DNA from: Bacteroidales bacterium
GTDB taxonomy: Bacteria; Bacteroidota; Bacteroidia; Bacteroidales; F082
DNA length: 64,000 nucleotides
Direction of reading: 5' to 3'
NCBI GenBank assembly: GCA_015493525.1
Contig: WGCY01000009.1
Coordinates: 62,001 to 126,000 of the forward strand
The position numbers and the translations under genes were made by a program. The notes beneath the pieces are model-generated. The model did no database searches. It saw only the letters and a list, made by a program, of their open reading frames with translations, and was not told the origin of the DNA. Positions 1-64,000 of the stretch are shown here, piece after piece. Each line of letters begins with the position of its first letter. Positions within the stretch are counted from its first letter, which is position 1.

Positions 1-246
1 ATACTACTGTTGCTTTTTGCAACTTCCGGGGTAAAAAGCCAGGAGATAAAAAGTGTGGAGCAGGCTAACGGTTTAAGTACGGGACAAAAAGCACCGGTTT
101 TCAGTGCTTTGGATGCTGACAGTACTACGTTCCAACTTCAGAAAGCTTTACAAAACGGGCCTCAATTTACCCTGCTGTATGATGAAGGATACCGCATTGT
201 AAAAGCCTATGATGTTGCGTTTAAACGGATGCTTAAGCAGGGTTAA
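1..246 (+). pseudogene. Peroxiredoxin-like (AhpC/TSA) remnant, 5' end outside window
   Basis: The frame is open to the window edge, and its first residues (ILLLLFATSGVKSQ) read as the end of a signal peptide, so the gene starts upstream. The rest matches the start of a secreted redoxin (GQKAPVFSALDAD...LQNGP) and then jumps directly to a segment normally about 45-50 residues further on (FTLLYDEGYRIVKAYDVAF). The region that should hold the active-site cysteine(s) is missing although the frame is kept, and the protein stops soon after. It overlaps the 3' end of the convergent serine hydrolase gene by 14 bp. I read this as a decayed peroxiredoxin with an in-frame internal deletion. A short non-catalytic protein is the alternative. 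Confidence 0.6.
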
Positions 247-1357
247 TAGCCGGAAGGAGATAGTCTTCGATAAACAGGAGCGGACGTTGCCAGTTTTTAT
301 CTTCCGGAAACCAGGAGGTTATGGCAATGACAACCTGTAACGAAGGAATGATGACCACATACTGCCCGCCATATCCCAAAGCAATAACGGCCTGGAAAGT
401 TTTTCCGTTGGAAACAAGTGCCCGATGCCAAAACAAATAGCCGTAGCCATCCAATTCGCCCCAATAGCGCGGGTTAAAATGAAAATATTCCCGCGTTGCC
501 TCATTCATCCATTTTGCAGGAACAATCTGTCGGTTATTCCATCTGCCATGGCTTAAAACCAGTTGCCCCAGTTTGGCCATGTCGCGTGGTGCCAGAAAAA
601 GGCCGCCCCCCAGTTCGGGTTCACCCACTTTGTCGGTATAAAACCATTGATATTTTTTTATGTCCAGCGGTTGAAAAAGCAGGCTGTCCATAAATTTTTT
701 GAGGCTGAGGTGCAACGGGAGAAGGGCCGTAGTCAACATATCGCCCAGCGTATTGGTGAGGGCTGTGCGGTAGTCGAAAACGGTGCCGGGCGTATGAGCC
801 AGCGGTTTTGAAAACATGTATCTTGCAAAGTGTGCCGGCAGCAGGCTGTCGCTGTGCTCGTTTCCGGCAAATCCGGCCGACATGGTCAGAATGTGCCTGA
901 TTGTAATTTTATCTTTGCCGGATGACCAGTTTATGGTTGTTAGCTTTGGCAAAAGGGATTGGGCGGTTTGGTTTACATCCTTTATCAATCCGTGGTTGAT
1001 GGCAATACCTGCTACCAGCGAGGTAAAACTTTTGGTTACCGATTGCATGGTGGTGAGGTCGCCTTTGTGGTAACCAAAAGGCCCGGCGTGGTAAAATTCA
1101 TCAAATATCAAATAACCATTCCGGACAATGGTAAGGGTGTGAATATTGGAAAATGAAGTGTCATTTTTCAGGATGTTGTCTATCCGGGCGATCTTCGAAA
1201 CATCGATTTGCTGGGCTGACAGGGAGGAGACCTGCCATCCATCGTCCGTAACGGGTGGCGGTAAAAATTCAGGAGTGGGAAGCTTACATTTTATACAACT
1301 TCCCAGGAAAATTACCAGCAACAACAAAAAAGCCGCTAAACTTTTAACCTTAACCAT
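233..1357 (-). CDS. Lipoprotein serine hydrolase, class C beta-lactamase/PBP-like fold
   Basis: A 374-residue protein starting with a lipoprotein signal (hydrophobic stretch then LGSC, Cys21 as lipidation site), so it is probably membrane-anchored and faces the periplasm. The SxxK motif of the beta-lactamase/penicillin-binding family is at Ser106-Lys109 (SVTK), a candidate tyrosine motif lies in FDYRTALTN near residue 198, and GYGGQYV near the C-terminus stands where the KTG/HTG box usually is. Family members include esterases, D-amino-acid peptidases and penicillin-binding-like enzymes; the substrate cannot be told. It is the last gene of a leftward operon and overlaps the response regulator gene by 8 bp, so translation is probably coupled and its role tied to that signalling system. 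Confidence 0.85.
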   Translation of the reverse strand: MVKVKSLAAFLLLLVIFLGSCIKCKLPTPEFLPPPVTDDGWQVSSLSAQQIDVSKIARIDNILKNDTSFSNIHTLTIVRNGYLIFDEFYHAGPFGYHKGDLTTMQSVTKSFTSLVAGIAINHGLIKDVNQTAQSLLPKLTTINWSSGKDKITIRHILTMSAGFAGNEHSDSLLPAHFARYMFSKPLAHTPGTVFDYRTALTNTLGDMLTTALLPLHLSLKKFMDSLLFQPLDIKKYQWFYTDKVGEPELGGGLFLAPRDMAKLGQLVLSHGRWNNRQIVPAKWMNEATREYFHFNPRYWGELDGYGYLFWHRALVSNGKTFQAVIALGYGGQYVVIIPSLQVVIAITSWFPEDKNWQRPLLFIEDYLLPAINPA

Positions 1358-2756
1358 TCTTATTTTCCTTTCCTTCTTTCACTCGTTTTATTGTTTTGTG
1401 CAATGTTGTTCTGTCAATGTTTAATTCGTGGGCTGCCCGGGTAATATTATGGTCATACTTTTTCAGGATGGTTTCAATAAAATATCTCTCTATCTGGCGC
1501 GAGGCACTGTCGGCAGCTTTTTTGCGTACTTCAATCATCTCATCCCAGGTTTCCATTATGGGGAGGGTATCATCAAAGAAATTGATGTCGCCCAACCGTT
1601 GCCTGTCGGGGATGTTGAGGACAATCTCATCAGAGCTTTGCGAAAGCACCACGGCCCGCATCACAAAATTATAAAGTTCCCTCACATTTCCGGGCCAGTC
1701 GTAATGCTGCAACAGCTTTAAAGATTCTTCGGCAAAATTTTTGAGCGGTAACTTGGCCTCTATGGAAGCCGTTTTTGTAAAATGCCTGACCAGCAGGGGG
1801 ATATCGGCTTTTCTTTCCCGCAAAGGGGGAACATCGATACGCAGGATTTCCAGCCGGTAATACAAATCTTCCCTGAATTGTCCCTGTTGCACCAGCGTTT
1901 CCAGCTTCCGGTTGGTGGCAGCAATTACACGGGCATTGGTTTTTATAAGGTTGGCACCTCCCACACGGTGAAACTCTTTTTCCTGCAATACCCTGAGCAG
2001 GGCAACTTGTGCCCGCTGGTCCAGTTCACCGATTTCATCCAGAAAAAGGGTGCCTTCGCCTGCCAGCTCAAATTTTCCCGGTCTCCGCGAATCGGCACCG
2101 GTAAAAGCCCCTTTTTCGTGCCCGAAAAGTTCGCTTTCCAACAGCTCTTTGGGAATGGCTGCACAGTTTACGGCAATAAACGGCTTGTCCGCCCGGTCGC
2201 TGAGCTGATGGATTTGGCGTGTTACCAATTCTTTGCCTGTACCACTTTCCCCATAAACCAAAACGGTGCTGCTGTTGTTGGCAAAAAGCCTGATTTGTTC
2301 CCTGAGCCGTTGCATAATGGGCGTTTCGCCAATCAACTCCTTAAAAGATTTTTCCACCTCCTCTTCCAATGTTTTTGCCCGAAGCTTGATGAGCCGGTGT
2401 TCCAGGGCTTTCTCCATTTGAATTTTTAGTTCCGAAATCCGCGTTGTTTTGGAAAGGTAATCATACGCTCCTTTTTTAATGGCTTTTATGGCCGTTTCCA
2501 CCGAGCTGTAATCGGTAATCATAATGATGGGCACGTTTTCGTCTTCCATTTTGATGAGGTCGATGGCCGATAGGCCGCTCTCACCGTTTTTCAGCATGAG
2601 GTCCAGCAGGATCAGGTCGGGGGCCTGTTTTCGTAAAAGGGCAATACCCTGCCGGATGTTTTCTGCCGAAACCGTTTGGAAATCCTTTTTCAACAACAGT
2701 TTTAAATCTGCCGTGTAGTTGACATCATCGTCAATAATCAAGATGATTCGTTTCAT
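1350..2756 (-). CDS. NtrC-family sigma-54-dependent response regulator
   Basis: A 468-residue regulator with three domains in order. Residues 1-120 are a receiver domain with the acidic pocket DDD at 9-11 and phospho-acceptor Asp52 (LLDLML). Residues about 140-370 are an AAA+ sigma-54 activator domain with Walker A GESGTGKE, the GAFTGA loop that contacts sigma-54, and a Walker B-like LFLDEIGEL. The C-terminus is a Fis-type helix-turn-helix ([20 protein letters not shown]). It should activate sigma-54 promoters after phosphorylation. Its start overlaps the end of the upstream sensor kinase gene by 4 bp, so the two form a cognate pair; the downstream serine hydrolase is co-transcribed. Target promoters cannot be deduced from this window. 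Confidence 0.95.
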
Positions 2757-5700
2757 TTTTTGCTTCCTTTTTGTAATTCAATGACGAAAGTTGTCCGTTG
2801 ATGGGGGACGCTGGTCTTGACATAAATCCGCCCGCCATATTTTTTAAGGGTCTCTTTGGCATAAAAAAGCCCGTAACCTGTGCTGTGTGTAGAGGAATAG
2901 CCATTCTCAAAAATTTTCTCCTGCTCTTCTTCCGGAATACCTTTGCCGTTGTCGGTAATTTCGATAAAAATGCGCGGGTCGTCTTTCAGTAATTTGATTA
3001 TCAATCTTTTCTCCGGGTTTTTCCCCATAGCTTTCACCGCGTTTCGGATGCAGTTGTCCAAAATATTGGCCAATGCCACGGCATCCATTAACGCAGCATT
3101 TTCGCCGGAAAGTAAATCAATGGTTTTCAATTCAATGTTATGGGATGTGGCCAGGTTTTCCAACTCTTCGCGCAGGTTGTTGAGGATGAGGGACGGGTAA
3201 CACGAATGGCCGGCAAAGATTACGTTTTTGAGCAACGAAAGGGCCTCCCTGAGCTTCATTATGGCGGTCGTCAGATATGTTTTGTCCAATGGCCCCATTT
3301 GGGAAAAATCGGAGGAGAGGAACCTGATCATCCCGTTCTTGTTCTTTATGATTTCGGGCAACAGTTCCCGGTTTTTGTTGCTTTTCTCGCTGATGGAAAT
3401 GATTTCGTTAATGACCGGAAGTGTAAGGCTGAAAAAGGTTTCTTTCCTTTTCTCAAAAGGTTGAAGAAAGTCTTTGTCGCGCAGGTCATCCACCGACATG
3501 TTTTCGAAAAAGAGTTGCAGGCTGTTGAGGTTGCTGGCGGCCCAGGCACCGTGGGCAAAATTCTGCAAAGCCTGAAACAGGGCATAATCATTTTCTTTTT
3601 CCGATTTAAGGCCGGAAAACCTTTTTATCCAGAGGAAAAATCCCAGGGGACCGAAAGAGCCGGAAAAGATCACAGCGAGGGGAAGATAATATTTCAGGCC
3701 CGTTCCATCCCGGTTTAACACCAAAAGCAAAATAGCGAAGATTATGAGGTTCAGTGAGACGATGATGGTTGTTAACCGTACATCCCACCGGAATTTCTCC
3801 GTGCCGTATTGAATGGTGAACATTAAAAAAAACAATCCCAGCAAAATGACAATGAGATAAGAGAGAAATTCTTTGTCCCTGAGCAAAATATAGGCTTTGT
3901 TGTCGGCAAGGTAAAACCAGGAAACCGGAGCTGATATTTCGGTTACGTGAAGGGTTCTCCCGGGCAAAAGGTTTCTCAGGATTTTTGTTTTTCCTGCAGG
4001 AAAGACAATCCGGGCATCATACTTTTTTTTGCTGTTTACACCAAAATGAACAATGCGTTCGTTCTGGTAACCCCATCCGGTAAGTTTGCTCCCTGTTTGC
4101 CGGTAACCGGACAAATAGTGGCTGTTGCCGAGATGCCCGGCCTCATAAAGCCAGATTTTGGTACCTATGGCAGCACTGTTCGATTTTATACCGGTAAGCC
4201 GGAAACGAAGATAGTTATTGCTATCTAAATTATTGAGCCAAAGCATATTGCTTCCCTGCCGGAATCCATAAAGGTCTAAATCGCCATCGTTGTCTATGTC
4301 TCCCGTAGCCACAAACTCAACCTTCCCGTTTGCTATGCCCATATTTTTTGACCCGTCCACAAACCTGTGGGAAGAATCATTTAGAAAGAGGCAGTTTTTC
4401 CACCTGTTTTCAGTATGCACAGCAATAAACAAGTCGATAAAGCCATTATTGTCAAAGTCTCCTGCTGTGATCTGCCCCCTCTTTTTACCTGTATTTAAAA
4501 CATTCAGCCCTGATTTTCCTGTAATATCTGTGAAATTTCCCTGGCCATCATTTTGTAAAATCCGGATAAACGGTTGTTCGGCAAGCATAACCAGGTCAAG
4601 GTCTCCGTCGTTGTCATAATCAAAAGCCACCATCCCTGATTTTCGTTGCTGGGAACGAAAATTCTTTGGCGTTGGTAACCGGCGGGCTGTCCATCCAGCG
4701 TTATTGTCCTGAAAATAAATAACGTTTGCCCCCCAGTTTCTGCAAACAGCCATATCATCCCATCCATCGTTGTTAAAATCGGCGAAAATAGTTTGTACGT
4801 TCCATCCCCTGAAAATATTTGCCAGTGTAGTATCCGGTACGCTAAAGTTACCGTATCCATTGTTTTTCAGGAAGATAATGCTTCCATTTCCCCATACGCT
4901 GTATCCAAAAACAAGGGCCATGTCCAAATCGCCATCGCGGTCAATATCGGTGAAACTCAAATATTGCAGTGGGTTTACGGCATATTCTTTGGGCATGGGG
5001 ATAGAAGCCGAAAGTTGATATTTTCCAGCCGTTTTTTCAAGGATATTTAAAAAATAATTGTTCTTTCTGTAATCCGGAGAAATTATTTCGGGAACATTGT
5101 CGCCATTCAAATCAAAAGCATAGGAAAAAAAGCCGTTAAACGTGAATTTGTTCAGCCCGAGCGGGCCTGCAAAATTGTTGAAATATTGGCCCTGGTTATT
5201 TAAATACAGGTACGGATGCCGCTCATCGGAAACATTAAACAACAAAATATCCGGGTAAAAGTCATTGTTGAAGTCTGAGAAAATAATGCCGGGATGTAAT
5301 TTGAGATATAAGGAGTTTTTGGCGACTTCCGGTTCGGTATTAATAGGCATATAGGCGTATTTTGGCCCCTCAAGCCCCAGCCGGGAGGCAAAGTCAAGAA
5401 AGAAATTTCCGGTTACCTGATGGTCGTAAAACAGCTGATGACTTCGGTTAAGTAACAGTGCATGGCCGTTACGAAGCTCTTTAAACGATTTGATTTTATA
5501 GAGATAGGGTATGTAGCGTACTTTGCCATTATGGGAAACAATTTTGTAATAGCCATTGTGCATAAGCTTTGCAGTACCTGTAAAAGGTGTACGTTGCGGA
5601 GGGACAGGATGGAAAACTCCATGATACAATTTATAGGGAACCCCTTTAGCGGTGTTAATGTAGAGCGTGTCGCGGATAATTTTCATCCCGCTGACAGCCA

Positions 5701-6304
5701 CCTTTGTGATTTCATCCGGACGATTAAATTGGTGAAACTCTTTTCCGTTCCATGACCATACGCCTTCGTTGTTTGTCCCAAGCCACAGGGTTCCCATTTT
5801 GTCTGCTGCAGCCGAATGGATATGTGAATGAATGGGCGAGGACAACCGTATCCAATGTCCATCCTGCAATTTCAAAATAATGCCAAAATTTCCCGTAGCA
5901 TATAAAGTTTGGGAAACCCTGGTGATTCTGTCCAACGGGGCATTTGTAACCAATGCGTAGTGGATAATTTTTCCGTTCCGTATTTCGGCAATATGCGTCT
6001 TCCAGTCCGTGTCTGTCAGAAAAATAATCAACCGGTTCTCCTCAACAAGCAGGGGAAGATAACTCCGGAAACGGGCAACGGAAAAAAGCTTATTCAACGG
6101 AAAAACAGTCCATTTGCCCCGCACATTATGGAGAATGTTGTTTTCTTCGTCCAGTATCCAGAAATTGGTCAATGAGTTTCCACCTATAATCAATTTAGCC
6201 CGGGCGGGAACTTTTACAGGTTCCCATTTTACCCTTGCTGCCATACTGTTTGAAAAAACAATGAACAGCAAAAGGATAAATATTTTAAGGCTTCTTTTCA
6301 TCAA
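2753..6304 (-). CDS. Composite sensor histidine kinase with propeller, FG-GAP repeats and ASPIC/UnbV-like domain
   Basis: A 1183-residue protein beginning with a signal peptide (about 1-22). The periplasmic part has a two-component-type propeller motif (MGTLWLGTNNEGVWSW) and then about seven FG-GAP/VCBS units from residue 341 to 670, each with a DxDxDGxxD-like loop (for example FDYDNDGDLDLV, GDIDNDGDLDLY). An ASPIC/UnbV-like segment follows (RFRLTGIKSNSAAIGTKIW, about 698-786). Three membrane helices lie near 811-895. The cytoplasmic part has a candidate phospho-acceptor His in QNFAHGAWAASNL (about 913) and an HATPase domain with N box (NILDNCIRNAVKA), G1 (DNGKGIP) and G2 (STGYGLF). It overlaps the NtrC-type regulator by 4 bp. 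The ligand is unknown; FG-GAP propellers often bind calcium, sugars or proteins. Start could be Met2. Confidence 0.9.
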   Translation of the reverse strand: MMKRSLKIFILLLFIVFSNSMAARVKWEPVKVPARAKLIIGGNSLTNFWILDEENNILHNVRGKWTVFPLNKLFSVARFRSYLPLLVEENRLIIFLTDTDWKTHIAEIRNGKIIHYALVTNAPLDRITRVSQTLYATGNFGIILKLQDGHWIRLSSPIHSHIHSAAADKMGTLWLGTNNEGVWSWNGKEFHQFNRPDEITKVAVSGMKIIRDTLYINTAKGVPYKLYHGVFHPVPPQRTPFTGTAKLMHNGYYKIVSHNGKVRYIPYLYKIKSFKELRNGHALLLNRSHQLFYDHQVTGNFFLDFASRLGLEGPKYAYMPINTEPEVAKNSLYLKLHPGIIFSDFNNDFYPDILLFNVSDERHPYLYLNNQGQYFNNFAGPLGLNKFTFNGFFSYAFDLNGDNVPEIISPDYRKNNYFLNILEKTAGKYQLSASIPMPKEYAVNPLQYLSFTDIDRDGDLDMALVFGYSVWGNGSIIFLKNNGYGNFSVPDTTLANIFRGWNVQTIFADFNNDGWDDMAVCRNWGANVIYFQDNNAGWTARRLPTPKNFRSQQRKSGMVAFDYDNDGDLDLVMLAEQPFIRILQNDGQGNFTDITGKSGLNVLNTGKKRGQITAGDFDNNGFIDLFIAVHTENRWKNCLFLNDSSHRFVDGSKNMGIANGKVEFVATGDIDNDGDLDLYGFRQGSNMLWLNNLDSNNYLRFRLTGIKSNSAAIGTKIWLYEAGHLGNSHYLSGYRQTGSKLTGWGYQNERIVHFGVNSKKKYDARIVFPAGKTKILRNLLPGRTLHVTEISAPVSWFYLADNKAYILLRDKEFLSYLIVILLGLFFLMFTIQYGTEKFRWDVRLTTIIVSLNLIIFAILLLVLNRDGTGLKYYLPLAVIFSGSFGPLGFFLWIKRFSGLKSEKENDYALFQALQNFAHGAWAASNLNSLQLFFENMSVDDLRDKDFLQPFEKRKETFFSLTLPVINEIISISEKSNKNRELLPEIIKNKNGMIRFLSSDFSQMGPLDKTYLTTAIMKLREALSLLKNVIFAGHSCYPSLILNNLREELENLATSHNIELKTIDLLSGENAALMDAVALANILDNCIRNAVKAMGKNPEKRLIIKLLKDDPRIFIEITDNGKGIPEEEQEKIFENGYSSTHSTGYGLFYAKETLKKYGGRIYVKTSVPHQRTTFVIELQKGSKK

Positions 6305-6383
6305 ATCAGGCTTTAACAGGCTGTGGACAGACGCTTCCTCATTGTAGAAATACTTTTCTATAGTTGGGGGTTGTCCAACGCTT

Positions 6384-6391
6384 CAAAAGTA
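6384..6391 (-). promoter_or_regulatory. -7 element for the sensor kinase operon
   Basis: On the minus strand this reads TACTTTTG, an exact match to the Bacteroidota -7 consensus TAnnTTTG, about 80 bp upstream of the kinase start. No clear -33 TTTG was seen. Confidence 0.45.
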
Positions 6392-6472
6392 AGTAAAAAA
6401 ACTAAATAACAAGCAGTTCCGGTTTGTGGCACGTTCCTTGGCAACAGAGAGGGAAACAAGACAAAAGAGGAT

Positions 6473-6688
6473 ATGGGAAAACAGAACCATGAATTTAAAA
6501 TTTGCCCGGGTTGTAATTTTTTCTGCACAAAAGAGGAGACGAATGTTTATTGCCCTTACTGTGGTGAAAAACTCATCGACAGTTGCCCTGAGTGTGGCGA
6601 ACCGATTACAACACCTTATGCCAGCTTTTGTACAAAGTGCGGAAGCCTGTACCCGGGAAGGACCGTTGATAAAAGAAAACAGTTATAA
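6473..6688 (+). CDS. Small double zinc-ribbon protein
   Basis: A 71-residue soluble protein with four CxxC knuckles: CPGC, CPYC, CPEC and CTKC, spaced to form two zinc ribbons of the double-zinc-ribbon type. Such modules bind zinc and often mediate RNA, DNA or protein contacts; no catalytic domain is attached. A purine stretch (AAAAGAGG) sits directly before the ATG. It lies 17 bp upstream of the secreted protein at 6706 and may be co-transcribed with it, though the link in function is unclear. Confidence 0.75.
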   Translation: MGKQNHEFKICPGCNFFCTKEETNVYCPYCGEKLIDSCPECGEPITTPYASFCTKCGSLYPGRTVDKRKQL

Positions 6689-6705
6689 TTCAAATACTTA
6701 TAAAA

Positions 6706-7530
6706 ATGAAAACAATGCAAAAAATTTCGATGTTATTGGTAGCGGTATTGACCGTAAGTATGGCATTTGGCCAAATGAAGTACAAACCCAAAGTGAAAGT
6801 GATGGTAGTCGTTTTAGGGCCTAAGAATCCTACTTTTGATGAGGCCAAATTTTCTAATCTGCATTTTTACTATTTACCCGATATTAAGCTGAGTAAAAAT
6901 GGTGGGATTTACGGAAAAGCTTCTAAAAACACAAACAAGAATGCATGGTCATCGGCATTGGGAGTGGGGGCTACCTCACATGCTGAAGTTTTTCAGGATT
7001 ATACAGGAGAACCTGCTATTTTGGTCGAAAAGCATATTAGTTCAGGGACCTCTTACATTTTTGATAAAAACGGGCGTGTGAATGCCGAGTTGATTGGCAC
7101 AAACGATATTTATTTTAACAATAAGACCCAATTTATGGTGGGCTTCAATAAAATGAAGCGAAGTTGGGAAACAGAATCTTTTGGCGACTTGATGAAATCG
7201 CTGGTGAAAAAAGGGGAGACCATGAAACCGCCCAAAAAATCGAAAACCACTTCACACCTGATTGGAAAAGAATTGTATGCGTTTCAGGCTGTTGACAAGG
7301 AGGGGAATAAAGTGGAAGTAAATAGCCTGGTAAAAGGCAATCCGGCAACCTTACTTCTCTTTTTGTATATAAGCCCCGAATATAATTTTAACAAGGGAAA
7401 AGAAAGTGGTGCCGGGAAAAAAGGAAAGGATTACATGAACCAGGTGTCGCAAACTGCAGCTGCTGATAAGCAAATTGCTCCGCTTTACAACCTGGAAAAA
7501 GGAATTTTCGGAAAAAGGATTGAACATTAA
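6706..7530 (+). CDS. Secreted protein with a cysteine-free redoxin-like C-terminal half
   Basis: A 274-residue protein with a clear signal peptide (MKTMQKISMLLVAVLTVSMAFG). I do not recognise a named family. The second half starts like an AhpC/TlpA redoxin (IGKELYAFQAVDKEGNKVEV...NPATLLLFLYISPEYN), but where the catalytic CxxC would stand there is SPEYN, and the whole protein has no cysteine. It therefore cannot do thiol chemistry; a binding or structural role on a thioredoxin-like fold is an inference. The protein is lysine-rich. The next gene (a T9SS cargo) begins 11 bp downstream, suggesting a short operon of exported proteins. Confidence 0.65.
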   Translation: MKTMQKISMLLVAVLTVSMAFGQMKYKPKVKVMVVVLGPKNPTFDEAKFSNLHFYYLPDIKLSKNGGIYGKASKNTNKNAWSSALGVGATSHAEVFQDYTGEPAILVEKHISSGTSYIFDKNGRVNAELIGTNDIYFNNKTQFMVGFNKMKRSWETESFGDLMKSLVKKGETMKPPKKSKTTSHLIGKELYAFQAVDKEGNKVEVNSLVKGNPATLLLFLYISPEYNFNKGKESGAGKKGKDYMNQVSQTAAADKQIAPLYNLEKGIFGKRIEH

Positions 7531-7541
7531 TAAGTGATAAA

Positions 7542-8438
7542 ATGAAAAATTTTATAATGTTATGTATGCTGCTGTTATCAGCAGTGTTGTCTTTTGGACA
7601 AATTACCTCGACCTCATCCGGTGGCTACTGGAAAGATACCTCCACATGGATTGGCGGAATCATTCCTGTGGACACAAATGATGTTGTTATTGATGGAAAC
7701 GTTATCTTGGATGGTTACGGACATGCTTGTAATAATCTGACTATTAATAGCGGAGATACACTTTATAATATTTCAACCAGCAGTAACAATTTAAAAATTT
7801 ATGGAAATATTTTGAATAACGGTACAGTGCTTGTTAAGGCCAGTTATACGCTTTATCCTTATGGGGATATTGTAAACAATGGAGCCTGGGATACCTATAG
7901 TACCAAATTAGAATATGGAACATCGGATGAATTAATAGAAATTAACGGGCCTTTCACTTTTACTTTGTTTCGGATAAATGCGAATGTGAATGGTGCCGGT
8001 TCTTACCAGTGGTACAAAGATGGCCAGGCTATTTCCGGCGCCACCGGTTCAAGGTATTATTTACATGCCGATGAAGATTATGCCGGTAAGTATTATTGCC
8101 AAACAGATGCCGGCGACTCCCGAAAGGTTACTATTGTCAATAAAACCACAGGTATTGGCAATCATCAGGCCATCATCGACCGGTTGCTCTCGCAAAATTA
8201 CCCCAACCCGTTTACGGCACAAACACATATTCCGTTTAAGTTGGATAAAAAATCCAATGTTCATCTTGTGATTTATAACAGTCTGGGACAAAAAATTGCC
8301 GAGCCGGTTTCGGGCACGCTGAATGCAGGGAACCATAAAGTAACCTTTGATGGCTCATCGTTGCAGCCCGGTATCTATTTCTACCGGCTGGAAGTGGATG
8401 GAATGAGCACAACAAAACGGATGGTTATTCTAAAATAA
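7542..8438 (+). CDS. T9SS-exported surface protein with Ig-like domain
   Basis: A 298-residue secreted protein with a signal peptide (about 1-19). An N-terminal beta-rich region (GGYWKDTSTWIGGIIPVDTNDVVIDG) resembles the starts of many right-handed-helix or G8-like surface proteins. Next is an Ig-like stretch (YQWYKDGQAISGATG...YYCQTDAG). Residues about 220-298 are a typical type A C-terminal sorting domain of type IX secretion (LSQNYPNPF, then NSLGQKI, GIYFYRLE and the ending KRMVILK). It should be exported across the outer membrane by T9SS and anchored or released. A strong terminator follows 22 bp later. Its binding partner is unknown. Confidence 0.88.
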   Translation: MKNFIMLCMLLLSAVLSFGQITSTSSGGYWKDTSTWIGGIIPVDTNDVVIDGNVILDGYGHACNNLTINSGDTLYNISTSSNNLKIYGNILNNGTVLVKASYTLYPYGDIVNNGAWDTYSTKLEYGTSDELIEINGPFTFTLFRINANVNGAGSYQWYKDGQAISGATGSRYYLHADEDYAGKYYCQTDAGDSRKVTIVNKTTGIGNHQAIIDRLLSQNYPNPFTAQTHIPFKLDKKSNVHLVIYNSLGQKIAEPVSGTLNAGNHKVTFDGSSLQPGIYFYRLEVDGMSTTKRMVILK

Positions 8439-8460
8439 CCAATGACTTTTCTTTAAAAAA

Positions 8461-8493
8461 TCCCCTGACGGTTTTCTGTCAGGGGATTTTTTT
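8461..8493 (+). terminator. Rho-independent terminator after the T9SS cargo gene
   Basis: A 9-bp stem (TCCCCTGAC / GTCAGGGGA) with an 8-nt loop, followed by a run of T. Confidence 0.9.
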
Positions 8494-8535
8494 ATTCGGA
8501 ATCCGCAAAGAACACAAAACATTAAACTACAACAA

Positions 8536-8592
8536 ATTATTCTTTGCGTGTTTTGCGCAAAGATTTAGCGTGCTTTGCGTGAACTTAACTTT
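8536..8592. repeat. CTTTGCG-type intergenic repeat
   Basis: CTTTGCGTG occurs at 8542-8550 and 8573-8581, and the reverse complement CGCAAAG at 8556-8562, so the first copy can form a 7-bp hairpin. It lies between the terminator of the rightward operon and the end of the universal stress gene. Function unknown. Confidence 0.5.
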
Positions 8593-8624
8593 TCAGACAC
8601 CACGTGTGGCAGAGTCATCCGTTA

Positions 8625-9491
8625 CTATTCGTTCATAGCCATCAACGGCAGCTCCAGTTTAAAGAAATCTTTTTTGCGCAAATGGTGGGAAGAGAAAAGG
8701 TATTTAAAAGGATGTTTTTTCTCCGGCAGGAATGTAACCAGATCGATGTGATGGCTTTCCACAAAAGTTTTGAGGGCTTCCTCTTTGTCGGGGGCTTCCT
8801 CAAGGTGGAAAGAGATCTTTCCTTCGCTTTTTTCTTTTTCAAAAGCTTTTTCCAGCTCTTTCATCAATACAGAAGCTTCTTCATCCTTTTTCTCCAAATG
8901 AAAGTGGCAAACATGCACCTGAAACGACAAATGGCTCAGAAGTGTAAAAAGTTGCTGCAAGGCGTGGATATCCAGCTTGTTAAAATGGGTGGGATACATG
9001 ATGTTGCCAAGTTGAAAATCAGCATAATTTTCCGGTACGGCAAGAACGGGTACGGGTGCTTTGGCCATAATTTTTGCAGCCATGCTTCCTTCCAGAAAAC
9101 CTTTTTTGCCCAGTCCGCGGGTACCCATAATGACCAGGTCCGGTTTCTGTTCTTCACAGACTTCCGTGATTTCCCATCGCGGGTCGCCGCCCTGAAGTGA
9201 AGCTGTTACCTTGATGGGAGAGCCGGCATCTTTTATCAGCTTTTTCACCTCTTGCTTTAGCTGTTTCATTTGGTTTTCTGCCTGCTCTTTTAAAGCCTGA
9301 ATAATATCGGCATTAAAAAAGCCATCACTTTCCATGCTCTCCGGCATACCGGCATCGGGCAGCATAACCTGGTCGTTGTAAATATGAAAAAGATGAAAAG
9401 TAACGTTTTGGCTGCCGGCAAGGGCAAGGGCATAGCGGCATGAATGTAAACTGCCTTCGGAGAAATCTACCGGAATAAGTATGGTTTTCAT
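8625..9491 (-). CDS. Universal stress protein, tandem UspA domains
   Basis: I place the start at ATG 9491 (MKTILIPVDFS...), which has a purine-rich AAAGGA about 10 nt upstream; the longer frame to 9533 would need a TTG. The 288-residue product has two UspA domains. The first carries the nucleotide-binding motif (MGTRGLGKKGFLEGS, the G-2X-G-9X-G-S pattern), so it probably binds ATP; the second domain lacks it. Usp proteins act in the cytoplasm in stress survival. It lies 38 bp downstream of the permease gene on the same strand, so the two are probably co-transcribed. Confidence 0.9.
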   Translation of the reverse strand: MKTILIPVDFSEGSLHSCRYALALAGSQNVTFHLFHIYNDQVMLPDAGMPESMESDGFFNADIIQALKEQAENQMKQLKQEVKKLIKDAGSPIKVTASLQGGDPRWEITEVCEEQKPDLVIMGTRGLGKKGFLEGSMAAKIMAKAPVPVLAVPENYADFQLGNIMYPTHFNKLDIHALQQLFTLLSHLSFQVHVCHFHLEKKDEEASVLMKELEKAFEKEKSEGKISFHLEEAPDKEEALKTFVESHHIDLVTFLPEKKHPFKYLFSSHHLRKKDFFKLELPLMAMNE

Positions 9492-9529
9492 AGTGATGTT
9501 CCTTTTATTTTTTACAAATATAATGCTTT

Positions 9530-10615
9530 TCAAATTCCCAAACTCAATCCTGCAAGGCCAATCAGGAACCCAACGGCGATATTGAGTAATTTGACAATAA
9601 TAAAACTCCTGCGCGATTCTGCCAACAGGGGCAAACTACCATGCCCATCCTGAACGATAGAACTGGCCAGCAAAATACTAAAGGGTAAATTTCCGCTGGC
9701 AAACAGCATGACAAAAATCAAATGCGGCCCTGACTCGGGAATGATGCCAATCAGCACGGCAGCAACCAAAACCCAGAACATATTTTGCTGAATGATTTGA
9801 TGAAGATCAAAGTATTTCATCAGGAGGGCAATAAACAAAAGGGTGAAGAATGTCCAGAGAAAAATCTTGGCAAAATGCTTTTTGATAATATGCCCCCACA
9901 GATGTTTTTCCAGAAAGTGGTCGTTTACGATAAGAATAACGATGGTGGAGAGGAATATAATACTAAAAAAAGTAACTTTAATCCACAGCGGGTCAGAACC
10001 GGCAGGGTCAGCAGCTCCCAGTTTTATCAGGCCATGAAGGCCGGAAGAGGCAATTTTTTCATCCAGCGTGATAAAGGATACAAAGAACAAAATACTGGTC
10101 AGCATCAATGCTCTTGTGGGAGTGATGTGTCTTATCTGCTGCCAGATGGTTTTTCGCGAGAAAATTGTGCATTCAGGAACCTCATGGACGTGAAGGTGCT
10201 TTTCGGAAGCATTGATGAGGAATTTCTTTTTAAAAAGTCGATCGACGAGCAATCCCGAGAGGATGGCAATGGCAAAGATAATCAGGTTTAACACGAGTGC
10301 TTTTTCAGGGAAAAGGGTCAGCATCATAAAGGCTTCATCCCCCGAGGTGGCAATCATGGAGGCTACCAGGGCACCATTTCCGATAATGTCATGGATAAAA
10401 AGTGAAACGGCTGTGTAAGCTCCGAGGCATCCCGGAATTACACCGAGAAAAGAGCCCAGTAAAACCTGTTTTCCCTTATTTTTTTCCAGCCCTTTGCTCC
10501 ACATTCCTTTTGTAAGGACATTCAGGTATTCAATAATAAGCATCATCGACAAAACAAAAAACGTGATGAGCAAAGTTTGTTTTATGATGGGCAGCAGGTT
10601 AACCATAATGGGCAT
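9530..10615 (-). CDS. Polytopic permease, ArsP_2/putative heavy-metal exporter type
   Basis: A 361-residue membrane protein with about ten hydrophobic helices and two similar halves, each with a conserved glycine/proline-containing segment (GVIPGCLGAYTAVSLF in the first, GIIPESGPHLIFVMLF in the second). This matches the family often annotated as putative manganese or heavy-metal exporter (ArsP-like). A histidine-rich cytoplasmic stretch (EKHLHVHEVPEC) lies in the middle loop. The transported ion is not determined. It precedes the universal stress protein gene on the same strand. Met4 is an alternative start. Confidence 0.75.
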   Translation of the reverse strand: MPIMVNLLPIIKQTLLITFFVLSMMLIIEYLNVLTKGMWSKGLEKNKGKQVLLGSFLGVIPGCLGAYTAVSLFIHDIIGNGALVASMIATSGDEAFMMLTLFPEKALVLNLIIFAIAILSGLLVDRLFKKKFLINASEKHLHVHEVPECTIFSRKTIWQQIRHITPTRALMLTSILFFVSFITLDEKIASSGLHGLIKLGAADPAGSDPLWIKVTFFSIIFLSTIVILIVNDHFLEKHLWGHIIKKHFAKIFLWTFFTLLFIALLMKYFDLHQIIQQNMFWVLVAAVLIGIIPESGPHLIFVMLFASGNLPFSILLASSIVQDGHGSLPLLAESRRSFIIVKLLNIAVGFLIGLAGLSLGI

Positions 10616-10632
10616 AGGTTCTTTTAAAGATT

Positions 10633-10640
10633 CAAAAATA
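10633..10640 (-). promoter_or_regulatory. -7 element for permease-usp operon
   Basis: Minus strand TATTTTTG matches TAnnTTTG, 17 bp upstream of the permease start, leaving a leader of about 10 nt. Confidence 0.45.
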
Positions 10641-10741
10641 GGAAGATTTATGGCTTGGAAATACTTTCATGAGAATATTTTAAAATCAGAATAAATAAGT
10701 ACTTTTAAGTAGCCGGGAAATAATATATGCAAGAAATTAAC

Positions 10742-10749
10742 TATTTTTG
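10742..10749 (+). promoter_or_regulatory. -7 element for Rrf2 regulator gene
   Basis: TATTTTTG, exact TAnnTTTG match, 26 bp before the ATG at 10776. Confidence 0.5.
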
Positions 10750-10775
10750 CCAATCATTACTAAAATACCCATTCT

Positions 10776-11189
10776 ATGGCTAAAATTGTTAATTTGACAG
10801 AAGCTGCCTCCATAGGCCTTCATTCTATGATTATTATTGCGCAGCAGGGGAAAAAGGGACAGATAAATGTAAACCATTTGGCCGAAAAAACCGGTAGTTC
10901 CCGGTTTCATATATCCAAAGTTATGCAGAAACTGGTGAAAGACGGATTTCTTGGTTCGCACAGGGGGCCTGCCGGTGGTTTTTACCTGGCCAAGCATCCC
11001 GAAGAAATAGCCTTGCTGGATATTTATGAGTCCATAGAAGGTAAGCTTGAAGTAACAAAATGCCCCCTGAACCGGCCAACCTGTCCATTTCATGCCTGTA
11101 TTTTTGAAGGGGTTACCGTAAAAATGACCCGTGATTTTCGCGATTTTATACGCGATCACAACCTGGCCTATTACCTTGACAGAAAGTAA
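10776..11189 (+). CDS. Rrf2-family transcriptional regulator
   Basis: A 137-residue protein with an N-terminal winged helix-turn-helix (INVNHLAEKTGSSRFHISKVMQKL, then the GPAGGF wing typical of Rrf2). The C-terminal part carries three cysteines in CPLNRPTCPFHAC, the arrangement used by IscR/NsrR-type members to bind an iron-sulfur cluster, so it may sense redox state, nitric oxide or iron-sulfur status. It is transcribed away from the permease-usp pair and converges on yidC. Which genes it controls is not visible; the divergent permease-usp operon is the obvious candidate. Confidence 0.9.
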   Translation: MAKIVNLTEAASIGLHSMIIIAQQGKKGQINVNHLAEKTGSSRFHISKVMQKLVKDGFLGSHRGPAGGFYLAKHPEEIALLDIYESIEGKLEVTKCPLNRPTCPFHACIFEGVTVKMTRDFRDFIRDHNLAYYLDRK

Positions 11190-11232
11190 TTTCTGAACAA
11201 CTATAAGTTTTTCCTGTCCCCGGATTTGTACC

Positions 11233-13179
11233 TTATCTCTTTTGGTTGCTCCTTTGTTGTGCCGCTGCTTCCAGCCGCTTCTGGAAATTGGATTTCTTTT
11301 TCGGCTTCTTTTTGTTGGCTTCAATCTGCTTCAGCAATTTCTCTTCGTTCACAGCATACTTAAACAGGTACATTTGCAGGAAAGTAATGATGTTGGCCAG
11401 GAAATAATAATAACTCAGACCGGAAGCGTAATTGTTGAAAATACCGAGGAACATGATAGGCATTATGTACATCATGTTTTTCATTCCCGGCATAGATTGT
11501 GTCTGTGAACCCATCATTTGGTTGTTCAAATAGGTGTACATGATGGTGGAAACAGTCATTAATAAAGTAAACAAACTGACGTGGTCACCATAAAACGGGA
11601 TGTTCCAGGGGAGATGAAGAATGGAATCATAACTGGACAAATCGTGTGCCCACAAAAAGGATTGTTGCCGTAACTGGATGGCAGACGGGAAAAACTCAAA
11701 CATGGCAAACAAAATAGGCATCTGCAACAGCATGGGAATACACCCCGAAGCCGGATTGGCCCCAGCCTTTCGGTAGAGTGCCATGACCGCCTGCTGTTTT
11801 TTCATGGAATCTTCCTTTTTGGGGAATTTGGCCCCAATGGCATCTACTTCCGGTTTTAGTACCCGCATTTTGGCAGAAGACATATAGGTTTTGTAGGCAA
11901 TGGGGAAGAGGGCCATCTTTAATAAAATGGTAAGGATTAAGATGACGATTCCGTAATTCCAGCCATAACTTCCCAGCCAGTTGAATACAGGGATAACTAT
12001 CCACTCATTGACCCAGGCAAGGATAAAAAATCCCCAGCCGATGGGTATTTGGTGGTTCAATTGCATCCCATAGGATTTGAGTGTGGAAAAGTCGTTGGGG
12101 CCGAAATAAAAGGACAGGGGGATGACCTTGTCGCGCATGACATTAAAAGGTACTGTCAAATCGGCTGAAACACTTTTAAGATAATGTTTTGTCGGTGGGT
12201 TTTTCTTGATTTTGTGTACTTTTAAAATACCATCGTTGAAAAAACCCCTGGCAATGAGTGTGCTGGAGAAAAACCGCTGTTTAAAGGAGACCCATTTTAA
12301 TTTTGCCTTGATAGTTTTCTCTTCATCTTTCCTTTCTGACAGGTTATCAACGTTGTCCTTGTAAAATTTGTAATAAATAGTGGCCCCATTACGGGGATCA
12401 ACGGTTTTTTCCTCTTGCAACAAATCGGTGTACCATTTTAGTTCCACATAATTCATATTGTCAGGAATGATACCGTTCATGCCATGCATTTCTATGTTGA
12501 AATGAAGCATGTATTGGTTTCCTGTAAAAGTATAAATATAGTCGATAAAACGGGAGGAGTCGATGGTGCCACCGGAATTGTTGGCATAAACCCGCATAAC
12601 AAAGCGGAGCGAATCTTTGCCGCTGACAACGTAATGATTTGCGCCTGAACGTGGCCCGATAACCGAAAAATAGAGTTGCCCTGTGTTAATCACTTTATTG
12701 TGGGAGAAAAAAGATATGCCAAAGCGGCTTGTGGTCGAGTCAAACAGGTAAAGTGGCCGTTGGTCCCATGTTTTGTATTTTTTCAGCTCCACAGAATTGA
12801 TAAAACCACCTTTTTTGCTAATGCTGAATTTTGCCAGATCGGTTTCAATGGTGTAATATTTTTTATTTCCGTGCGTAGCGGAAGAAAAAGCACCGTATTC
12901 CTGAGTTGAATTGGAGGGTTCCCTGCCCGCTGATACGGGTTGTTGCTTTTGGGTTGTTTCCTTTTTTGGTGTTTCCTGCACTTTTTGCTTACTCCGGCTT
13001 TTCGGGGCGGTTGCTTTGGCACGGTTGACAGAGTCGTTGTACCGTTGCATGACCATGGCAATAGAGTCTTGTTTCCTTTTTTTAGCCGCCAGCTCCTCTT
13101 TCGAAGGTGCCATCCAGATAGAGTAACCTATCATAATGGCTGCTATCAATGTGAAACCGAGAATGGAGTTTTTATTCAT
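11233..13179 (-). CDS. yidC: Membrane protein insertase YidC
   Basis: A 648-residue YidC/Oxa1 insertase. It has an N-terminal helix (ILGFTLIAAIMIGYSIW), a charged linker, a large periplasmic beta domain (about 90-370), and the conserved C-terminal five-helix insertase core (WGFFILAWVNEWIVIPVFNWLG, then NYGIVILILTILLKM, and PMLLQMPILFAMFEFFPSAI). The protein ends in a basic tail, as usual for ribosome contact. It inserts inner-membrane proteins alone or with SecYEG. Length is normal for Bacteroidota. No neighbour on the same strand is close enough to form an operon. Confidence 0.97.
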   Translation of the reverse strand: MNKNSILGFTLIAAIMIGYSIWMAPSKEELAAKKRKQDSIAMVMQRYNDSVNRAKATAPKSRSKQKVQETPKKETTQKQQPVSAGREPSNSTQEYGAFSSATHGNKKYYTIETDLAKFSISKKGGFINSVELKKYKTWDQRPLYLFDSTTSRFGISFFSHNKVINTGQLYFSVIGPRSGANHYVVSGKDSLRFVMRVYANNSGGTIDSSRFIDYIYTFTGNQYMLHFNIEMHGMNGIIPDNMNYVELKWYTDLLQEEKTVDPRNGATIYYKFYKDNVDNLSERKDEEKTIKAKLKWVSFKQRFFSSTLIARGFFNDGILKVHKIKKNPPTKHYLKSVSADLTVPFNVMRDKVIPLSFYFGPNDFSTLKSYGMQLNHQIPIGWGFFILAWVNEWIVIPVFNWLGSYGWNYGIVILILTILLKMALFPIAYKTYMSSAKMRVLKPEVDAIGAKFPKKEDSMKKQQAVMALYRKAGANPASGCIPMLLQMPILFAMFEFFPSAIQLRQQSFLWAHDLSSYDSILHLPWNIPFYGDHVSLFTLLMTVSTIMYTYLNNQMMGSQTQSMPGMKNMMYIMPIMFLGIFNNYASGLSYYYFLANIITFLQMYLFKYAVNEEKLLKQIEANKKKPKKKSNFQKRLEAAAQQRSNQKR

Positions 13180-13219
13180 GTGTTTCTGATATAATATCCA
13201 AGTGTAATAAAAAGAGGGG

Positions 13220-13227
13220 CAAAGATA
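13220..13227 (-). promoter_or_regulatory. -7 element for yidC
   Basis: Minus strand TATCTTTG matches TAnnTTTG, about 40 bp upstream of the yidC start. Confidence 0.5.
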
Positions 13228-13337
13228 AACAGAATTTTGTTTTTCTTTATACCCGGAAGCGGAAAAGTATTTGAAAAGTGAAAGATGGCAGGGAAAGTAA
13301 ATTTCTTTGGGATATACGGAGATGCCGAAAACCTTTT

Positions 13338-13345
13338 TACTTTTG
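13338..13345 (+). promoter_or_regulatory. -7 element for RNA methyltransferase gene
   Basis: TACTTTTG, exact match. It lies after the upstream in-frame start candidates (13307, 13322) and 18 bp before ATG 13364, so it supports the shorter start. Confidence 0.5.
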
Positions 13346-13363
13346 TCTTTTCAACGATTAGCT

Positions 13364-13897
13364 ATGAGAAAATTATTGAACGAAGAATTGGGGAGACTGG
13401 ATATTGAGTCTTTTAAAAAAGCCCCCAAGTTTCCTGTTGTGGTTGTCCTTGACAATGTAAGGAGCCTGAATAATATAGGTTCGGCTTTCCGTACGTCCGA
13501 TGCTTTTCGGATAGAGGCAGTTTTTTTATGTGGTATAACGGCCCGGCCTCCTCATCGTGAAATTCAAAAGACAGCTCTCGGTGCAACAGAATCAGTCCGT
13601 TGGAAATATTTTGACTCCACTGACCAGGCGGTCAGATTTTTACGTGCCGAAGGTTATCATATTATCGCTGTAGAGCAGGCGGACGAAAGCATCAGTTTAA
13701 ATGATTTTCGGATAGACAAAGAAAAGAAATATGCCTTGATTTTTGGTAACGAAGTAAAAGGGGTAGGGGATAACATAGTGAAAAATGCCAATATAGTTCT
13801 TGAGATTCCCCAGTTCGGCACCAAACATTCTCTCAATATATCAGTAAGTATAGGACTGGTTTTATGGGATTTATGGGTAAAGATGCAAAAAATCTAA
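13364..13897 (+). CDS. SpoU/TrmH-family (SPOUT) RNA 2'-O-methyltransferase
   Basis: A 177-residue SPOUT-class methyltransferase when started at ATG 13364; two earlier in-frame starts lie upstream of a good -7 element and are less likely. The three SpoU motifs are present: LDNVRSLNNIGSAFRTSDAF with the conserved Asn and Arg, LIFGNEVKGVG, and IPQFGTKHSLNISVSIGLVLW with the trefoil-knot Asn. It should methylate the ribose of a tRNA or rRNA nucleotide using S-adenosylmethionine. The minimal length without an added RNA-binding domain resembles TrmH/TrmL-type enzymes; the target nucleotide is uncertain. Confidence 0.88.
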   Translation: MRKLLNEELGRLDIESFKKAPKFPVVVVLDNVRSLNNIGSAFRTSDAFRIEAVFLCGITARPPHREIQKTALGATESVRWKYFDSTDQAVRFLRAEGYHIIAVEQADESISLNDFRIDKEKKYALIFGNEVKGVGDNIVKNANIVLEIPQFGTKHSLNISVSIGLVLWDLWVKMQKI

Positions 13898-13965
13898 AAG
13901 CGGAAACTTTTGTGCAAAATTATCGTTAAATAATTGATTTATCTGTACTCAATAAAAAAAAGTTG

Positions 13966-13973
13966 TATATTTG
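13966..13973 (+). promoter_or_regulatory. -7 element for OmpA-TPR gene
   Basis: TATATTTG, exact TAnnTTTG match, giving a leader of about 90 nt before ATG 14069. Confidence 0.5.
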
Positions 13974-14068
13974 CATACTGTAAAGGCAGGTTAATGTCTG
14001 CTTTTGAGATAAATATAAACAAAATGAATATGAAGATTTGGAATTTTTTAAATTATAAACCTAACAAA

Positions 14069-16618
14069 ATGAAAAAGTTTTATTCTTTAACCCGTGTACT
14101 TACGTTAAGTATACTTATGGTTTTCCCATTGGCATTTTATGCCCAGAATTCTACTTCTGGTAAAACTGACCAGCAGAAGACCCAAAAAACATCTAAAAAT
14201 GCAAAAAAAGGTTTTACACCTTACTTATTCGGCCAGGCACAGTTTGGAGCTTCCTGGTCACATGCCGAGGTGGCTTCTACCCTTGTCTTTCCCGATTTTA
14301 GTCATAAAAACGTTTTTGTCGGAACCGGTAGCCTTGCATTTGGCTGGCAGTTTTTACCTTGGATGAATGTTTACGGTGGCCTGAACCGTGGTTATGCCAA
14401 AGGATTTTTGGACCACACCGATAAAAGAATCAAGTTGATGCCTAACTGGGCACATGATTACAGATATACTTCTGATTTTTATGGTGCAGATTTGAATCTG
14501 GGATTTAACCTTTCCAATGTCTTTGGCGGTTATAAAGAACGTGCTGTGGATATAGGTTTGCACGTAGGACTTGGCCAGTCGCAGTGGAAATCAATTCTTT
14601 ATGATGAAACACTGCATGTCCCGATTGCTGTTCATGGCTATAAGGGCAATGCTGATTCACATAATGGTGGAATTTCTAACCGAAAAGTTGCTTTGAGTGC
14701 CCCTGTTGGTGTTAATGTGAATTATAATATTAATGAAAAGTGGGCAATCTATGGTGATTATACCTACACATGGCTCGATACTGACCTTTTGGATGGTGTT
14801 GTTTCAAAATATGGAAATTTTGGGAAAGATGCCACACTGAGTGCCTCTCTTGGCGTACGTTATAATATTGTTCGCGGTGGCGTGAACTCCATGGCAAAGA
14901 ACTCCGGAGAAGCTACAGTTACAGCTGAGTCGAATGGCTTAAAAGTTTTGGTTGAATCCGGCGACAGCATTGACATTACTGTAAAAGGAACATTTCCCCC
15001 TAAATATTTTAACAAGAATGCAGCTATGATCGTTCAGCCGGTTGTGAAATATGCCGGAGGTAATATGATGCTTGCCCCAATCAAATTAAAAGGTGAAAAA
15101 GTTTCCGGTGAAGGGGAACTGATAAGCTACCAGAATGGCGGTTCTTTCAGCCATACTTATAAGGTGCCTTACGAAAAAGGTATGGATGTCGCTCAATTGG
15201 TTACACAGTCTGTTGTTTATCCTTATTCGGGAAAAGAGTATGCTTCGGTAAAAGATGCCATTGCAGGGGAAAAGAGGGCAAAAGTTTTGGACGAAAGAAA
15301 AATTGCCGATGGTACGATTATTACGCCTAAACTGCTCCAGCATAATGAGAATTTCATTTTTGCCCCTGACAACTACCAAAAAGAGACAATCATTACCAAC
15401 AAATCAAGTATCTTCTTTAAAGTTAACCAGTCTAAAATTGACTGGCACCTGGCACTTAACAAAAACAAAGAAAACTACGATGCTTTAAAAGGCAACCTTG
15501 CTGACCTTTACAAAGGATGGAAAGTGAAAAGTATTGATATTCAGGGATGGGCTTCTCCCGAAGGTGAAGCAACTTTCAACCAGGGATTGTCCGAACACCG
15601 TGCCCAAGCAATGGAAAAATACGTAAAGGCTAAGATTAACAGGGAATTGCGCAAAAAAGATAACCCGTTTGCTTTCAAAAGTGTGAACGACCTGACTTTT
15701 AACGTGAATGCCAATGGTCCCGACTGGAACGGATTTATGAAAGCTGTGGAGAAATCTAACATTGCTGATAAATCAGCTATCCTGAATGTCGTTAATTCCG
15801 CCGATGAGAGTAAGAAAGAAGAGGAAATCAGAAACATGATCCAGATTTATCCCGAACTTGAACGGGATATTCTGCCTCCTTTGCGCCGTGCCGAACTTTA
15901 TGTAAATACCCTGGAGCCGAAACGGCCTGAAAGTGAAATAGCCGCTCTTTCTACCAGTGCCAATTATGGTGAGCTGAAGATTAATGAGATTCTTCATGCC
16001 GCTAACCTGACGACTGACCTGAACACCAAAAAGAAGATTTATGCCAATGCCATGAAGAAATATCCAAATTGCTGGAGGGCTGTGGCCAATGCCGGTGCTG
16101 TGGAAGTAGAACTTGGTAATTATAAAGAAGCCAAGGAATTGCTTATGAAAGCTATGAAAATGAATAAAAATGCTTCACAGGTGCGGAACAGTATGGGAAT
16201 CCTTCAGGCCAGAATGGGCAACTATAAAAAAGCAGAACATTGTTTCCTGTATGCCCAGAAGTTAGGGGCTGATGAAAATTATAACCTCGGCATTGTTAAT
16301 ATTATGAAAGGTGATTATGCCAAGGCTGTTCAACTGTTAAGCAACAAAAAATGTAATTATAACCTGGGCCTTGCCCAACTGCTGAATGGTAATTTGAATG
16401 ATGCAACCAGCACTTTCAAATGTGCCAAGGAAAATGCAGCTACTGATTATTTGTTTGCTATTGTTGGTGCACGTAAGGGTGATAAATCAATGGTTTATGA
16501 TTATCTCTCCAAAGCCATCAAACAGGATGCTTCCTATGCAGGTAAGGCTGCCAGGGACCTCGAGTTTCAGAAACTCTTTAATGATACTAATTTTAAAGCC
16601 CTCACAGGCAAAAAATAG
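14069..16618 (+). CDS. Outer-membrane protein with beta-barrel, OmpA-like and TPR regions
   Basis: I start at ATG 14069, which gives a proper signal peptide (MKKFYSLTRVLTLSILMVFP...FYAQ); longer starts fall in the leader. The 849-residue product has a beta-rich N-terminal region (about 45-290, alternating aromatic strands such as GFTPYLFGQAQFGASW), a middle beta domain, an OmpA-like peptidoglycan-binding domain (about 445-600, SIFFKVNQSKIDW and IDIQGWASPEGEATFNQGLS), and a C-terminal TPR array (about 630-849, for example YKEAKELLMKAMKMNKNASQ). It probably links outer membrane and cell wall. A strong terminator follows, so it is a single-gene unit. Specific role unknown. Confidence 0.85.
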   Translation: MKKFYSLTRVLTLSILMVFPLAFYAQNSTSGKTDQQKTQKTSKNAKKGFTPYLFGQAQFGASWSHAEVASTLVFPDFSHKNVFVGTGSLAFGWQFLPWMNVYGGLNRGYAKGFLDHTDKRIKLMPNWAHDYRYTSDFYGADLNLGFNLSNVFGGYKERAVDIGLHVGLGQSQWKSILYDETLHVPIAVHGYKGNADSHNGGISNRKVALSAPVGVNVNYNINEKWAIYGDYTYTWLDTDLLDGVVSKYGNFGKDATLSASLGVRYNIVRGGVNSMAKNSGEATVTAESNGLKVLVESGDSIDITVKGTFPPKYFNKNAAMIVQPVVKYAGGNMMLAPIKLKGEKVSGEGELISYQNGGSFSHTYKVPYEKGMDVAQLVTQSVVYPYSGKEYASVKDAIAGEKRAKVLDERKIADGTIITPKLLQHNENFIFAPDNYQKETIITNKSSIFFKVNQSKIDWHLALNKNKENYDALKGNLADLYKGWKVKSIDIQGWASPEGEATFNQGLSEHRAQAMEKYVKAKINRELRKKDNPFAFKSVNDLTFNVNANGPDWNGFMKAVEKSNIADKSAILNVVNSADESKKEEEIRNMIQIYPELERDILPPLRRAELYVNTLEPKRPESEIAALSTSANYGELKINEILHAANLTTDLNTKKKIYANAMKKYPNCWRAVANAGAVEVELGNYKEAKELLMKAMKMNKNASQVRNSMGILQARMGNYKKAEHCFLYAQKLGADENYNLGIVNIMKGDYAKAVQLLSNKKCNYNLGLAQLLNGNLNDATSTFKCAKENAATDYLFAIVGARKGDKSMVYDYLSKAIKQDASYAGKAARDLEFQKLFNDTNFKALTGKK

Positions 16619-16640
16619 TTTGAAAAATTCCAATTATTAA

Positions 16641-16668
16641 AAAAGGGAGCCAGTCGGCTCCCTTTTTT
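16641..16668 (+). terminator. Terminator after OmpA-TPR gene
   Basis: Stem GGGAGCC/GGCTCCC with AGTC loop, flanked by A and T runs, so it can also serve the converging aminopeptidase gene. Confidence 0.9.
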
Positions 16669-16690
16669 ATTTTTGCTAAATAAACAAGGA

Positions 16691-17980
16691 CTATTGATTC
16701 ATCAGTGCTTCAATCTCTTCTGCTTCGATGGGAAAATCGGCCATTAGGTCGATGGGTTCATCTTCAGTTATCAGCAGGTCATTCTCAATACGTATGCCGG
16801 TATTTTCTTCCGGGATATAGATTCCCGGTTCACAGGTCAGGACCATTCCCGGTTTTAGTGGCTCATCTTTAGACCCTACATCGTGCACATCCAATCCCAT
16901 GAAATGAGAAGTGCCGTGCATAAAGTACTTTTTAAACAATGGATTATTTTTGTCTTGTTTCTTCATTTCATCTTTGTCAATTAATCCCAAACCCATCAGC
17001 TCGCCTTCCATCAGTTCATTGGCCCTGTTGTTGATGTCATTTATGGTCTTGCCGGGTATGTAGTAGCTTTTTACTGCTTTCATTACCCTTAACACAGCAT
17101 TGTAAAGTTCTTTTTGTCGTGGAGTAAACATCCCGTTCACGGGAATTGTCCGGCTCAGGTCTGCTGTGTAATTGGCATATTCGGCTCCGAAATCCATTAA
17201 AAGCAGGTCTCCCTCCCGACAGATTTTGTCATTTTCAGTGTAATGCAAAACGCAGGCACTTTTTCCGGATGCAATAATGGGAGCGTAACCATGGCCGCCG
17301 GCACGGTTACGGGTAAATTCATGGCTGATTTCCGCTTCAATTTCGTATTCCCAAGCGCCGGGCCTTGTAAACCCTAAAATCCTTCGGAAAGCTTTGTTCG
17401 TTATGGCACTGGCCTCTTTGATAAGTTCAATTTCCTGCCGGCTTTTTATGAGGCGTTGTTTTGCAAGCAGCGGGGCCGCCCTGTGATATTTGTGCAAAGG
17501 ATATTGTGATTGTACTATTTTTCCTAATCTTATTTCCCGGGTTTCCACATCCGGGAAAAATTTTATGTATTCGTTTGAATTCAAATACACATTGTCGAGA
17601 TAAGACATAACCTCTTTCAGTGCGGCATCAAAATCATCCAACCAATAGATATTTTCTACTCCTGCGGTTTCTTTGGCTTCTTTTTCTGTGTATTTGTGCC
17701 CTTCCCATATCTCCAGTGTCTCATTTGTCCTGAGCAGAAACAGGGCTTCCCTTAATTTTTCGTTAGGGCAGTTTGGAGCCAGCAGCAGTATGCTTTTTTC
17801 CTGCTCAATTCCGGTCAGGTAAAAGAAATCGGAGCTTTGCCGGAAAGGATGGTATTGGTCGCCGTTACGCGGACATTGGTCGTTGGAATAAAAAAGGGCA
17901 AGCGAATTTTCCTGCATTTGCTTTTCGAAGTTTTTCCTGTTTCGGATAAAGAATTCGTTATTTATCAGTTGATAGCGCAT
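16691..17980 (-). CDS. pepP: Xaa-Pro aminopeptidase (aminopeptidase P, M24B)
   Basis: Start taken at ATG 17980 (MRYQLINNEFF), giving 429 residues. The N-terminal AMP_N domain (for example LALFYSNDQCPRNGDQYHPFRQ) precedes the pita-bread metallopeptidase domain. The five metal ligands are visible: Asp in LLLMDFGAEYANYTADLS (both Asp), His in MHGTSHFMGLDVHD, and Glu in VLTCEPGIYIP and IRIENDLLIT. It removes N-terminal residues next to proline, using two Mn or similar ions in the cytoplasm. It is a monocistronic gene that diverges from the succinate dehydrogenase operon. Confidence 0.95.
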   Translation of the reverse strand: MRYQLINNEFFIRNRKNFEKQMQENSLALFYSNDQCPRNGDQYHPFRQSSDFFYLTGIEQEKSILLLAPNCPNEKLREALFLLRTNETLEIWEGHKYTEKEAKETAGVENIYWLDDFDAALKEVMSYLDNVYLNSNEYIKFFPDVETREIRLGKIVQSQYPLHKYHRAAPLLAKQRLIKSRQEIELIKEASAITNKAFRRILGFTRPGAWEYEIEAEISHEFTRNRAGGHGYAPIIASGKSACVLHYTENDKICREGDLLLMDFGAEYANYTADLSRTIPVNGMFTPRQKELYNAVLRVMKAVKSYYIPGKTINDINNRANELMEGELMGLGLIDKDEMKKQDKNNPLFKKYFMHGTSHFMGLDVHDVGSKDEPLKPGMVLTCEPGIYIPEENTGIRIENDLLITEDEPIDLMADFPIEAEEIEALMNQ

Positions 17981-18079
17981 TTTTTTGTATTTAAATTTGT
18001 TATAAATTATCAAACGGGGCAACTATTTTAATGATCTCACATTGGATTATCTCAATACTTTGATAAATTTGTGCCAGTA

Positions 18080-18087
18080 TATATTTG
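18080..18087 (+). promoter_or_regulatory. -7 element for the sdh/frd operon
   Basis: TATATTTG, exact match, with TTTG at 18059-18062 (17-nt spacer) as a -33 element, 43 bp before the first ATG. It directly touches the opposing -7 element at 18088-18095. Confidence 0.6.
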
Positions 18088-18095
18088 CAAAACTA
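18088..18095 (-). promoter_or_regulatory. -7 element for pepP
   Basis: Minus strand TAGTTTTG matches TAnnTTTG, about 108 bp upstream of ATG 17980, abutting the rightward -7 element. Confidence 0.4.
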
Positions 18096-18130
18096 ATTAA
18101 TTAGATTAATACAATGTTAAATTCGTTATT

Positions 18131-18799
18131 ATGAGTAATAAACCTTACTATTCTTCGGTTACGAAGAAAATCATTATGTCGTTGATGGGGCTGTTTCTGG
18201 TAACGTTTTTGGTGGTACACCTTACCCTGAATTCGTTTTTGCTCTTCAGCAATAATTTGTTTAATGCAGGTGCCCATTTTATGGGAACCAATGCTTTTAT
18301 CCAAGTTTTCCAGTGGGTGCTGTTCGCAGGGTTCGCCATCCACATTTTTTATGGAATAGTTCTGCAAATTCAAAACTGGATGTCGCGTCCGAAAGGCTAC
18401 AAAAAAAGGGCCTCCATGGAACAGTCAGCTTTTTCCAGGTACATGATTTACACCGGTCTTCTTATTTTTATCTTTTTGATTATTCACCTTGGAAATTTCT
18501 TTTTTGTGAAAATGGGTTGGGCAGGAAATGGTATTCCTCTCACTTCCAATGGTGAAGAAAATATGGCACAGCTGGTGCGTAGCCTGTTTCAGCATGGCGG
18601 TTATGTTACTTTTTATGTGATTATGTTCCTGCTCATGGGTTTCCATTTAGACCACGCTTTTCAGTCTGCTTTTCAGACACTGGGGCTGAACCACAAGACT
18701 TACTGGGGTTTTATCAAAGGACTCAGTCGTGTTTATGCCATAGTAGTTACTCTTGGCTTTGTCATTATTCCTTTGTTTGTTTATTTTAAAATAGTATAG
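18131..18799 (+). CDS. sdhC: Succinate dehydrogenase/fumarate reductase cytochrome b subunit
   Basis: A 222-residue membrane subunit with five predicted helices and several histidines suitable for heme b (for example in VHLTLN, FQHGG and FHLDHAFQ). It anchors the dehydrogenase to the inner membrane and passes electrons between quinone and the iron-sulfur subunit. It is the first gene of a three-gene operon (cytochrome b, flavoprotein 4 bp later, iron-sulfur protein 39 bp later), the arrangement of the B-type enzyme that in anaerobic Bacteroidota works mainly as menaquinol:fumarate reductase. Direction of catalysis is not decided by sequence. Confidence 0.93.
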
Positions 18800-18803
18800 C
18801 CTT

Positions 18804-20753
18804 ATGACTAAGATAGATTCAAAAATTCCTGAAGGTCCGATAGCAGAAAAGTGGACTCGATATAAAGAACATCAAAAACTGGTCAATCCTGCCAACAAAC
18901 GTAAAATTGATATTATTGTTGTGGGTACCGGACTAGCCGGTGGCGCTGCTGCTGCCAGCTTAGGTGAAATGGGTTTTAATGTAAAAGTATTCTGTATTCA
19001 GGACAGCCCGAGGCGTGCACACAGTATTGCCGCCCAGGGTGGTATCAATGCCGCTAAAAATTATCCCAATGATGGCGATACGATTTATCGTCTGTTTTAT
19101 GATACGGTAAAAGGTGGCGACTATCGTGGCCGCGAATCGAATACTTATCGTTTGGCAGAAGTAAGTAATAACATTATTGATCAATGTGTGGCACAGGGAG
19201 TTCCTTTTGCCCGCGAGTATTCGGGCTATCTTGCCAACCGTTCTTTTGGTGGTGCTTTGGTTTCGAGAACATTTTATGCACGCGGCCAAACCGGCCAGCA
19301 GTTGTTACTCGGTGCTTACGGTGCTTTAAGTAAAGAAATTAAACGGGGTTCCGTAAAATTATATACCCGTCGCGAAATGCTTGACCTTGTGGTTATGAAA
19401 GATGGACGTGCACGGGGTATTGTTGTCAGAAATCTTTTTACCGGAGAACTTGAGCGCTATAGTGCCCATGCTGTTTTGTTGGCAACTGGTGGTTACGGAA
19501 ACGTCTATTTCCTTTCTACCAATGCCATGACTTCTAACGGAAGTGCTGCGTGGCGTGCCTATAAACGTGGTGCTTATTTTGCCAATCCCTGTTATGTGCA
19601 GATTCACCCAACTTGTATCCCTGTTCATGGCGAATACCAATCGAAACTGACACTGATGAGTGAGAGTTTGCGTAACGATGGCAGGATTTGGGTCCCCAAG
19701 AAAAAAGAAGATGTTGAAAAAATAAGGAAAAAAGAAATTCGTCCGCGCGATATACCGGAAGAAGACCGTGATTATTATCTTGAACGCAGGTATCCTGCCT
19801 TTGGTAACCTTGCGCCCCGCGATGTGTCTTCGCGCGCTGCCAAGGAACGTTGCGATGCCGGATATGGTGTCGGACCAACCGGCCTGGCTGTTTTTCTGGA
19901 CTTGAAAGATGCCATTGCCCGTTTGGGGAAAGATGTTATCAAAGCACGTTACGGCAACCTGATTGATATGTATGAACGGATTGTGGATGATAATGCTTAC
20001 GAAACCCCTATGATGATTTATCCGGCCACGCACTATTGCATGGGCGGCCTTTGGGTCAATTACGAACTGCAAAGCAATATTCCGGGTCTTTTTGTGGGCG
20101 GTGAGGCCAATTTCTCCGATCATGGTGCCAACCGTCTCGGTGCTTCTGCTATTATGCAGGGGTTGGCCGATGGCTATTTTGTGTTGCCTTACACCATGCA
20201 AAATTATCTTGCAGACCAAATTGGAGTGGGCCCTATTCCGACAGATTCTTCTGAATTTGATAATACAGTGAAAGATGTTCAGGCCAGAATTGACAAGCTG
20301 ATGGCTGTTCAGGGAAAAGAACCTGTTGACTATTTCCATAAAAAGCTGGGACATATTATGTGGGAACATGTGGGAATGGCACGGAATAAAGCCGGTCTTG
20401 AAGAAGGCATTAAATTGATTCAGGAAGTGCGCAAAGAATTCTGGAGCAATGTACGTGTTCCGGGTACTCCTAAAGGAATAAATATTGAACTGGAAAAGGC
20501 ACTTCGTGTGGCTGACTTCCTTGAACTTGGAGAACTGATGGCCCGCGATGCATTACATCGTGAGGAATCGGCAGGCGGACATTTCCGTGAAGAGTACCAG
20601 ACACCCGATGGTGAAGCTATGCGTAATGACAAAGACTTTATGTATGTAGCTGCCTGGGAGTATCCAGGCGATGACAAAGATCCCATACTCAACAAGGAGA
20701 AACTGGAATATGAGGCTATTGAGGTAAAAACACGTAACTATAAAACTGCCTGA
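18804..20753 (+). CDS. sdhA: Succinate dehydrogenase/fumarate reductase flavoprotein subunit
   Basis: A 649-residue FAD subunit. The N-terminal Rossmann motif is [19 protein letters not shown]. The covalent FAD histidine is in [15 protein letters not shown], and the C-terminal Fe-S protein-facing domain includes the usual [14 protein letters not shown] segment. Substrate-site arginines and histidines are in [11 protein letters not shown] and [13 protein letters not shown]. It catalyses succinate/fumarate interconversion on the cytoplasmic face. Long charged inserts such as [18 protein letters not shown] are typical of the Bacteroidota/epsilon-type enzyme. It lies between the cytochrome b and iron-sulfur genes. 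Confidence 0.97.
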
Positions 20754-20792
20754 TAGAGTATTAACAAATTTAAAACATTAAATAACAGAACA

Positions 20793-21533
20793 ATGGATTT
20801 AAAATTAAAAATATGGCGTCAAGCCTCTCCCACTGATAAAGGCCAATTTGTAGATTACGACGTTCTTGACATATCACCCGACACTTCCTTTTTGGAGATG
20901 ATTGATATATTAAACGATAAACTTGTCGAGAAAGGTGATGATCCGGTGGCTTTTGACCATGACTGCCGCGAAGGGATTTGCGGAATGTGTAGCATGTTTA
21001 TCAATGGCCATCCGCATGGACCCGAAGCAGCTACCACTACATGCCAGCTTCATATGCGGAAATTTAAAGATGGGGAAACCATCGTCATTGAGCCCTGGCG
21101 TGCAAAACCCTTCCCGGTGATCAAAGACCTGATTGTAGACCGCTCTGCTTTTGATTTGATTATTCAGGAAGCGGGTTATATTTCTGTCTCAACCGGTGGA
21201 ACGCCTGATGCCAATGCTGTTCCCATTAAAAGGGAAAATGCAGAGCTTGCCATGGATGCAGCTGCCTGCATCGGTTGCGGTGCCTGTGTGGCAGCTTGTA
21301 AAAACGCTTCTGCCATGCTTTTTGTCTCCGCAAAAGTTTCGCAATTTGCCCTGCTGCCACAGGGAAAAGTAGAGGCTAAAAAGCGTGTGAAAGAAATGGT
21401 GGCCAAAATGGACGAACTCGGTTTCGGCAACTGTACCAATACTTATGCTTGTGAGGCAGAGTGTCCCAAGGAAATTTCCATTACCAATATTGCCCGTATG
21501 AACCGTCAGTTTATCGGTGCTAAATTGGGATAA
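20793..21533 (+). CDS. sdhB: Succinate dehydrogenase/fumarate reductase iron-sulfur subunit
   Basis: A 246-residue protein with a plant-type [2Fe-2S] ferredoxin domain ([20 protein letters not shown] plus a later Cys in TTTCQLH) and a C-terminal domain for the [4Fe-4S] and [3Fe-4S] clusters ([15 protein letters not shown] and CEAECPKEI). It carries electrons between FAD and quinone/heme. It is the last gene of the operon and is followed by a terminator. Confidence 0.97.
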
Positions 21534-21552
21534 ACAAAATTTCTTACCTTAT

Positions 21553-21590
21553 AAACGGGTTTCTGTCTTCGGGCGGATACCCGTTTTTTA
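21553..21590 (+). terminator. Terminator after sdhB
   Basis: ACGGGT (21555-21560) pairs with ACCCGT (21579-21584) across an 18-nt loop, followed by TTTTTT. Confidence 0.7.
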
Positions 21591-21646
21591 TTGCTTGATT
21601 CTTGTTTTCAATGATTGAAACCAATGGTTTTTTCCTTCCTTTTCCG

Positions 21647-21654
21647 TATTTTTG
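21647..21654 (+). promoter_or_regulatory. -7 element for holB
   Basis: TATTTTTG, exact match, 18 bp before ATG 21673; the upstream in-frame start at 21652 lies inside it and is rejected. Confidence 0.5.
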
Positions 21655-21672
21655 ACCGAAAAACGGCACAAG

Positions 21673-22827
21673 ATGAGATTTAGTGAGGTAATAGGGCAAC
21701 AGTCTGTAAAAGAACGCCTGAGGGCGAGCATAAGGGAAAATCGCGTGGCACATACACAACTCTTCCTCGGGCCTGAAGGGGCTGGTGCCTTTCCACTGGC
21801 CATTGCTTTTGCCCAGTACCTGAATTGTACACATAAACAAGATGGCGACAGTTGCGGTACCTGTCCCTCTTGTGTTAAGTATCAGAAGTTTGCCCATCCC
21901 GATTTGCATTTTATCTTCCCGACAACAACCAACGAAAAGGTTAAGAAACACCCAGCTTCAGAACTGTTTCAGGAAGAATGGCTAGATTTTGTGCAAAAAA
22001 AGGAGGGATATATTACCGAAAGTGAATGGTACGAAAAATTGGGCGTCGGAAATAAACAGGGGGCAATTTACGCCCGCGATGCCAACGAAATTGTTCGTTT
22101 AATAGGTTTCAAACCCTATGAGGCGGCCTACAAAGTGGTTGTCATTTTTCAGGCGGAAAAATTGAATGCTTCTGCCTCCAATAAATTGCTGAAAAGTTTT
22201 GAAGAACCGCCCGGCCATACTTTGCTCATCCTTGTTGCCGAGAGGTATGAACTGATTATTCCCACTGTGCGTTCAAGGGCGCAGCTGGTAAAAATCCCTA
22301 AGCTAAAGGATGAGGCTGTCATGGATGCTTTGCAAAAGAAGTTTTCCACAGAACTTACGCCGGAAAAAATGGCGGAAATTGCTGCCACATCTCAGGGGAA
22401 CTGGAACCTTGCCTTGCAGCTTACAGAGGAAACGGATGATAGTAAATATAATTTTCTGAAGTTTCGTGAATGGATGCGGCTCTGTTTTCGTGGTAATGAT
22501 TATCTCTCATTGCACAGCCTGATACAGGAACTTTCAAGGCTGGGACGGGAAAAACAGAAACGCTTTTTGAAATATGGCCTTCAGGTAATGCATAACAGCC
22601 TGCTGGTAAATGGGGGGCAAAACATTGCAACAGTGGCAGGTGCTGATGAAAAGGACTACTTACGGAAATTTGCCCCTTTTGTGAACGAGGCTAACCGGAA
22701 AGCGATGTATGCTTTGCTAAACGAAGCGGTTTATCATGTGGAACGCAATGCCCATCCGGGTATTTTGTTTGCCGATTTGAGTTTTAAGCTTTCTGCGTTG
22801 ATGCGGTTGGGAAAACAACAGAAATAG
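21673..22827 (+). CDS. holB: DNA polymerase III subunit delta'
   Basis: A 384-residue clamp-loader subunit of the AAA+ family starting MRFSEVIGQQSVKERL. The P-loop is degenerate (GPEGAGAF instead of GxxGxGKT), as expected for delta', which does not hydrolyse ATP. A four-cysteine zinc module (LNC...DSCGTCPSC) and the sensor 1 region are present, and SNKLLKSFEEPP matches the clamp-loader motif. It loads the sliding clamp onto DNA in the replisome. A -7 element sits directly upstream; the next gene, PSP1, has its own promoter. Confidence 0.93.
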   Translation: MRFSEVIGQQSVKERLRASIRENRVAHTQLFLGPEGAGAFPLAIAFAQYLNCTHKQDGDSCGTCPSCVKYQKFAHPDLHFIFPTTTNEKVKKHPASELFQEEWLDFVQKKEGYITESEWYEKLGVGNKQGAIYARDANEIVRLIGFKPYEAAYKVVVIFQAEKLNASASNKLLKSFEEPPGHTLLILVAERYELIIPTVRSRAQLVKIPKLKDEAVMDALQKKFSTELTPEKMAEIAATSQGNWNLALQLTEETDDSKYNFLKFREWMRLCFRGNDYLSLHSLIQELSRLGREKQKRFLKYGLQVMHNSLLVNGGQNIATVAGADEKDYLRKFAPFVNEANRKAMYALLNEAVYHVERNAHPGILFADLSFKLSALMRLGKQQK

Positions 22828-22902
22828 TTCTCATTGTGGTTTTTTGTGGGGATGGGAACGAAAACTTTTCCATATGGAAAATGCTGCCAAGTAGAATTTT
22901 CC

Positions 22903-22910
22903 TACTTTTG
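22903..22910 (+). promoter_or_regulatory. -7 element for PSP1-gldH-PBP1A operon
   Basis: TACTTTTG, exact match. A start about 7 nt further on would leave almost no leader for ATG 22923 but a normal one for ATG 22938. Confidence 0.5.
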
Positions 22911-22937
22911 TAGTTTCATGAAATGAAGGTTCGGCTA

Positions 22938-24044
22938 ATGATAAATAAATTGGAAAATAGAGATTCAATCAATCAAAATACAGGCAACAGGGGATGCTGT
23001 GTCGTGGATATCAAAGCTGAAGAATACTCTGTGAATCAGGCAAGATGCTGTAAACTGAATTCATTTAATTGGCTCTCCGGATATGATGATCCCGGACAGG
23101 AGGGGAAAGAGCAGTATGTGGAAGTACGTTTCAAAAACGGACGAAAAGATTTCTTTTTGTGTCCGCCGGAACTTCATCTTAAAGAAAACGAGATTGTTAC
23201 TGTGGAAACAAGTCCGGGCCATGACATTGGAATTGTTGCCCTGACCGGTACATTGGTAGAGCAACAAATGGCGCGAAAAAATTATAATCCCGACCGGTCT
23301 GAAATAAAAAAGGTGTACCGGCACGCCCGATTGAGCGACATAGAAAAATGGATGGCAGCTGTTTCGCTCGAGAAGCAGACTTTGCATGGTACACGCCGTA
23401 TTGCCGGTGAACTTGGACTTGAAATGAAGGTCAATGATGTGGAGTATTTTGGTGATAAAACCAAAGCTGTTTTTTATTTTACGGCCGGTGAAAGGGTTGA
23501 TTTCCGCCAGTTGATCCGTCGCCTTGCCGATGAGTTTAAAGTCCGGATTGAGATGCGCCAAATCGGGGTACGGCAGGAAGCTGCAAAATTGGGTGGCATT
23601 GGCTCCTGCGGGCGTGAGCTTTGCTGTGCCTCCCACATGAGCACTTTTAAAAGTGTTTCCACTAACTCTGCCCGGACACAGCAACTCTCCCTTAATCCAC
23701 AAAAACTGGCCGGACAGTGTGGCAAACTGAAATGCTGCCTCAATTATGAGCTGGATGACTATCTCGATGCCCTGGCAGAATTTCCTGATAACAAAACGGC
23801 CCTGAAAACAAAAAAAGGAATGGCTTATCATCAGAAAAGTGATATCTTTCAGAAGCTTATGTGGTTTGCTTATGCTGACGATCCCAACAACATGATGGCT
23901 TTGCCTGTGGGCAAAGTGAAAAAAATTATGGCAATGAACCAAAAGAACAGGTTTCCGTCCGATATAGAATCTTTTGCCCTGCAAACGGAACAAAAATCTG
24001 CCGAACCGGCTAACGGTGCAGATGACTTTGCTTCCTATATTTAA
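22938..24044 (+). CDS. ricT: PSP1/RicT (YaaT)-like protein
   Basis: A PSP1 C-terminal domain protein, 368 residues from ATG 22938, chosen because GAAGG lies 8 nt upstream and the promoter is very close to the earlier ATG at 22923. The conserved core is clear: LRRLADEF-like region, RIEMRQIGVRQEAAKLGG, GSCGRELCC, and QCGKLKCCLNYELD. The cysteine pairs CC are typical of RicT-type proteins, which in Bacillus form a complex with RicA and RicF and affect RNase Y maturation; the role in Bacteroidota is not settled. It is first in an operon with gldH and PBP1A, a common order in this phylum. Confidence 0.9.
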   Translation: MINKLENRDSINQNTGNRGCCVVDIKAEEYSVNQARCCKLNSFNWLSGYDDPGQEGKEQYVEVRFKNGRKDFFLCPPELHLKENEIVTVETSPGHDIGIVALTGTLVEQQMARKNYNPDRSEIKKVYRHARLSDIEKWMAAVSLEKQTLHGTRRIAGELGLEMKVNDVEYFGDKTKAVFYFTAGERVDFRQLIRRLADEFKVRIEMRQIGVRQEAAKLGGIGSCGRELCCASHMSTFKSVSTNSARTQQLSLNPQKLAGQCGKLKCCLNYELDDYLDALAEFPDNKTALKTKKGMAYHQKSDIFQKLMWFAYADDPNNMMALPVGKVKKIMAMNQKNRFPSDIESFALQTEQKSAEPANGADDFASYI

Positions 24045-24120
24045 ATGACAGAAAGCCGGTATCGTATTTATCTTATCTTTATGAATAATAAATCATACAA
24101 ATTTTCATTATTACTAAAGT

Positions 24121-24597
24121 ATGTGCTCGTCTCGTGTTAAAACATTTATCCTCTCTTCTCTTGCAGCGGTTTTTTTCCTGACCGGATGCGGCAGGCCGGC
24201 TTTGTTTACGCAAGCCGTTGATCTTCACGGTGTATGGCCAAAAGACAAAGCGGCTAAATTCGTTGTGCCGGTTTCAGACACGGTTGCCCCATATGATTTT
24301 TATATAAACGTCAGGCATACAGGAAAATACAGGTACAGTAACCTTTACCTTTTTATGGAAACCCGTTTTCCGGATGGAAAATATACGAGGGATACACTGG
24401 AAATTATGTTGGCCAATGTTCAGGGAAAATGGCTCGGAAAAGGGTGGGGAGAGATAAAAGAAGACCATGTGCTGCTTAAACGAAAGTTGCGGTTTCCTTT
24501 GTCGGGAGATTATACGTTTTTGATATGGCAGGCCATGCGTGTTGATACACTGAAAGCCGTTAAAAGTGTGGGGCTGGAAATTGAGAGTGCAAAATAA
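24121..24597 (+). CDS. gldH: Gliding motility lipoprotein GldH
   Basis: A 158-residue lipoprotein with signal SLAAVFFLTGC (lipid-modified Cys near 22) and the GldH pattern DLHGVWPKDKAAKFVVPVSDT...YDFYINVRHTGKYRYSNLYLF. GldH is needed for gliding in Flavobacterium and is retained in many non-gliding Bacteroidota, where it may support the type IX secretion machinery. Here that fits the T9SS cargo gene at 7542. It lies between PSP1 and PBP1A. Confidence 0.9.
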   Translation: MCSSRVKTFILSSLAAVFFLTGCGRPALFTQAVDLHGVWPKDKAAKFVVPVSDTVAPYDFYINVRHTGKYRYSNLYLFMETRFPDGKYTRDTLEIMLANVQGKWLGKGWGEIKEDHVLLKRKLRFPLSGDYTFLIWQAMRVDTLKAVKSVGLEIESAK

Positions 24598-24615
24598 AAA
24601 ATTTTAGAATAGTTT

Positions 24616-26910
24616 ATGGAGCAGAAAACGACTGGAAAGACAGCAAAGAAAAAGCGGAAATGGTTTAACTATTTAACCAAGTTCTGGCTGCTTTATTTAA
24701 TTGGTTTCGGACTGGTTATTCTCTTCTTTTATGGAGTTGTTACCGGATTTTTTGGTAAGATGCCTACTTTTCAGCAATTGGAAAACCCGAAGAGCAACCT
24801 GGCTTCCGAAGTGTTTTCTTCCGATGGCCACCTGCTCGGGACTTATTTCATCGAAAATCGCTCCAATGTTACTTACCGGCAGGTTTCGCCCTATCTGATC
24901 AATGCCCTGATTGCCACCGAAGATGTCCGTTTTGAAGAACATTCGGGAATTGACCCGCGTGCTTTAATGCGTGTACTTTATGGCGTGCTTACCGGAAAAC
25001 ACAAAGGGGGTGGAAGTACCATAACGCAACAGCTGGCCAAGAATTTGTTTCCACGGGGCAAACTGAACAAATTACAACTCGTTGTCCGTAAGTTTCAGGA
25101 ATGGGTTACCGCTGTGAAACTGGAGCGGTATTACTCAAAAGAAGAGATTATTGCCATGTACCTGAACACGGTTTTTTTCGGGCACAACGCATATGGAATA
25201 AAATCGGCGGCCAAAACTTTCTTTGCTAAATCCCCCGATTCACTGAACCTTCAGGAATCTGCCCTGCTGGCAGGGGTGGTAAATATGCCCACACACTACA
25301 GCCCTATTTTGCATCCGAAAGCTTCTATGGAAAGACGTAACCTGGTACTTTCGCAAATGGCAAAATACGGTTATATTACGCCTGCCGAGCGAGATTCTGT
25401 CGAAAAACTGCCCCTGGGTGTTGAACATTACGGGTTGCTGGGGCATAATACGGGCGAAGCACGCTATTTCAGGGAGTACCTCCGGCTTGTGATGAACAAG
25501 TGGTGTGCCGCTCATTTTAAGTCCAACGGCCAACCGTATAATCTTTATAAAGATGGGCTGCGTATCTATACCACTATCGATACCCGCATTCAGCGCGATG
25601 CCGAAGATGCGGTGCATGAGTACCTCTCTACCTATTTGCAGCCGGCATTTTACGCTCACTGGAAAAATCATCCTGATGCCCCGTTTGTATTTCCGGGGGC
25701 TACCCCTCAGGAGACAAACAAGCAGATTAAAAAAATTATGGCCCAGGCTATGCACCGGTCCGAGCGTTACCGTTTGATGAAACTGGCAGGGGTTTCGCCC
25801 GATTCCATAAAAATGGCTTTTGAAAAACTCGTTCGGATGAAGGTGTTCTCCTGGAAAGGCATTGTGGACACAACCATGACACCCATGGATTCTATCCGCT
25901 ATTACAAATTTTTACTGAATGCCGGATTGATGTCCATGGAACCGCAGACGGGCTATGTAAGGGCATATGTGGGCGGTATCGATTATCGGTTTTTCAAGTA
26001 CGACCATGTTACCCAGGCCAAACGGCAGGTAGGCTCCACATTTAAACCATTCCTTTATACGCTTGCCATGCAGGAAGGTGAATACAGCCCTTGTTACAAA
26101 GTGCCGAATATCTCCTATAGTGTAAAAATGCCCAATGGAAAATACTGGACACCACACAACGCCGATTCGCGCCGTATCGGACAGGAAGTTACCCTGAAGT
26201 GGGCTTTGGCCAACTCGAACAACTGGATTTCGGCCTGGCTGATCAGCCGTTTTTCACCACAGGCAGTGATTCAAATGGCCCACAAAATGGGTGTTACCTC
26301 ATATATTCCCCCTGTTCCGTCCATCGCTCTCGGGACACCGGACCTCTCTCTTTACGAGATGGTGGGTGCCATGAATACTTTTCCTGACAAAGGCGTTTAC
26401 ATCAAGCCCGTTTTCATTACAAAAATTGAAGATAAAAATGGTAATGTGCTTTACCGGGTTGCCCCGAAGAAAACGGAGGCCATGAGCGAAATTACAGCTT
26501 ACAAAATGATTAAGCTTTTAGAAGGTGTTGTGGAAAGCGGAACCGGTATTCGTTTGCGGTACAGATACGGATTTAACAACGCCGTGGCAGGCAAAACAGG
26601 AACTACGCAGAACCAGTCGGATGGCTGGTTTATGGGCATTGTCCCCAAACTGACAACGGGCGTGTGGGTTGGTGCCGAAGACAGAAGCGTACATTTCAGG
26701 ACAATCAGACTGGGGCAGGGTGCCAATATGGCCCTCCCCATTTGGGCTATCTTTATGAAAAAAGTTTATGCAGACCCTTCGCTGGGTATCAGCCTTTCGG
26801 ATGACTTCTCCAAACCGTTGAAAAATATTGATATCGAATTTGATTGTGGCAAATATGACAAAAAGCACAAAGGACTGGACCCGGATGCGACACAAACAGA
26901 TCATTTTTAA
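24616..26910 (+). CDS. mrcA: Bifunctional penicillin-binding protein 1A
   Basis: A 764-residue class A PBP. A single N-terminal helix (LLYLIGFGLVILFFYGVVTGFF) anchors it. The glycosyltransferase domain has the catalytic Glu in ATEDVRFEEHSGID and GGSTITQQLAKNLF. The transpeptidase domain has the SxxK motif in GSTFKPFLY, SNN in ANSNNWIS, and KTG in AGKTGTTQNQSDGWF. It polymerises and crosslinks peptidoglycan. It starts 19 bp after gldH in the same operon. Confidence 0.96.
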   Translation: MEQKTTGKTAKKKRKWFNYLTKFWLLYLIGFGLVILFFYGVVTGFFGKMPTFQQLENPKSNLASEVFSSDGHLLGTYFIENRSNVTYRQVSPYLINALIATEDVRFEEHSGIDPRALMRVLYGVLTGKHKGGGSTITQQLAKNLFPRGKLNKLQLVVRKFQEWVTAVKLERYYSKEEIIAMYLNTVFFGHNAYGIKSAAKTFFAKSPDSLNLQESALLAGVVNMPTHYSPILHPKASMERRNLVLSQMAKYGYITPAERDSVEKLPLGVEHYGLLGHNTGEARYFREYLRLVMNKWCAAHFKSNGQPYNLYKDGLRIYTTIDTRIQRDAEDAVHEYLSTYLQPAFYAHWKNHPDAPFVFPGATPQETNKQIKKIMAQAMHRSERYRLMKLAGVSPDSIKMAFEKLVRMKVFSWKGIVDTTMTPMDSIRYYKFLLNAGLMSMEPQTGYVRAYVGGIDYRFFKYDHVTQAKRQVGSTFKPFLYTLAMQEGEYSPCYKVPNISYSVKMPNGKYWTPHNADSRRIGQEVTLKWALANSNNWISAWLISRFSPQAVIQMAHKMGVTSYIPPVPSIALGTPDLSLYEMVGAMNTFPDKGVYIKPVFITKIEDKNGNVLYRVAPKKTEAMSEITAYKMIKLLEGVVESGTGIRLRYRYGFNNAVAGKTGTTQNQSDGWFMGIVPKLTTGVWVGAEDRSVHFRTIRLGQGANMALPIWAIFMKKVYADPSLGISLSDDFSKPLKNIDIEFDCGKYDKKHKGLDPDATQTDHF

Positions 26911-26949
26911 TCCGGACATTAATTAATAATTTGGTTTAGAACGTAAAAT

Positions 26950-28086
26950 ATGAAATATCCCATGGTTGACCTTTTGGGTCAGTATCAAAAAATAAAACCA
27001 CAGATAGATGCAGCTATCAGCGAAGTGATAGACAATACGGCTTTTATCAAAGGCCCTGCCGTGAAGCGGTTTCAGGAACATCTCGAAAGCTATTTAAACG
27101 TGAAACATGTGATAACCTGTGGCAATGGTACCGATGCTTTGCAGCTGGCACTCATGGCCCTTGATTTGCAACCGGGCGATGAGGTCATTACTACCTCTTT
27201 CACTTTTATTGCCACGGCAGAAGTCATCGCCCTGCTGAAGTTGACACCGGTGTTGGTGGATGTGCTTCCCGATACGTACAATATCGATCCGGATGCTGTA
27301 AGAAAAGCTGTTACACCACGGACAAAAGCCATTATTCCGGTGCATTTGTTTGGGCAAACAGCTGATATGCAACAGATTATGGATATTGCCCGCAAACATA
27401 ACCTGTTTGTTGTTGAAGATACTGCACAGGCGTTGGGTGCTGATTTTGCCCATCCGCAAACAGGAGAAAAGCAAAAGGCGGGCACGATGGGCACCATAGG
27501 CTGTACCTCCTTTTTCCCCTCTAAAAATCTGGGTGCCTTTGGGGATGGCGGGGCGGTTTTTACCAACGATGACCTGCTTGCCGAAAAGTTACGTATGTTG
27601 GCAAACCACGGTATGAAAGTCAGGTATTATCACGATCATATTGGTATTAACTCGCGCCTTGACACGCTGCAGGCAGCTGTTCTGGATGTGAAACTTGCCC
27701 ACTTGGATGAATATGCTGCAGCACGGCAAAAAGCTGCTGCTTTTTATGACAGGGCATTTGCTGATTGTGAGAAGATAATTACACCGGCAACGGCATCCTT
27801 TACTGCCCACGTTTTCCATCAATATACTGTGGTCTTGAAAGATGTGGATCGGAAAGCTTTGATGCAATTTCTTGCAGAACGGGGTATTGCCTCGGCAGTT
27901 TACTATCCGGTACCGTTACATTTGCAGAAAGCTTATCGCAGCCAACGTTATGGCGAAGGTGATTTTCCGGTAACGGAAGCACTTAGCCGGTCGGTTATGT
28001 CACTGCCAATTCATACGGAACTGACACCCGAAATTCAGGAAGTAATTGCCGGAGCGGTACTAGAATTTATACATAAAAACGGATAA
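26950..28086 (+). CDS. wbpE: DegT/DnrJ/EryC1 aminotransferase, WbpE-like
   Basis: A 378-residue PLP-dependent sugar aminotransferase beginning MKYPMVDLLGQYQKIKPQID. The lysine that binds PLP is in SFFPSKNLGAFGDGGAV, and the family motifs GNGTDALQLAL, FTFIATAEVIALL, and EDTAQALGA are present. With the WbpD-like acetyltransferase directly after it, the likely reaction is amination of a UDP-3-keto-N-acetyl-glucuronate on the way to UDP-2,3-diacetamido sugars for O-antigen or capsule. The earlier steps (WbpA, WbpB) are not in the window. It is the first gene of a four-gene sugar operon. Confidence 0.88.
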   Translation: MKYPMVDLLGQYQKIKPQIDAAISEVIDNTAFIKGPAVKRFQEHLESYLNVKHVITCGNGTDALQLALMALDLQPGDEVITTSFTFIATAEVIALLKLTPVLVDVLPDTYNIDPDAVRKAVTPRTKAIIPVHLFGQTADMQQIMDIARKHNLFVVEDTAQALGADFAHPQTGEKQKAGTMGTIGCTSFFPSKNLGAFGDGGAVFTNDDLLAEKLRMLANHGMKVRYYHDHIGINSRLDTLQAAVLDVKLAHLDEYAAARQKAAAFYDRAFADCEKIITPATASFTAHVFHQYTVVLKDVDRKALMQFLAERGIASAVYYPVPLHLQKAYRSQRYGEGDFPVTEALSRSVMSLPIHTELTPEIQEVIAGAVLEFIHKNG

Positions 28087-28088
28087 CT

Positions 28089-28664
28089 ATGAGTAAAGAA
28101 TATTTTGCCCACGAAACAGCTGTGATAGATGCAGGCTGTGATATAGGAAAAGGAACCAAAATCTGGCATTTCTCGCATATTATGAGTGGGTGCAAGTTGG
28201 GGGAAAATTGTAACATTGGCCAGAATGTGGTGGTTTCGCCGGAAGTAAAACTCGGAAAGAACGTAAAGGTACAGAATAATGTTTCCATTTACACGGGAGT
28301 CATTTGTGAAGATGATGTCTTTCTTGGTCCCTCCATGGTTTTTACCAATGTGGTTAACCCGCGGAGCAACGTTAACCGCAGGGGGCAATACACCAAAACA
28401 ATCGTCCACAGGGGCGTTTCCATCGGTGCCAATGCCACCATTGTTTGCGGGCACGACATCGGAAAATTTGCTTTTATCGGTGCCGGAGCGGTTGTAACCA
28501 AAGAGGTACTGCCTTATGCCCTTGTTGTGGGAAATCCGGCGCGGCAAATAGGCTGGATGAGTGAATATGGCCATCGGCTGGTGTTCGACAAAAACAACAG
28601 GGCCGAATGTCCGGAAAGCCACGAAAAGTACCTGTTGGAAGCAGGCAAAGTCAGAAAAATATAA
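28089..28664 (+). CDS. wbpD: Left-handed beta-helix N-acetyltransferase, WbpD-like
   Basis: A 191-residue hexapeptide-repeat acyltransferase with many (I/V)GxxxxIG-like turns (IGKGTKIWHFSHIMSGCKLGE, IGQNVVVSPEVKLGKN). This matches the WbpD group that acetylates the 3-amino group of UDP-2-acetamido-3-amino-glucuronate using acetyl-CoA as a trimer. It starts 2 bp after the aminotransferase gene, which makes the two steps consecutive in one pathway. Confidence 0.9.
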   Translation: MSKEYFAHETAVIDAGCDIGKGTKIWHFSHIMSGCKLGENCNIGQNVVVSPEVKLGKNVKVQNNVSIYTGVICEDDVFLGPSMVFTNVVNPRSNVNRRGQYTKTIVHRGVSIGANATIVCGHDIGKFAFIGAGAVVTKEVLPYALVVGNPARQIGWMSEYGHRLVFDKNNRAECPESHEKYLLEAGKVRKI

Positions 28665-28676
28665 ATCCTTTATGTT

Positions 28677-29699
28677 ATGAAAATTCTTGTTACAGGTGGC
28701 ACAGGATACATTGGTTCCCATACGGTTGTTGAGTTACAAAGCAAGGGCTTTGAGGTAATTATCGTGGATAACCTCTCCAATTCAAGTGCCGAAATTGTGG
28801 ATAAGATTGAAAAAATCACCGGTATCCGTCCGGTTTTGGAAGTGTTTGACCTGGGCGACCGCGAGAAGACAGCCGACTTTTTTAAGAGAAATTCAGATAT
28901 CATGGGCGTCATTCATTTTGCTGCTTTTAAGGCCGTGGGCGAATCGGTCGAGAAGCCGTTGATGTACTACCGGAACAACCTTGTTTCGCTGATGAATATT
29001 CTGGAAAGCATGAAAGAGACCGGTGTCCGGAATTTTGTGTTCTCGTCCTCCTGTACCGTTTATGGCCAGCCCGACAAGCTTCCCGTTTCGGAAAAAGCAC
29101 CCATAAAAACAGCCGAGTCACCTTATGGCAACACGAAACAAATCTCGGAAGAGATTATTCAGGATACAATTAAAACATCTGATATTCACGGGATTGCTTT
29201 GCGCTATTTTAATCCCATTGGGGCACACGAAACCGCTTTGATAGGAGAGTTGCCCCTTGGCGTTCCCAACAACCTTGTGCCTTTTATCACCCAAACGGCT
29301 ATGGGCATTCGCGATCAGCTGAAAGTTTTTGGAGATGATTATCCAACACCCGATGGCACGCCCATTCGCGATTATATCCATGTGGTAGATCTCGCCAAAG
29401 CCCATGTGGTGGCCGTGAACCGTATGATTCAAGACAAGATGAAAAAGGCCTTTGAAGTCTTTAACCTGGGCACGGGAAAGGGCTATTCGGTATTGGAAGT
29501 AATCCGTGCTTTTGAAAAATCCTCCGGACGGAAACTGAATTATAAAATTGTCGGCCGGCGCGAAGGCGATATCATCCAGGTTTGGGCGGACCCTTCCTTT
29601 TCCAACAAAGAGCTGGGCTGGAAAGCCGAAAAAGGGCTGGACGAGATGGTGGCTTCTGCCTGGAAATGGGAACAGGCTTACCGCACTGAAAATTCGTAA
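28677..29699 (+). CDS. galE: UDP-glucose 4-epimerase
   Basis: A 340-residue extended short-chain dehydrogenase. The NAD-binding motif is GGTGYIGSHT, the catalytic residues are in SSSCTVYG and SPYGNTK (YxxxK), and the C-terminal SYSVLEVIRAFE/GRREGD segments are typical of GalE. It interconverts UDP-glucose and UDP-galactose (possibly the N-acetyl forms). It sits 12 bp after the acetyltransferase in a sugar-nucleotide operon. Confidence 0.93.
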   Translation: MKILVTGGTGYIGSHTVVELQSKGFEVIIVDNLSNSSAEIVDKIEKITGIRPVLEVFDLGDREKTADFFKRNSDIMGVIHFAAFKAVGESVEKPLMYYRNNLVSLMNILESMKETGVRNFVFSSSCTVYGQPDKLPVSEKAPIKTAESPYGNTKQISEEIIQDTIKTSDIHGIALRYFNPIGAHETALIGELPLGVPNNLVPFITQTAMGIRDQLKVFGDDYPTPDGTPIRDYIHVVDLAKAHVVAVNRMIQDKMKKAFEVFNLGTGKGYSVLEVIRAFEKSSGRKLNYKIVGRREGDIIQVWADPSFSNKELGWKAEKGLDEMVASAWKWEQAYRTENS

Positions 29700-29744
29700 T
29701 GGAACATGACCAATAATATGATAACAGAACAAAATAATACACAG

Positions 29745-30797
29745 ATGAAAAAAATCCTGATTACCGGCGGTGCCGGATTTATAGGCTCGCATGTGGTGCG
29801 GCTGTTTGTAAACAAATACCCTGATTATGAGATTTATAACCTCGACAAGCTGACCTATGCCGGAAACCTTGAGAACCTGAAAGATGTGGCCCAAAAGCCC
29901 AACTATCATTTTGTGCTGGGCGATATCACGGAGGATGCTTTCATTGGTGCGTTGTTTCAAAAGGAGCAGTTTGATGGTGTCATTCACCTTGCTGCCGAAT
30001 CGCACGTGGACAGGTCCATTACCCATCCCAACGAGTTTGTCATGACCAATGTGGTGGGGACGGTAAACTTGCTGAATGCTGCCAAAGCCATCTGGAAAGA
30101 CCATCCGGATGGAAAACGCTTTTACCATGTGTCAACGGATGAGGTGTACGGGGCATTGGGCAGCGAAGGCTATTTCACGGAAGAGACCCGCTACGATCCG
30201 CACAGCCCTTACTCTGCCTCTAAAGCAAGCTCGGACCATTTTGTGAGGGCTTATCACGATACTTACGGCCTGCCTGTCGTTATTTCCAATTGCTCCAACA
30301 ACTATGGACCAAATCAGTTTCCCGAGAAGCTGATTCCGCTGTTTATCAATAATATCCGGCACAATAAGCCGTTGCCCGTGTATGGGAAAGGGGTGAATGT
30401 CCGCGATTGGCTCTATGTGGTTGATCATGCGGTGGCAATTGATGTAATATACCACAAAGGCACTGTTGGTGAGACATTCAACATTGGCGGGCACAATGAG
30501 TGGCGTAACATTGATTTGATAAAGGTGTTGTGCAAAGTGGTGGATAAAAAGCTGGGGCGCGAACCCGGGGTTTCCGAAAAACTCATCACTTATGTTACCG
30601 ACCGTGCCGGCCACGATTTGCGTTATGCCATTGATTCTTCAAAATTACAACGTGAACTGGGCTGGAAACCCAGCCTGCAGTTTGAGGAAGGCATTGAAAA
30701 AACGGTGGACTGGTACCTGAACAACCAGCCGTGGCTTGACAATGTTACCTCCGGAAATTACCAGAATTACTACCGTGAGATGTATGAAAACCGGTAA
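29745..30797 (+). CDS. rfbB: dTDP-glucose 4,6-dehydratase
   Basis: I start at ATG 29745 (MKKILITGGAGFIGSH), the usual family start; an in-frame ATG at 29706 would add 13 residues. The 350-residue product has the NAD motif GGAGFIGSH, catalytic VSTDEVYG and SPYSASKASSDH (YxxxK), and the C-terminal VTDRAGHDLRYAID block specific for RfbB/RmlB. It makes dTDP-4-keto-6-deoxyglucose, precursor of rhamnose and related deoxysugars. The other rml genes are not in the window. It is the last gene of the operon. Confidence 0.95.
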   Translation: MKKILITGGAGFIGSHVVRLFVNKYPDYEIYNLDKLTYAGNLENLKDVAQKPNYHFVLGDITEDAFIGALFQKEQFDGVIHLAAESHVDRSITHPNEFVMTNVVGTVNLLNAAKAIWKDHPDGKRFYHVSTDEVYGALGSEGYFTEETRYDPHSPYSASKASSDHFVRAYHDTYGLPVVISNCSNNYGPNQFPEKLIPLFINNIRHNKPLPVYGKGVNVRDWLYVVDHAVAIDVIYHKGTVGETFNIGGHNEWRNIDLIKVLCKVVDKKLGREPGVSEKLITYVTDRAGHDLRYAIDSSKLQRELGWKPSLQFEEGIEKTVDWYLNNQPWLDNVTSGNYQNYYREMYENR

Positions 30798-30990
30798 TTA
30801 ACGATTTCCGGGGATATTTGTTCCTGATTTTTAGAAAGGATTTTGAGGGGAAGCAGAAGATAAAAAACTGTAATACAGTAGCTAAGATAAATTGCGGACA
30901 TCGGAAATATTTTTAAAGAAACATTTGAAAAATTCAAAAAATATTCCGTTCTTTGCACTCCATTTTTTGAACACGATAAAACGTACAACC

Positions 30991-31230
30991 ATGTCAAGAA
31001 TTTGTCAGATAACAGGAAAAAAAGTGATTACCGGAAACAACGTTTCCCATTCACATATTAAAACCAGAAGAAAATTTCATCCGAACCTCCATACCAAACG
31101 GTTTTATGTTCCTGAAACCGATAAATGGGTTACCCTGATGGTATCGGCTGCCGGAATCAGAACAATTAACAAAAAAGGTATTTTCAATGCTTTGAAAGAA
31201 GCCGAGGAAAAAGGTTTTTATAAAGCCTGA
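30991..31230 (+). CDS. rpmB: 50S ribosomal protein L28
   Basis: A 79-residue protein starting [22 protein letters not shown], the standard start; an upstream in-frame GTG/ATG extension to 30892 is rejected because it adds a non-homologous tail. Basic, with the L28 pattern [15 protein letters not shown] and GIRTINKKG. It is part of the large ribosomal subunit. Unlike the usual Bacteroidota order, L33 and the small DUF4295 gene do not follow; a strong terminator comes 20 bp later. Confidence 0.97.
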
Positions 31231-31250
31231 GTTAAAAAATTATGTTTATA

Positions 31251-31287
31251 AAAAAAAGCTGCAAATCATTGATTTGCAGCTTTTTTT
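31251..31287. terminator. Bidirectional terminator between rpmB and adk
   Basis: An 11-bp stem (AGCTGCAAATC / GATTTGCAGCT) with a 3-nt loop, A run on one side and T run on the other; serves both converging genes. Confidence 0.92.
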
Positions 31288-31305
31288 ATGCTTATCAACC
31301 CCGGG

Positions 31306-32475
31306 TTAGTAGGATTCCTGAAAGATGTCCTTCACTTTTGCTTCTAAGTTTTCAAAAACCTCTTTCTCTTCCCCCTCAGCCCGAACAGAGAAATATTTTC
31401 CCTGATTTTTGTAATAGTCAATCACCGGGTTTGTCTTTTCTTTGTATTGTTCGAGGCGGTTTACGATTAATTCGGCACTGCTGTCGTAAGGCCTTGCTTT
31501 TTCGGTATGGCTGCGTGCCGAGAGCCTTTTTATGGCTTCGAGAGTGGGGATTTTCATGTCAATCATGGCCGATACGGACATGTTTACCCGCCGGAGCAGG
31601 CCATCCAGAATATAAGCTTGTATGAGCGTTCGCGGAAAGCCTTTGAAAATAAATCCATTGGCTTTTGGATTCTCATTTATCTTGCGTTCAATAAGCTGGA
31701 TGGGAATCTCGTCAGGGACAATTTCTCCCTTGGCCATGTATGGCTTTGCAATTTTTCCAATGGCTGTGCCATCTTTTATCTCCTGCCGCATCATTTTTCC
31801 GGTAGAGATATAAATCAAGCCGAATTCTTTGGCCAGCAGGTTTCCCTGCGTCCCTTTTCCTGCCCCTGGTTTTCCAAGTAATACGATGTTTGTTTGTGAA
31901 ACAGATTTCGTACGCTCCACGACCTCCACAATATTTTCAAAGATATCATCGATTTCGCCTACGCCGTTCAGCGGATAATACTTGTTCTTTTTGGCATAAA
32001 ACTCGGCCACCGGTTTCGTCTTGTTTTCATACTCTCTCAGCCGGTTTTTGATAACTTCCAGGTTGTCGTCGGAGCGGCCGGAAACTTTGGCCCTCAGCAG
32101 CAAACGATGAATCAGTTCGTCTTCCGGGGCTTCCAGGCTTATCATGCAATTAAGGGAGGTGTTGAGTTTTAACAGGAGCCCTTCCAGAATGTAGGCCTGG
32201 ACCGTTGTGCGGGGAAAACCATCAAACAAGATTCCTTTTGAATCCGGATTGGTTTTGATTTTCTTCTCGATGAGCTGGATAACCAATTCATCATCAACCA
32301 GGCCGCCCTGTTCGATGATAGACTTGGCTTTCATTCCCAAATCAGACCCTTCGGCAATTTCTGACCGGAGCATGTCTCCCGTAGAGATATAGGTCAGGTT
32401 GTACTTTTCAAGAAGTTTTTTCGATTGGGTTCCTTTTCCCGCCCCGGGAGGGCCAAAAAGTGCAATATTCAACAT
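31306..32475 (-). CDS. adk: Tandem two-domain adenylate kinase
   Basis: A 389-residue protein made of two adenylate kinase domains in a row, each about 190 residues. Domain 1 has every key motif: P-loop GPPGAGKGTQ, STGDMLR, FDGFPRT and GRSDDN. Domain 2 keeps the P-loop GKPGAGKGTQ and STGKMMR but has FKGFPRT (the metal-site Asp is Lys) and ARPYDS in place of GRxDD, so it may be weak or inactive. The enzyme balances ATP, ADP and AMP in the cytoplasm. Normal bacterial Adk is a single domain of 190-220 residues. It is co-transcribed with hpt, 18 bp upstream. The domains look related to each other, so an internal duplication is likely. Confidence 0.9.
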   Translation of the reverse strand: MLNIALFGPPGAGKGTQSKKLLEKYNLTYISTGDMLRSEIAEGSDLGMKAKSIIEQGGLVDDELVIQLIEKKIKTNPDSKGILFDGFPRTTVQAYILEGLLLKLNTSLNCMISLEAPEDELIHRLLLRAKVSGRSDDNLEVIKNRLREYENKTKPVAEFYAKKNKYYPLNGVGEIDDIFENIVEVVERTKSVSQTNIVLLGKPGAGKGTQGNLLAKEFGLIYISTGKMMRQEIKDGTAIGKIAKPYMAKGEIVPDEIPIQLIERKINENPKANGFIFKGFPRTLIQAYILDGLLRRVNMSVSAMIDMKIPTLEAIKRLSARSHTEKARPYDSSAELIVNRLEQYKEKTNPVIDYYKNQGKYFSVRAEGEEKEVFENLEAKVKDIFQESY

Positions 32476-32492
32476 GATTTTAAGGTTTTAGG

Positions 32493-33029
32493 TTATTGAA
32501 CGATTTTGTAAATATCTTTCAGGTTGCGGGCTTGCCCGTTGTAATCAAGGCCATAGCCGATGATAAAATCATTGGGAATTTCCAGGCCGATGTAATCAAT
32601 CTTAAAATGTTTCTGATAGGAGTTTGGCTTGAAAAGCAGCGATGCTATCCGCAGGTCTTTCGCCTTTTTGTCACTCAGGTATGCCAAAACTTTCTCCATG
32701 CTGATGCCCGTGTCCACAATATCTTCTACCAGCACTACCGTTCGCCCTTCGATGGATTCATCCAGGCCAATGAGCTGCCGTACCTGGCCCGTTGATTGCG
32801 TCCCTGAGTAGGAAACGAATTTAATAAAAGAAATTTCAGCCGGGAAATGCAATAACTTAAACAAATCGCCTGCAAACATAAATGCACCGTTCAAAATGAC
32901 GAGGAATAACGGGTTTTTATCCGAGAGGTCCCGTTCCAGATCAACAACCATTTTTTTTATGGCGGTGATAATTGTCTCGTGTGAGATATACGGTTCAAAA
33001 ACTTTGTCGAGTACTTTAATTGTTGCCAT
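32493..33029 (-). CDS. hpt: Hypoxanthine phosphoribosyltransferase
   Basis: A 178-residue type I phosphoribosyltransferase with the PRPP-binding motif VVLVEDIVDTGISM and the purine-contact region YIGLEIPNDFIIGYGLDYN. It salvages hypoxanthine (and probably guanine) to nucleotides. It is first in an operon with the adenylate kinase, so both gene products work on the purine nucleotide pool. It diverges from purE across a shared 166-bp control region. Confidence 0.95.
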   Translation of the reverse strand: MATIKVLDKVFEPYISHETIITAIKKMVVDLERDLSDKNPLFLVILNGAFMFAGDLFKLLHFPAEISFIKFVSYSGTQSTGQVRQLIGLDESIEGRTVVLVEDIVDTGISMEKVLAYLSDKKAKDLRIASLLFKPNSYQKHFKIDYIGLEIPNDFIIGYGLDYNGQARNLKDIYKIVQ

Positions 33030-33056
33030 CGTAAATAATCAATTTATAATAGCTTA

Positions 33057-33064
33057 CAAAGATA
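33057..33064 (-). promoter_or_regulatory. -7 element for hpt-adk
   Basis: Minus strand TATCTTTG matches TAnnTTTG, 28 bp before the hpt start. Confidence 0.5.
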
Positions 33065-33141
33065 ACATTTCACGGTTATTTTTGGCCTGTTGGATGAGAA
33101 TTTAGATTTATTCCAATAAAATTTTAGAATCTAAGCAGATG

Positions 33142-33164
33142 TTCCCGGCTGCCCCTGCCGGGAA
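33142..33164. promoter_or_regulatory. Inverted repeat in the hpt/purE control region
   Basis: Perfect 8-bp arms TTCCCGGC / GCCGGGAA around a 7-nt loop, ending 5 bp before the purE -7 element, so it covers the -33 region. Possible operator; unproven. Confidence 0.4.
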
Positions 33165-33169
33165 ATAAC

Positions 33170-33177
33170 TACTTTTG
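33170..33177 (+). promoter_or_regulatory. -7 element for purE
   Basis: TACTTTTG, exact match, 18 bp before the purE ATG. Confidence 0.5.
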
Positions 33178-33195
33178 TAAAAAACGAAAAAACTT

Positions 33196-33702
33196 ATGAA
33201 ACCACGTGTCAGTATCATTATGGGGAGTACTTCCGACCTGAAGGTTATGGAAAAGGCGGCTTTGTTTTTGGATAAAATGGAAATTCCGTTTGAAATGCAC
33301 GCACTCTCGGCACATCGCACGCCGGAAGCGGTGGAAGATTTTGCAAAAGGAGCAGAGGAAAGAGGCCTGCAGGTCATTATTGCCGGTGCGGGGATGGCAG
33401 CCCACCTGCCCGGTGTTATTGCTGCTTCAACGGTTGTACCCGTTATTGGTGTTCCCATTAGTGCCACTTTGGATGGCATGGATGCCTTGCTCGCCATTGT
33501 CCAGATGCCTCCCGGAATTCCCGTGGCCACGGTGGGTATTGACAATGCACTCAATGCAGCCATCCTTGCGGCACAAATCCTTGCCGTGGACGATGAAACC
33601 ATCCGTACAAAGGTCAAAGCCTACAAATCGGATCTTAAACAGAAAATCGAAAAGGCCAATACCGAACTAAAAATGGTGAAATATAGTTTCAAAACGAATT
33701 AA
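33196..33702 (+). CDS. purE: N5-carboxyaminoimidazole ribonucleotide mutase PurE
   Basis: A 168-residue class I PurE with the conserved start VSIIMGSTSDL, the catalytic His in SAHRTPE, and GAGMAAHLPGVIAAST. It moves the carboxyl group of N5-CAIR to give CAIR in purine synthesis. It diverges from the purine salvage gene hpt. Confidence 0.96.
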   Translation: MKPRVSIIMGSTSDLKVMEKAALFLDKMEIPFEMHALSAHRTPEAVEDFAKGAEERGLQVIIAGAGMAAHLPGVIAASTVVPVIGVPISATLDGMDALLAIVQMPPGIPVATVGIDNALNAAILAAQILAVDDETIRTKVKAYKSDLKQKIEKANTELKMVKYSFKTN

Positions 33703-33795
33703 TAACCTGCGTTTGGGATAAGACTTATCAGGAATAAGATATTTGTCCCGACGGTTTCCTTTTTCAATATTTGTCCATGCTTCCATAGAATATTT

Positions 33796-33803
33796 TACCT
33801 TTG
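33796..33803 (+). promoter_or_regulatory. -7 element for pdxA-murF/alr
   Basis: TACCTTTG, exact match, with TTTG at 33770-33773 (22-nt spacer), 20 bp before the pdxA ATG. Confidence 0.5.
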
Positions 33804-33822
33804 TCCTTTAATTTAAGAAGAG

Positions 33823-34881
33823 ATGATAAAGGAACGATTGAAAGGAAAAACAACGCCTGTTCGTGTGGGCGTAACCCACGGCGATTTTAACGGAATAAGT
33901 TATGAGGTAATGATAAAAGCCCTGATGGACAGTCGCCTGTATGAGCTTTTTACGCCGGTTATTTACGGGCTTCCCCGCGTGGTGGGCTTTCATCGTAAGC
34001 ACATGCACCTTTTCGAATTTAACTATAATGTCATTTCCAATAGCTCAAGAATGAATCCCAAAAAGCTGAATATTCGCAGCATCAGCGACGAAGAGGTGAA
34101 AATTGAATTTGGGAAATCTGTCAAACTTGCCGGGGATTATGCTTTTCAGGCTTTGGAAGCAGCAGTGAAGGATTTGAAAGATAAGAAGATAGACATATTG
34201 GTAACGGCACCCATAAACAAGGAAAATATTCATTCGGAGAAGTTTGCTTTTCAGGGGCATACCGAATATCTGACACAGCGTTTTGGTGCTGAGAATTCAT
34301 TGATGCTCATGGTTTCTGACAAGCTCAGGGTGGGAACGGTTACCAACCATGTTCCCATTAGCGGGGTAGCCGAAAAAATTACCGAAGAGCTAATCCTTGC
34401 CAAGCTGAAAATCATGAACGATTCGTTAAAAAAAGACTTCCTCATCGAGAAGCCGAAGATTGCTGTTTTGGGATTAAATCCCCATGCCGGCGACAAGGGT
34501 GTTATTGGTACGGAAGATGAATCGGTAATACACACGGCCATCCTCAAAGCAAGAGAACAGGAGATACTGGCTTTTGGCCCTTTTCCTGCCGATGGCTTTT
34601 TTGGCTCGGGAAATTATACCAAATACGATGCCGTGTTGGCCATGTACCACGACCAGGGAATGATTCCCTTCAAACTGTTGGCCACGGAGGGTGGCGTAAA
34701 CTTTACGGCAGGGTTGCCCATTGTGCGCACCTCGCCCGACCACGGAACCGCCTACGATATTGCCGGAGAAAATGTAGCTTCGCCGGTTTCCATGCGGCAG
34801 GCAGTTTATCTTGGAATAGACATTTACAAAAACCGGCAAAAGTGGCAGGCTATGAATGCGAACCCACTTTCAGGACATTAA
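33823..34881 (+). CDS. pdxA: 4-hydroxythreonine-4-phosphate dehydrogenase
   Basis: A 352-residue PdxA. The metal-binding histidines lie in FQGHTEYL, TNHVPI and AMYHDQGMIPFK, and the family signatures VTAPINKENI and GLNPHAGD are present. It oxidises 4-phosphohydroxy-L-threonine with NAD in the DXP-dependent route to pyridoxal phosphate. Its stop is 1 bp before the chosen start of the MurF-Alr gene, whose racemase half needs PLP. Confidence 0.95.
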   Translation: MIKERLKGKTTPVRVGVTHGDFNGISYEVMIKALMDSRLYELFTPVIYGLPRVVGFHRKHMHLFEFNYNVISNSSRMNPKKLNIRSISDEEVKIEFGKSVKLAGDYAFQALEAAVKDLKDKKIDILVTAPINKENIHSEKFAFQGHTEYLTQRFGAENSLMLMVSDKLRVGTVTNHVPISGVAEKITEELILAKLKIMNDSLKKDFLIEKPKIAVLGLNPHAGDKGVIGTEDESVIHTAILKAREQEILAFGPFPADGFFGSGNYTKYDAVLAMYHDQGMIPFKLLATEGGVNFTAGLPIVRTSPDHGTAYDIAGENVASPVSMRQAVYLGIDIYKNRQKWQAMNANPLSGH

Positions 34882-34882
34882 C

Positions 34883-37375
34883 ATGTTGCACAAACAATAT
34901 TCGGGAAAAGAGCTGACTGAAATAATGAAAGCACGGCTGTTTTCACCTGATGGGCCTGCCATCGAAGTGGAGGATATACTCATCGACAGCCGCCGGTTCA
35001 TCCATCCTGCCAAAACACTTTTCTTTGCCCTGAAAGGGGAGCGGAACGATGGCCATAAATACATACGCGACCTTTACCGGAAAGGGATTCGATACTTTGT
35101 CGTTTCTGACACTGCCTTTTCCCGCACAGGATTGGAAAAAGCTTCTTTTTTTGAAGTACCCGATACGCTGAAAGCGTTGCAACAACTGGCTGCATATCAT
35201 CGCAGCCTGTTTGATATCCCTGTGGTGGGGGTTACCGGAAGCAATGGAAAAACCATTGTCAAAGAGTGGCTTTTCCAGCTAATGAATTTCGATAAAAAGA
35301 TTGTCCGGAGCCCCAAAAGTTACAACTCACAGATTGGCGTTCCCCTGTCGGTGTGGCAGATAAACCGTCAGCACGACCTGGCCGTTTTTGAGGCGGGCAT
35401 CTCCCGTCCCACGGAAATGGAGCACCTGCAAACGATTATCCAGCCTACTTTGGGAATATTTACCAACATCGGGGAAGCCCACAGCGAAGGATTTATCAGC
35501 CTGGCTCAAAAAGTGGGGGAGAAGCTGAAACTCTTTACCCGTGTCAATACCTTGATATACAATAATGACCAGAAAGCGTTGCAGGAAGTAATTATCCGGA
35601 CAGGGATTCTCGAAAACCTCGATACTTTTACCTGGGGTACGGATGACAACAGCGACCTGCGCATTATTGAAAAGCAACCGGCGGAAGCTTCAACTAAAAT
35701 TCGCGCGCGTTATCAGGATAAAGAGGCCTTTATAGAGATTCCTTTTGTCGGTGCTGCTTCCGTTGAGAATGCCATCCATTGCTGGGCAGCCATGTTGTGC
35801 CTTGGTTACGATCAACACGTTATCAGCAGGCGTATGAAGGCCCTGGTCCCTATTGCCATGCGCCTTGAGCAAAAGGAAGGGGTCAACAACTGCACCATCA
35901 TCAATGATGCTTATAATTCCGATTACAATTCGCTCACCATTGCGTTGGATTTTATGCGGCAGCAAAACCAGCACAGCGAAAAAGTTGTGATTCTCTCGGA
36001 TATTCTGCAAAGCGGGCGTGACGAAGGGGAACTGTATGGGAATGTTGCAGAACTGCTGAAACAAAAAGGGGTTTCGCAGGTTGTCGGTATTGGCGAGGCT
36101 ATCTCGCGCCATGCTGCTTTGTTTGACATGAAAAAGGATTTTTTCCGTACGACGCGCGACTTTATGCTGGGGTTTCCCATGGCCTCTTTCCGCAACCGGA
36201 CTATCTTGTTAAAAGGAGCCAGGATATTTGAATTTGAACGCATTAACCGCCTTTTGCAGCAAAAAGTACATGAAACGGTTTTTGAAATTAACCTGAGTGC
36301 ACTGGTGGAAAACCTAAATTTTTTTCGTTCTAAGTTGAAGCCCGAAACGAAAGTTATGGCCATGGTGAAAGCCTTCTCGTATGGTAGCGGGAGTTTCGAG
36401 ATTGCCAATATCCTGCAGTTTCATCAGGTGGATTATCTTGCCGTAGCCTATGTGGACGAAGGTGTGGAACTGCGAAAAGCCGGCATCCGGCTGCCCATAA
36501 TGGTTATGAACCCCGAAGAGTATGCTTTCGACTTGATGATAAAATATCAGTTCGAGCCGGAAATATTCAGCTTTCGTGCGCTGAATATGCTGGAACAGGC
36601 CATCAGGAGAAACCAACTTCCGCAGAACAAACCGATAAAAATCCATCTGAAGCTGGAAACGGGCATGAACCGGTTAGGCTTTCAGGAAGAAGAATTGGGC
36701 CAGCTGGTTTCCCGTATCAATTCTAACCCGCTGATGTATGTACAATCGGTGTTTTCGCATCTTGCGGGGAGCGACAAACCGGCTTTGGATGATTTCACCC
36801 GTTCCCAGATATCACGGTTTCAACAGATGGCGCAAAAGCTGAAAGAGGGCTTGCACGAACCTTTTATGATGCACCTGCTGAACACAGCCGGCATCAGCCG
36901 TTTTTTGGATGCACAATTTGATATGGTACGCCTGGGAGTGGGGCTTTACGGTGTTTCGTCACATGCAGAAACGGCCCGCGGCCTGCGCCATGTTACCAGC
37001 CTGCGTACGGAGATAACCCAAATAAAAAATATTCATGCCGGAGACTCGGTGGGCTACAACCGGAGTTTTGTTGCGGCGAAGGAATGCCGTATTGCCACTG
37101 TTTCCGTGGGGTATGCCGATGGATTGTTTCGCGCATTGGGAAACGGCCATTTCTCCTTTTGGGTTAACGGGAAACCGGCACCCATTGTAGGTGATATTTG
37201 CATGGACATGTGTATGATTGATGTTACGGGTTTGGATGTAAAAGAAGGGGATGTGGTGATTGTTTTCAATGCGGAACATCCTGTAACAGAGCTGGCTACA
37301 GCCGCCAATACCATTCCCTACGAAGTGCTCAGCCGCATATCGCGCAGGGTAAAACGGGTGTACTTTCACGAGTAG
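34883..37375 (+). CDS. murF-alr: Bifunctional MurF ligase / alanine racemase
   Basis: I start at ATG 34883, just after the pdxA stop; an in-frame ATG at 34856 would overlap pdxA. The roughly 830-residue product is a fusion typical of Bacteroidota. The first 460 residues are MurF (UDP-MurNAc-tripeptide:D-Ala-D-Ala ligase) with ATP motif VTGSNGKTIVKEW and FTNIGEAHSEGF. The rest is alanine racemase, with PLP lysine in MAMVKAFSYGSG (about 495, where others have VKADAYGHG), the catalytic Tyr region VGYNRSFVA, and GDICMDMCMIDVT. It supplies D-alanine and adds D-Ala-D-Ala to the peptidoglycan precursor in one protein. Confidence 0.95.
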   Translation: MLHKQYSGKELTEIMKARLFSPDGPAIEVEDILIDSRRFIHPAKTLFFALKGERNDGHKYIRDLYRKGIRYFVVSDTAFSRTGLEKASFFEVPDTLKALQQLAAYHRSLFDIPVVGVTGSNGKTIVKEWLFQLMNFDKKIVRSPKSYNSQIGVPLSVWQINRQHDLAVFEAGISRPTEMEHLQTIIQPTLGIFTNIGEAHSEGFISLAQKVGEKLKLFTRVNTLIYNNDQKALQEVIIRTGILENLDTFTWGTDDNSDLRIIEKQPAEASTKIRARYQDKEAFIEIPFVGAASVENAIHCWAAMLCLGYDQHVISRRMKALVPIAMRLEQKEGVNNCTIINDAYNSDYNSLTIALDFMRQQNQHSEKVVILSDILQSGRDEGELYGNVAELLKQKGVSQVVGIGEAISRHAALFDMKKDFFRTTRDFMLGFPMASFRNRTILLKGARIFEFERINRLLQQKVHETVFEINLSALVENLNFFRSKLKPETKVMAMVKAFSYGSGSFEIANILQFHQVDYLAVAYVDEGVELRKAGIRLPIMVMNPEEYAFDLMIKYQFEPEIFSFRALNMLEQAIRRNQLPQNKPIKIHLKLETGMNRLGFQEEELGQLVSRINSNPLMYVQSVFSHLAGSDKPALDDFTRSQISRFQQMAQKLKEGLHEPFMMHLLNTAGISRFLDAQFDMVRLGVGLYGVSSHAETARGLRHVTSLRTEITQIKNIHAGDSVGYNRSFVAAKECRIATVSVGYADGLFRALGNGHFSFWVNGKPAPIVGDICMDMCMIDVTGLDVKEGDVVIVFNAEHPVTELATAANTIPYEVLSRISRRVKRVYFHE

Positions 37376-37419
37376 TAAATGGAATGTTTTTCCTTGTTCG
37401 GATTTGAAACGAAAACGTG

Positions 37420-37427
37420 TAAATTTG
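37420..37427 (+). promoter_or_regulatory. -7 element for GT39-like gene
   Basis: TAAATTTG, exact match, 52 bp before ATG 37479. Confidence 0.4.
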
Positions 37428-37478
37428 CAAAATTATGGAAGCAGGCAGGAACTGCCCCTTTGAGAGAAATCCTGTATT

Positions 37479-39132
37479 ATGGGGAAAATAGTCTATCGAT
37501 ACCGTTATTATTTGCTTTTCGCATCTATCTTTTTCATCTATTTTATCAACCTGTTTATTAATGTAATGGACATTGACGCAGCACAATATGCTGTGATTTC
37601 CATGGACATGAGCCGGACAAAAAGTTTCTTGCAGCTCTATTTGCAGGGACATGATTATTTAGACAAGCCCCCGTTGCTGTTTTGGTTGTCATCCCTCTCT
37701 TTTATACTTTTCGGGATTTCAAACCTGGCCTATAAACTTCCTTCGGTACTCATCGGGATACTCGGTATCTACAGTACATACAGATTTGCAAAACTTTGGT
37801 ACAGCGAGGAAAAGGCCATACTCTCTTCTCTGATACTGGCCAGCAGCCAGGCTTTGTTTTTGATTACCAACGATGTCAGGACGGATACTATTTTGCTTGG
37901 ACTGGTTATGTTTTCGGTATGGCAACTCGGTGCCTACCTAAAAAACGACAAATGGAAAAACCTGATTTTCGCATCATTGGGTATTGGCGGGGCAATGATG
38001 GCCAAAGGGCCGATAGCAATAGTTATACCGGCTGCTGCTTTTGGGGGCGATTTCCTTATCAGGCGACAATGGAAAAATATTTTTAAGCCCCAGTGGATTA
38101 TTTTGTTAATCATTGTGGCCATCACCTTAATACCCATGAGCTATGGATTGTATACCCAATTTGATTTACATCCCGAGAAAGTAGTTTATGGCCTGAAAGG
38201 GCCGTCAGGCCTCCGGTTTTTTTTCTGGACACAAAGCTTTGGACGGATAACCGGAGAAAATTATTGGAACAATGGTACGGGCTATTTTTATTTTTTTCAT
38301 ACCATTATCTGGGATTTTCAACCCTGGATAATCCTGTTTGTCCCGGCATTGATTTTAAAGTTTCGGGATTTGTTTGTGAAAGGGTTTATAAAAACAACCT
38401 TGAAGAATACATTTCTTTCTCCGGCTTTGTTTTGGTGTTTTTCGCTTTTTCGTTGTCAAAATACAAACTTCCGCATTATATTTTTGTTTTATTTCCCTTT
38501 GCAGCCATTATTACAGCCGATTTTCTATACAAATTGAAAGAAAAATGGGCTGCCGGCCTGTCGAAAATGCAATTTGGTATCATGCATTTGTTCTGGCTGC
38601 TGATGGTTGTCGATTTCTTCTTCTTTTTTCCGCCCGCAAATCTCATTCTCCCATCTGTTTTGGTTATCCTGTTTATCCTGAACTGGTTAATATTTAGGAA
38701 CTTAAAGAAACCAACAGAGCGTCTATTTATTCCTACAATAATTACTGCGGTAGCTTTTAATCTTTTAATGGGATTAAATTTTACCCCAATTTATTAAAGT
38801 ACCAGGCTCCGTCAGAAGCCGGAAAGATGGTTGCTGAAAACAAAATCCCCGAAGGGAAAATTTTCTGCTATCACAATCCGGATTATTCCTTGTCCTTTTA
38901 TGCACGCAGCGATGTCCCGACAATCGGTTTAAACGAGGTTGCCGGTTTAAAAAAAGGTAGTTGGGTTTTTACTGACCAGTTGGGCTATAATGATTTAAAG
39001 AAAAAAGAAATTAAGTTTAAGGTGTTAAAAACCTTTCCTTCCTACAGGGTTACCTTGCTGAAACTATCGTTTTTATATCGTAAAACCCGGGAACGACAAT
39101 TAAAAAATGACTATCTGCTTGAAATAATATAG
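37479..39132 (+). pseudogene. GT39/ArnT-like membrane glycosyltransferase, two frameshifts
   Basis: Three consecutive open segments in three frames make up one protein of about 550 residues. Segment 1 (37479 to about 38395) has the GT-C start with the catalytic-type Asp motif MDIDAAQYAVISMDM and YLDKPPLLFW. Reading then has to move at a run of A (38388-38400), where KNNLEEYISFSGFVLVFF continues. A second shift lies in a T run near 38779-38782, after which FYPNLLKYQAPSEAGKMV continues to the end. Both breaks are explained by one missing base in a short homopolymer. The intact enzyme would move a sugar from a polyprenyl carrier in the membrane. Either a recent pseudogene or assembly errors. Confidence 0.8.
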
Positions 39133-39140
39133 TATTTTTG
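39133..39140 (+). promoter_or_regulatory. -7 element for GT2 gene
   Basis: TATTTTTG, exact match, 20 bp before GTG 39161. Confidence 0.45.
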
Positions 39141-39160
39141 TTTTAATAAATTTTGCAAAT

Positions 39161-39892
39161 GTGAAAACAATCTCCATTATCATTCCTGCTTTTAACGAAG
39201 CAGATACCATTCATGTTATTTTGGAAAAAGTAACTTCTGTTCAACTGATAAACAAAATAGGAAAAGAGGTTATTGTGGTAGATGACGCATCAAAAGATGC
39301 GACTGTCGGGCAGGTAAATGACTTTATAAAAAGCCATCCGGACGAAAATATTAAACTGTTTGGGCAACCGGCAAACCAGGGAAAAGGGGCGGCCATTCAT
39401 CGCGGGATAAAAGAGGCTACCGGTGATTTTATCATTATTCAGGATGCGGATACGGAGTACAATCCCGAGGAATATAACATCTTGTTGCAACCTATTTTAG
39501 ATGGTTTTGCCGATGTGGTTTACGGCTCCAGGTTTATGGGCGGCGAGCCGCATCGTATTTTGTTTTTTTGGCATTCCATAGGGAACAGAATGCTTACGAC
39601 CCTTTCCAATATTTTCACCAACCTGAACCTGACGGATATGGAGACATGCTATAAACTTTTTCGTGCCGATCTGCTTAAGTCGTTGTTGCTCAAAGAAAAC
39701 CGTTTTGGCTTTGAACCTGAAGTAACGGCGAAAATTTCCAGGGTTCCCAAAGTGAGAATTTATGAAGTAGGCATTTCCTATTACGGACGTACCTACGAAG
39801 AAGGGAAAAAAATTGACTGGCGCGATGGCTTCCGGGCTATTTGGTGTGTGTTGAAATATAATATCTTCGACAGGAAAACTTATTCTTCCTGA
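39161..39892 (+). CDS. Family 2 glycosyltransferase, polyprenyl-phosphate type
   Basis: A 243-residue GT-A enzyme with GTG as start (no ATG is suitable; the -7 element fits GTG). The N-terminus [21 protein letters not shown] and the acidic motifs [10 protein letters not shown] and [12 protein letters not shown] bind the nucleotide sugar and metal. The sequence resembles dolichol/undecaprenyl-phosphate sugar synthases (DPM1-like) without membrane helices. Such enzymes make the lipid-linked sugar that GT-C proteins, such as those in this cluster, use as donor. Its 3' end overlaps the converging gene by 13 bp. Confidence 0.9.
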
Positions 39893-42318
39893 CCAGGGGC
39901 TGCCGAAAGTGAAGTACTGTCGCTGAAATAACCTGTTAACCGTGCCGATAAATTTTCTATGCGGCACGATTGCTTTTTGTTGTTCCAAAAATAGATTTGC
40001 AGTTCCGCCCCGTCACGGACCTCATCCCGGGCAAAATCCACGCCTTTTTCCATGTGTATCTTGTTTGTTTTAAATGGTTTTGGAAAAGAACCATCTGCCA
40101 GAACCGGACGATAGGCCCAATAATGGATATATTTTCCGTTTTTCTGCCGGAAAGAAATAACCACAAAGGGCAGGCTGTCGGCCACCGCCTTTTCAAAATA
40201 AAGGTCAAAACCGATATCTAAAACTATCTTCTTTTCATTTGCCGGATGAAAAATATACTTTGGCAGGATGGTTACATACTCCGAATTCGGTAAAATGGTG
40301 TCAGCTTTTTTCCAGCCATGTGTTTCCAGTAATTTTTGATGAGATTTATCGGGCAGGTATTCGTAAGGGAACAGCCGGTTGTTAAAACAGGCATAGATGT
40401 TGTATTTCATAAACCGTTTCATCCGGGCCTGCATTGCCTTCAACATTTTTTTATTTTTAACTTGCTGTAAATCAAAGCCTGGTTTTATTTTGAAAAGTTT
40501 TTGCCGGAAAAGATAATAATCGTGATGCAGATACTCTTCCACCACAAGTGAATTGCGCATAAAAGGATAGGAATAAATATTCCGGAAATAACCTGCCGTA
40601 TCCAGGCTTGTGGTAACCCAGGCCACTGTATCAGGACTTTTAATGTGGTAATTTTTTTTCAGGTACGCCACAAATGAAGGCGTTATGGCATAATGTGTGG
40701 CCACTGCCGGAAAAGTTTTGCCCGTTTTCAGCAGGCGCGAATAAATAATCAGGGGCACGTGGTATTTTTCAATTCCATTGCGTGGCAGGGTGCCCATGCG
40801 ATGGTCACCGGTAATCACAAAAATGGTATTGCGCCGTCCAGCAACCTTTTCATAACCGTTCACCAGTTGCTTCAGGGAATGGTCGAGATAAAGAAAAGCC
40901 GAAAGCCGATAGCGTTGGCGCAAGGCTTCTGTCTTCTGTTTTTCGGGCAACCGGGCGGCAATACTGTCAAACTTCCGTTCCCAGTAAGGTCGGTTGGGTA
41001 TGTTGTAAGGGGCATGGGTGGTGAGGGTCAAAAAAACATCAAAACGGGATCTGTCTGTATCACCGGTTATAATTTTTAAACTCCGCTGAAAAAGTACGTT
41101 GTCGTAGAGCCCCCAACTGACTGCTTTGTTTTTGGCATCGTTGGCAATTTGTTTGCCATTGGCATTAAAAATAAAGTCAGGGTGCTGGGCTTTTATAAAA
41201 TCGTACATATCATCGAACCCCAGCGGCCCGCCGTGAAACCAGGCGGTATGGTATCCGTTTCGTTTAAGGATGGACATGATGGTCAAATGGTTGGGATACG
41301 CACCGGCCAGCGCATTAAACCCCTTTTTGGCATGCGGCAGTGAGCCGAGAACGGCAGGCAATACCCCCAAAGTACGTTCGGTAGTACTCAGACAATTGGG
41401 CCAGTACAAACTTTTTTTGGAAAGCGAATCAAGGAAGGGCACAAAATTGCCAAAGCGGCTGTTTTCACCGAAAAAGGCCGCCGACAGGCTTTCGCAGAGG
41501 ATATAAACCACATTGGGGCGCAGGGTGTCCTGGCGAAAAAAGCCACCCAGGACATCCGGGTCGTGGTCCACGTGGAGAAACGGATAATCGGGGTTCACAA
41601 AATCTTTAAACCCCAGTTCGTGATGAAATGCCTTAATGTCGTTCGGATGAAAATGAACTAAAGAATTACCGTAACCTTTTTGATAATCCATCACCGATTT
41701 TGCCAGGTAGGCCAGTTTGTTTTTGACCATCAGGTATTCAAGGTCGGAGTTAAACCGTGTTTGTTTCGGGGGCACCAAAACCAGGACAAGGGGCAGCAAC
41801 AGGATGACCAGCCCCAAACTTTTCCGGCAACCGTTGTTACAGGATATCCTTTGTCCTGTTTTTCGTCCGCAGGCAAATGCCAGAACGAACAAAAGCACAA
41901 CCCCGGCAAAGAAAAGGGCTACCCACAAAACAGGATGGGAAATGCTGTGGGAAACTATAAACCAAAGCTCTTTATCATGGACAAAAACAGAATAATCAAG
42001 CGGGGCACTGGTAACTAAAAACACCACCATATCAACGAGGTACAAAGTAAACAGGAAAAGGGCCGTTGCCTTAAACAATCCTGCCAACAACTTTTGCAGG
42101 GGCGGGAACAACAAGCCGGGCAGGAGAAACGCCAACAAAACCGATGAGAGCCATGCCAGGTCAACCACAAGGCCGTACAGCAAACCTGTCCATAAAAAAT
42201 AACCGGTATGCAGCCCGACTACAATAAATTCCGTTGCTTTTACCGGTACCAGCAAAACTGCCAGGACAAACCAGGTCTTGAAAAACGGCCATCTTTTCTG
42301 AAAAAATTTATTGATCAT
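39880..42318 (-). CDS. LTA synthase/sulfatase-like membrane phosphotransferase with extra C-terminal domain
   Basis: An 812-residue protein. About five N-terminal membrane helices (1-170) are followed by an alkaline-phosphatase-superfamily domain with the metal and nucleophile motifs [26 protein letters not shown] (candidate nucleophile Thr), WFHGGPLGF, and [11 protein letters not shown]. This pattern fits LtaS/MdoB/EptA-type enzymes that move phosphoglycerol or phosphoethanolamine on the outer face of the inner membrane. The last roughly 150 residues are a separate beta-rich segment ending [20 protein letters not shown], not part of the standard enzyme. Substrate unknown. A 250-bp leader region precedes it. 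Confidence 0.85.
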
Positions 42319-42498
42319 AAGTACACCTCTGTTTCAGCAGGAAAAATTAGGCCTAACATACCAAAATTGCCTGTTGTTGATAAATTACTTCCGGTTGTTA
42401 ATAAAGGTAAAATTTTGTGGGTTTTTAGACAGTCTGACGGATTTGGCTATGGTGCGTGCCGCTTTTCTACTTCTATTTTTTCTTAATTTTACGCACTT

Positions 42499-42506
42499 CA
42501 AATATA
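42499..42506 (-). promoter_or_regulatory. -7 element for the LTA synthase-like gene
   Basis: Minus strand TATATTTG matches TAnnTTTG; it implies a leader of about 175 nt. Confidence 0.4.
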
Positions 42507-42572
42507 CAACTATTTATCTAAATACCAACCGTCTGCGGCATGCACTGTGAGCCTTTGTTGGCATTTCGTTGT

Positions 42573-43422
42573 TTATTCTTCAATGCTTTTCTTTTCGTCA
42601 TTATTTCGCTTTCCTAATTCTTTTGCATTCATTGGTGAAATTACTTTTCTACCTGTTTTCTCTTCAATTTCTTTTCTTGTATTTCCTGCAATAGTTCCTC
42701 CTTGTTTCGCAATTACTTTGTTTTCTCAAAACGTTTTAGGCTTCTTTTCTTTTGAAATCTCTTTTGTCGTTGCTTCCGCTAACATGTTAAGAACCAATTC
42801 TAAATTGGTCATGTTATCTCTAAGGTTTTCTTTTTTTAGGTTTTTAAATTCTTTGTATTCTTTGACGTTAAAACCTGACCATGCTTTTGTAATCTCATTA
42901 GTTAATATTGCATATTCTAATCCTTTTCTTTACACCTCGCAATTCCCATTCGTCTGTTAGTTCTTTACGAACTTCAATACTTTTTAGTCTTTGGTTAATC
43001 CAATTCTTCGAATATCCTTTCTTAAGGTATGTTTCCATTGCACGCTCAAATGCAAGTTCCGGGTCTTCAGTTTCCTCAATTCTTTCATAACCAACTTTCG
43101 CCAGCCATACTTTAAAAGGTTCTGCTTTTGGCGAGGGAATCGTTTGAATTAATCGAAGAAGCTGCTCTGTATCTGCTACATCAGTTAATCTTAGTTTTCC
43201 ATCTGCCGCCTGCATTTTCAACTGTCCCAATATGTGGGACAGTTCACCTCCTTCTTTCTTTAACTTGGTTTTTAAAGCATTCCAATATTTTCTTGGACGT
43301 GGACTATCAGTCAAAACTTCAATAACATCTATGATTGAAAAAAACCATTTTTCTTGTTTTTCATCCCATTGAACTCTGACTCGCTTGTCCTGAAATAATT
43401 TTATTGCATTTTCTTTTGTCAT
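42573..43422 (-). pseudogene. Decayed BRO-N/DinD-like gene
   Basis: The frame from ATG 43422 gives 174 residues with a BRO-N domain (VRVQWDEKQEKWFFSIIDVIEVLTDSPRPRKYW, and YSKNWINQRLKSIEVRKELTDEWELRGVK) before an early stop. The rest of the family continues in another frame: GLEYAILTNEITKAWSGFNV...NLRDNMTNLELVLNMLAEATT, then one in-frame TGA, then ENKVIAKQGGTIAGNTRKEI to a stop at 42573. One extra base in an A run explains the shift. Full length would be about 283 residues, normal for DinD-type proteins, which are DNA-damage-linked and common on mobile elements. The stretch is more AT-rich than the neighbours and looks acquired. Confidence 0.8.
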
Positions 43423-43445
43423 ATTCCCTTTTCAAAATTTAACTT

Positions 43446-43453
43446 CAAAATTA
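43446..43453 (-). promoter_or_regulatory. -7 element for the BRO-N/DinD-like pseudogene
   Basis: Minus strand TAATTTTG matches TAnnTTTG, 24 bp before the start. Confidence 0.35.
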
Positions 43454-43492
43454 ACAAATTATTTTTGTCTGAATTAGTATCCGAAATTTAAA

Positions 43493-43500
43493 TACATTTG
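43493..43500 (+). promoter_or_regulatory. -7 element for GT-C gene at 43526
   Basis: TACATTTG, exact match, 26 bp before ATG. Confidence 0.45.
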
Positions 43501-43525
43501 TTAACCCAATTTTCCTGTTCCGTTT

Positions 43526-45130
43526 ATGAAAAAGAAATACGTCTATTTCCTCTATTTTTTTCCTGTAGCCTATTTGCTGCTGGGGTTTTATTTTCGCCAG
43601 GTTTTCGGTGACCTCTCTCTACGCAGCACTGATCCCGATTACATTCATTTTATCAGCGGCCTTTGTGTTTCTACCGGAAAGTTCAGCCAGGCCAACATCG
43701 ACCATCCCGGTTCTTTTTTGCACCTCCTGCTGGCTATCGTTTTCCGGATTGTTTACTTTTTCAGGCAGCACAACCTCTCCTATTTTGAAGATGCCATTCT
43801 CCACTCGGACCTGTACCTTGCGGTGGGAAACCTTGTTATTACAACTATTTTGGCAGGAGCTATTTTCTGGGCAGGAAAGGCCGTTTACAAAACAACCAAA
43901 AACTTTGCTTACGCCCTGTCTGTTCAGTCTGCCCCGTTTTTAATGAATATCTGGTACGAAATGACCGGCCGGATTTACGACGAGTTGCTCCTCCTGATAC
44001 CGGTTTACATCATTACGGTGCTTTTGCTCCGTGAGCTATACGACGAAAACCTAACCGACAAAAAGCGTTCGCTGCTGTATGCACTGGCCATAGCCATCGG
44101 CTTGTCCCTTAAAATGACTTTTCTCCCTTTTGCTTTTCTTCCTTTGTTTTTCATTAAGCCCGTCCGCGATAAATTAAAGTACCTATTTTACACAGTGTTG
44201 TTCTTTGTCCTGTTTTCCCTTCCGGTAGTTTTTCAGTTTCAAAAATTTAAAGATTGGATGATTGGTATTTTTATGCACAGCGGTGCTTACGAAAGCGGTA
44301 GCAAGGGCATTATTAACAGCGGTTTGTTTATAAAAAATGTTGGAAACCTGTTCCACACAAAAACCGGTTTTTTTGAAGCTTTCTTTCTTTTGCTCCTCCT
44401 TCTTGTGGTGCTCATTATAACCAAAAAGGCCAAAAAAATCTTTATCCGATTGGGGTCGGGGATTACCCTGGTTGTCCTGCTGTTGGTTTTTATTATGGGC
44501 AAACATTATCAAATGCGGTATTTTGTGCCGGCTTTGTTGTTTTATCCCTTATTTCTTGTCCTGATTGTAGAATTTTCAGAAGCCCTTTTTCCCCGGAAAA
44601 CTTTCCGTTTCGTGTTGGGACTGCTTTTGGTTTTATTTATCGGATATAAAACAGCGCATGAAATTCCTTATATCCGTTTGGTTTCAAGAAGTGTTGGCAA
44701 CCAAATGGCCGCAAGGATAAAAACGCGCGATGTGGTGAACGCCTTACCGGAGAAAAGCTACAAGGTTATTGTCAGCCAGGATTACGGTTGCCCGCTGCAG
44801 GCCTATGCCATTATGTACAGCTTTGCCGTGGGCGGAAAACAGTGGCCCCATTACAGGGAAAAACTAAACAGGCTTTATCCGGATGTGTACCAGTATTTTA
44901 CCTGGGACAATTCGCTGCGGTACTGGGGAAAGCCTTTCATTCCAGATACTGTTGTCTCCTCCGGAAAACCGGTTTATGTATATCTTCAAAACAACAGCAC
45001 CAGCCTTTACCGGCGTACTGTTTTCAAACTTATCCCGGATAGTGCGAGATACAACATCCATAACCGGCTCATTTTTAAAAACCCGCGCAACGGCGAAGTT
45101 GTCCGGCAGCTTTTCCTGTCAAAAAAATAG
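43526..45130 (+). CDS. Polytopic GT-C-like membrane protein (putative glycosyltransferase)
   Basis: A 534-residue protein with about ten to twelve membrane helices. The first periplasmic loop has an acidic STDPDYIHFISGL motif and NIDHPGSFLHLL, the placement of the catalytic Asp in GT39/GT83-type enzymes that use polyprenyl-linked sugars. The C-terminal 150 residues are soluble (VIVSQDYGCPLQAYA, DVYQYFTWDNSLRYWG). No specific family can be named. It heads a run of four same-strand proteins of this type. Confidence 0.75.
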   Translation: MKKKYVYFLYFFPVAYLLLGFYFRQVFGDLSLRSTDPDYIHFISGLCVSTGKFSQANIDHPGSFLHLLLAIVFRIVYFFRQHNLSYFEDAILHSDLYLAVGNLVITTILAGAIFWAGKAVYKTTKNFAYALSVQSAPFLMNIWYEMTGRIYDELLLLIPVYIITVLLLRELYDENLTDKKRSLLYALAIAIGLSLKMTFLPFAFLPLFFIKPVRDKLKYLFYTVLFFVLFSLPVVFQFQKFKDWMIGIFMHSGAYESGSKGIINSGLFIKNVGNLFHTKTGFFEAFFLLLLLLVVLIITKKAKKIFIRLGSGITLVVLLLVFIMGKHYQMRYFVPALLFYPLFLVLIVEFSEALFPRKTFRFVLGLLLVLFIGYKTAHEIPYIRLVSRSVGNQMAARIKTRDVVNALPEKSYKVIVSQDYGCPLQAYAIMYSFAVGGKQWPHYREKLNRLYPDVYQYFTWDNSLRYWGKPFIPDTVVSSGKPVYVYLQNNSTSLYRRTVFKLIPDSARYNIHNRLIFKNPRNGEVVRQLFLSKK

Positions 45131-45169
45131 CTTCCCTGTTTACTATTATTCACATTTATGCAACACACC

Positions 45170-46720
45170 ATGAAAACTAATTTCTTTAAAAAGCTGTCAA
45201 AAATCAAACCGGGCTTTTTGTTCTTTTTGGCCCTTTTTGTGGCCATGAGTTTTTATTACAAGCTGGACCGCACCATGTTCTATCGTCCGCAAAGCCTACA
45301 TGCCTGGCGGCAGACGGATTGCCTGTCGATTACACAAAACTATTATCAGCGAAACAACAGCTTTTGGGAACCTGAGATATATAACCAGCTCAGCGATGAT
45401 GGCCATTCCGGGAAAACCGCCGGTGAATTTCCCCTGCTTTATTATGGGGTGGCCCTGCTTTGGAAACTGGTTGGGAAAAGTGAGTTTTTATACCGGCTTA
45501 TTGTTTTATCCATCTCTTTTACAGGGCTTTTTGCCCTTTTTAAATTTTCGAAAGAGGTATTGAAAAACAATGTACAGGCCCTTTTTGTCAGCCTGGGGCT
45601 GTACACTTCGGTAACCTATGTTTATTATTCTGCGAATTTCCTTCCGAATATTCCCGCATTTTCACTGGCTGTTATGGCATGGTATTTTATCTGGATGTTT
45701 TACAAAACCAACAAGGCAAAATTTCTTTGGACAGCCATGTTTTTTTTCGCCTTGGGTATGCTGTTGAAAGTGTCGTCAGGAATTAGTTTTGTAGCTTTGA
45801 TGGGTTGGGCATTTATTGAGTTGTTGCGAAAAAAGGAGAAAAGGATACTTTTTAAGAAACCCCTCCGGCAACTGCTCCCTTTTTTCGCTGTCATTATCAG
45901 CGTGCTGGCGTGGTATCTGTACGCAGGCTACTACAACCGGCTGCACCAGGGGTATTACACCTTCAATAATGTTTGGCCGATATGGCAAATCTCAGATAAA
46001 AAAATAGCCGATATCATCCACCGGGCCAACCTGCTTACAAGGCCTGCCTTTATGCATATTTCAATGTATTATGTTTTGGCGGTCATGTGGGTTTATGTGA
46101 TGGCCACTTATAAAAAAAGATCTGTTTTTTTAAACTATCTTCTCATTGTTATTCCGCTTGGCTCAATATTGTACGTGTTGATGTGGTTCCAGGCCTTTGA
46201 TGTGCACGACTATTACTGGATCGACCTTTACGTCAATGTGTTGTTGGTGTGGATTTTGTTTTTCAAGACAATAGGTACGCATAAATGGTTCAATTCAAAG
46301 ATGGTAAACATTTTGATTATCGGGTTTCTTCTGTTCAATACGGTGAAGTGCAACCAGCTGTTAAATTCCCGGTATTCAGGATGGAAGAACAGCCTGTACA
46401 ACAACCATTTCAGGGCGGTAGGGGAACTGGGGCCGGTTCTGCTGAAACACGGAATCAAACCTGATGACAAGGTCATTTCCATTCCTGACGGTAGTATTAA
46501 CATAACCTTGTATTTAATGAACCGGCAAGGTTATACAAATTTTAACAGCAATTTTGACAAGCCGGGCACTCTCCAACATCGAATTAATGAAGATGCCAAA
46601 TATTTGGTGGTGAATGACACTTCCGTGCTGAACGACACGCTCCTCAGGCCGTTTGTCAAATATCCCGTGTTAACGTACAAAAATGTAAAGGTATTCGATT
46701 TACGGCCTTACAAAAAATAA
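45170..46720 (+). CDS. Polytopic GT39-like membrane protein
   Basis: A 516-residue protein if started at ATG 45170 (an ATG at 45158 adds four residues). It has about ten to eleven membrane helices and the first-loop motif SLHAWRQTDCLSITQNYY, characteristic of PMT/ArnT-like proteins of this phylum. The C-terminal region (GVNINLTLY-like segment; DAKYLVVNDTSVLND) is extracytoplasmic. It probably transfers a sugar from a lipid carrier; the acceptor is unknown. It is 39 bp downstream of the previous gene of the same class. Confidence 0.78.
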   Translation: MKTNFFKKLSKIKPGFLFFLALFVAMSFYYKLDRTMFYRPQSLHAWRQTDCLSITQNYYQRNNSFWEPEIYNQLSDDGHSGKTAGEFPLLYYGVALLWKLVGKSEFLYRLIVLSISFTGLFALFKFSKEVLKNNVQALFVSLGLYTSVTYVYYSANFLPNIPAFSLAVMAWYFIWMFYKTNKAKFLWTAMFFFALGMLLKVSSGISFVALMGWAFIELLRKKEKRILFKKPLRQLLPFFAVIISVLAWYLYAGYYNRLHQGYYTFNNVWPIWQISDKKIADIIHRANLLTRPAFMHISMYYVLAVMWVYVMATYKKRSVFLNYLLIVIPLGSILYVLMWFQAFDVHDYYWIDLYVNVLLVWILFFKTIGTHKWFNSKMVNILIIGFLLFNTVKCNQLLNSRYSGWKNSLYNNHFRAVGELGPVLLKHGIKPDDKVISIPDGSINITLYLMNRQGYTNFNSNFDKPGTLQHRINEDAKYLVVNDTSVLNDTLLRPFVKYPVLTYKNVKVFDLRPYKK

Positions 46721-46807
46721 TTGTTTTGGAATCTTGCTGTTCTTTAGGAATTTATAGGCAGGTCATTATAAAACTTAAATTTCGCCGGGCATTTCCCCAA
46801 CTTTGTC

Positions 46808-46815
46808 TATTTTTG
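46808..46815 (+). promoter_or_regulatory. -7 element for GT-C gene at 46942
   Basis: TATTTTTG, exact match; it implies a leader of about 120 nt. The 220-bp gap otherwise holds nothing recognisable. Confidence 0.4.
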
Positions 46816-46941
46816 AAACGAATTTAAAATTACCATAAACCAAACCCTTTTGATTATTGTCCCGATAGGGTTTGCCGGTATGATTTTTGGCTTCCGGGAC
46901 GTAGGGTGTATGTTGAGATCCAATTTCGATAGGAATAAGAT

Positions 46942-48900
46942 ATGACTATTTCGGGTTACAAAAAAGAACAAACCTTTGTTATAACGTTTTTGGCTGTTTT
47001 TTTGCTTGGTGCCATCATCCTTATTTTAAATACAAATAACAGTTTTGGCGGAGGCGATCATTTTTCACATTTTAAACTGGCACGGTGGGGATGGAAATAT
47101 CCCAAACTGCTACTGGATGAATGGGGAAAACCTGTCTTTACCCTGCTGGTCTCCCCTTTTGCACAGCTGGGCATAAACTATGCCCGTTTGTACAATGTCC
47201 TTATAGGAATGCTCACCGCCTTTTTATCCTGGAAACTATCACGAACACTGAAATTTGACAACAACTGGGTAATCGTTTTGTTGGTACTGTTTACGCCCAT
47301 TTACTTTATTTCCATGTTTGCCGTTTTGACAGAAGTTACCTTCAGCATGCTGCTTATGCTGTCGTTGTTGCTCTTTTTTAAAAAGGAATATATCTGGTCG
47401 GCGATAGCCATTTCATTTCTTCCGCTGGCAAGAACCGAAAGCATTGTCCTTTTGCCCCTTTTCTTAATCGCTTTTGGCTTGAAAAAACAGGTGAAAGCCT
47501 TTCCCTTTCTGGTTACCGGTTTTCTGTTCTTTAGTTTGCTGGGATGGCCTTTTTACCATCATTTTTGGTGGCTGATCACCGAAATGCCCTACAAAGGGGG
47601 CACCACTGGTTTGTACGGTCATGGCCAACTACTACATTTTGTTGAACAAACGCCTTTTATTCTGGGATATCCGTTGGCCTTCCTGTTTTGTGCCGGATTT
47701 CTTTACGACTTGCTGTTTTGGATCAGGAAAGAGCATTTCAGGCTTAGTGAGCGGTTCTATTTCCTGCTGCTGGTCCCCGGAAGTTATCTTCTCTATCTTG
47801 CTGCCCATTCCTATGTTTGGTGGAAAGGCATTGGCAATTCACTGGGACTCATTCGAGTGATTGCGGCAGTCACACCACTGGCAGCCCTAACCGCGCTGTC
47901 CGGTTATAATTTTTTGCTTAAACTACCGGGGAAAAAACGTTTCATATCCCATTTGACCGCAAGCTTGCTGCTCTTGTGGATAGTTTACACAGGGGCATTT
48001 ATGTATAAAAACAATTTTAGGCTAAGCCCGCCGGAACGTCTTCTTGCTAAAGCCTGCCAATACACAAAACAGCACAAACTAACCCGGAATAAAATTTATT
48101 ACTTTTCCAATTTTGTTCCCATCAAACTGGGTATTGACCCTTTTGATACGAAAAAGTCTTCAGAAGGATTGCCACATCTTAAACCGGTTTCCAAAGCTCT
48201 CCCTGACAACAGCATTATTATTTGGGATGCACATTTTGGCCCTAACGAGGGCCAAACTCCCCTCTCGCTACTCACAAAAGACAGTGGCCTTCGAATCATA
48301 AAAATTTTCAAGCCCAAAGTTCCTTTTAAAGTACTGGGAGGACATAACTATGCCGTGTATATCTTTCAGAAAACGAAGGAAGCTTCCGGAACCCGAAATT
48401 TTAATTTTCACAACAGTTTTGAAAATAGGCAAGACAAAAAGGGTTCTCATTACACATCAGGTCAGGTACACAGCGGAAAGTTTGCCCTAAAAATGGACAG
48501 CAGCATCCGTTTTTCTCCTTGTTTTGAAATACCCCTAAGTTCCCTTACTTACAATAAATACTCGGGAATCAGGGCCAGTGTCTGGGTTTATCCTCCATAT
48601 CCGGTTCAGGAAACGCCAGCCTCTCTTGTAGTTTCCTTTCAACATAACAACACAGCTTTTGACTACCACGCTTTCAATTTGGAAAATCCGGAAAACAGTT
48701 TAAAACTCCGGCAAAACCAATGGAATAAAATTGCGGTTTGTTATCCTGTTCCCAAAAGTTACAGAAGTAATGATTTTGTAAAAATATATCTTTGGTACAG
48801 GGGGAAAAAAGAAATTTATTTCGATGACCTGAAAGTTTCTTTTTTCAAAGATTCGACGAAAAATTTACCCTGTTTTATGATTACGCAAAAGAGAGATTAA
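46942..48900 (+). CDS. Polytopic GT-C-like protein with C-terminal beta-sandwich-like domain
   Basis: A 652-residue protein. Residues 1-360 hold about nine helices with the first-loop motif NNSFGGGDHFSHFKLA, often seen in Bacteroidota glycosyltransferase-like membrane proteins. From about 480 the chain changes to a soluble beta-rich domain (FENRQDKKGSHYTSGQVHSGKFALKMD-type start, then VKIYLWYRGKKEIYFDDLKV at the end), which resembles carbohydrate-binding jelly-roll modules. The same kind of ending is found in the LTA-synthase-like protein nearby. Its stop codon is directly before the next start codon. Confidence 0.75.
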   Translation: MTISGYKKEQTFVITFLAVFLLGAIILILNTNNSFGGGDHFSHFKLARWGWKYPKLLLDEWGKPVFTLLVSPFAQLGINYARLYNVLIGMLTAFLSWKLSRTLKFDNNWVIVLLVLFTPIYFISMFAVLTEVTFSMLLMLSLLLFFKKEYIWSAIAISFLPLARTESIVLLPLFLIAFGLKKQVKAFPFLVTGFLFFSLLGWPFYHHFWWLITEMPYKGGTTGLYGHGQLLHFVEQTPFILGYPLAFLFCAGFLYDLLFWIRKEHFRLSERFYFLLLVPGSYLLYLAAHSYVWWKGIGNSLGLIRVIAAVTPLAALTALSGYNFLLKLPGKKRFISHLTASLLLLWIVYTGAFMYKNNFRLSPPERLLAKACQYTKQHKLTRNKIYYFSNFVPIKLGIDPFDTKKSSEGLPHLKPVSKALPDNSIIIWDAHFGPNEGQTPLSLLTKDSGLRIIKIFKPKVPFKVLGGHNYAVYIFQKTKEASGTRNFNFHNSFENRQDKKGSHYTSGQVHSGKFALKMDSSIRFSPCFEIPLSSLTYNKYSGIRASVWVYPPYPVQETPASLVVSFQHNNTAFDYHAFNLENPENSLKLRQNQWNKIAVCYPVPKSYRSNDFVKIYLWYRGKKEIYFDDLKVSFFKDSTKNLPCFMITQKRD

Positions 48901-50421
48901 ATGAAAAAACATTTTGTCACCTGGAGCATCCTGCTTGTAGTGGTTGTTGTGGTTTGGTCCGATTTTAACGTAAAAATCTGGAAGACACCGGACAAAGTTA
49001 TACAGTGGGACGTGATTGACTACTACGGATACCTGCCTGCCGCTTTTATTTATCACGACATCACCCTCCGATTTAAAGACCATTACCGGGGAGACAAAAA
49101 ATTTGTTTTCTGGGCCAAAAAAACAGCGACCGGAAAGTATGTTTTCAAAATGACTATGGGCGTTTCGGTGATGGTATCCCCTTTTTTCTTTGCAGCCAAT
49201 GCCCTGGCCGGCCCGCTGGGATACAATACGGGAGGCTACTCCGAACCTTATCGCTTTGTGCTGGTTATGGCCGGATTGTTTTACCTGGTGCTGGGCCTCG
49301 TTTTCCTTGCGAAGGTTCTCCGTACCTACTTTACGAAAACAGTAACCGGAATTGTTATACTTTCGCTGGGGCTGGGCACCAACTTATTGTGGTACAGTAC
49401 TTATGAGCCTGGAATGTCGCATGTGTACACTTTCTTTCTGGCCACCGTATTCATTTACCTGACGTTGTTGTGGCATAAATATCCGACTCTGTTTCGGGCT
49501 GTTCTCATTGGAATTGTTACAGGCCTGCTTACACTCGTCAGACCGATAAACATTTTGTTTGTCCTCTTTTTTATCCTGTACGACATAAAAAACGTAGCGG
49601 ATATCCGCAGAAAGCTGAACCTGTACCGAAGTAAAACGCCCCATTTGTTGTTAATGACAGGGTTTGGGTTTCTCATCTTGTTTCCCCAGCTCATTTACTG
49701 GAAAACAGTTACCGGACATTGGGTGTATTATTCTTACGGGAAGGAAGGTTTTTTCTTTTTGCATCCGCAAATTATCAATGTGCTGTTCAGTTTCCGTAAG
49801 GGATGGTTTGTTTATACACCGGTCATGATTTTTGCCGTGGCGGGGATATGGTTTACTTTCAAAAAATACAGGGCTTTTTCCATAGCCATTCTTTTGTTAC
49901 TGTTCGTTTACCTTTATGTTGTATCTTCCTGGTGGTGTTGGTGGTATGGCGGGGGGCTCGGCCAGCGCGAGCTGATTGATATTTATCCTTTTATGGCCAT
50001 TCCGCTGGCCGCCTTTTTGGAACGGATTGGAAATTTGGGTAAGCCAAAAGCTTATGTTGCCGGTATAATAGTAGCCTTGTCTGTTTTGCTAGGGGCTTTT
50101 TATAATGTCCAATATCGGCATGGTGCCATTCATTGGGATTCCATGACCAAAGCCGCGTATTTTAACTCTTTCGGAAGGGTTCATCCTTCGCCGCGCTTTA
50201 ACAAACTTATAAAAGCACCTGATTACGATAAGGCTGTCCGCGGGTTACCGGAAACATCTGCCATTGTCCCGAAAAAAGAATCGGTGGAGTCTGTCATCCA
50301 AAAGATAAAACAGGACAAGAAATGGTTTAAGCTGGTGAAGCAAAAAGCCCGGAAAAGAAACATCCCGCTGGACTCCATGTTGAAACTGGATGCGCGTTAT
50401 GTGCTGGAACGAGATAAATGA
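48901..50421 (+). CDS. Polytopic GT-C-like membrane protein
   Basis: A 506-residue protein with about ten membrane helices and the first-loop motif WDVIDYYGYLPAAFIYHD, where the acidic pair and YLPA follow the usual GT-C-like pattern. Later segments include VSSWWCWWYGGGLGQRELIDIYPFMAIP, a feature shared by many uncharacterised Bacteroidota membrane proteins. It starts immediately after the preceding stop and is surely co-transcribed. It converges on the DEAD-box helicase gene. Confidence 0.78.
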   Translation: MKKHFVTWSILLVVVVVVWSDFNVKIWKTPDKVIQWDVIDYYGYLPAAFIYHDITLRFKDHYRGDKKFVFWAKKTATGKYVFKMTMGVSVMVSPFFFAANALAGPLGYNTGGYSEPYRFVLVMAGLFYLVLGLVFLAKVLRTYFTKTVTGIVILSLGLGTNLLWYSTYEPGMSHVYTFFLATVFIYLTLLWHKYPTLFRAVLIGIVTGLLTLVRPINILFVLFFILYDIKNVADIRRKLNLYRSKTPHLLLMTGFGFLILFPQLIYWKTVTGHWVYYSYGKEGFFFLHPQIINVLFSFRKGWFVYTPVMIFAVAGIWFTFKKYRAFSIAILLLLFVYLYVVSSWWCWWYGGGLGQRELIDIYPFMAIPLAAFLERIGNLGKPKAYVAGIIVALSVLLGAFYNVQYRHGAIHWDSMTKAAYFNSFGRVHPSPRFNKLIKAPDYDKAVRGLPETSAIVPKKESVESVIQKIKQDKKWFKLVKQKARKRNIPLDSMLKLDARYVLERDK

Positions 50422-50458
50422 GTGCTTGCCATCGATAATTATTACCGGCTACGGCAAA

Positions 50459-51814
50459 TCATTTCTTCTTGTTACGCCGGTTGAAGTTTTTGTCTCCTTT
50501 TGTTTGCGGCTTTTTGTACTTTTTCGCTAATTTTCTCCGGTAAGAACCGCCCTGGTTGGTCTTTTTGTTTTTTTCTTTCTTCTCCTGAACGACAGGCTTT
50601 TTGGAACTTCTCCGTGTGTTGCGCGTAATATGAGGGTTCTCGGCAATGTTAGGCCGTTCTTCCGGAATGAGTTCTTTGGAGATTTCGACTTCTGCCGGAA
50701 AATCCACCTGGGGAATTTCGTAATTCATCAGCAGCTCGATGGCAAGTTTTGCTTCTTCCTCTTGTTCGGTGAAGAACAAAATAGATTTTCCCGGTTGCTT
50801 TGCCCGGCCTGTTCGCCCGATTCGATGCATATAGTTTTCGGGAAAAGCAGGTGTGTCAAAATTAATCACGTGGGAGATTTCCTCCAGATCTAACCCGCGT
50901 GCCATGACATCCGTGGTAACGAGAATTCTGTATTTCCCCTCATCAAAGTTTTGAATGGAGCGAATCCTGTAGTTCTGCGATTTGTTAGAATGGATAATGC
51001 CTGCTTCCTGGCCATATTTCTCTTCCAGTGTCTCATACAACCTGTCGGCATTTTTTTTGTTGGATACAAAAACCAACACCTTTCGGTATTCTTCTTTGTC
51101 GTTCAGCAGGTAGGACAACAGGTTTGCTTTGGTTTGGAAATTTTGCACGGAATAACATTGTTGTTTGATGTTGTCCAACGGTGTTCCGCTTATGGCAATC
51201 GAAATTTTAACCGGATGAATAAAAAATTCATCAATCAGGGAATCAATCTCTTCCGTCATCGTCGCCGAAAACATGATGTTTTGTCTTCGTTCGGGAAGAA
51301 GGTCAAAAATATTTGTTAATTGAAAACGGAAACCAAGATCCAGCATGACATCCACTTCATCAATTACCAGCTTTTTTATCGCTTTCAGTTGGAGGGCACC
51401 ATTTAAAGTTAAATCATAAAGCCGTCCCGGTGTGGCCACCAAAATGTCCATTCCTTTGGCTACTGTTTGCCATTGCGTGTTGATATTTGTCCCTCCGTAA
51501 ACGCCTGTTACGCGGATATTAACCTGGTTTGCAATACTTTCTATTTTATCCACTGTTTGTAAAACCAGCTCGCGTGTGGGAACAAGTACCAAAACCCTCG
51601 GGTTGATTTGATTTGAATATTTCAGGTCCTGTAGCAGGGGAAGGGTATAGGCAAACGTTTTTCCCGTGCCCGTCTGTGCAATGCCTACCATGTCTTTACC
51701 GGAAAGGATTACCGGAAAAGCTTCTGACTGGATAGGGGTAGGGCTTTCGAAACCTGTTGTCTCAAGGGCTTTGCGTAACTGTTTCGACAGCTTGAAATCT
51801 TCAAAAGAATGCAT
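50459..51814 (-). CDS. DEAD-box RNA helicase, RhlE-like
   Basis: A 451-residue helicase with the Q motif (FESPTPIQSEAFP), motif I AQTGTGKT, PTRELV, TPGRLYDL, motif II DEVD in place of DEAD, SAT (FSATMT), and HRIGRTGRA. A lysine/arginine-rich tail of about 80 residues (for example KPVVQEKKEKNKKTNQ) should bind RNA. Such proteins unwind short RNA duplexes in ribosome assembly or mRNA decay. Monocistronic. The DEVD variant keeps the two acidic residues that matter. Confidence 0.93.
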   Translation of the reverse strand: MHSFEDFKLSKQLRKALETTGFESPTPIQSEAFPVILSGKDMVGIAQTGTGKTFAYTLPLLQDLKYSNQINPRVLVLVPTRELVLQTVDKIESIANQVNIRVTGVYGGTNINTQWQTVAKGMDILVATPGRLYDLTLNGALQLKAIKKLVIDEVDVMLDLGFRFQLTNIFDLLPERRQNIMFSATMTEEIDSLIDEFFIHPVKISIAISGTPLDNIKQQCYSVQNFQTKANLLSYLLNDKEEYRKVLVFVSNKKNADRLYETLEEKYGQEAGIIHSNKSQNYRIRSIQNFDEGKYRILVTTDVMARGLDLEEISHVINFDTPAFPENYMHRIGRTGRAKQPGKSILFFTEQEEEAKLAIELLMNYEIPQVDFPAEVEISKELIPEERPNIAENPHITRNTRRSSKKPVVQEKKEKNKKTNQGGSYRRKLAKKYKKPQTKGDKNFNRRNKKK

Positions 51815-51828
51815 AAAATTATTTTTGG

Positions 51829-51836
51829 CAAAGATA
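51829..51836 (-). promoter_or_regulatory. -7 element for helicase gene
   Basis: Minus strand TATCTTTG matches TAnnTTTG, 15 bp before the start codon. Confidence 0.5.
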
Positions 51837-51903
51837 AGTTATATAACGATGACAGTTGTTTAGGTTAATAGAGAAGCTGTTGTCGGCACATTTGAATTTG
51901 CTT

Positions 51904-51911
51904 TACTTTTG
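51904..51911 (+). promoter_or_regulatory. -7 element for TlpA-like gene
   Basis: TACTTTTG, exact match, with TTG at 51880-51882 (21-nt spacer), 22 bp before the ATG. Confidence 0.5.
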
Positions 51912-51932
51912 CTTTTCTTAAAAGGATAATAG

Positions 51933-53336
51933 ATGAAACGTACTTTTTTTGGGTGGCTTTTGCTGTTGTTAGCAACTGTGGCTTATTCACAGAATGGCTA
52001 TAAAATCAGGATGAATATCGCAGGCTCCACGGATACTTCTCTTTTGCTGGCTTCCTATTACGGCAACAAAATCAGGTTGGTGGATACGGCCTTTGCCGGA
52101 AAACCGGGCATTTTTGTTTTTGAAGGGGAAAAGCCACTTCCCGGTGGCGTTTATATGGCGGTGAGCCCGAAAAAAGTGAAACTGTTTGAGTTTCTGGTCA
52201 ACAAAAACCAGCATTTTAAACTGGTTACCGATACGGCCAACATGGCCATGCACCTGAAAGCGGAGGGGTCGCCTGAAAACAAGGCTTTTTTTGATTACCT
52301 GCAGTACAGCGACCGTGTTTTTCATAAAGCACAAAACCTGGAGCGGCAACTGAAAAAAACGGATAAAAATTCGCCGGAAGGCAAAAAACTGCGCAAAGAA
52401 ATTGCCGCCCTGAAAAAAGAAAACCAACAAAAGCAGCAGGAGCTTATCAAAACGTATCCGGGCCTGTTCGTATCCAAACTCTTCAGGGCCATGCAGGCCG
52501 TACATCCGCCCAGAAACCCGGACAGCAAAGATTCCCTTTTCGCTTATCATTACCTGGTAAAACACTACTGGGACAATTTTGACCTGGGCGATCCGCGCTT
52601 GCTGCGCAGTCCGGTGTATGACCAAAAACTGAAAACTTATTTTAAGCAGCTGGTCCCTTTTCAGCCTGATTCGGTAGATAAAGCCATTGACGGGGTGATT
52701 GCCCGTGCAAGGCCTTCCCGGGAGTGTGTCAGCTACCTCGTGTGGTATTTTACGGTAGAATACCAAAACCCGAAATATATGGGCTTCGACAAGGTTTTTG
52801 TGCACATGGTGGATCAATATTTTGCCAAAGAACCCATTGCAAATACGTCTCCTTCAGTTTTGAAATTGTTGAAAGACCGTGCATCCAAGATACGTCCGTT
52901 ACTCATCGGAAATCGTGCCCCCGAACTGATTTTGCAGGATACAACCGGGAAGTTTGTATCTTTTTATGACATCCGTAAGAAGTTTACGCTGCTGTTTTTC
53001 TGGGACTACAAATGTCATATTTGTAAACGGCAGCTGGCCGAACTGGTCCCCCTGTATCCCGAATTGGAAAAAAGGTATGGTTTGGCTGTTTATGCCGTCA
53101 ACATAAACCCTGATGTGAAGCAATGGAAAGCCGCCGTACGAAACCGTCATTTACCCTGGATAAATGTAAATGGGACACGGCCTGCGAAAGGGAATTCTAT
53201 CGGGCCTTATGATATCCATGGTACGCCCCAGCTTTTTTTATTGGATAAAGATAAGCATATTATTGCTAAGCAATTCTCTGTAAACCAGCTGAAGATGATT
53301 TTGGATAGTTATTTGGGGAGGCACAAAAGCAAATAA
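51933..53336 (+). CDS. Secreted TlpA-like thioredoxin-fold protein with long N-terminal region
   Basis: A 467-residue protein with a signal peptide (MKRTFFGWLLLLLATVAYS). The first 100 residues are beta-rich, as in the DUF4369 domain that precedes many Bacteroidota thioredoxins. The middle (about 100-320) is helical and highly charged, similar to the DUF5106-type segment. The C-terminal thioredoxin domain (about 325-467) has LIGNRAPELILQDTTGKFVS and a CxxC active site, CHIC, near residue 360, then HGTPQLFLLDKD with the cis-proline. It should be a periplasmic or outer-membrane-associated disulfide oxidoreductase. Confidence 0.88.
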   Translation: MKRTFFGWLLLLLATVAYSQNGYKIRMNIAGSTDTSLLLASYYGNKIRLVDTAFAGKPGIFVFEGEKPLPGGVYMAVSPKKVKLFEFLVNKNQHFKLVTDTANMAMHLKAEGSPENKAFFDYLQYSDRVFHKAQNLERQLKKTDKNSPEGKKLRKEIAALKKENQQKQQELIKTYPGLFVSKLFRAMQAVHPPRNPDSKDSLFAYHYLVKHYWDNFDLGDPRLLRSPVYDQKLKTYFKQLVPFQPDSVDKAIDGVIARARPSRECVSYLVWYFTVEYQNPKYMGFDKVFVHMVDQYFAKEPIANTSPSVLKLLKDRASKIRPLLIGNRAPELILQDTTGKFVSFYDIRKKFTLLFFWDYKCHICKRQLAELVPLYPELEKRYGLAVYAVNINPDVKQWKAAVRNRHLPWINVNGTRPAKGNSIGPYDIHGTPQLFLLDKDKHIIAKQFSVNQLKMILDSYLGRHKSK

Positions 53337-53360
53337 AAAAACCGGAACAATTCCGGCTTT
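53335..53360. terminator. Terminator between the TlpA-like gene and tRNA-Val genes
   Basis: Stem CCGGAA/TTCCGG, loop CAA. On the minus strand it is followed by seven T, so it mainly terminates the tRNA transcript. Confidence 0.8.
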
Positions 53361-53364
53361 CGTG

Positions 53365-53439
53365 TGGGACATACTGGATTCGAACCAGTGACCCCCGCCC
53401 TGTCAAGGCGATGCTCTAAACCAACTGAGCTAATGTCCC
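53365..53439 (-). tRNA. tRNA-Val (GAC)
   Basis: Minus-strand cloverleaf with 7-bp acceptor GGGACAT/ATGTCCC, D-arm GCTC/GAGC, T-loop TTCGAAT, and a 7-nt anticodon loop TTGACAG. CCA is not encoded. Confidence 0.92.
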
Positions 53440-53456
53440 TTATAAAAGAAAAACGG

Positions 53457-53531
53457 TGGGACATATTGGATTCGAACCAATGACCCCTGCTCTGTGAAAG
53501 CAATGCTCTAAACCAACTGAGCTAATGTCCC
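53457..53531 (-). tRNA. tRNA-Val (CAC)
   Basis: Minus-strand cloverleaf nearly identical to the neighbouring tRNA-Val except in the anticodon arm and T stem; anticodon loop TTCACAG. It is first in the pair, 17 bp upstream of the GAC gene. Confidence 0.92.
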
Positions 53532-53575
53532 GTTTTTTAGTTGAACGCCCAAACCTTTCTTTTGTTTTGGGTCTG

Positions 53576-53583
53576 CAAAAGTA
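53576..53583 (-). promoter_or_regulatory. -7 element for the tRNA-Val pair
   Basis: Minus strand TACTTTTG matches TAnnTTTG, 45 bp before the first tRNA. Confidence 0.5.
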
Positions 53584-53633
53584 AAAAAATCTTTGATAAA
53601 TAATTTCCCTTTTAAAATTTTGTTATCATTTCC

Positions 53634-53641
53634 TATCTTTG
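53634..53641 (+). promoter_or_regulatory. -7 element for DPP-IV gene
   Basis: TATCTTTG, exact match, 19 bp before ATG 53660. Confidence 0.5.
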
Positions 53642-53659
53642 GCAAAAAATTAACCTGTG

Positions 53660-55873
53660 ATGAAAAAAATAACACAACTTGTCCTGGCTGTACTCGTGCT
53701 GGGAAGCCAGCTTGCTTTTGCGCAGACTGAAAAGAAAGATGTTAATCTTCGGGATTTGTGGACCAATTACACGCTTTATCCCAAAACCGTTTCCGGCATA
53801 ATTTCGCTGAACAACGGAAAACAATACACCGAAATCAAGCATGGCTCTATTGTTGTGTATGATTACGCAACCGGCGACTCTGTTACTACGCTGGTGAATG
53901 GAAAAGAGCTGGTTCCCGAAGGTAAAAAAACAGCCATCCATATTGGTAATTTCTCGGTAAACAAAGCGGAAACAAAATTTATCTTTCCCACGCAAACCGA
54001 ACAAATTTACCGCCATTCCCGCATCTCTTATGATTATATCTGGGATACCCAAACCAAAAAGCTGACCCCGCTTTCCGACAAGGGCAAACAACGGCTGGCC
54101 GATTTTTCCCCTGATGGTACCAAAGTGGCTTTTGTGAGAGACAACAATATCTTTATAAAAGATTTACAAACCGGTGTGGAAAAGCAAATTACCTTTGATG
54201 GGAAGAAAAACAACATTATCAACGGTACCTGCGACTGGGTGTATGAGGAGGAATTCAGTTTTACCAAAGCCTTTTTCTGGTCGCCCGATGGACAAAAAAT
54301 TGCTTTTTATCATTTCGACGAAAGTAAGGTAAAACAATACACCCTGCCGTTTTATCATGGCAGCAAAAGTGCTTATCCCGAAGAGTACACCTATAAATAT
54401 CCGGTAGCGGGGGAGGATAACTCGGTTGTTCAGGTTTATACTTACGATCTGGCTTCGGGCAAAACAGTAAAAATGGATGTGGGCAGCAACGCCGACCAGT
54501 ATATCCCACGGATAAAATGGACATCCAATCCTGATAAACTGACTATCGAACGCCTCAACAGGCTGCAAAACCACCTGGATATTCTTGTCGCAGATGCTTC
54601 TACGGGGATGACAAAAACCATTTATACAGAGGACAACAAATATTACATTGACATAACCGATGACCTGACTTTTCTGCCTGATGGAAAACGTTTCCTGATG
54701 ACTTCCGAAAAAGGAGGCTACAACGCCATTTATTTGTGCAGCATGGAAAGTAAGAAAGAGAAACAACTAACCAAAGGCAACTGGGATGTAACGAAAGTTT
54801 ATGGATATAATCCCCAAAGAAAACTGGTCTATTTTCAGGCAGCAAAGACTTCGCCCCTTGACAGGGATATTCTTGCCGTGAACCTGAGGGGAAAAATCAG
54901 ACAGATTTCCACAAAAACAGGAACCAATGCCGGTAACTTCAGCAAGAGTTTCGATTATTACATCAATACATGGAGTGATGCCAATACGCCACCTTATACT
55001 ACAGTGAACAATTACAATGGAAAAATCATTCGGGTACTTCAGGATAACTGGGCTTTTGTTAAGAAAATGCAGGGATACAACCTGAGCAAACAGACGTTTT
55101 TTACGCTGCATTCTCCCGAATTCAAACTCCCCGATGGGAAACAGGTAGATTTGAATGCCTGGATTATCAAACCGCCGCATTTTGATCCCGACAAAAAATA
55201 CCCGGTACTTATGTATGTATATGGAGGCCCCGGCATCCAAACGGTGAACAACTCATGGGGGTGGAGCAACTATTTTTGGTTTCAAATGCTGGCCGAAAAA
55301 GGCATTGTTGTTATATCGGTGGATAACCGTGGTACCGGTGCCCGTGGCGAGTTGTTCAAGAAAATGACCTATTTACAGTTGGGAAAATATGAAATTGCCG
55401 ACCAGATGGAAGCCGCACGGCTCATTGGGAAGTTTCCTTATGTGGACAGCACCCGTATCGGGATTTTCGGATGGAGCTACGGCGGCTTTATGGCCAGCCT
55501 GGCCATCACCAAGGGGGCCAATATCTTCAGTACGGCAGTAGCGGTCGCGCCGGTTACCAACTGGCGTTTTTACGACAATATCTACACCGAGCGATATATG
55601 CGTACCCCGAAAGAAAACCCGGAAGGGTATAAGGAAAATTCACCTTTGCAGTATGTAAAAAATATGAAAGGGCACTACCTTTTGATGTTTGGCAGTGGTG
55701 ACGATAACGTGCACCCCATTAATTCGATGACCATGATATCGACACTTGTTGACAAAAACAAACCATTCGAAATGATGGTCTATCCCAACAAAAACCATGG
55801 AATTTACGGGGGCAACACGCGCTATTTTCTGTACCATAAAATGACGGATTTCCTGTTGAAGAACCTGAAGTAA
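53660..55873 (+). CDS. Dipeptidyl peptidase IV (S9B)
   Basis: A 737-residue secreted peptidase; ATG 53660 follows a GTG in the same frame and is preferred. Signal peptide MKKITQLVLAVLVLGSQLAFA. The propeller domain has the double-Glu substrate motif in CDWVYEEEFSF. The C-terminal alpha/beta hydrolase has the catalytic Ser606 in GWSYGG, Asp in FGSGDDNVH, and His in NKNHGIYGG. It removes Xaa-Pro dipeptides from peptides in the periplasm, matching the aminopeptidase P encoded at 16691. Single gene with its own promoter. Confidence 0.95.
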   Translation: MKKITQLVLAVLVLGSQLAFAQTEKKDVNLRDLWTNYTLYPKTVSGIISLNNGKQYTEIKHGSIVVYDYATGDSVTTLVNGKELVPEGKKTAIHIGNFSVNKAETKFIFPTQTEQIYRHSRISYDYIWDTQTKKLTPLSDKGKQRLADFSPDGTKVAFVRDNNIFIKDLQTGVEKQITFDGKKNNIINGTCDWVYEEEFSFTKAFFWSPDGQKIAFYHFDESKVKQYTLPFYHGSKSAYPEEYTYKYPVAGEDNSVVQVYTYDLASGKTVKMDVGSNADQYIPRIKWTSNPDKLTIERLNRLQNHLDILVADASTGMTKTIYTEDNKYYIDITDDLTFLPDGKRFLMTSEKGGYNAIYLCSMESKKEKQLTKGNWDVTKVYGYNPQRKLVYFQAAKTSPLDRDILAVNLRGKIRQISTKTGTNAGNFSKSFDYYINTWSDANTPPYTTVNNYNGKIIRVLQDNWAFVKKMQGYNLSKQTFFTLHSPEFKLPDGKQVDLNAWIIKPPHFDPDKKYPVLMYVYGGPGIQTVNNSWGWSNYFWFQMLAEKGIVVISVDNRGTGARGELFKKMTYLQLGKYEIADQMEAARLIGKFPYVDSTRIGIFGWSYGGFMASLAITKGANIFSTAVAVAPVTNWRFYDNIYTERYMRTPKENPEGYKENSPLQYVKNMKGHYLLMFGSGDDNVHPINSMTMISTLVDKNKPFEMMVYPNKNHGIYGGNTRYFLYHKMTDFLLKNLK

Positions 55874-55904
55874 ACGGTTGTTTCCCTTTGGGATTTGTGC
55901 CGCA

Positions 55905-56262
55905 GGCATTTTTGTGGAACAATCCGAAAGGCAGCGGTATGGGCTGGAGACTTGTCCGCGTTTGAAACGCGGACGTATTTATCTTTCACATTTGTAATGT
56001 ATTGAGCTGTGGAAATACCTCCGCGTTACAAACGCGGAGGAGCTGTGCGTGGATACCTGAAGCGGGACTTCCAAAATGAAAGGATATGCCGGGAACGGAT
56101 GCGGCAGGGACAGCAGCGGCAGCCCGGAGAACGGCGGGGCAGGTGAAGCTTATGCGGGCGGTGCGACAGGGGAGCACCCGACAAGCATTAGCTGAGCGCG
56201 CCGCCGGACGAGGACTATAGCGAATGGCCCGTGAAGGCTTGTGGGGTGGCCCGCCCAAAAAA
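55905..56262. repeat. GC-rich structured noncoding block with two related palindromes
   Basis: The 508-bp gap between the DPP-IV gene and rpsU has no gene but is far more GC-rich than its surroundings from about 55950 to 56262. Two palindromes share the core CCGCGTT...AACGCGG: one at 55954-55974 (10-bp arms, 1-nt centre) and one at 56018-56040 (10-bp arms, ACA loop). A direct repeat AGCTGTG flanks the second. A further 9-bp stem with one G-U pair joins 56157-56165 and 56197-56205, and GTGAAG-based sequences recur at 56143 and 56231. It looks like a REP-type or small mobile noncoding element; no transposase is present. Confidence 0.65.
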
Positions 56263-56317
56263 ATAAAATCCTGACTGTAATTTGCTGTTTTTTTTCCTTG
56301 CCCATTCAAAAATTTTA

Positions 56318-56325
56318 TATTTTTG
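56318..56325 (+). promoter_or_regulatory. -7 element for rpsU
   Basis: TATTTTTG, exact match, with TTG at 56298-56300 (17-nt spacer), giving a leader of about 50 nt. Confidence 0.5.
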
Positions 56326-56381
56326 CCGCTCAAAGTAATCATTTGATTTATTATTAACTAAAAAGAAAGTAGGTACTTAAA

Positions 56382-56576
56382 ATGATTATTATTCCTGTAA
56401 AAGAGGGCGAAAACATTGACAGAGCCTTGAAACGTTTTAAACGTAAGTTTGAAAAAACGGGTGCCATGCGCGCACTGCGTGCCGGCCAACGCTACACGAA
56501 ACCTTCCGTCAAAAGAAGGGAACAGAAGCTGAAGGCTATTTACATCCAACAGCTCCGCCAGGCCGAACAAGGTTAG
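56382..56576 (+). CDS. rpsU: 30S ribosomal protein S21
   Basis: A 64-residue basic protein (MIIIPVKEGENIDRALKRFK...QRYTKPSVKRREQ), the expected length and pattern of bS21. In Bacteroidota ribosomes this protein helps to hide the anti-Shine-Dalgarno sequence. The leader here has only a weak GTAGG. It is followed by a terminator that also holds the xerC promoter. Confidence 0.97.
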   Translation: MIIIPVKEGENIDRALKRFKRKFEKTGAMRALRAGQRYTKPSVKRREQKLKAIYIQQLRQAEQG

Positions 56577-56603
56577 TTAAGCTTTTTTAAGGATTTTCGT
56601 AAG

Positions 56604-56655
56604 AAAAAACTTTGATTCAGTGAAAAGATTTTATATCTTTGAATCAAAGTTTTTT
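56604..56655 (+). terminator. Terminator of rpsU overlapping the xerC promoter
   Basis: Perfect 16-bp arms (AAAAAACTTTGATTCA at 56604-56619 and its reverse complement at 56640-56655), 20-nt loop, ending in a T run. The -7 element of xerC lies across loop and second arm. Confidence 0.8.
56634..56641 (+). promoter_or_regulatory. -7 element for xerC-hpf
   Basis: TATCTTTG with TTTG at 56611-56614 (19-nt spacer), both inside the rpsU terminator. It places transcription start beyond the upstream in-frame start at 56639 and supports ATG 56666. Confidence 0.6.
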
Positions 56656-56665
56656 TCTTTTATAT

Positions 56666-57544
56666 ATGAGTGTGAATCAATTTATAAGATACCTGCAGAC
56701 TGAAAAACGGAGCTCCGTTCACACTGTCCTTGCCTACCAAAAGGATCTCAGGGGCTATGATGCTTTTTTAAAAGAACAATTTGAGATAGACCGGCCTGAA
56801 GAAGCAACCACGGAAATGGTCCGTACGTGGATTGTGGGCCTTATGGACAAGAAGCTCTCTCCCGGCAGCATTAACCGAAAAATCAGTTCCCTCAAAGCTT
56901 TTTATAATTACCTGCTCAAACGGGGTGCCCTTGAGAAAAGCCCCATGCAAAATATCCACAGCCTGAAAAAGGGAAGCCCATTGCCCGTATATGTTGATGA
57001 GGACAAAATGCATACCTTATTAAAAGAGATACTTCCGGGAGATGATTTTGCCTCTGCCCGTGACCGGATGGTCCTGTTGGTTTTGTATGCCACAGGTATT
57101 CGGCTGAGTGAATTAATCACGCTGAAAGTTTCATCCATAGATTTTGCCGATAACCGATTGAAAGTTCTCGGTAAAAGAAATAAAGAGCGGATTATTCCGT
57201 TTTCTGAAAGTATGAAGGAGGAGATGCTGGCTTATATTGATGTAAAAGAAAAAAAATTCCCCCTGGCCGGCGATTGGCTGATAGTTACCAACAAAGGGGA
57301 AAAGGCTTATCCCAGGCTCATTTACCGTATTGTTCATACGGCCCTTAGCGGTTATACGGCAACACGTAAGAGTCCGCATGTGCTCCGGCATACTTTTGCC
57401 ACCCATTTGTTAAATAACGGTGCTTCGTTAAATGCCATAAAAGATTTGCTGGGGCATGCCGACCTTTCGTCCACCCAAATATATACCCATACCAGTATAG
57501 AAAAGTTAAAATCAATATATTCTCAAGCCCACCCTAGGGCTTAA
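56666..57544 (+). CDS. xerC: Tyrosine recombinase XerC/XerD type
   Basis: A 292-residue recombinase from ATG 56666. An N-terminal SAM-like DNA-binding domain (FIRYLQTEKRSSVHTVLAYQKDL) precedes the catalytic domain with Arg in ATGIRLSELI, Lys in VLGKRNKER, HxxR in HVLRHTFATHLL, His in LGHADLSST, and the nucleophile Tyr in QIYTH. It resolves chromosome dimers at dif. Its place between rpsU and hpf is typical for the phylum and argues for the housekeeping enzyme, not a mobile integrase. Confidence 0.92.
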   Translation: MSVNQFIRYLQTEKRSSVHTVLAYQKDLRGYDAFLKEQFEIDRPEEATTEMVRTWIVGLMDKKLSPGSINRKISSLKAFYNYLLKRGALEKSPMQNIHSLKKGSPLPVYVDEDKMHTLLKEILPGDDFASARDRMVLLVLYATGIRLSELITLKVSSIDFADNRLKVLGKRNKERIIPFSESMKEEMLAYIDVKEKKFPLAGDWLIVTNKGEKAYPRLIYRIVHTALSGYTATRKSPHVLRHTFATHLLNNGASLNAIKDLLGHADLSSTQIYTHTSIEKLKSIYSQAHPRA

Positions 57545-57551
57545 TTAAAAA

Positions 57552-57558
57552 AAGGAGG
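57552..57558 (+). promoter_or_regulatory. Full-length Shine-Dalgarno sequence of hpf
   Basis: AAGGAGG, perfectly complementary to the 16S rRNA tail, 6 nt before the ATG. Most genes here have none. Confidence 0.8.
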
Positions 57559-57564
57559 TTAATT

Positions 57565-57861
57565 ATGAAAGTTAATGTAAAGTCGGTACGTTTCCGGGCA
57601 GACCAGAAGCTGGAAGACTTCATCGAAAGGAAGCTGCAAAAGTTTTTTGGGTTTCACGAACAAATTTTAGATGCCGATGTGGTGTTGAAATTGGACAACA
57701 ACGAAACCAGGGAAAACAAAATTGCAGAAATTCGCCTTGCACTGAAAGGTGAGGAATTGTTTGCGAAGAAACAAAGTAAGGCTTTTGAAGAGTCTGTTGA
57801 CCAGGCAATTGATGCCTTAAAAAAGCAAATTGACAAGTACAAAGAAAAGTTTAAGAAATAA
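57565..57861 (+). CDS. hpf: Ribosome hibernation promoting factor, short type
   Basis: A 98-residue HPF/YfiA-fold protein (MKVNVKSVRFRADQKLEDFIERKLQKF, then basic helices QAIDALKKQIDKYKEK). It binds the 30S decoding region and keeps ribosomes inactive in slow growth. It is only the N-terminal domain, lacking the dimerisation domain of long HPF. The gene is 20 bp after xerC, with an unusually good Shine-Dalgarno, and is followed by a terminator. Confidence 0.92.
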   Translation: MKVNVKSVRFRADQKLEDFIERKLQKFFGFHEQILDADVVLKLDNNETRENKIAEIRLALKGEELFAKKQSKAFEESVDQAIDALKKQIDKYKEKFKK

Positions 57862-57908
57862 AATTTAAAGTTTTTAAAAAATAGTTTGGTTATTACAACT
57901 AAACATTC

Positions 57909-57916
57909 TATTTTTG
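57909..57916 (+). promoter_or_regulatory. -7 element for tRNA-tuf cluster
   Basis: TATTTTTG with TTTG at 57885-57888 (20-nt spacer). The last base is the first base of the hpf terminator stem. Confidence 0.6.
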
Positions 57917-57948
57917 CAGACCTTTTTGAGAAGAGGTCTGCTTTTTTT
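57916..57948 (+). terminator. Terminator of xerC-hpf
   Basis: 7-bp stem GCAGACC/GGTCTGC with 12-nt loop and seven T. Confidence 0.85.
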
Positions 57949-58012
57949 GTAGAACGTTCTGAAAGTACTGCTAACAAAGCAAACAAACTGAGGAGGGGCA
58001 ACGAATAAAACT

Positions 58013-58086
58013 GCCAGCATAGCTCAGTTGGCCAGAGCAGCTGATTTGTAATCAGCCGGTCGGGGGTTCGAATCCCTCTGCTGGCT
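58013..58086 (+). tRNA. tRNA-Thr (TGT)
   Basis: Acceptor GCCAGCA/TGCTGGC, T-loop TTCGAAT, anticodon loop TTTGTAA. Confidence 0.95.
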
Positions 58087-58113
58087 CAGTTCATTAACAT
58101 TTTGAAATTAAAC

Positions 58114-58195
58114 GGGGGGATACCGAAGCGGTCAAACGGGGCAGACTGTAAATCTGTTGGCTTAGCCTTCGGAGGTTCGAATCCTCCTCCCCCCA
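58114..58195 (+). tRNA. tRNA-Tyr (GTA)
   Basis: Class II tRNA with a long variable arm, acceptor GGGGGGA/TCCCCCC, anticodon GTA in CTGTAAA. CCA is encoded directly after the end (58196-58198). Confidence 0.95.
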
Positions 58196-58207
58196 CCAGA
58201 GTAAGGA

Positions 58208-58300
58208 AAAAGAGAAAAGGAAAAAGTAAAAAGTAAAAAGTAAAAAGGGAAACCAATACTTCTTTAAATTTTTAACTTTAAACTTTTAACTTTAAACCTG
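58208..58300. repeat. Short AT-rich tandem repeats between tRNA-Tyr and tRNA-Gly
   Basis: Three copies of AAAAAGT near 58220-58245, then two copies of a TTTTAACTTTAAAC unit at about 58268-58298. These are simple direct repeats in a spacer; not CRISPR (units too short, no spacers). Confidence 0.7.
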
Positions 58301-58304
58301 ACAA

Positions 58305-58377
58305 GCGGGAGTAGCTCATCTGGTAGAGCGACAGCCTTCCAAGCTGTAGGTGGCCGGTTCGAGCCCGGTTTCCCGCT
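58305..58377 (+). tRNA. tRNA-Gly (TCC)
   Basis: Acceptor GCGGGAG/TTCCCGC (one G-T), T-loop TTCGAGC, anticodon loop CTTCCAA. Confidence 0.95.
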
Positions 58378-58385
58378 CTGGTTTT

Positions 58386-58457
58386 GCCGGGGTAGCTCAG
58401 GGGTAGAGCACTTCCTTGGTAAGGAAGGGGTCACGAGTTCAATTCTCGTCCTCGGCT
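58386..58457 (+). tRNA. tRNA-Thr (GGT)
   Basis: Acceptor GCCGGGG/CCTCGGC, T-loop TTCAATT, anticodon loop TTGGTAA. Located 66 bp before tuf. Confidence 0.95.
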
Positions 58458-58523
58458 CTGAAGAGAAGAAATAGAATAGAAGTAAAGTAATAAAACAAAC
58501 ATTAATCTTTTAACATTTTTAAT

Positions 58524-59714
58524 ATGGCTAAAGAAAAATTTGAACGTTCCAAACCGCACGTAAATATTGGGACTATCGGTCACGTTGACCATGGAAAAAC
58601 CACTTTAACAGCTGCCATTACGCTAACACTGCAAGACGAAGGTTTGGCAGAGTTTGCGTCATTCGAATCCATTGATAATGCCCCTGAAGAAAAAGAGAGG
58701 GGAATTACGATTAACACTGCTCACGTTGAGTACCAGACGGCTAACCGCCATTATGCTCATGTTGACTGCCCCGGCCATGCTGACTATGTAAAGAACATGG
58801 TAACAGGTGCTGCCCAAATGGACGGTGCTATCCTTGTTGTGGCTGCTACTGATGGCCCTATGCCGCAAACCCGCGAACATATCTTGCTGGCACGTCAGGT
58901 TGGCGTTCCCCGCATTGTCGTTTTCATGAATAAGGTTGACCTGGTCGATGACGAAGAACTCCTTGAAATTGTGGAAATGGAAATTCGTGATTTATTGAGT
59001 TTCTATGGCTTTGATGGCGACAATACACCTATTATTCAGGGTTCTGCCCTCGGTGCTTTGAACGGTGAAGAAAAATGGCGTAAAAAAGTTTACGAATTGA
59101 TGGCTGCCTGTGATGAATGGATTCCATTGCCGGTTCGCGACGAACACAAACCTTTCCTGATGCCTGTTGAAGATGTATTTTCTATTACAGGCCGTGGTAC
59201 AGTAGCTACCGGAAGAATTGAAACCGGAATTATCCACACGGGTGATCCTGTTGAAATTATCGGTATGGGTGCTGAAAAAATGAAATCGGTGGTTACCGGT
59301 GTTGAAATGTTCCGTAAGATCCTTGACGAAGGTATGGCCGGTGATAACGCAGGCTTGCTTTTGCGTGGTATTGACAAGGACAAAATCAAAAGGGGAATGG
59401 TTATTGCTGCCCCCGGAACGGTTACCCCTTACAACCATTTCAAAGCTGAGGTTTATATCCTGAAAAAAGAAGAAGGTGGCCGTCATACCCCTTTCCATAA
59501 TAAATATCGTCCACAGTTCTACTTCAGGACAACCGATGTTACCGGTGAAGTTTTTCTGCCCGATGGAATTGAGATGGTTATGCCTGGTGATAACGTTACA
59601 ATTGAAGTTAAGCTTATTTCTGACATTGCCATGAACAAAGGGCTTCGTTTCGCTATCCGCGAAGGTGGCCGTACTGTTGGTGCCGGTCAGGTAACTGAAA
59701 TCATTGACGATTAA
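58524..59714 (+). CDS. tuf: Elongation factor Tu
   Basis: A 396-residue GTPase: P-loop GHVDHGKTT, switch [18 protein letters not shown], and NKVDLVDD for guanine binding, followed by the two beta-barrel domains ([13 protein letters not shown]). It brings aminoacyl-tRNA to the ribosome. It is transcribed with four upstream tRNAs; a hairpin and tRNA-Trp follow. Confidence 0.98.
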
Positions 59715-59722
59715 TTAATTTT

Positions 59723-59770
59723 AAAGGCATTTTGGTGAAAGGTGTCCTGAAAAATTTCGGGATGCCTTTT
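59723..59770 (+). terminator. Hairpin after tuf, probable partial terminator
   Basis: Outer stem AAAGGCAT/ATGCCTTT enclosing a second hairpin, ending in TTTT. It may reduce readthrough into tRNA-Trp and secE. Confidence 0.55.
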
Positions 59771-59790
59771 GCCTGCTGAAATAGTTGGAT

Positions 59791-59863
59791 ACGGGTGTAG
59801 CTCAATTGGTAGAGTAGTGGTCTCCAAAACCATTGGTTGTGGGTTCGATTCCTACCACCCGTG
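59791..59863 (+). tRNA. tRNA-Trp (CCA)
   Basis: Acceptor ACGGGTG/CACCCGT, T-loop TTCGATT, anticodon loop CTCCAAA. Lies 15 bp before secE, a very common order. Confidence 0.95.
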
Positions 59864-59878
59864 CAAAACGACAAAAAA

Positions 59879-60076
59879 ATGGCAAAATTTAGTATTGTTA
59901 GCTATCTGAAAGAAGTTAATAACGAATGGATGCATAAAGTATCCTGGCCTACTTGGAGTGAGCTGCAGAACAGTGCAATTGTGGTATCCGTTGCTTCCCT
60001 TTTAATAGCCATTGTGGTCTATTTGATGGATGTCTCATTCTCAACAATTTTACAGAGGTTTTACGGTCTCTTTTAA
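59879..60076 (+). CDS. secE: Preprotein translocase subunit SecE
   Basis: A 65-residue protein from ATG 59879 (MAKFSIVSYLKEVNNEW); longer in-frame starts lie within tRNA-Trp and are rejected. The amphipathic helix with VSWPTWSELQNSA precedes one membrane helix (VVSVASLLIAIVVYLMDV). It is the essential small subunit of the SecYEG channel. Confidence 0.95.
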   Translation: MAKFSIVSYLKEVNNEWMHKVSWPTWSELQNSAIVVSVASLLIAIVVYLMDVSFSTILQRFYGLF

Positions 60077-60152
60077 TGCGTTGAAGCGTACGTACTGTTC
60101 GAATTAAATATATTTTTAACTTGTTAGTAACTAATCAGAACCTGGCTGTAAG

Positions 60153-60698
60153 ATGAACGAAGATTCCGGTAAAAAATGGTATGTTGTCAGAGCCATCAGT
60201 GGTAAAGAAAAAAAGGTAAAAGAACGCCTTGAAAATGAAATTAAACGCCTCGGAATTGAGGGGTTTATCTCACAGGTTCTTATTCCCACTGAGAAAGTTT
60301 ACCAAATCCGTAAAGGGAAAAAAATCAGCAAAGAGCGAAATTATTTTCCCGGATATGTTTTGGTAGAGGCTGAACTTACCGGCGAGATTCCTCACATTAT
60401 TCGTAATATCCGCGACGTACTCGGTTTTTTGGGTACCCGTGGCAAAGCCGATCCTATCCGTCCTGCTGAAGTGAAGCGCATCCTTGGAAAAGTTGATGAG
60501 CTGGCAGAACAGGGAGAAGAGGTGAATATTCCGTTTATTGTGGGCGAAACCGTTGTCGTTATCGATGGTCCATTCAACAGTTTTAGTGGTGTTATTGAGG
60601 AAATTAACGAAGAGAAGAAGCGATTGAAAGTAATGGTGAAAATCTTCGGCCGAAAAACCCCGCTGGAACTCGGTTTTATGCAGGTAGAGAAAGAATAG
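60153..60698 (+). CDS. nusG: Transcription antitermination factor NusG
   Basis: A 181-residue protein with the NGN domain (KKWYVVRAISGKEKKVKERL, FPGYVLVEAEL) and a C-terminal KOW domain (GETVVVIDGPFNSFSGVIEEI). It links RNA polymerase with the ribosome or Rho. Standard position between secE and rplK. Confidence 0.97.
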   Translation: MNEDSGKKWYVVRAISGKEKKVKERLENEIKRLGIEGFISQVLIPTEKVYQIRKGKKISKERNYFPGYVLVEAELTGEIPHIIRNIRDVLGFLGTRGKADPIRPAEVKRILGKVDELAEQGEEVNIPFIVGETVVVIDGPFNSFSGVIEEINEEKKRLKVMVKIFGRKTPLELGFMQVEKE

Positions 60699-60729
60699 TT
60701 GTTAACTTATTTTAAACAATGGGTTTAAA

Positions 60730-61170
60730 ATGGCAAAAGAAATTAGTGGATTAATTAAACTACAGATTAGAGGCGGTGCTGCAAACCCATCACCTCCCGT
60801 TGGACCGGCTTTGGGTGCCAAAGGGGTGAACATCATGGAGTTCTGTAAACAGTTTAATGCGCGTACACAGGATAAGGCCGGTAAGGTTATTCCTGTTATC
60901 ATTACTGTTTTCAAGGACAAATCCTTTGAGTTCATCATTAAGACACCTCCGGTTGCTGTACAAATCATGGAAGCTGCAAAGCTGAAAAAAGGTTCTGCTG
61001 AACCTAACCGTGTAAAGGTGGCCAGTATCTCCTGGGAACAGGTGAAAACCATTGCCGAATCGAAGATGAAAGACTTAAATGCTTTCACCGTAGAATCGGC
61101 CATGCAAATGGTGGCTGGTACGGCAAGGAGTATGGGAGTGATTGTTAAAGGCAAATTCCCCGCAAATTAA
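60730..61170 (+). CDS. rplK: 50S ribosomal protein L11
   Basis: A 146-residue protein with proline-rich [20 protein letters not shown] and C-terminal GTARSMGV. It binds 23S rRNA at the GTPase centre. It is 31 bp after nusG and 25 bp before rplA. Confidence 0.98.
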
Positions 61171-61195
61171 AAATCTGTTAACTTAGGAGGAGAAT

Positions 61196-61891
61196 ATGGC
61201 AAAATTGTCAAAAAAACACAAAGAAGCTTTGTCCAAATTCGAAAAGAATAAAGAGTACTCCTTAGAAGAAGCCATCGATTTAGTAAAGAGTATTACCTAT
61301 ACTAAATTTGATGCTTCGGTAGATCTTAGTGTACGTCTCGGCGTTGACCCTCGTAAAGCCAATCAAATGGTGAGAGGTTCCGTTACCCTTCCCCACGGAA
61401 CGGGTAAAGAGTTGAAAGTGCTCGTGTTATGTACACAGGATAAGGAGGAAGAAGCCAAAGCTGCCGGCGCAGATTTCGTTGGTCTTGATGAATACATTCA
61501 GAAGATCAAAGGAGGATGGACCGATGTAGATGTTGTAATTACCATGCCGAGTGTCATGCCTAAAGTAGGTGCACTTGGCAGGATTCTGGGCCCCCGGGGT
61601 TTGATGCCAAATCCCAAGACCGGTACTGTTACTATGGAAGTCGGTGCAGCTGTGAAAGCAGCCAAAGCCGGAAAAATTGATTTTAAGGTTGATAAATTTG
61701 GGATCATCCATTCTGCTGTGGGCAAGGTGAGTTTTGATAAAAAACAACTGACCGAAAACGCCAGCGAATTGCTGAACACCATTATTAAATTAAGACCTTC
61801 TTCCGCCAAAGGAAACTATGTAAAAAGTATCTATTTGTCAAGTACAATGAGTCCGGGTATAGCAGTTGATACAAAATCGGTAGGCGCATAG
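61196..61891 (+). CDS. rplA: 50S ribosomal protein L1
   Basis: A 231-residue protein with the L1 core [12 protein letters not shown] and [18 protein letters not shown]. It has an AGGAGG Shine-Dalgarno 5 nt before the ATG, unlike most neighbours. L1 usually represses its own operon by binding the L11-L1 messenger. Confidence 0.98.
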
Positions 61892-61910
61892 TTAAAAACA
61901 AGCGATTGTT

Positions 61911-62432
61911 ATGAGAAAAGAAGACAAAAAACAACTGATTGAATCTTTATCCGATCAACTGGCCAAGCACAATAATTTTTACCTTGCTGATGTCTCTACT
62001 TTAAATGCAGAGGATACCAGCAACCTGAGAAGAATGTGCTTTAACCGTGGCATTGAAATGCGGGTGGTGAAAAACACCCTCCTGCGCAAAGCCATGGAGC
62101 AGTCGGAGAGAGGTTTTGATGAGTTATACGAAACACTTAAAGGAAACACATCCCTTATGTTCGCCGAGGCAGGTAATGCACCAGCCAAATTGATTAAGGA
62201 GTTCAGAAAAAAATCAAAATACCCCATCTTAAAAGCGGCATTTATTGAAGAAATGACCTACATAGGAGATGAGCAACTTGATTTCCTGGCCTCTATCAAA
62301 TCCAAAGACGAACTGATAGCCGATGTGGTTGCCTTGTTACAAGCACCTATGAACAATGTGCTTTCTGCATTAAAATCCGGTGGTATTAAACTTTCCGGAA
62401 TTCTTGAAACCTTATCAGAAAAAAGTGAATAA
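61911..62432 (+). CDS. rplJ: 50S ribosomal protein L10
   Basis: A 173-residue protein with FYLADVSTLNAEDTSNLRR and VVKNTLLRKAME, typical of uL10. It forms the base of the stalk with L7/L12. 19 bp after rplA. Confidence 0.97.
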   Translation: MRKEDKKQLIESLSDQLAKHNNFYLADVSTLNAEDTSNLRRMCFNRGIEMRVVKNTLLRKAMEQSERGFDELYETLKGNTSLMFAEAGNAPAKLIKEFRKKSKYPILKAAFIEEMTYIGDEQLDFLASIKSKDELIADVVALLQAPMNNVLSALKSGGIKLSGILETLSEKSE

Positions 62433-62489
62433 GGAATTATTACGAACGATAAATAAGCATTTAATAAACACAATTTAAATTATAACAAA

Positions 62490-62867
62490 ATGGCAGATTT
62501 AAAAGCATTTGCAGAACAATTGGTTAATCTTACTGTTAAAGAAGTAAATGAACTGGCTGAGATTCTGAAAGAAGAGTATGGTATCGAACCCGCTGCAGCA
62601 GCAGTAGTTGCCGGCCCGGCAGCAGGTGCTGCCGATGGTGGCGCAGAAGAAGAACAAACATCTTTTGATGTTATTCTGAAAGCTGCAGGACAATCAAAAC
62701 TCGCTGTAGTTAAATTAGTTAAAGAATTGACAAGCTTAGGTCTGAAAGAATCAAAAGAATTGATTGATGCAGCACCTAAAGCCATTAAAGAAGGCGTTAG
62801 CAAAGACGAAGCCGAAGCTTTGAAAGCACAGCTTGAAGAAGCCGGTGCTGAAGTAGAGGTCAAGTAA
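62490..62867 (+). CDS. rplL: 50S ribosomal protein L7/L12
   Basis: A 125-residue acidic protein: N-terminal dimerisation domain, alanine-rich hinge, and the factor-binding domain ([40 protein letters not shown]). Multiple copies form the ribosomal stalk. Confidence 0.98.
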
Positions 62868-62892
62868 TACTTTATTTCTATTCAATTGGTAA

Positions 62893-62918
62893 CCTCTGTC
62901 CCGTTTTCGGGACAGAGG
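62893..62918 (+). promoter_or_regulatory. Hairpin between rplL and rpoB
   Basis: Perfect 11-bp stem CCTCTGTCCCG/CGGGACAGAGG with TTTT loop and no T run after it. Such a site in this gap is usually an attenuator or RNA processing site. Confidence 0.7.
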
Positions 62919-63008
62919 CTCGCCTATTTGTTCTTTTACATCATTCTTTCATTATTTGCCGGCATTTCTTAATGTATCGGCTTGTTCATCACTTAAAACT
63001 ATTGTGCC

Positions 63009-64000
63009 TTGGCTGGAATCAAAACCGAAAGAATCAACTTCGCATCTACCAAAAATCTGATGCGTTATCCGAATTTCCTGGATATTCAATTAAAATCTTT
63101 TCAAGATTTTTTTCAACTGGAAACCAATACGGAAAATCGTATTAACGAAGGCCTTTTTAAGGTTTTTTCAGAAAATTTCCCCATTACAGATGTGAGAAAT
63201 AATTTTGTCCTTGAATTTTTAGACTACTTTGTTGATCCCCCACATTACACCATCGAGGAATGTATTGAACGCGGGTTGACTTACAGTGTCCCTCTCAAAG
63301 CAAAATTGAAACTTTATTGTACCGATCCCGAACATGAAGATTTTGAAACCATCGTTCAGGATGTCTATTTGGGCATGATCCCTTATATGACCCCCCGTGG
63401 TACTTTTATTATTAACGGCGCAGAAAGGGTTATCGTTTCCCAGTTGCACCGCTCACCGGGTGTTTTCTTCGGACAACACCGGCATGCTAATGGTACGCAG
63501 TTGTTCTCTGCCAGGATTATCCCTTTTAAAGGTTCCTGGATGGAATTTTCTACGGACATTAACAACATAATGTATGCCTACATTGACCGGAAAAAGAAAC
63601 TGCCTGTTACTACCCTGCTCCGTGCTATCGGTTATGAAACTGACCGCGATATTCTCGAAATATTTGACCTTGCAGAAGAAGTAAAAGTGAGCAAGGCAGG
63701 ATTGAAACGTGTGCTGGGCCGCAGCCTTGCAGCACGTGTGGTTCGTTCCTGGTTTGAGGATTTTGTGGATGAGGATACGGGTGAGGTGGTTACCATCGAA
63801 CGTAACGATGTCATCATCGAACGTGAAACCGTTCTCGAAACAGAACATATCCAGAAAATTATTGATGCCGGCGTTAAAACGGTACTTCTTCACAAAGAAG
63901 ATGGCAGCATCAACGACTACTCTGTTATTTTCCAGACACTACAGAAAGATACAACGAACTCCGAAAAGGAGGCCGTTGAATATATTTATTTCCAGCTGCG
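63009..64000 (+). CDS. rpoB: DNA-directed RNA polymerase subunit beta, 3' end outside window
   Basis: The reading frame runs from 63009 to the window end without a stop: [68 protein letters not shown]. This is the N-terminal 330 residues of RpoB (about 1270 in this phylum). The frame has a stop at 62994 and no ATG before the conserved start region, so the start is TTG at 63009; the first ATG (63057) would cut into the conserved RINFAST segment. It makes the catalytic core with beta prime. It is downstream of rplL after a hairpin. Confidence 0.93.

Follow-up and report, generated by a model that had tools for sequence, protein, structure and literature searches.

The window analysed here, a stretch of 64,000 nucleotides from a Bacteroidales bacterium, encodes a sensor histidine kinase in which a propeller of the Bacteroides hybrid-sensor type, an FG-GAP propeller and a UnbV/ASPIC-type domain are placed in front of three membrane helices and a kinase. 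Judging from gene order and conserved upstream sites, this kinase and its NtrC-type regulator probably control one neighbouring operon of exported proteins. The architecture is new to the literature searched, yet it is part of a wider family.

The kinase gene lies on the minus strand in a single open frame of 1183 codons (2753..6304), which starts with a TTG at 6304 followed directly by an ATG at 6301. The ATG is the likelier start, giving a protein of 1182 amino acids (2753..6301) with the TTG in frame just ahead of it. From the N-terminus onwards the chain reads signal peptide, propeller, seven FG-GAP repeats, UnbV/ASPIC-type domain, three membrane helices and histidine kinase. An initial sequence-only reading had proposed this combination in one chain, and Pfam, profiles and hydropathy upheld each of its parts; the domain search that it had set beforehand as a test returned two propeller types together with a UnbV-like match. 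The gene is no assembly artefact, since six close relatives exist (41-96% identity), four of which keep the complete domain order, L010 and L011 being cut at contig ends. The same reading knew of no described system with this order, a statement that stands for the literature searched and has to be tempered by the recurrence of the order within the phylum. No kinase with FG-GAP or UnbV domains was found in that literature, from which subscription papers are mostly absent, and the available parts of PMC10574481, PMC7841849 and PMC9620832 make no mention of an FG-GAP/UnbV kinase order. Three points go beyond what was initially noticed: which operon the regulator probably controls, a phosphoacceptor region that falls into no Pfam HisKA family, and the close match between the first propeller and BT4663.

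Two propellers and a UnbV-type domain in the periplasmic part

When the single protein was compared with Pfam, the strongest matches were FG-GAP_3 (1.6e-29, in five stretches) and HATPase_c (1.3e-19), accompanied by UnbV_ASPIC at 6e-4 (20.1 bits, below its cut-off of 23.4) and Reg_prop at 0.048, also below cut-off; no HisKA family was matched. Among 11 members of class A, as we call the window-type kinases paired with an NtrC-type regulator, single-protein Pfam searches at E<=0.1 detected UnbV in six and Reg_prop in five.

A putative signal peptide (about residues 1-22; 6236..6301, minus strand), recognised by hydropathy and with its cleavage site placed by eye, precedes the first propeller (about residues 22-325; 5327..6238, minus strand), which is of the hybrid-two-component (Reg_prop) type. 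A profile of this propeller (A8, 10 rows) found as its best PDB chain the BT4663 sensor (4a2l, 1.2e-15), followed by 3v9f and 3ott, and matched PorZ weakly (0.11); at the level of sequence profiles, the first propeller is homologous to BT4663. The entries 3v9f and 3ott are two further Bacteroides-type sensors.

The second propeller (about residues 330-695; 4217..5314, minus strand) was delimited by Pfam, motifs and profile A9 and comprises seven FG-GAP repeats whose DxDxD-type motifs lie at residues 343, 397, 452, 508, 561, 615 and 668. Their regular spacing of 53-56 residues fits one seven-bladed propeller, and relatives counted in the same way carry 6 to 10 such motifs. The UnbV/ASPIC-type domain that follows (residues 711-784; 3950..4171, minus strand) stays below the Pfam cut-off in the window protein alone and was recognised with the family profile A4. 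This profile of the FG-GAP/UnbV/membrane segment, made of 11 rows (five of the window's kinase type and six of the HisKA_3 type), matched human CRTAC1 (PDB 9etn) at 3.6e-24 and integrin alpha-4 at 1.5e-4; the best stretch of the CRTAC1 match passes through the UnbV region. The window protein taken singly reached 9etn at 0.002, and the class A-only profile A9 at 2.1e-12, in this case with the best stretch in the FG-GAP part; A9 also matched a secreted esterase (9oee) at 9.5e-6. In the wider set of relatives, UnbV_ASPIC scored above cut-off in L097, L166, L167, L169 and L173 and below it in L093, L095, L098 and L178, and at the thresholds used was not found in, for example, L094, L096, L101, L170, L172 and L197. 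Since A8 matches BT4663 and A4 and A9 match CRTAC1, the outer part of the protein is half hybrid-sensor and half CRTAC1.

Calcium binding by the FG-GAP blades is plausible from the DxDxD motif, and related propeller motifs do bind calcium, with both stabilising and regulating roles named in the part of PMC3123361 that was available. By analogy, the periplasmic part may bind a glycan or a protein ligand.

Membrane helices, kinase and phosphoacceptor region

Hydropathy and the aligned region in alignment A3 place three membrane helices at about residues 811-893 (3623..3871, minus strand); apart from the signal peptide, two of the hydrophobic helices are clear and the third is weaker. The segment between the membrane and HATPase_c (3140..3598, minus strand) is a phosphoacceptor/dimerisation-type region with the motif HG[AES]W...N.N, defined by profile matches in FG-GAP kinases, that looks like a new family in sequence terms. 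In nine members scanned with Pfam at E up to 10, no HisKA family was detected in these 153 amino acids, and the region of one of them gave a weak match to SPOB_a (0.74). A profile of the region (A6) matched 9 of 395 genomes of the phylum at E up to 1e-3: the matches at 1.1e-6 or better (G000, G470, G509, G555, G700, G727 and G808) all fall in FG-GAP kinases, and the remaining ones, in G788 and G508, lie near 4e-4 in ORFs that by eye are not kinase-like. Pfam found no UnbV match in the G727 kinase (L197). Within 149 genomes of the same family, searched at E up to 0.01, A6 matched 20, namely five belonging to the same genus as the window (none weaker than 1.7e-51) and a further 15 at 2.4e-4 or worse with part of the profile covered; the kinase copy of G305 ends before the phosphoacceptor region.

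The candidate phosphoacceptor is H917 (codon 3551..3553, minus strand). In the class A alignment (A5, 11 kinases) ten rows reach this column and all ten have His, and in A3 the residue shares its column with the phosphoacceptor His of HisKA_3 relatives, a coincidence that is supportive and no proof because the HisKA_3 rows are only 19-21% identical. In HisKA domains an acidic residue usually comes after the phosphoacceptor His; here it is Gly. HATPase_c (residues 1073-1178; 2768..3085, minus strand) keeps intact N, G1, F and G2 motifs in the window, and the G1 boxes are altered in L170, L171 and L172. The chain ends after this domain, with no fused receiver or AraC-type HTH.

The regulator, its putative target sites and the divergent genes

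The gene of an NtrC-type response regulator (1350..2756, minus strand) overlaps the kinase stop by four bases and encodes a receiver, a sigma-54 activator domain with GAFTGA and a Fis HTH. A regulator-type gene follows the kinase in all ten class A loci having downstream DNA (the window, L009, L012, L125, L126, L170, L171, L172, L182 and L197); Pfam confirmed receiver and sigma-54 activator in both regulators scanned (window and L197), the others being judged from their sequence. The exact GAFTGA is found in the window regulator and in five of the nine other class A regulators, and is missing in L125, L170, L171 and L197. The window's own genome contains rpoN. The serine hydrolase gene downstream of the regulator (233-1357) was considered as a part of the system and rejected, the gene at this place being a different one in L009, L125 and L126.

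Upstream of the kinase, in the region shared with the divergent genes, a proximal dyad TGTAGA-N8-TCTATA (6343..6362, no strand assigned) is the candidate regulator site. The pattern TGTRGA-N8-TCYAYA occurs in seven of seven kinase-to-divergent-gene regions (the window, L009-L012, L125 and L126, with window and L010 as near copies), the same seven from which it was derived. The dyad centre lies 75 bp (76 in L125) from the -24 GG of a putative sigma-54-type -24/-12 promoter, TGGCACG-N4-TTGGC in the window (6427..6442, plus strand) and TGGYAY-N5-TTG or a close variant across the seven regions, all of which keep the spacing; as these regions are homologous, the shared spacing is partly a matter of descent. 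A distal, imperfect dyad-like site (6322..6341, no strand assigned) lies upstream of the proximal dyad, at a distance of 21 bp, and begins with TGTGG in six of the seven regions. Mean pairwise identity in the six regions without the near copy was 0.90 for the dyad arms, 0.46 for the spacer and 0.53 for all non-arm columns. In the three more distant class A loci for which upstream DNA is available (L170, L171, L172) no clear dyad plus promoter was seen, the best match reaching 8 of 12 positions.

Within the window, the dyad with at most one mismatch occurs four times against 1.06 expected, a number reached in 6 of 100 shuffles. The sigma-54 pattern by itself was found 19 times against 17.06 expected, which is not significant, so that it is only its conserved place that supports the promoter at 6427, one of two one-mismatch sites (the other at 32785). 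In the whole genome of the bacterium the dyad pattern gave five matches versus one for the reversed control, and a good downstream sigma-54 site (10 of 12 positions) goes with the window dyad only, the best at the other four covering 6 to 8 of 12. Two of these four precede ORFs with signal-peptide-like starts by 29 and 39 bp, the latter overlapping a long open stretch, and the remaining two lie inside open stretches with no ORF start within 240 bp. A regulon beyond the neighbouring operon was sought in this way and set aside, as the four additional matches come without a good sigma-54 site.

The first divergent gene (6473..6688, plus strand) encodes a double zinc ribbon protein of 71 amino acids (DZR, 4e-8), and DZR was found in all eight zinc ribbon proteins scanned. 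Such a gene comes first, and divergently, in nine of the ten class A loci having upstream DNA, two of them in another family, a count that includes a partial copy in L011 and was obtained with a regular expression composed after the first examples were seen; in the upstream DNA of L171 it was not found. The second gene (6706..7530, plus strand) codes for an exported protein that gives a weak, redoxin-like match to a thioredoxin-family profile (0.019), whose copies could be aligned in six of six cases, that of L012 with only 23% identity. Redoxin activity was discarded for this product, as the window copy has no cysteine. The gene is also matched in G298, G304 and G315, relatives without a detected class A kinase. 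The product of the third gene (7542..8438, plus strand) is likewise an exported protein and carries a sorting tail for type IX secretion (TIGR04183, 2.6e-12), which is shared by the third gene of L126 and was not found on those of L009 and L125. The divergent genes of L170 and L172 also include proteins with type-IX tails, and the window's genome has 51 such tails altogether. The window's three divergent genes gave no match to SusC/SusD or a glycoside hydrolase.

Distribution of the sensor and its other outputs

As far as sequence comparison tells, the double-propeller sensor is not unique and recurs in Bacteroidota with three main outputs. The search for the same order elsewhere, suggested by the sequence-only reading, yielded 12 class A kinases as well as the same sensor on 19 proteins with other outputs: 10 of HisKA_3 type (class B), 8 with a Ser/Thr kinase (class C) and 1 further variant (class D). 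Seventeen regions were taken from the search of 395 genomes, chosen for a match that extends, within a long frame, as far as the membrane helices; the counts are minima, as there are further long FG-GAP frames (e.g., in G692, G774 and G791) whose match stops short of these helices. Of the 12 genomes listed for the window's genus, 6 carry class A (L009, L010 and L011 stem from G299, G305 and G297), and it occurs beyond them in L012 and, in other families, in G470, G509, G555, G700 and G727; when the window protein alone served as query against 295 genomes of the order, with an E limit of 1e-30, it matched the window's own genome only.

The ten class B loci (L119-L124, L166-L169) carry an H-D-D motif of HisKA_3 type and are neighboured by a LuxR-type-looking regulator of 208-214 amino acids, cut by the contig end in L169; Pfam found HisKA_3 in all eight kinases scanned, that is, those other than L123 and L168, and the regulator type in both regulators scanned. 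In the eight class C loci (L173-L180) the protein ends in a protein kinase, assigned by Pfam in four of four scanned (L173, L178, L179, L180) and by motifs in the other four. In seven of these eight loci a GAFTGA-containing frame comes next at no more than 2.6 kb (cut in L177), and a GAF plus sigma-54 activator was confirmed beside the kinase in both cases scanned (L173, L179). The exception is L175, with no GAFTGA frame within 2.6 kb and the start of an activator-like frame at a distance of about 4.5 kb, where the stretch ends. The lone class D variant, L181, combines HATPase_c with a sigma-54 activator without a receiver match.

In a tree of the sensor part of 28 proteins (9 of class A, 10 of B, 8 of C and 1 of D; L010, L011 and L197 left out), classes A, B and C each fall on one side of a branch, with supports of 100/100, 100/98 and 100/100; L181 and L172 form long branches in this tree, and five rows differ from the rest in letter composition. 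No swapping of sensors between outputs was seen among the 28 proteins and, with A, B and C each forming one clade, each output seems to have been coupled to the sensor a single time and retained since.

Proposed mechanism and alternatives

We consider it on balance likely that the window encodes a dedicated two-component switch leading from envelope sensing, through the regulator and sigma-54, to the divergent operon. Domains, gene order, conserved sites with their spacings, rpoN and the pairing of sensor and output make up the observed frame of this model, and its steps from ligand to DNA binding are read from the anatomy of the proteins. An envelope or external ligand would be bound by the BT4663-type propeller, the FG-GAP propeller and the UnbV-type domain, the FG-GAP blades being probably stabilised by calcium. 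The signal would then pass the three helices into the divergent phosphoacceptor region, where H917 would become phosphorylated and hand its phosphate to the NtrC-type regulator encoded by the overlapping gene. The regulator would occupy the two tandem sites, offset by 21 bp, and together with sigma-54 start transcription of the divergent genes, taken here as a single operon under positive control, whose output would be the small zinc ribbon protein plus exported and in part type-IX-secreted proteins.

A broader reading, which we put forward only tentatively, is that of an undescribed receptor superfamily of Bacteroidota, built on the integrin-alpha/CRTAC1-like unit plus a second propeller, that would serve as a general outside-in sensor of the surface state with three outputs each fixed once and would adjust exported surface proteins. 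The outputs in such a superfamily are a kinase with its own phosphoacceptor plus NtrC, HisKA_3 plus LuxR, and a Ser/Thr kinase plus a GAF/sigma-54 activator.

Two proposals on the nature of the ligand seem to us rather doubtful, and equally so. According to the first one, the sensor monitors the cell's own secretion or surface by binding type-IX cargo, the anchor of such cargo at the surface or an exported protein that has been misrouted, and tunes the output of exported proteins. Type-IX tails are indeed present in six of eight exported-looking neighbours (L126, L170 twice, L172, L173 and L166) and in that of the window, but these neighbours are a chosen set, such closeness is unremarkable in a genome with 51 tails, and the third genes of L009 and L125 have no detected tail. 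The same proposal gains from the two additional genomic dyads that precede signal-peptide-like ORF starts, and from PorZ, a type-IX component weakly matched by the first-propeller profile, whose two seven-bladed propellers and beta domain are likened to BT4663 in the available part of PMC5121618. The second proposal is a glycan sensor akin to hybrid two-component systems, in which sugars on the propeller faces induce a small outer-surface operon. It agrees with the match of the first propeller to BT4663, a protein that binds disaccharides on both propellers (PMC5121618, as far as available), but the second propeller and its cap are of the CRTAC1 type and the three divergent genes lack the SusC/SusD or glycoside hydrolase matches mentioned above.

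Further down in likelihood, a calcium or divalent-cation sensor whose signal is the occupancy of the seven DxDxD loops is improbable: the DxDxD motif is general in FG-GAP proteins without signalling parts, and the first propeller would be left unexplained, despite the seven regular motifs and the calcium bound by related propeller motifs (PMC3123361, in part). Least probable of all is a catalytically dead kinase or a phosphatase with the regulator controlled elsewhere, since against the unclassified phosphoacceptor region, the Gly after H917 and the altered G1 boxes of L170, L171 and L172 stand the intact N, G1, F and G2 motifs of the window, the conservation of H917 and the overlap of the regulator gene with the kinase gene.

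The dedicated switch, for its part, adds a receptor type in which a CRTAC1-like unit, to our knowledge otherwise known only from secreted proteins, forms the external portion of transmembrane kinases. Histidine kinases of two kinds share this portion with a Ser/Thr kinase, which invites a direct comparison of how one signal enters phosphorelay and Hanks-type signalling. With a single nearby promoter as its likely target, the system lends itself to work with a reporter and one purified regulator, and to ligand screens built on these.

Comparison with known systems

In hybrid two-component systems, receiver and AraC-type HTH are fused in the same chain; the window regulator, in contrast, is a separate sigma-54 activator. 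Both kinds of sensor share the BT4663-type layout, in which two propellers and a beta domain precede membrane and kinase (PMC5121618, in the part available), together with a homologous first propeller. They differ in the second propeller, which in the window is of the FG-GAP type, and in the beta domain, UnbV-like instead of the Y_Y_Y domain of the hybrid systems; no Pfam match to Y_Y_Y was found before the membrane helix in the window kinase or in class A members. PorZ likewise has two seven-bladed propellers and a C-terminal beta domain (PMC5121618, likewise in part), but it is a surface protein without a kinase and matches the first-propeller profile only weakly.

CRTAC1 is a secreted protein without kinase or signalling domain. 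It shares with the window protein the collinear succession of FG-GAP repeats and UnbV-type domain, which in the window continues into membrane helices and a HATPase_c kinase. Among the usual features of sensor histidine kinases, HATPase_c with its N, G1, F and G2 boxes is present and a recognised HisKA-type domain is not. In this regard the window system departs from NtrB/NtrC, having a transmembrane double-propeller sensor and a phosphoacceptor region without HisKA family match, while it resembles that pair, as far as can be judged from sequence, in its regulator with receiver, sigma-54 activator and Fis HTH, in the putative tandem upstream sites and in the predicted -24/-12 promoter.

Beyond the regulator gene, and overlapping it by 8 bases, lies a gene for a serine hydrolase of the beta-lactamase fold (window 233-1357), whose place after the regulator is taken by a different gene in three close-relative loci (L009, L125 and L126). 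The window also holds seven tRNA genes (stretches 53365-53531, 58013-58457 and 59791-59863), four of them grouped in a single cluster.

Elsewhere in the same genome, additional TGTRGA-N8-TCYAYA dyads occur at L132 (position 1107) and L135 (position 1500), respectively 29 and 39 bp upstream of ORFs with a signal-peptide-like start; a good sigma-54 site was found at neither dyad, and the gene behind the L132 one may encode a type-IX cargo.

In the related kinase of L197 (120-3371), which keeps the FG-GAP repeats and the phosphoacceptor region of the window kinase, no UnbV match was found, so that this domain may be dispensable. A separate FG-GAP/UnbV-type match (G763:C176:22182-23099) carries six internal stops and is likely a decayed copy.

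In eight further loci (L173-L180), the propeller/FG-GAP outer part of the window sensor is instead joined to Ser/Thr protein kinases, and in seven of the eight a frame for a sigma-54 activator follows a short distance downstream; these loci are a Hanks-type counterpart of the window system.
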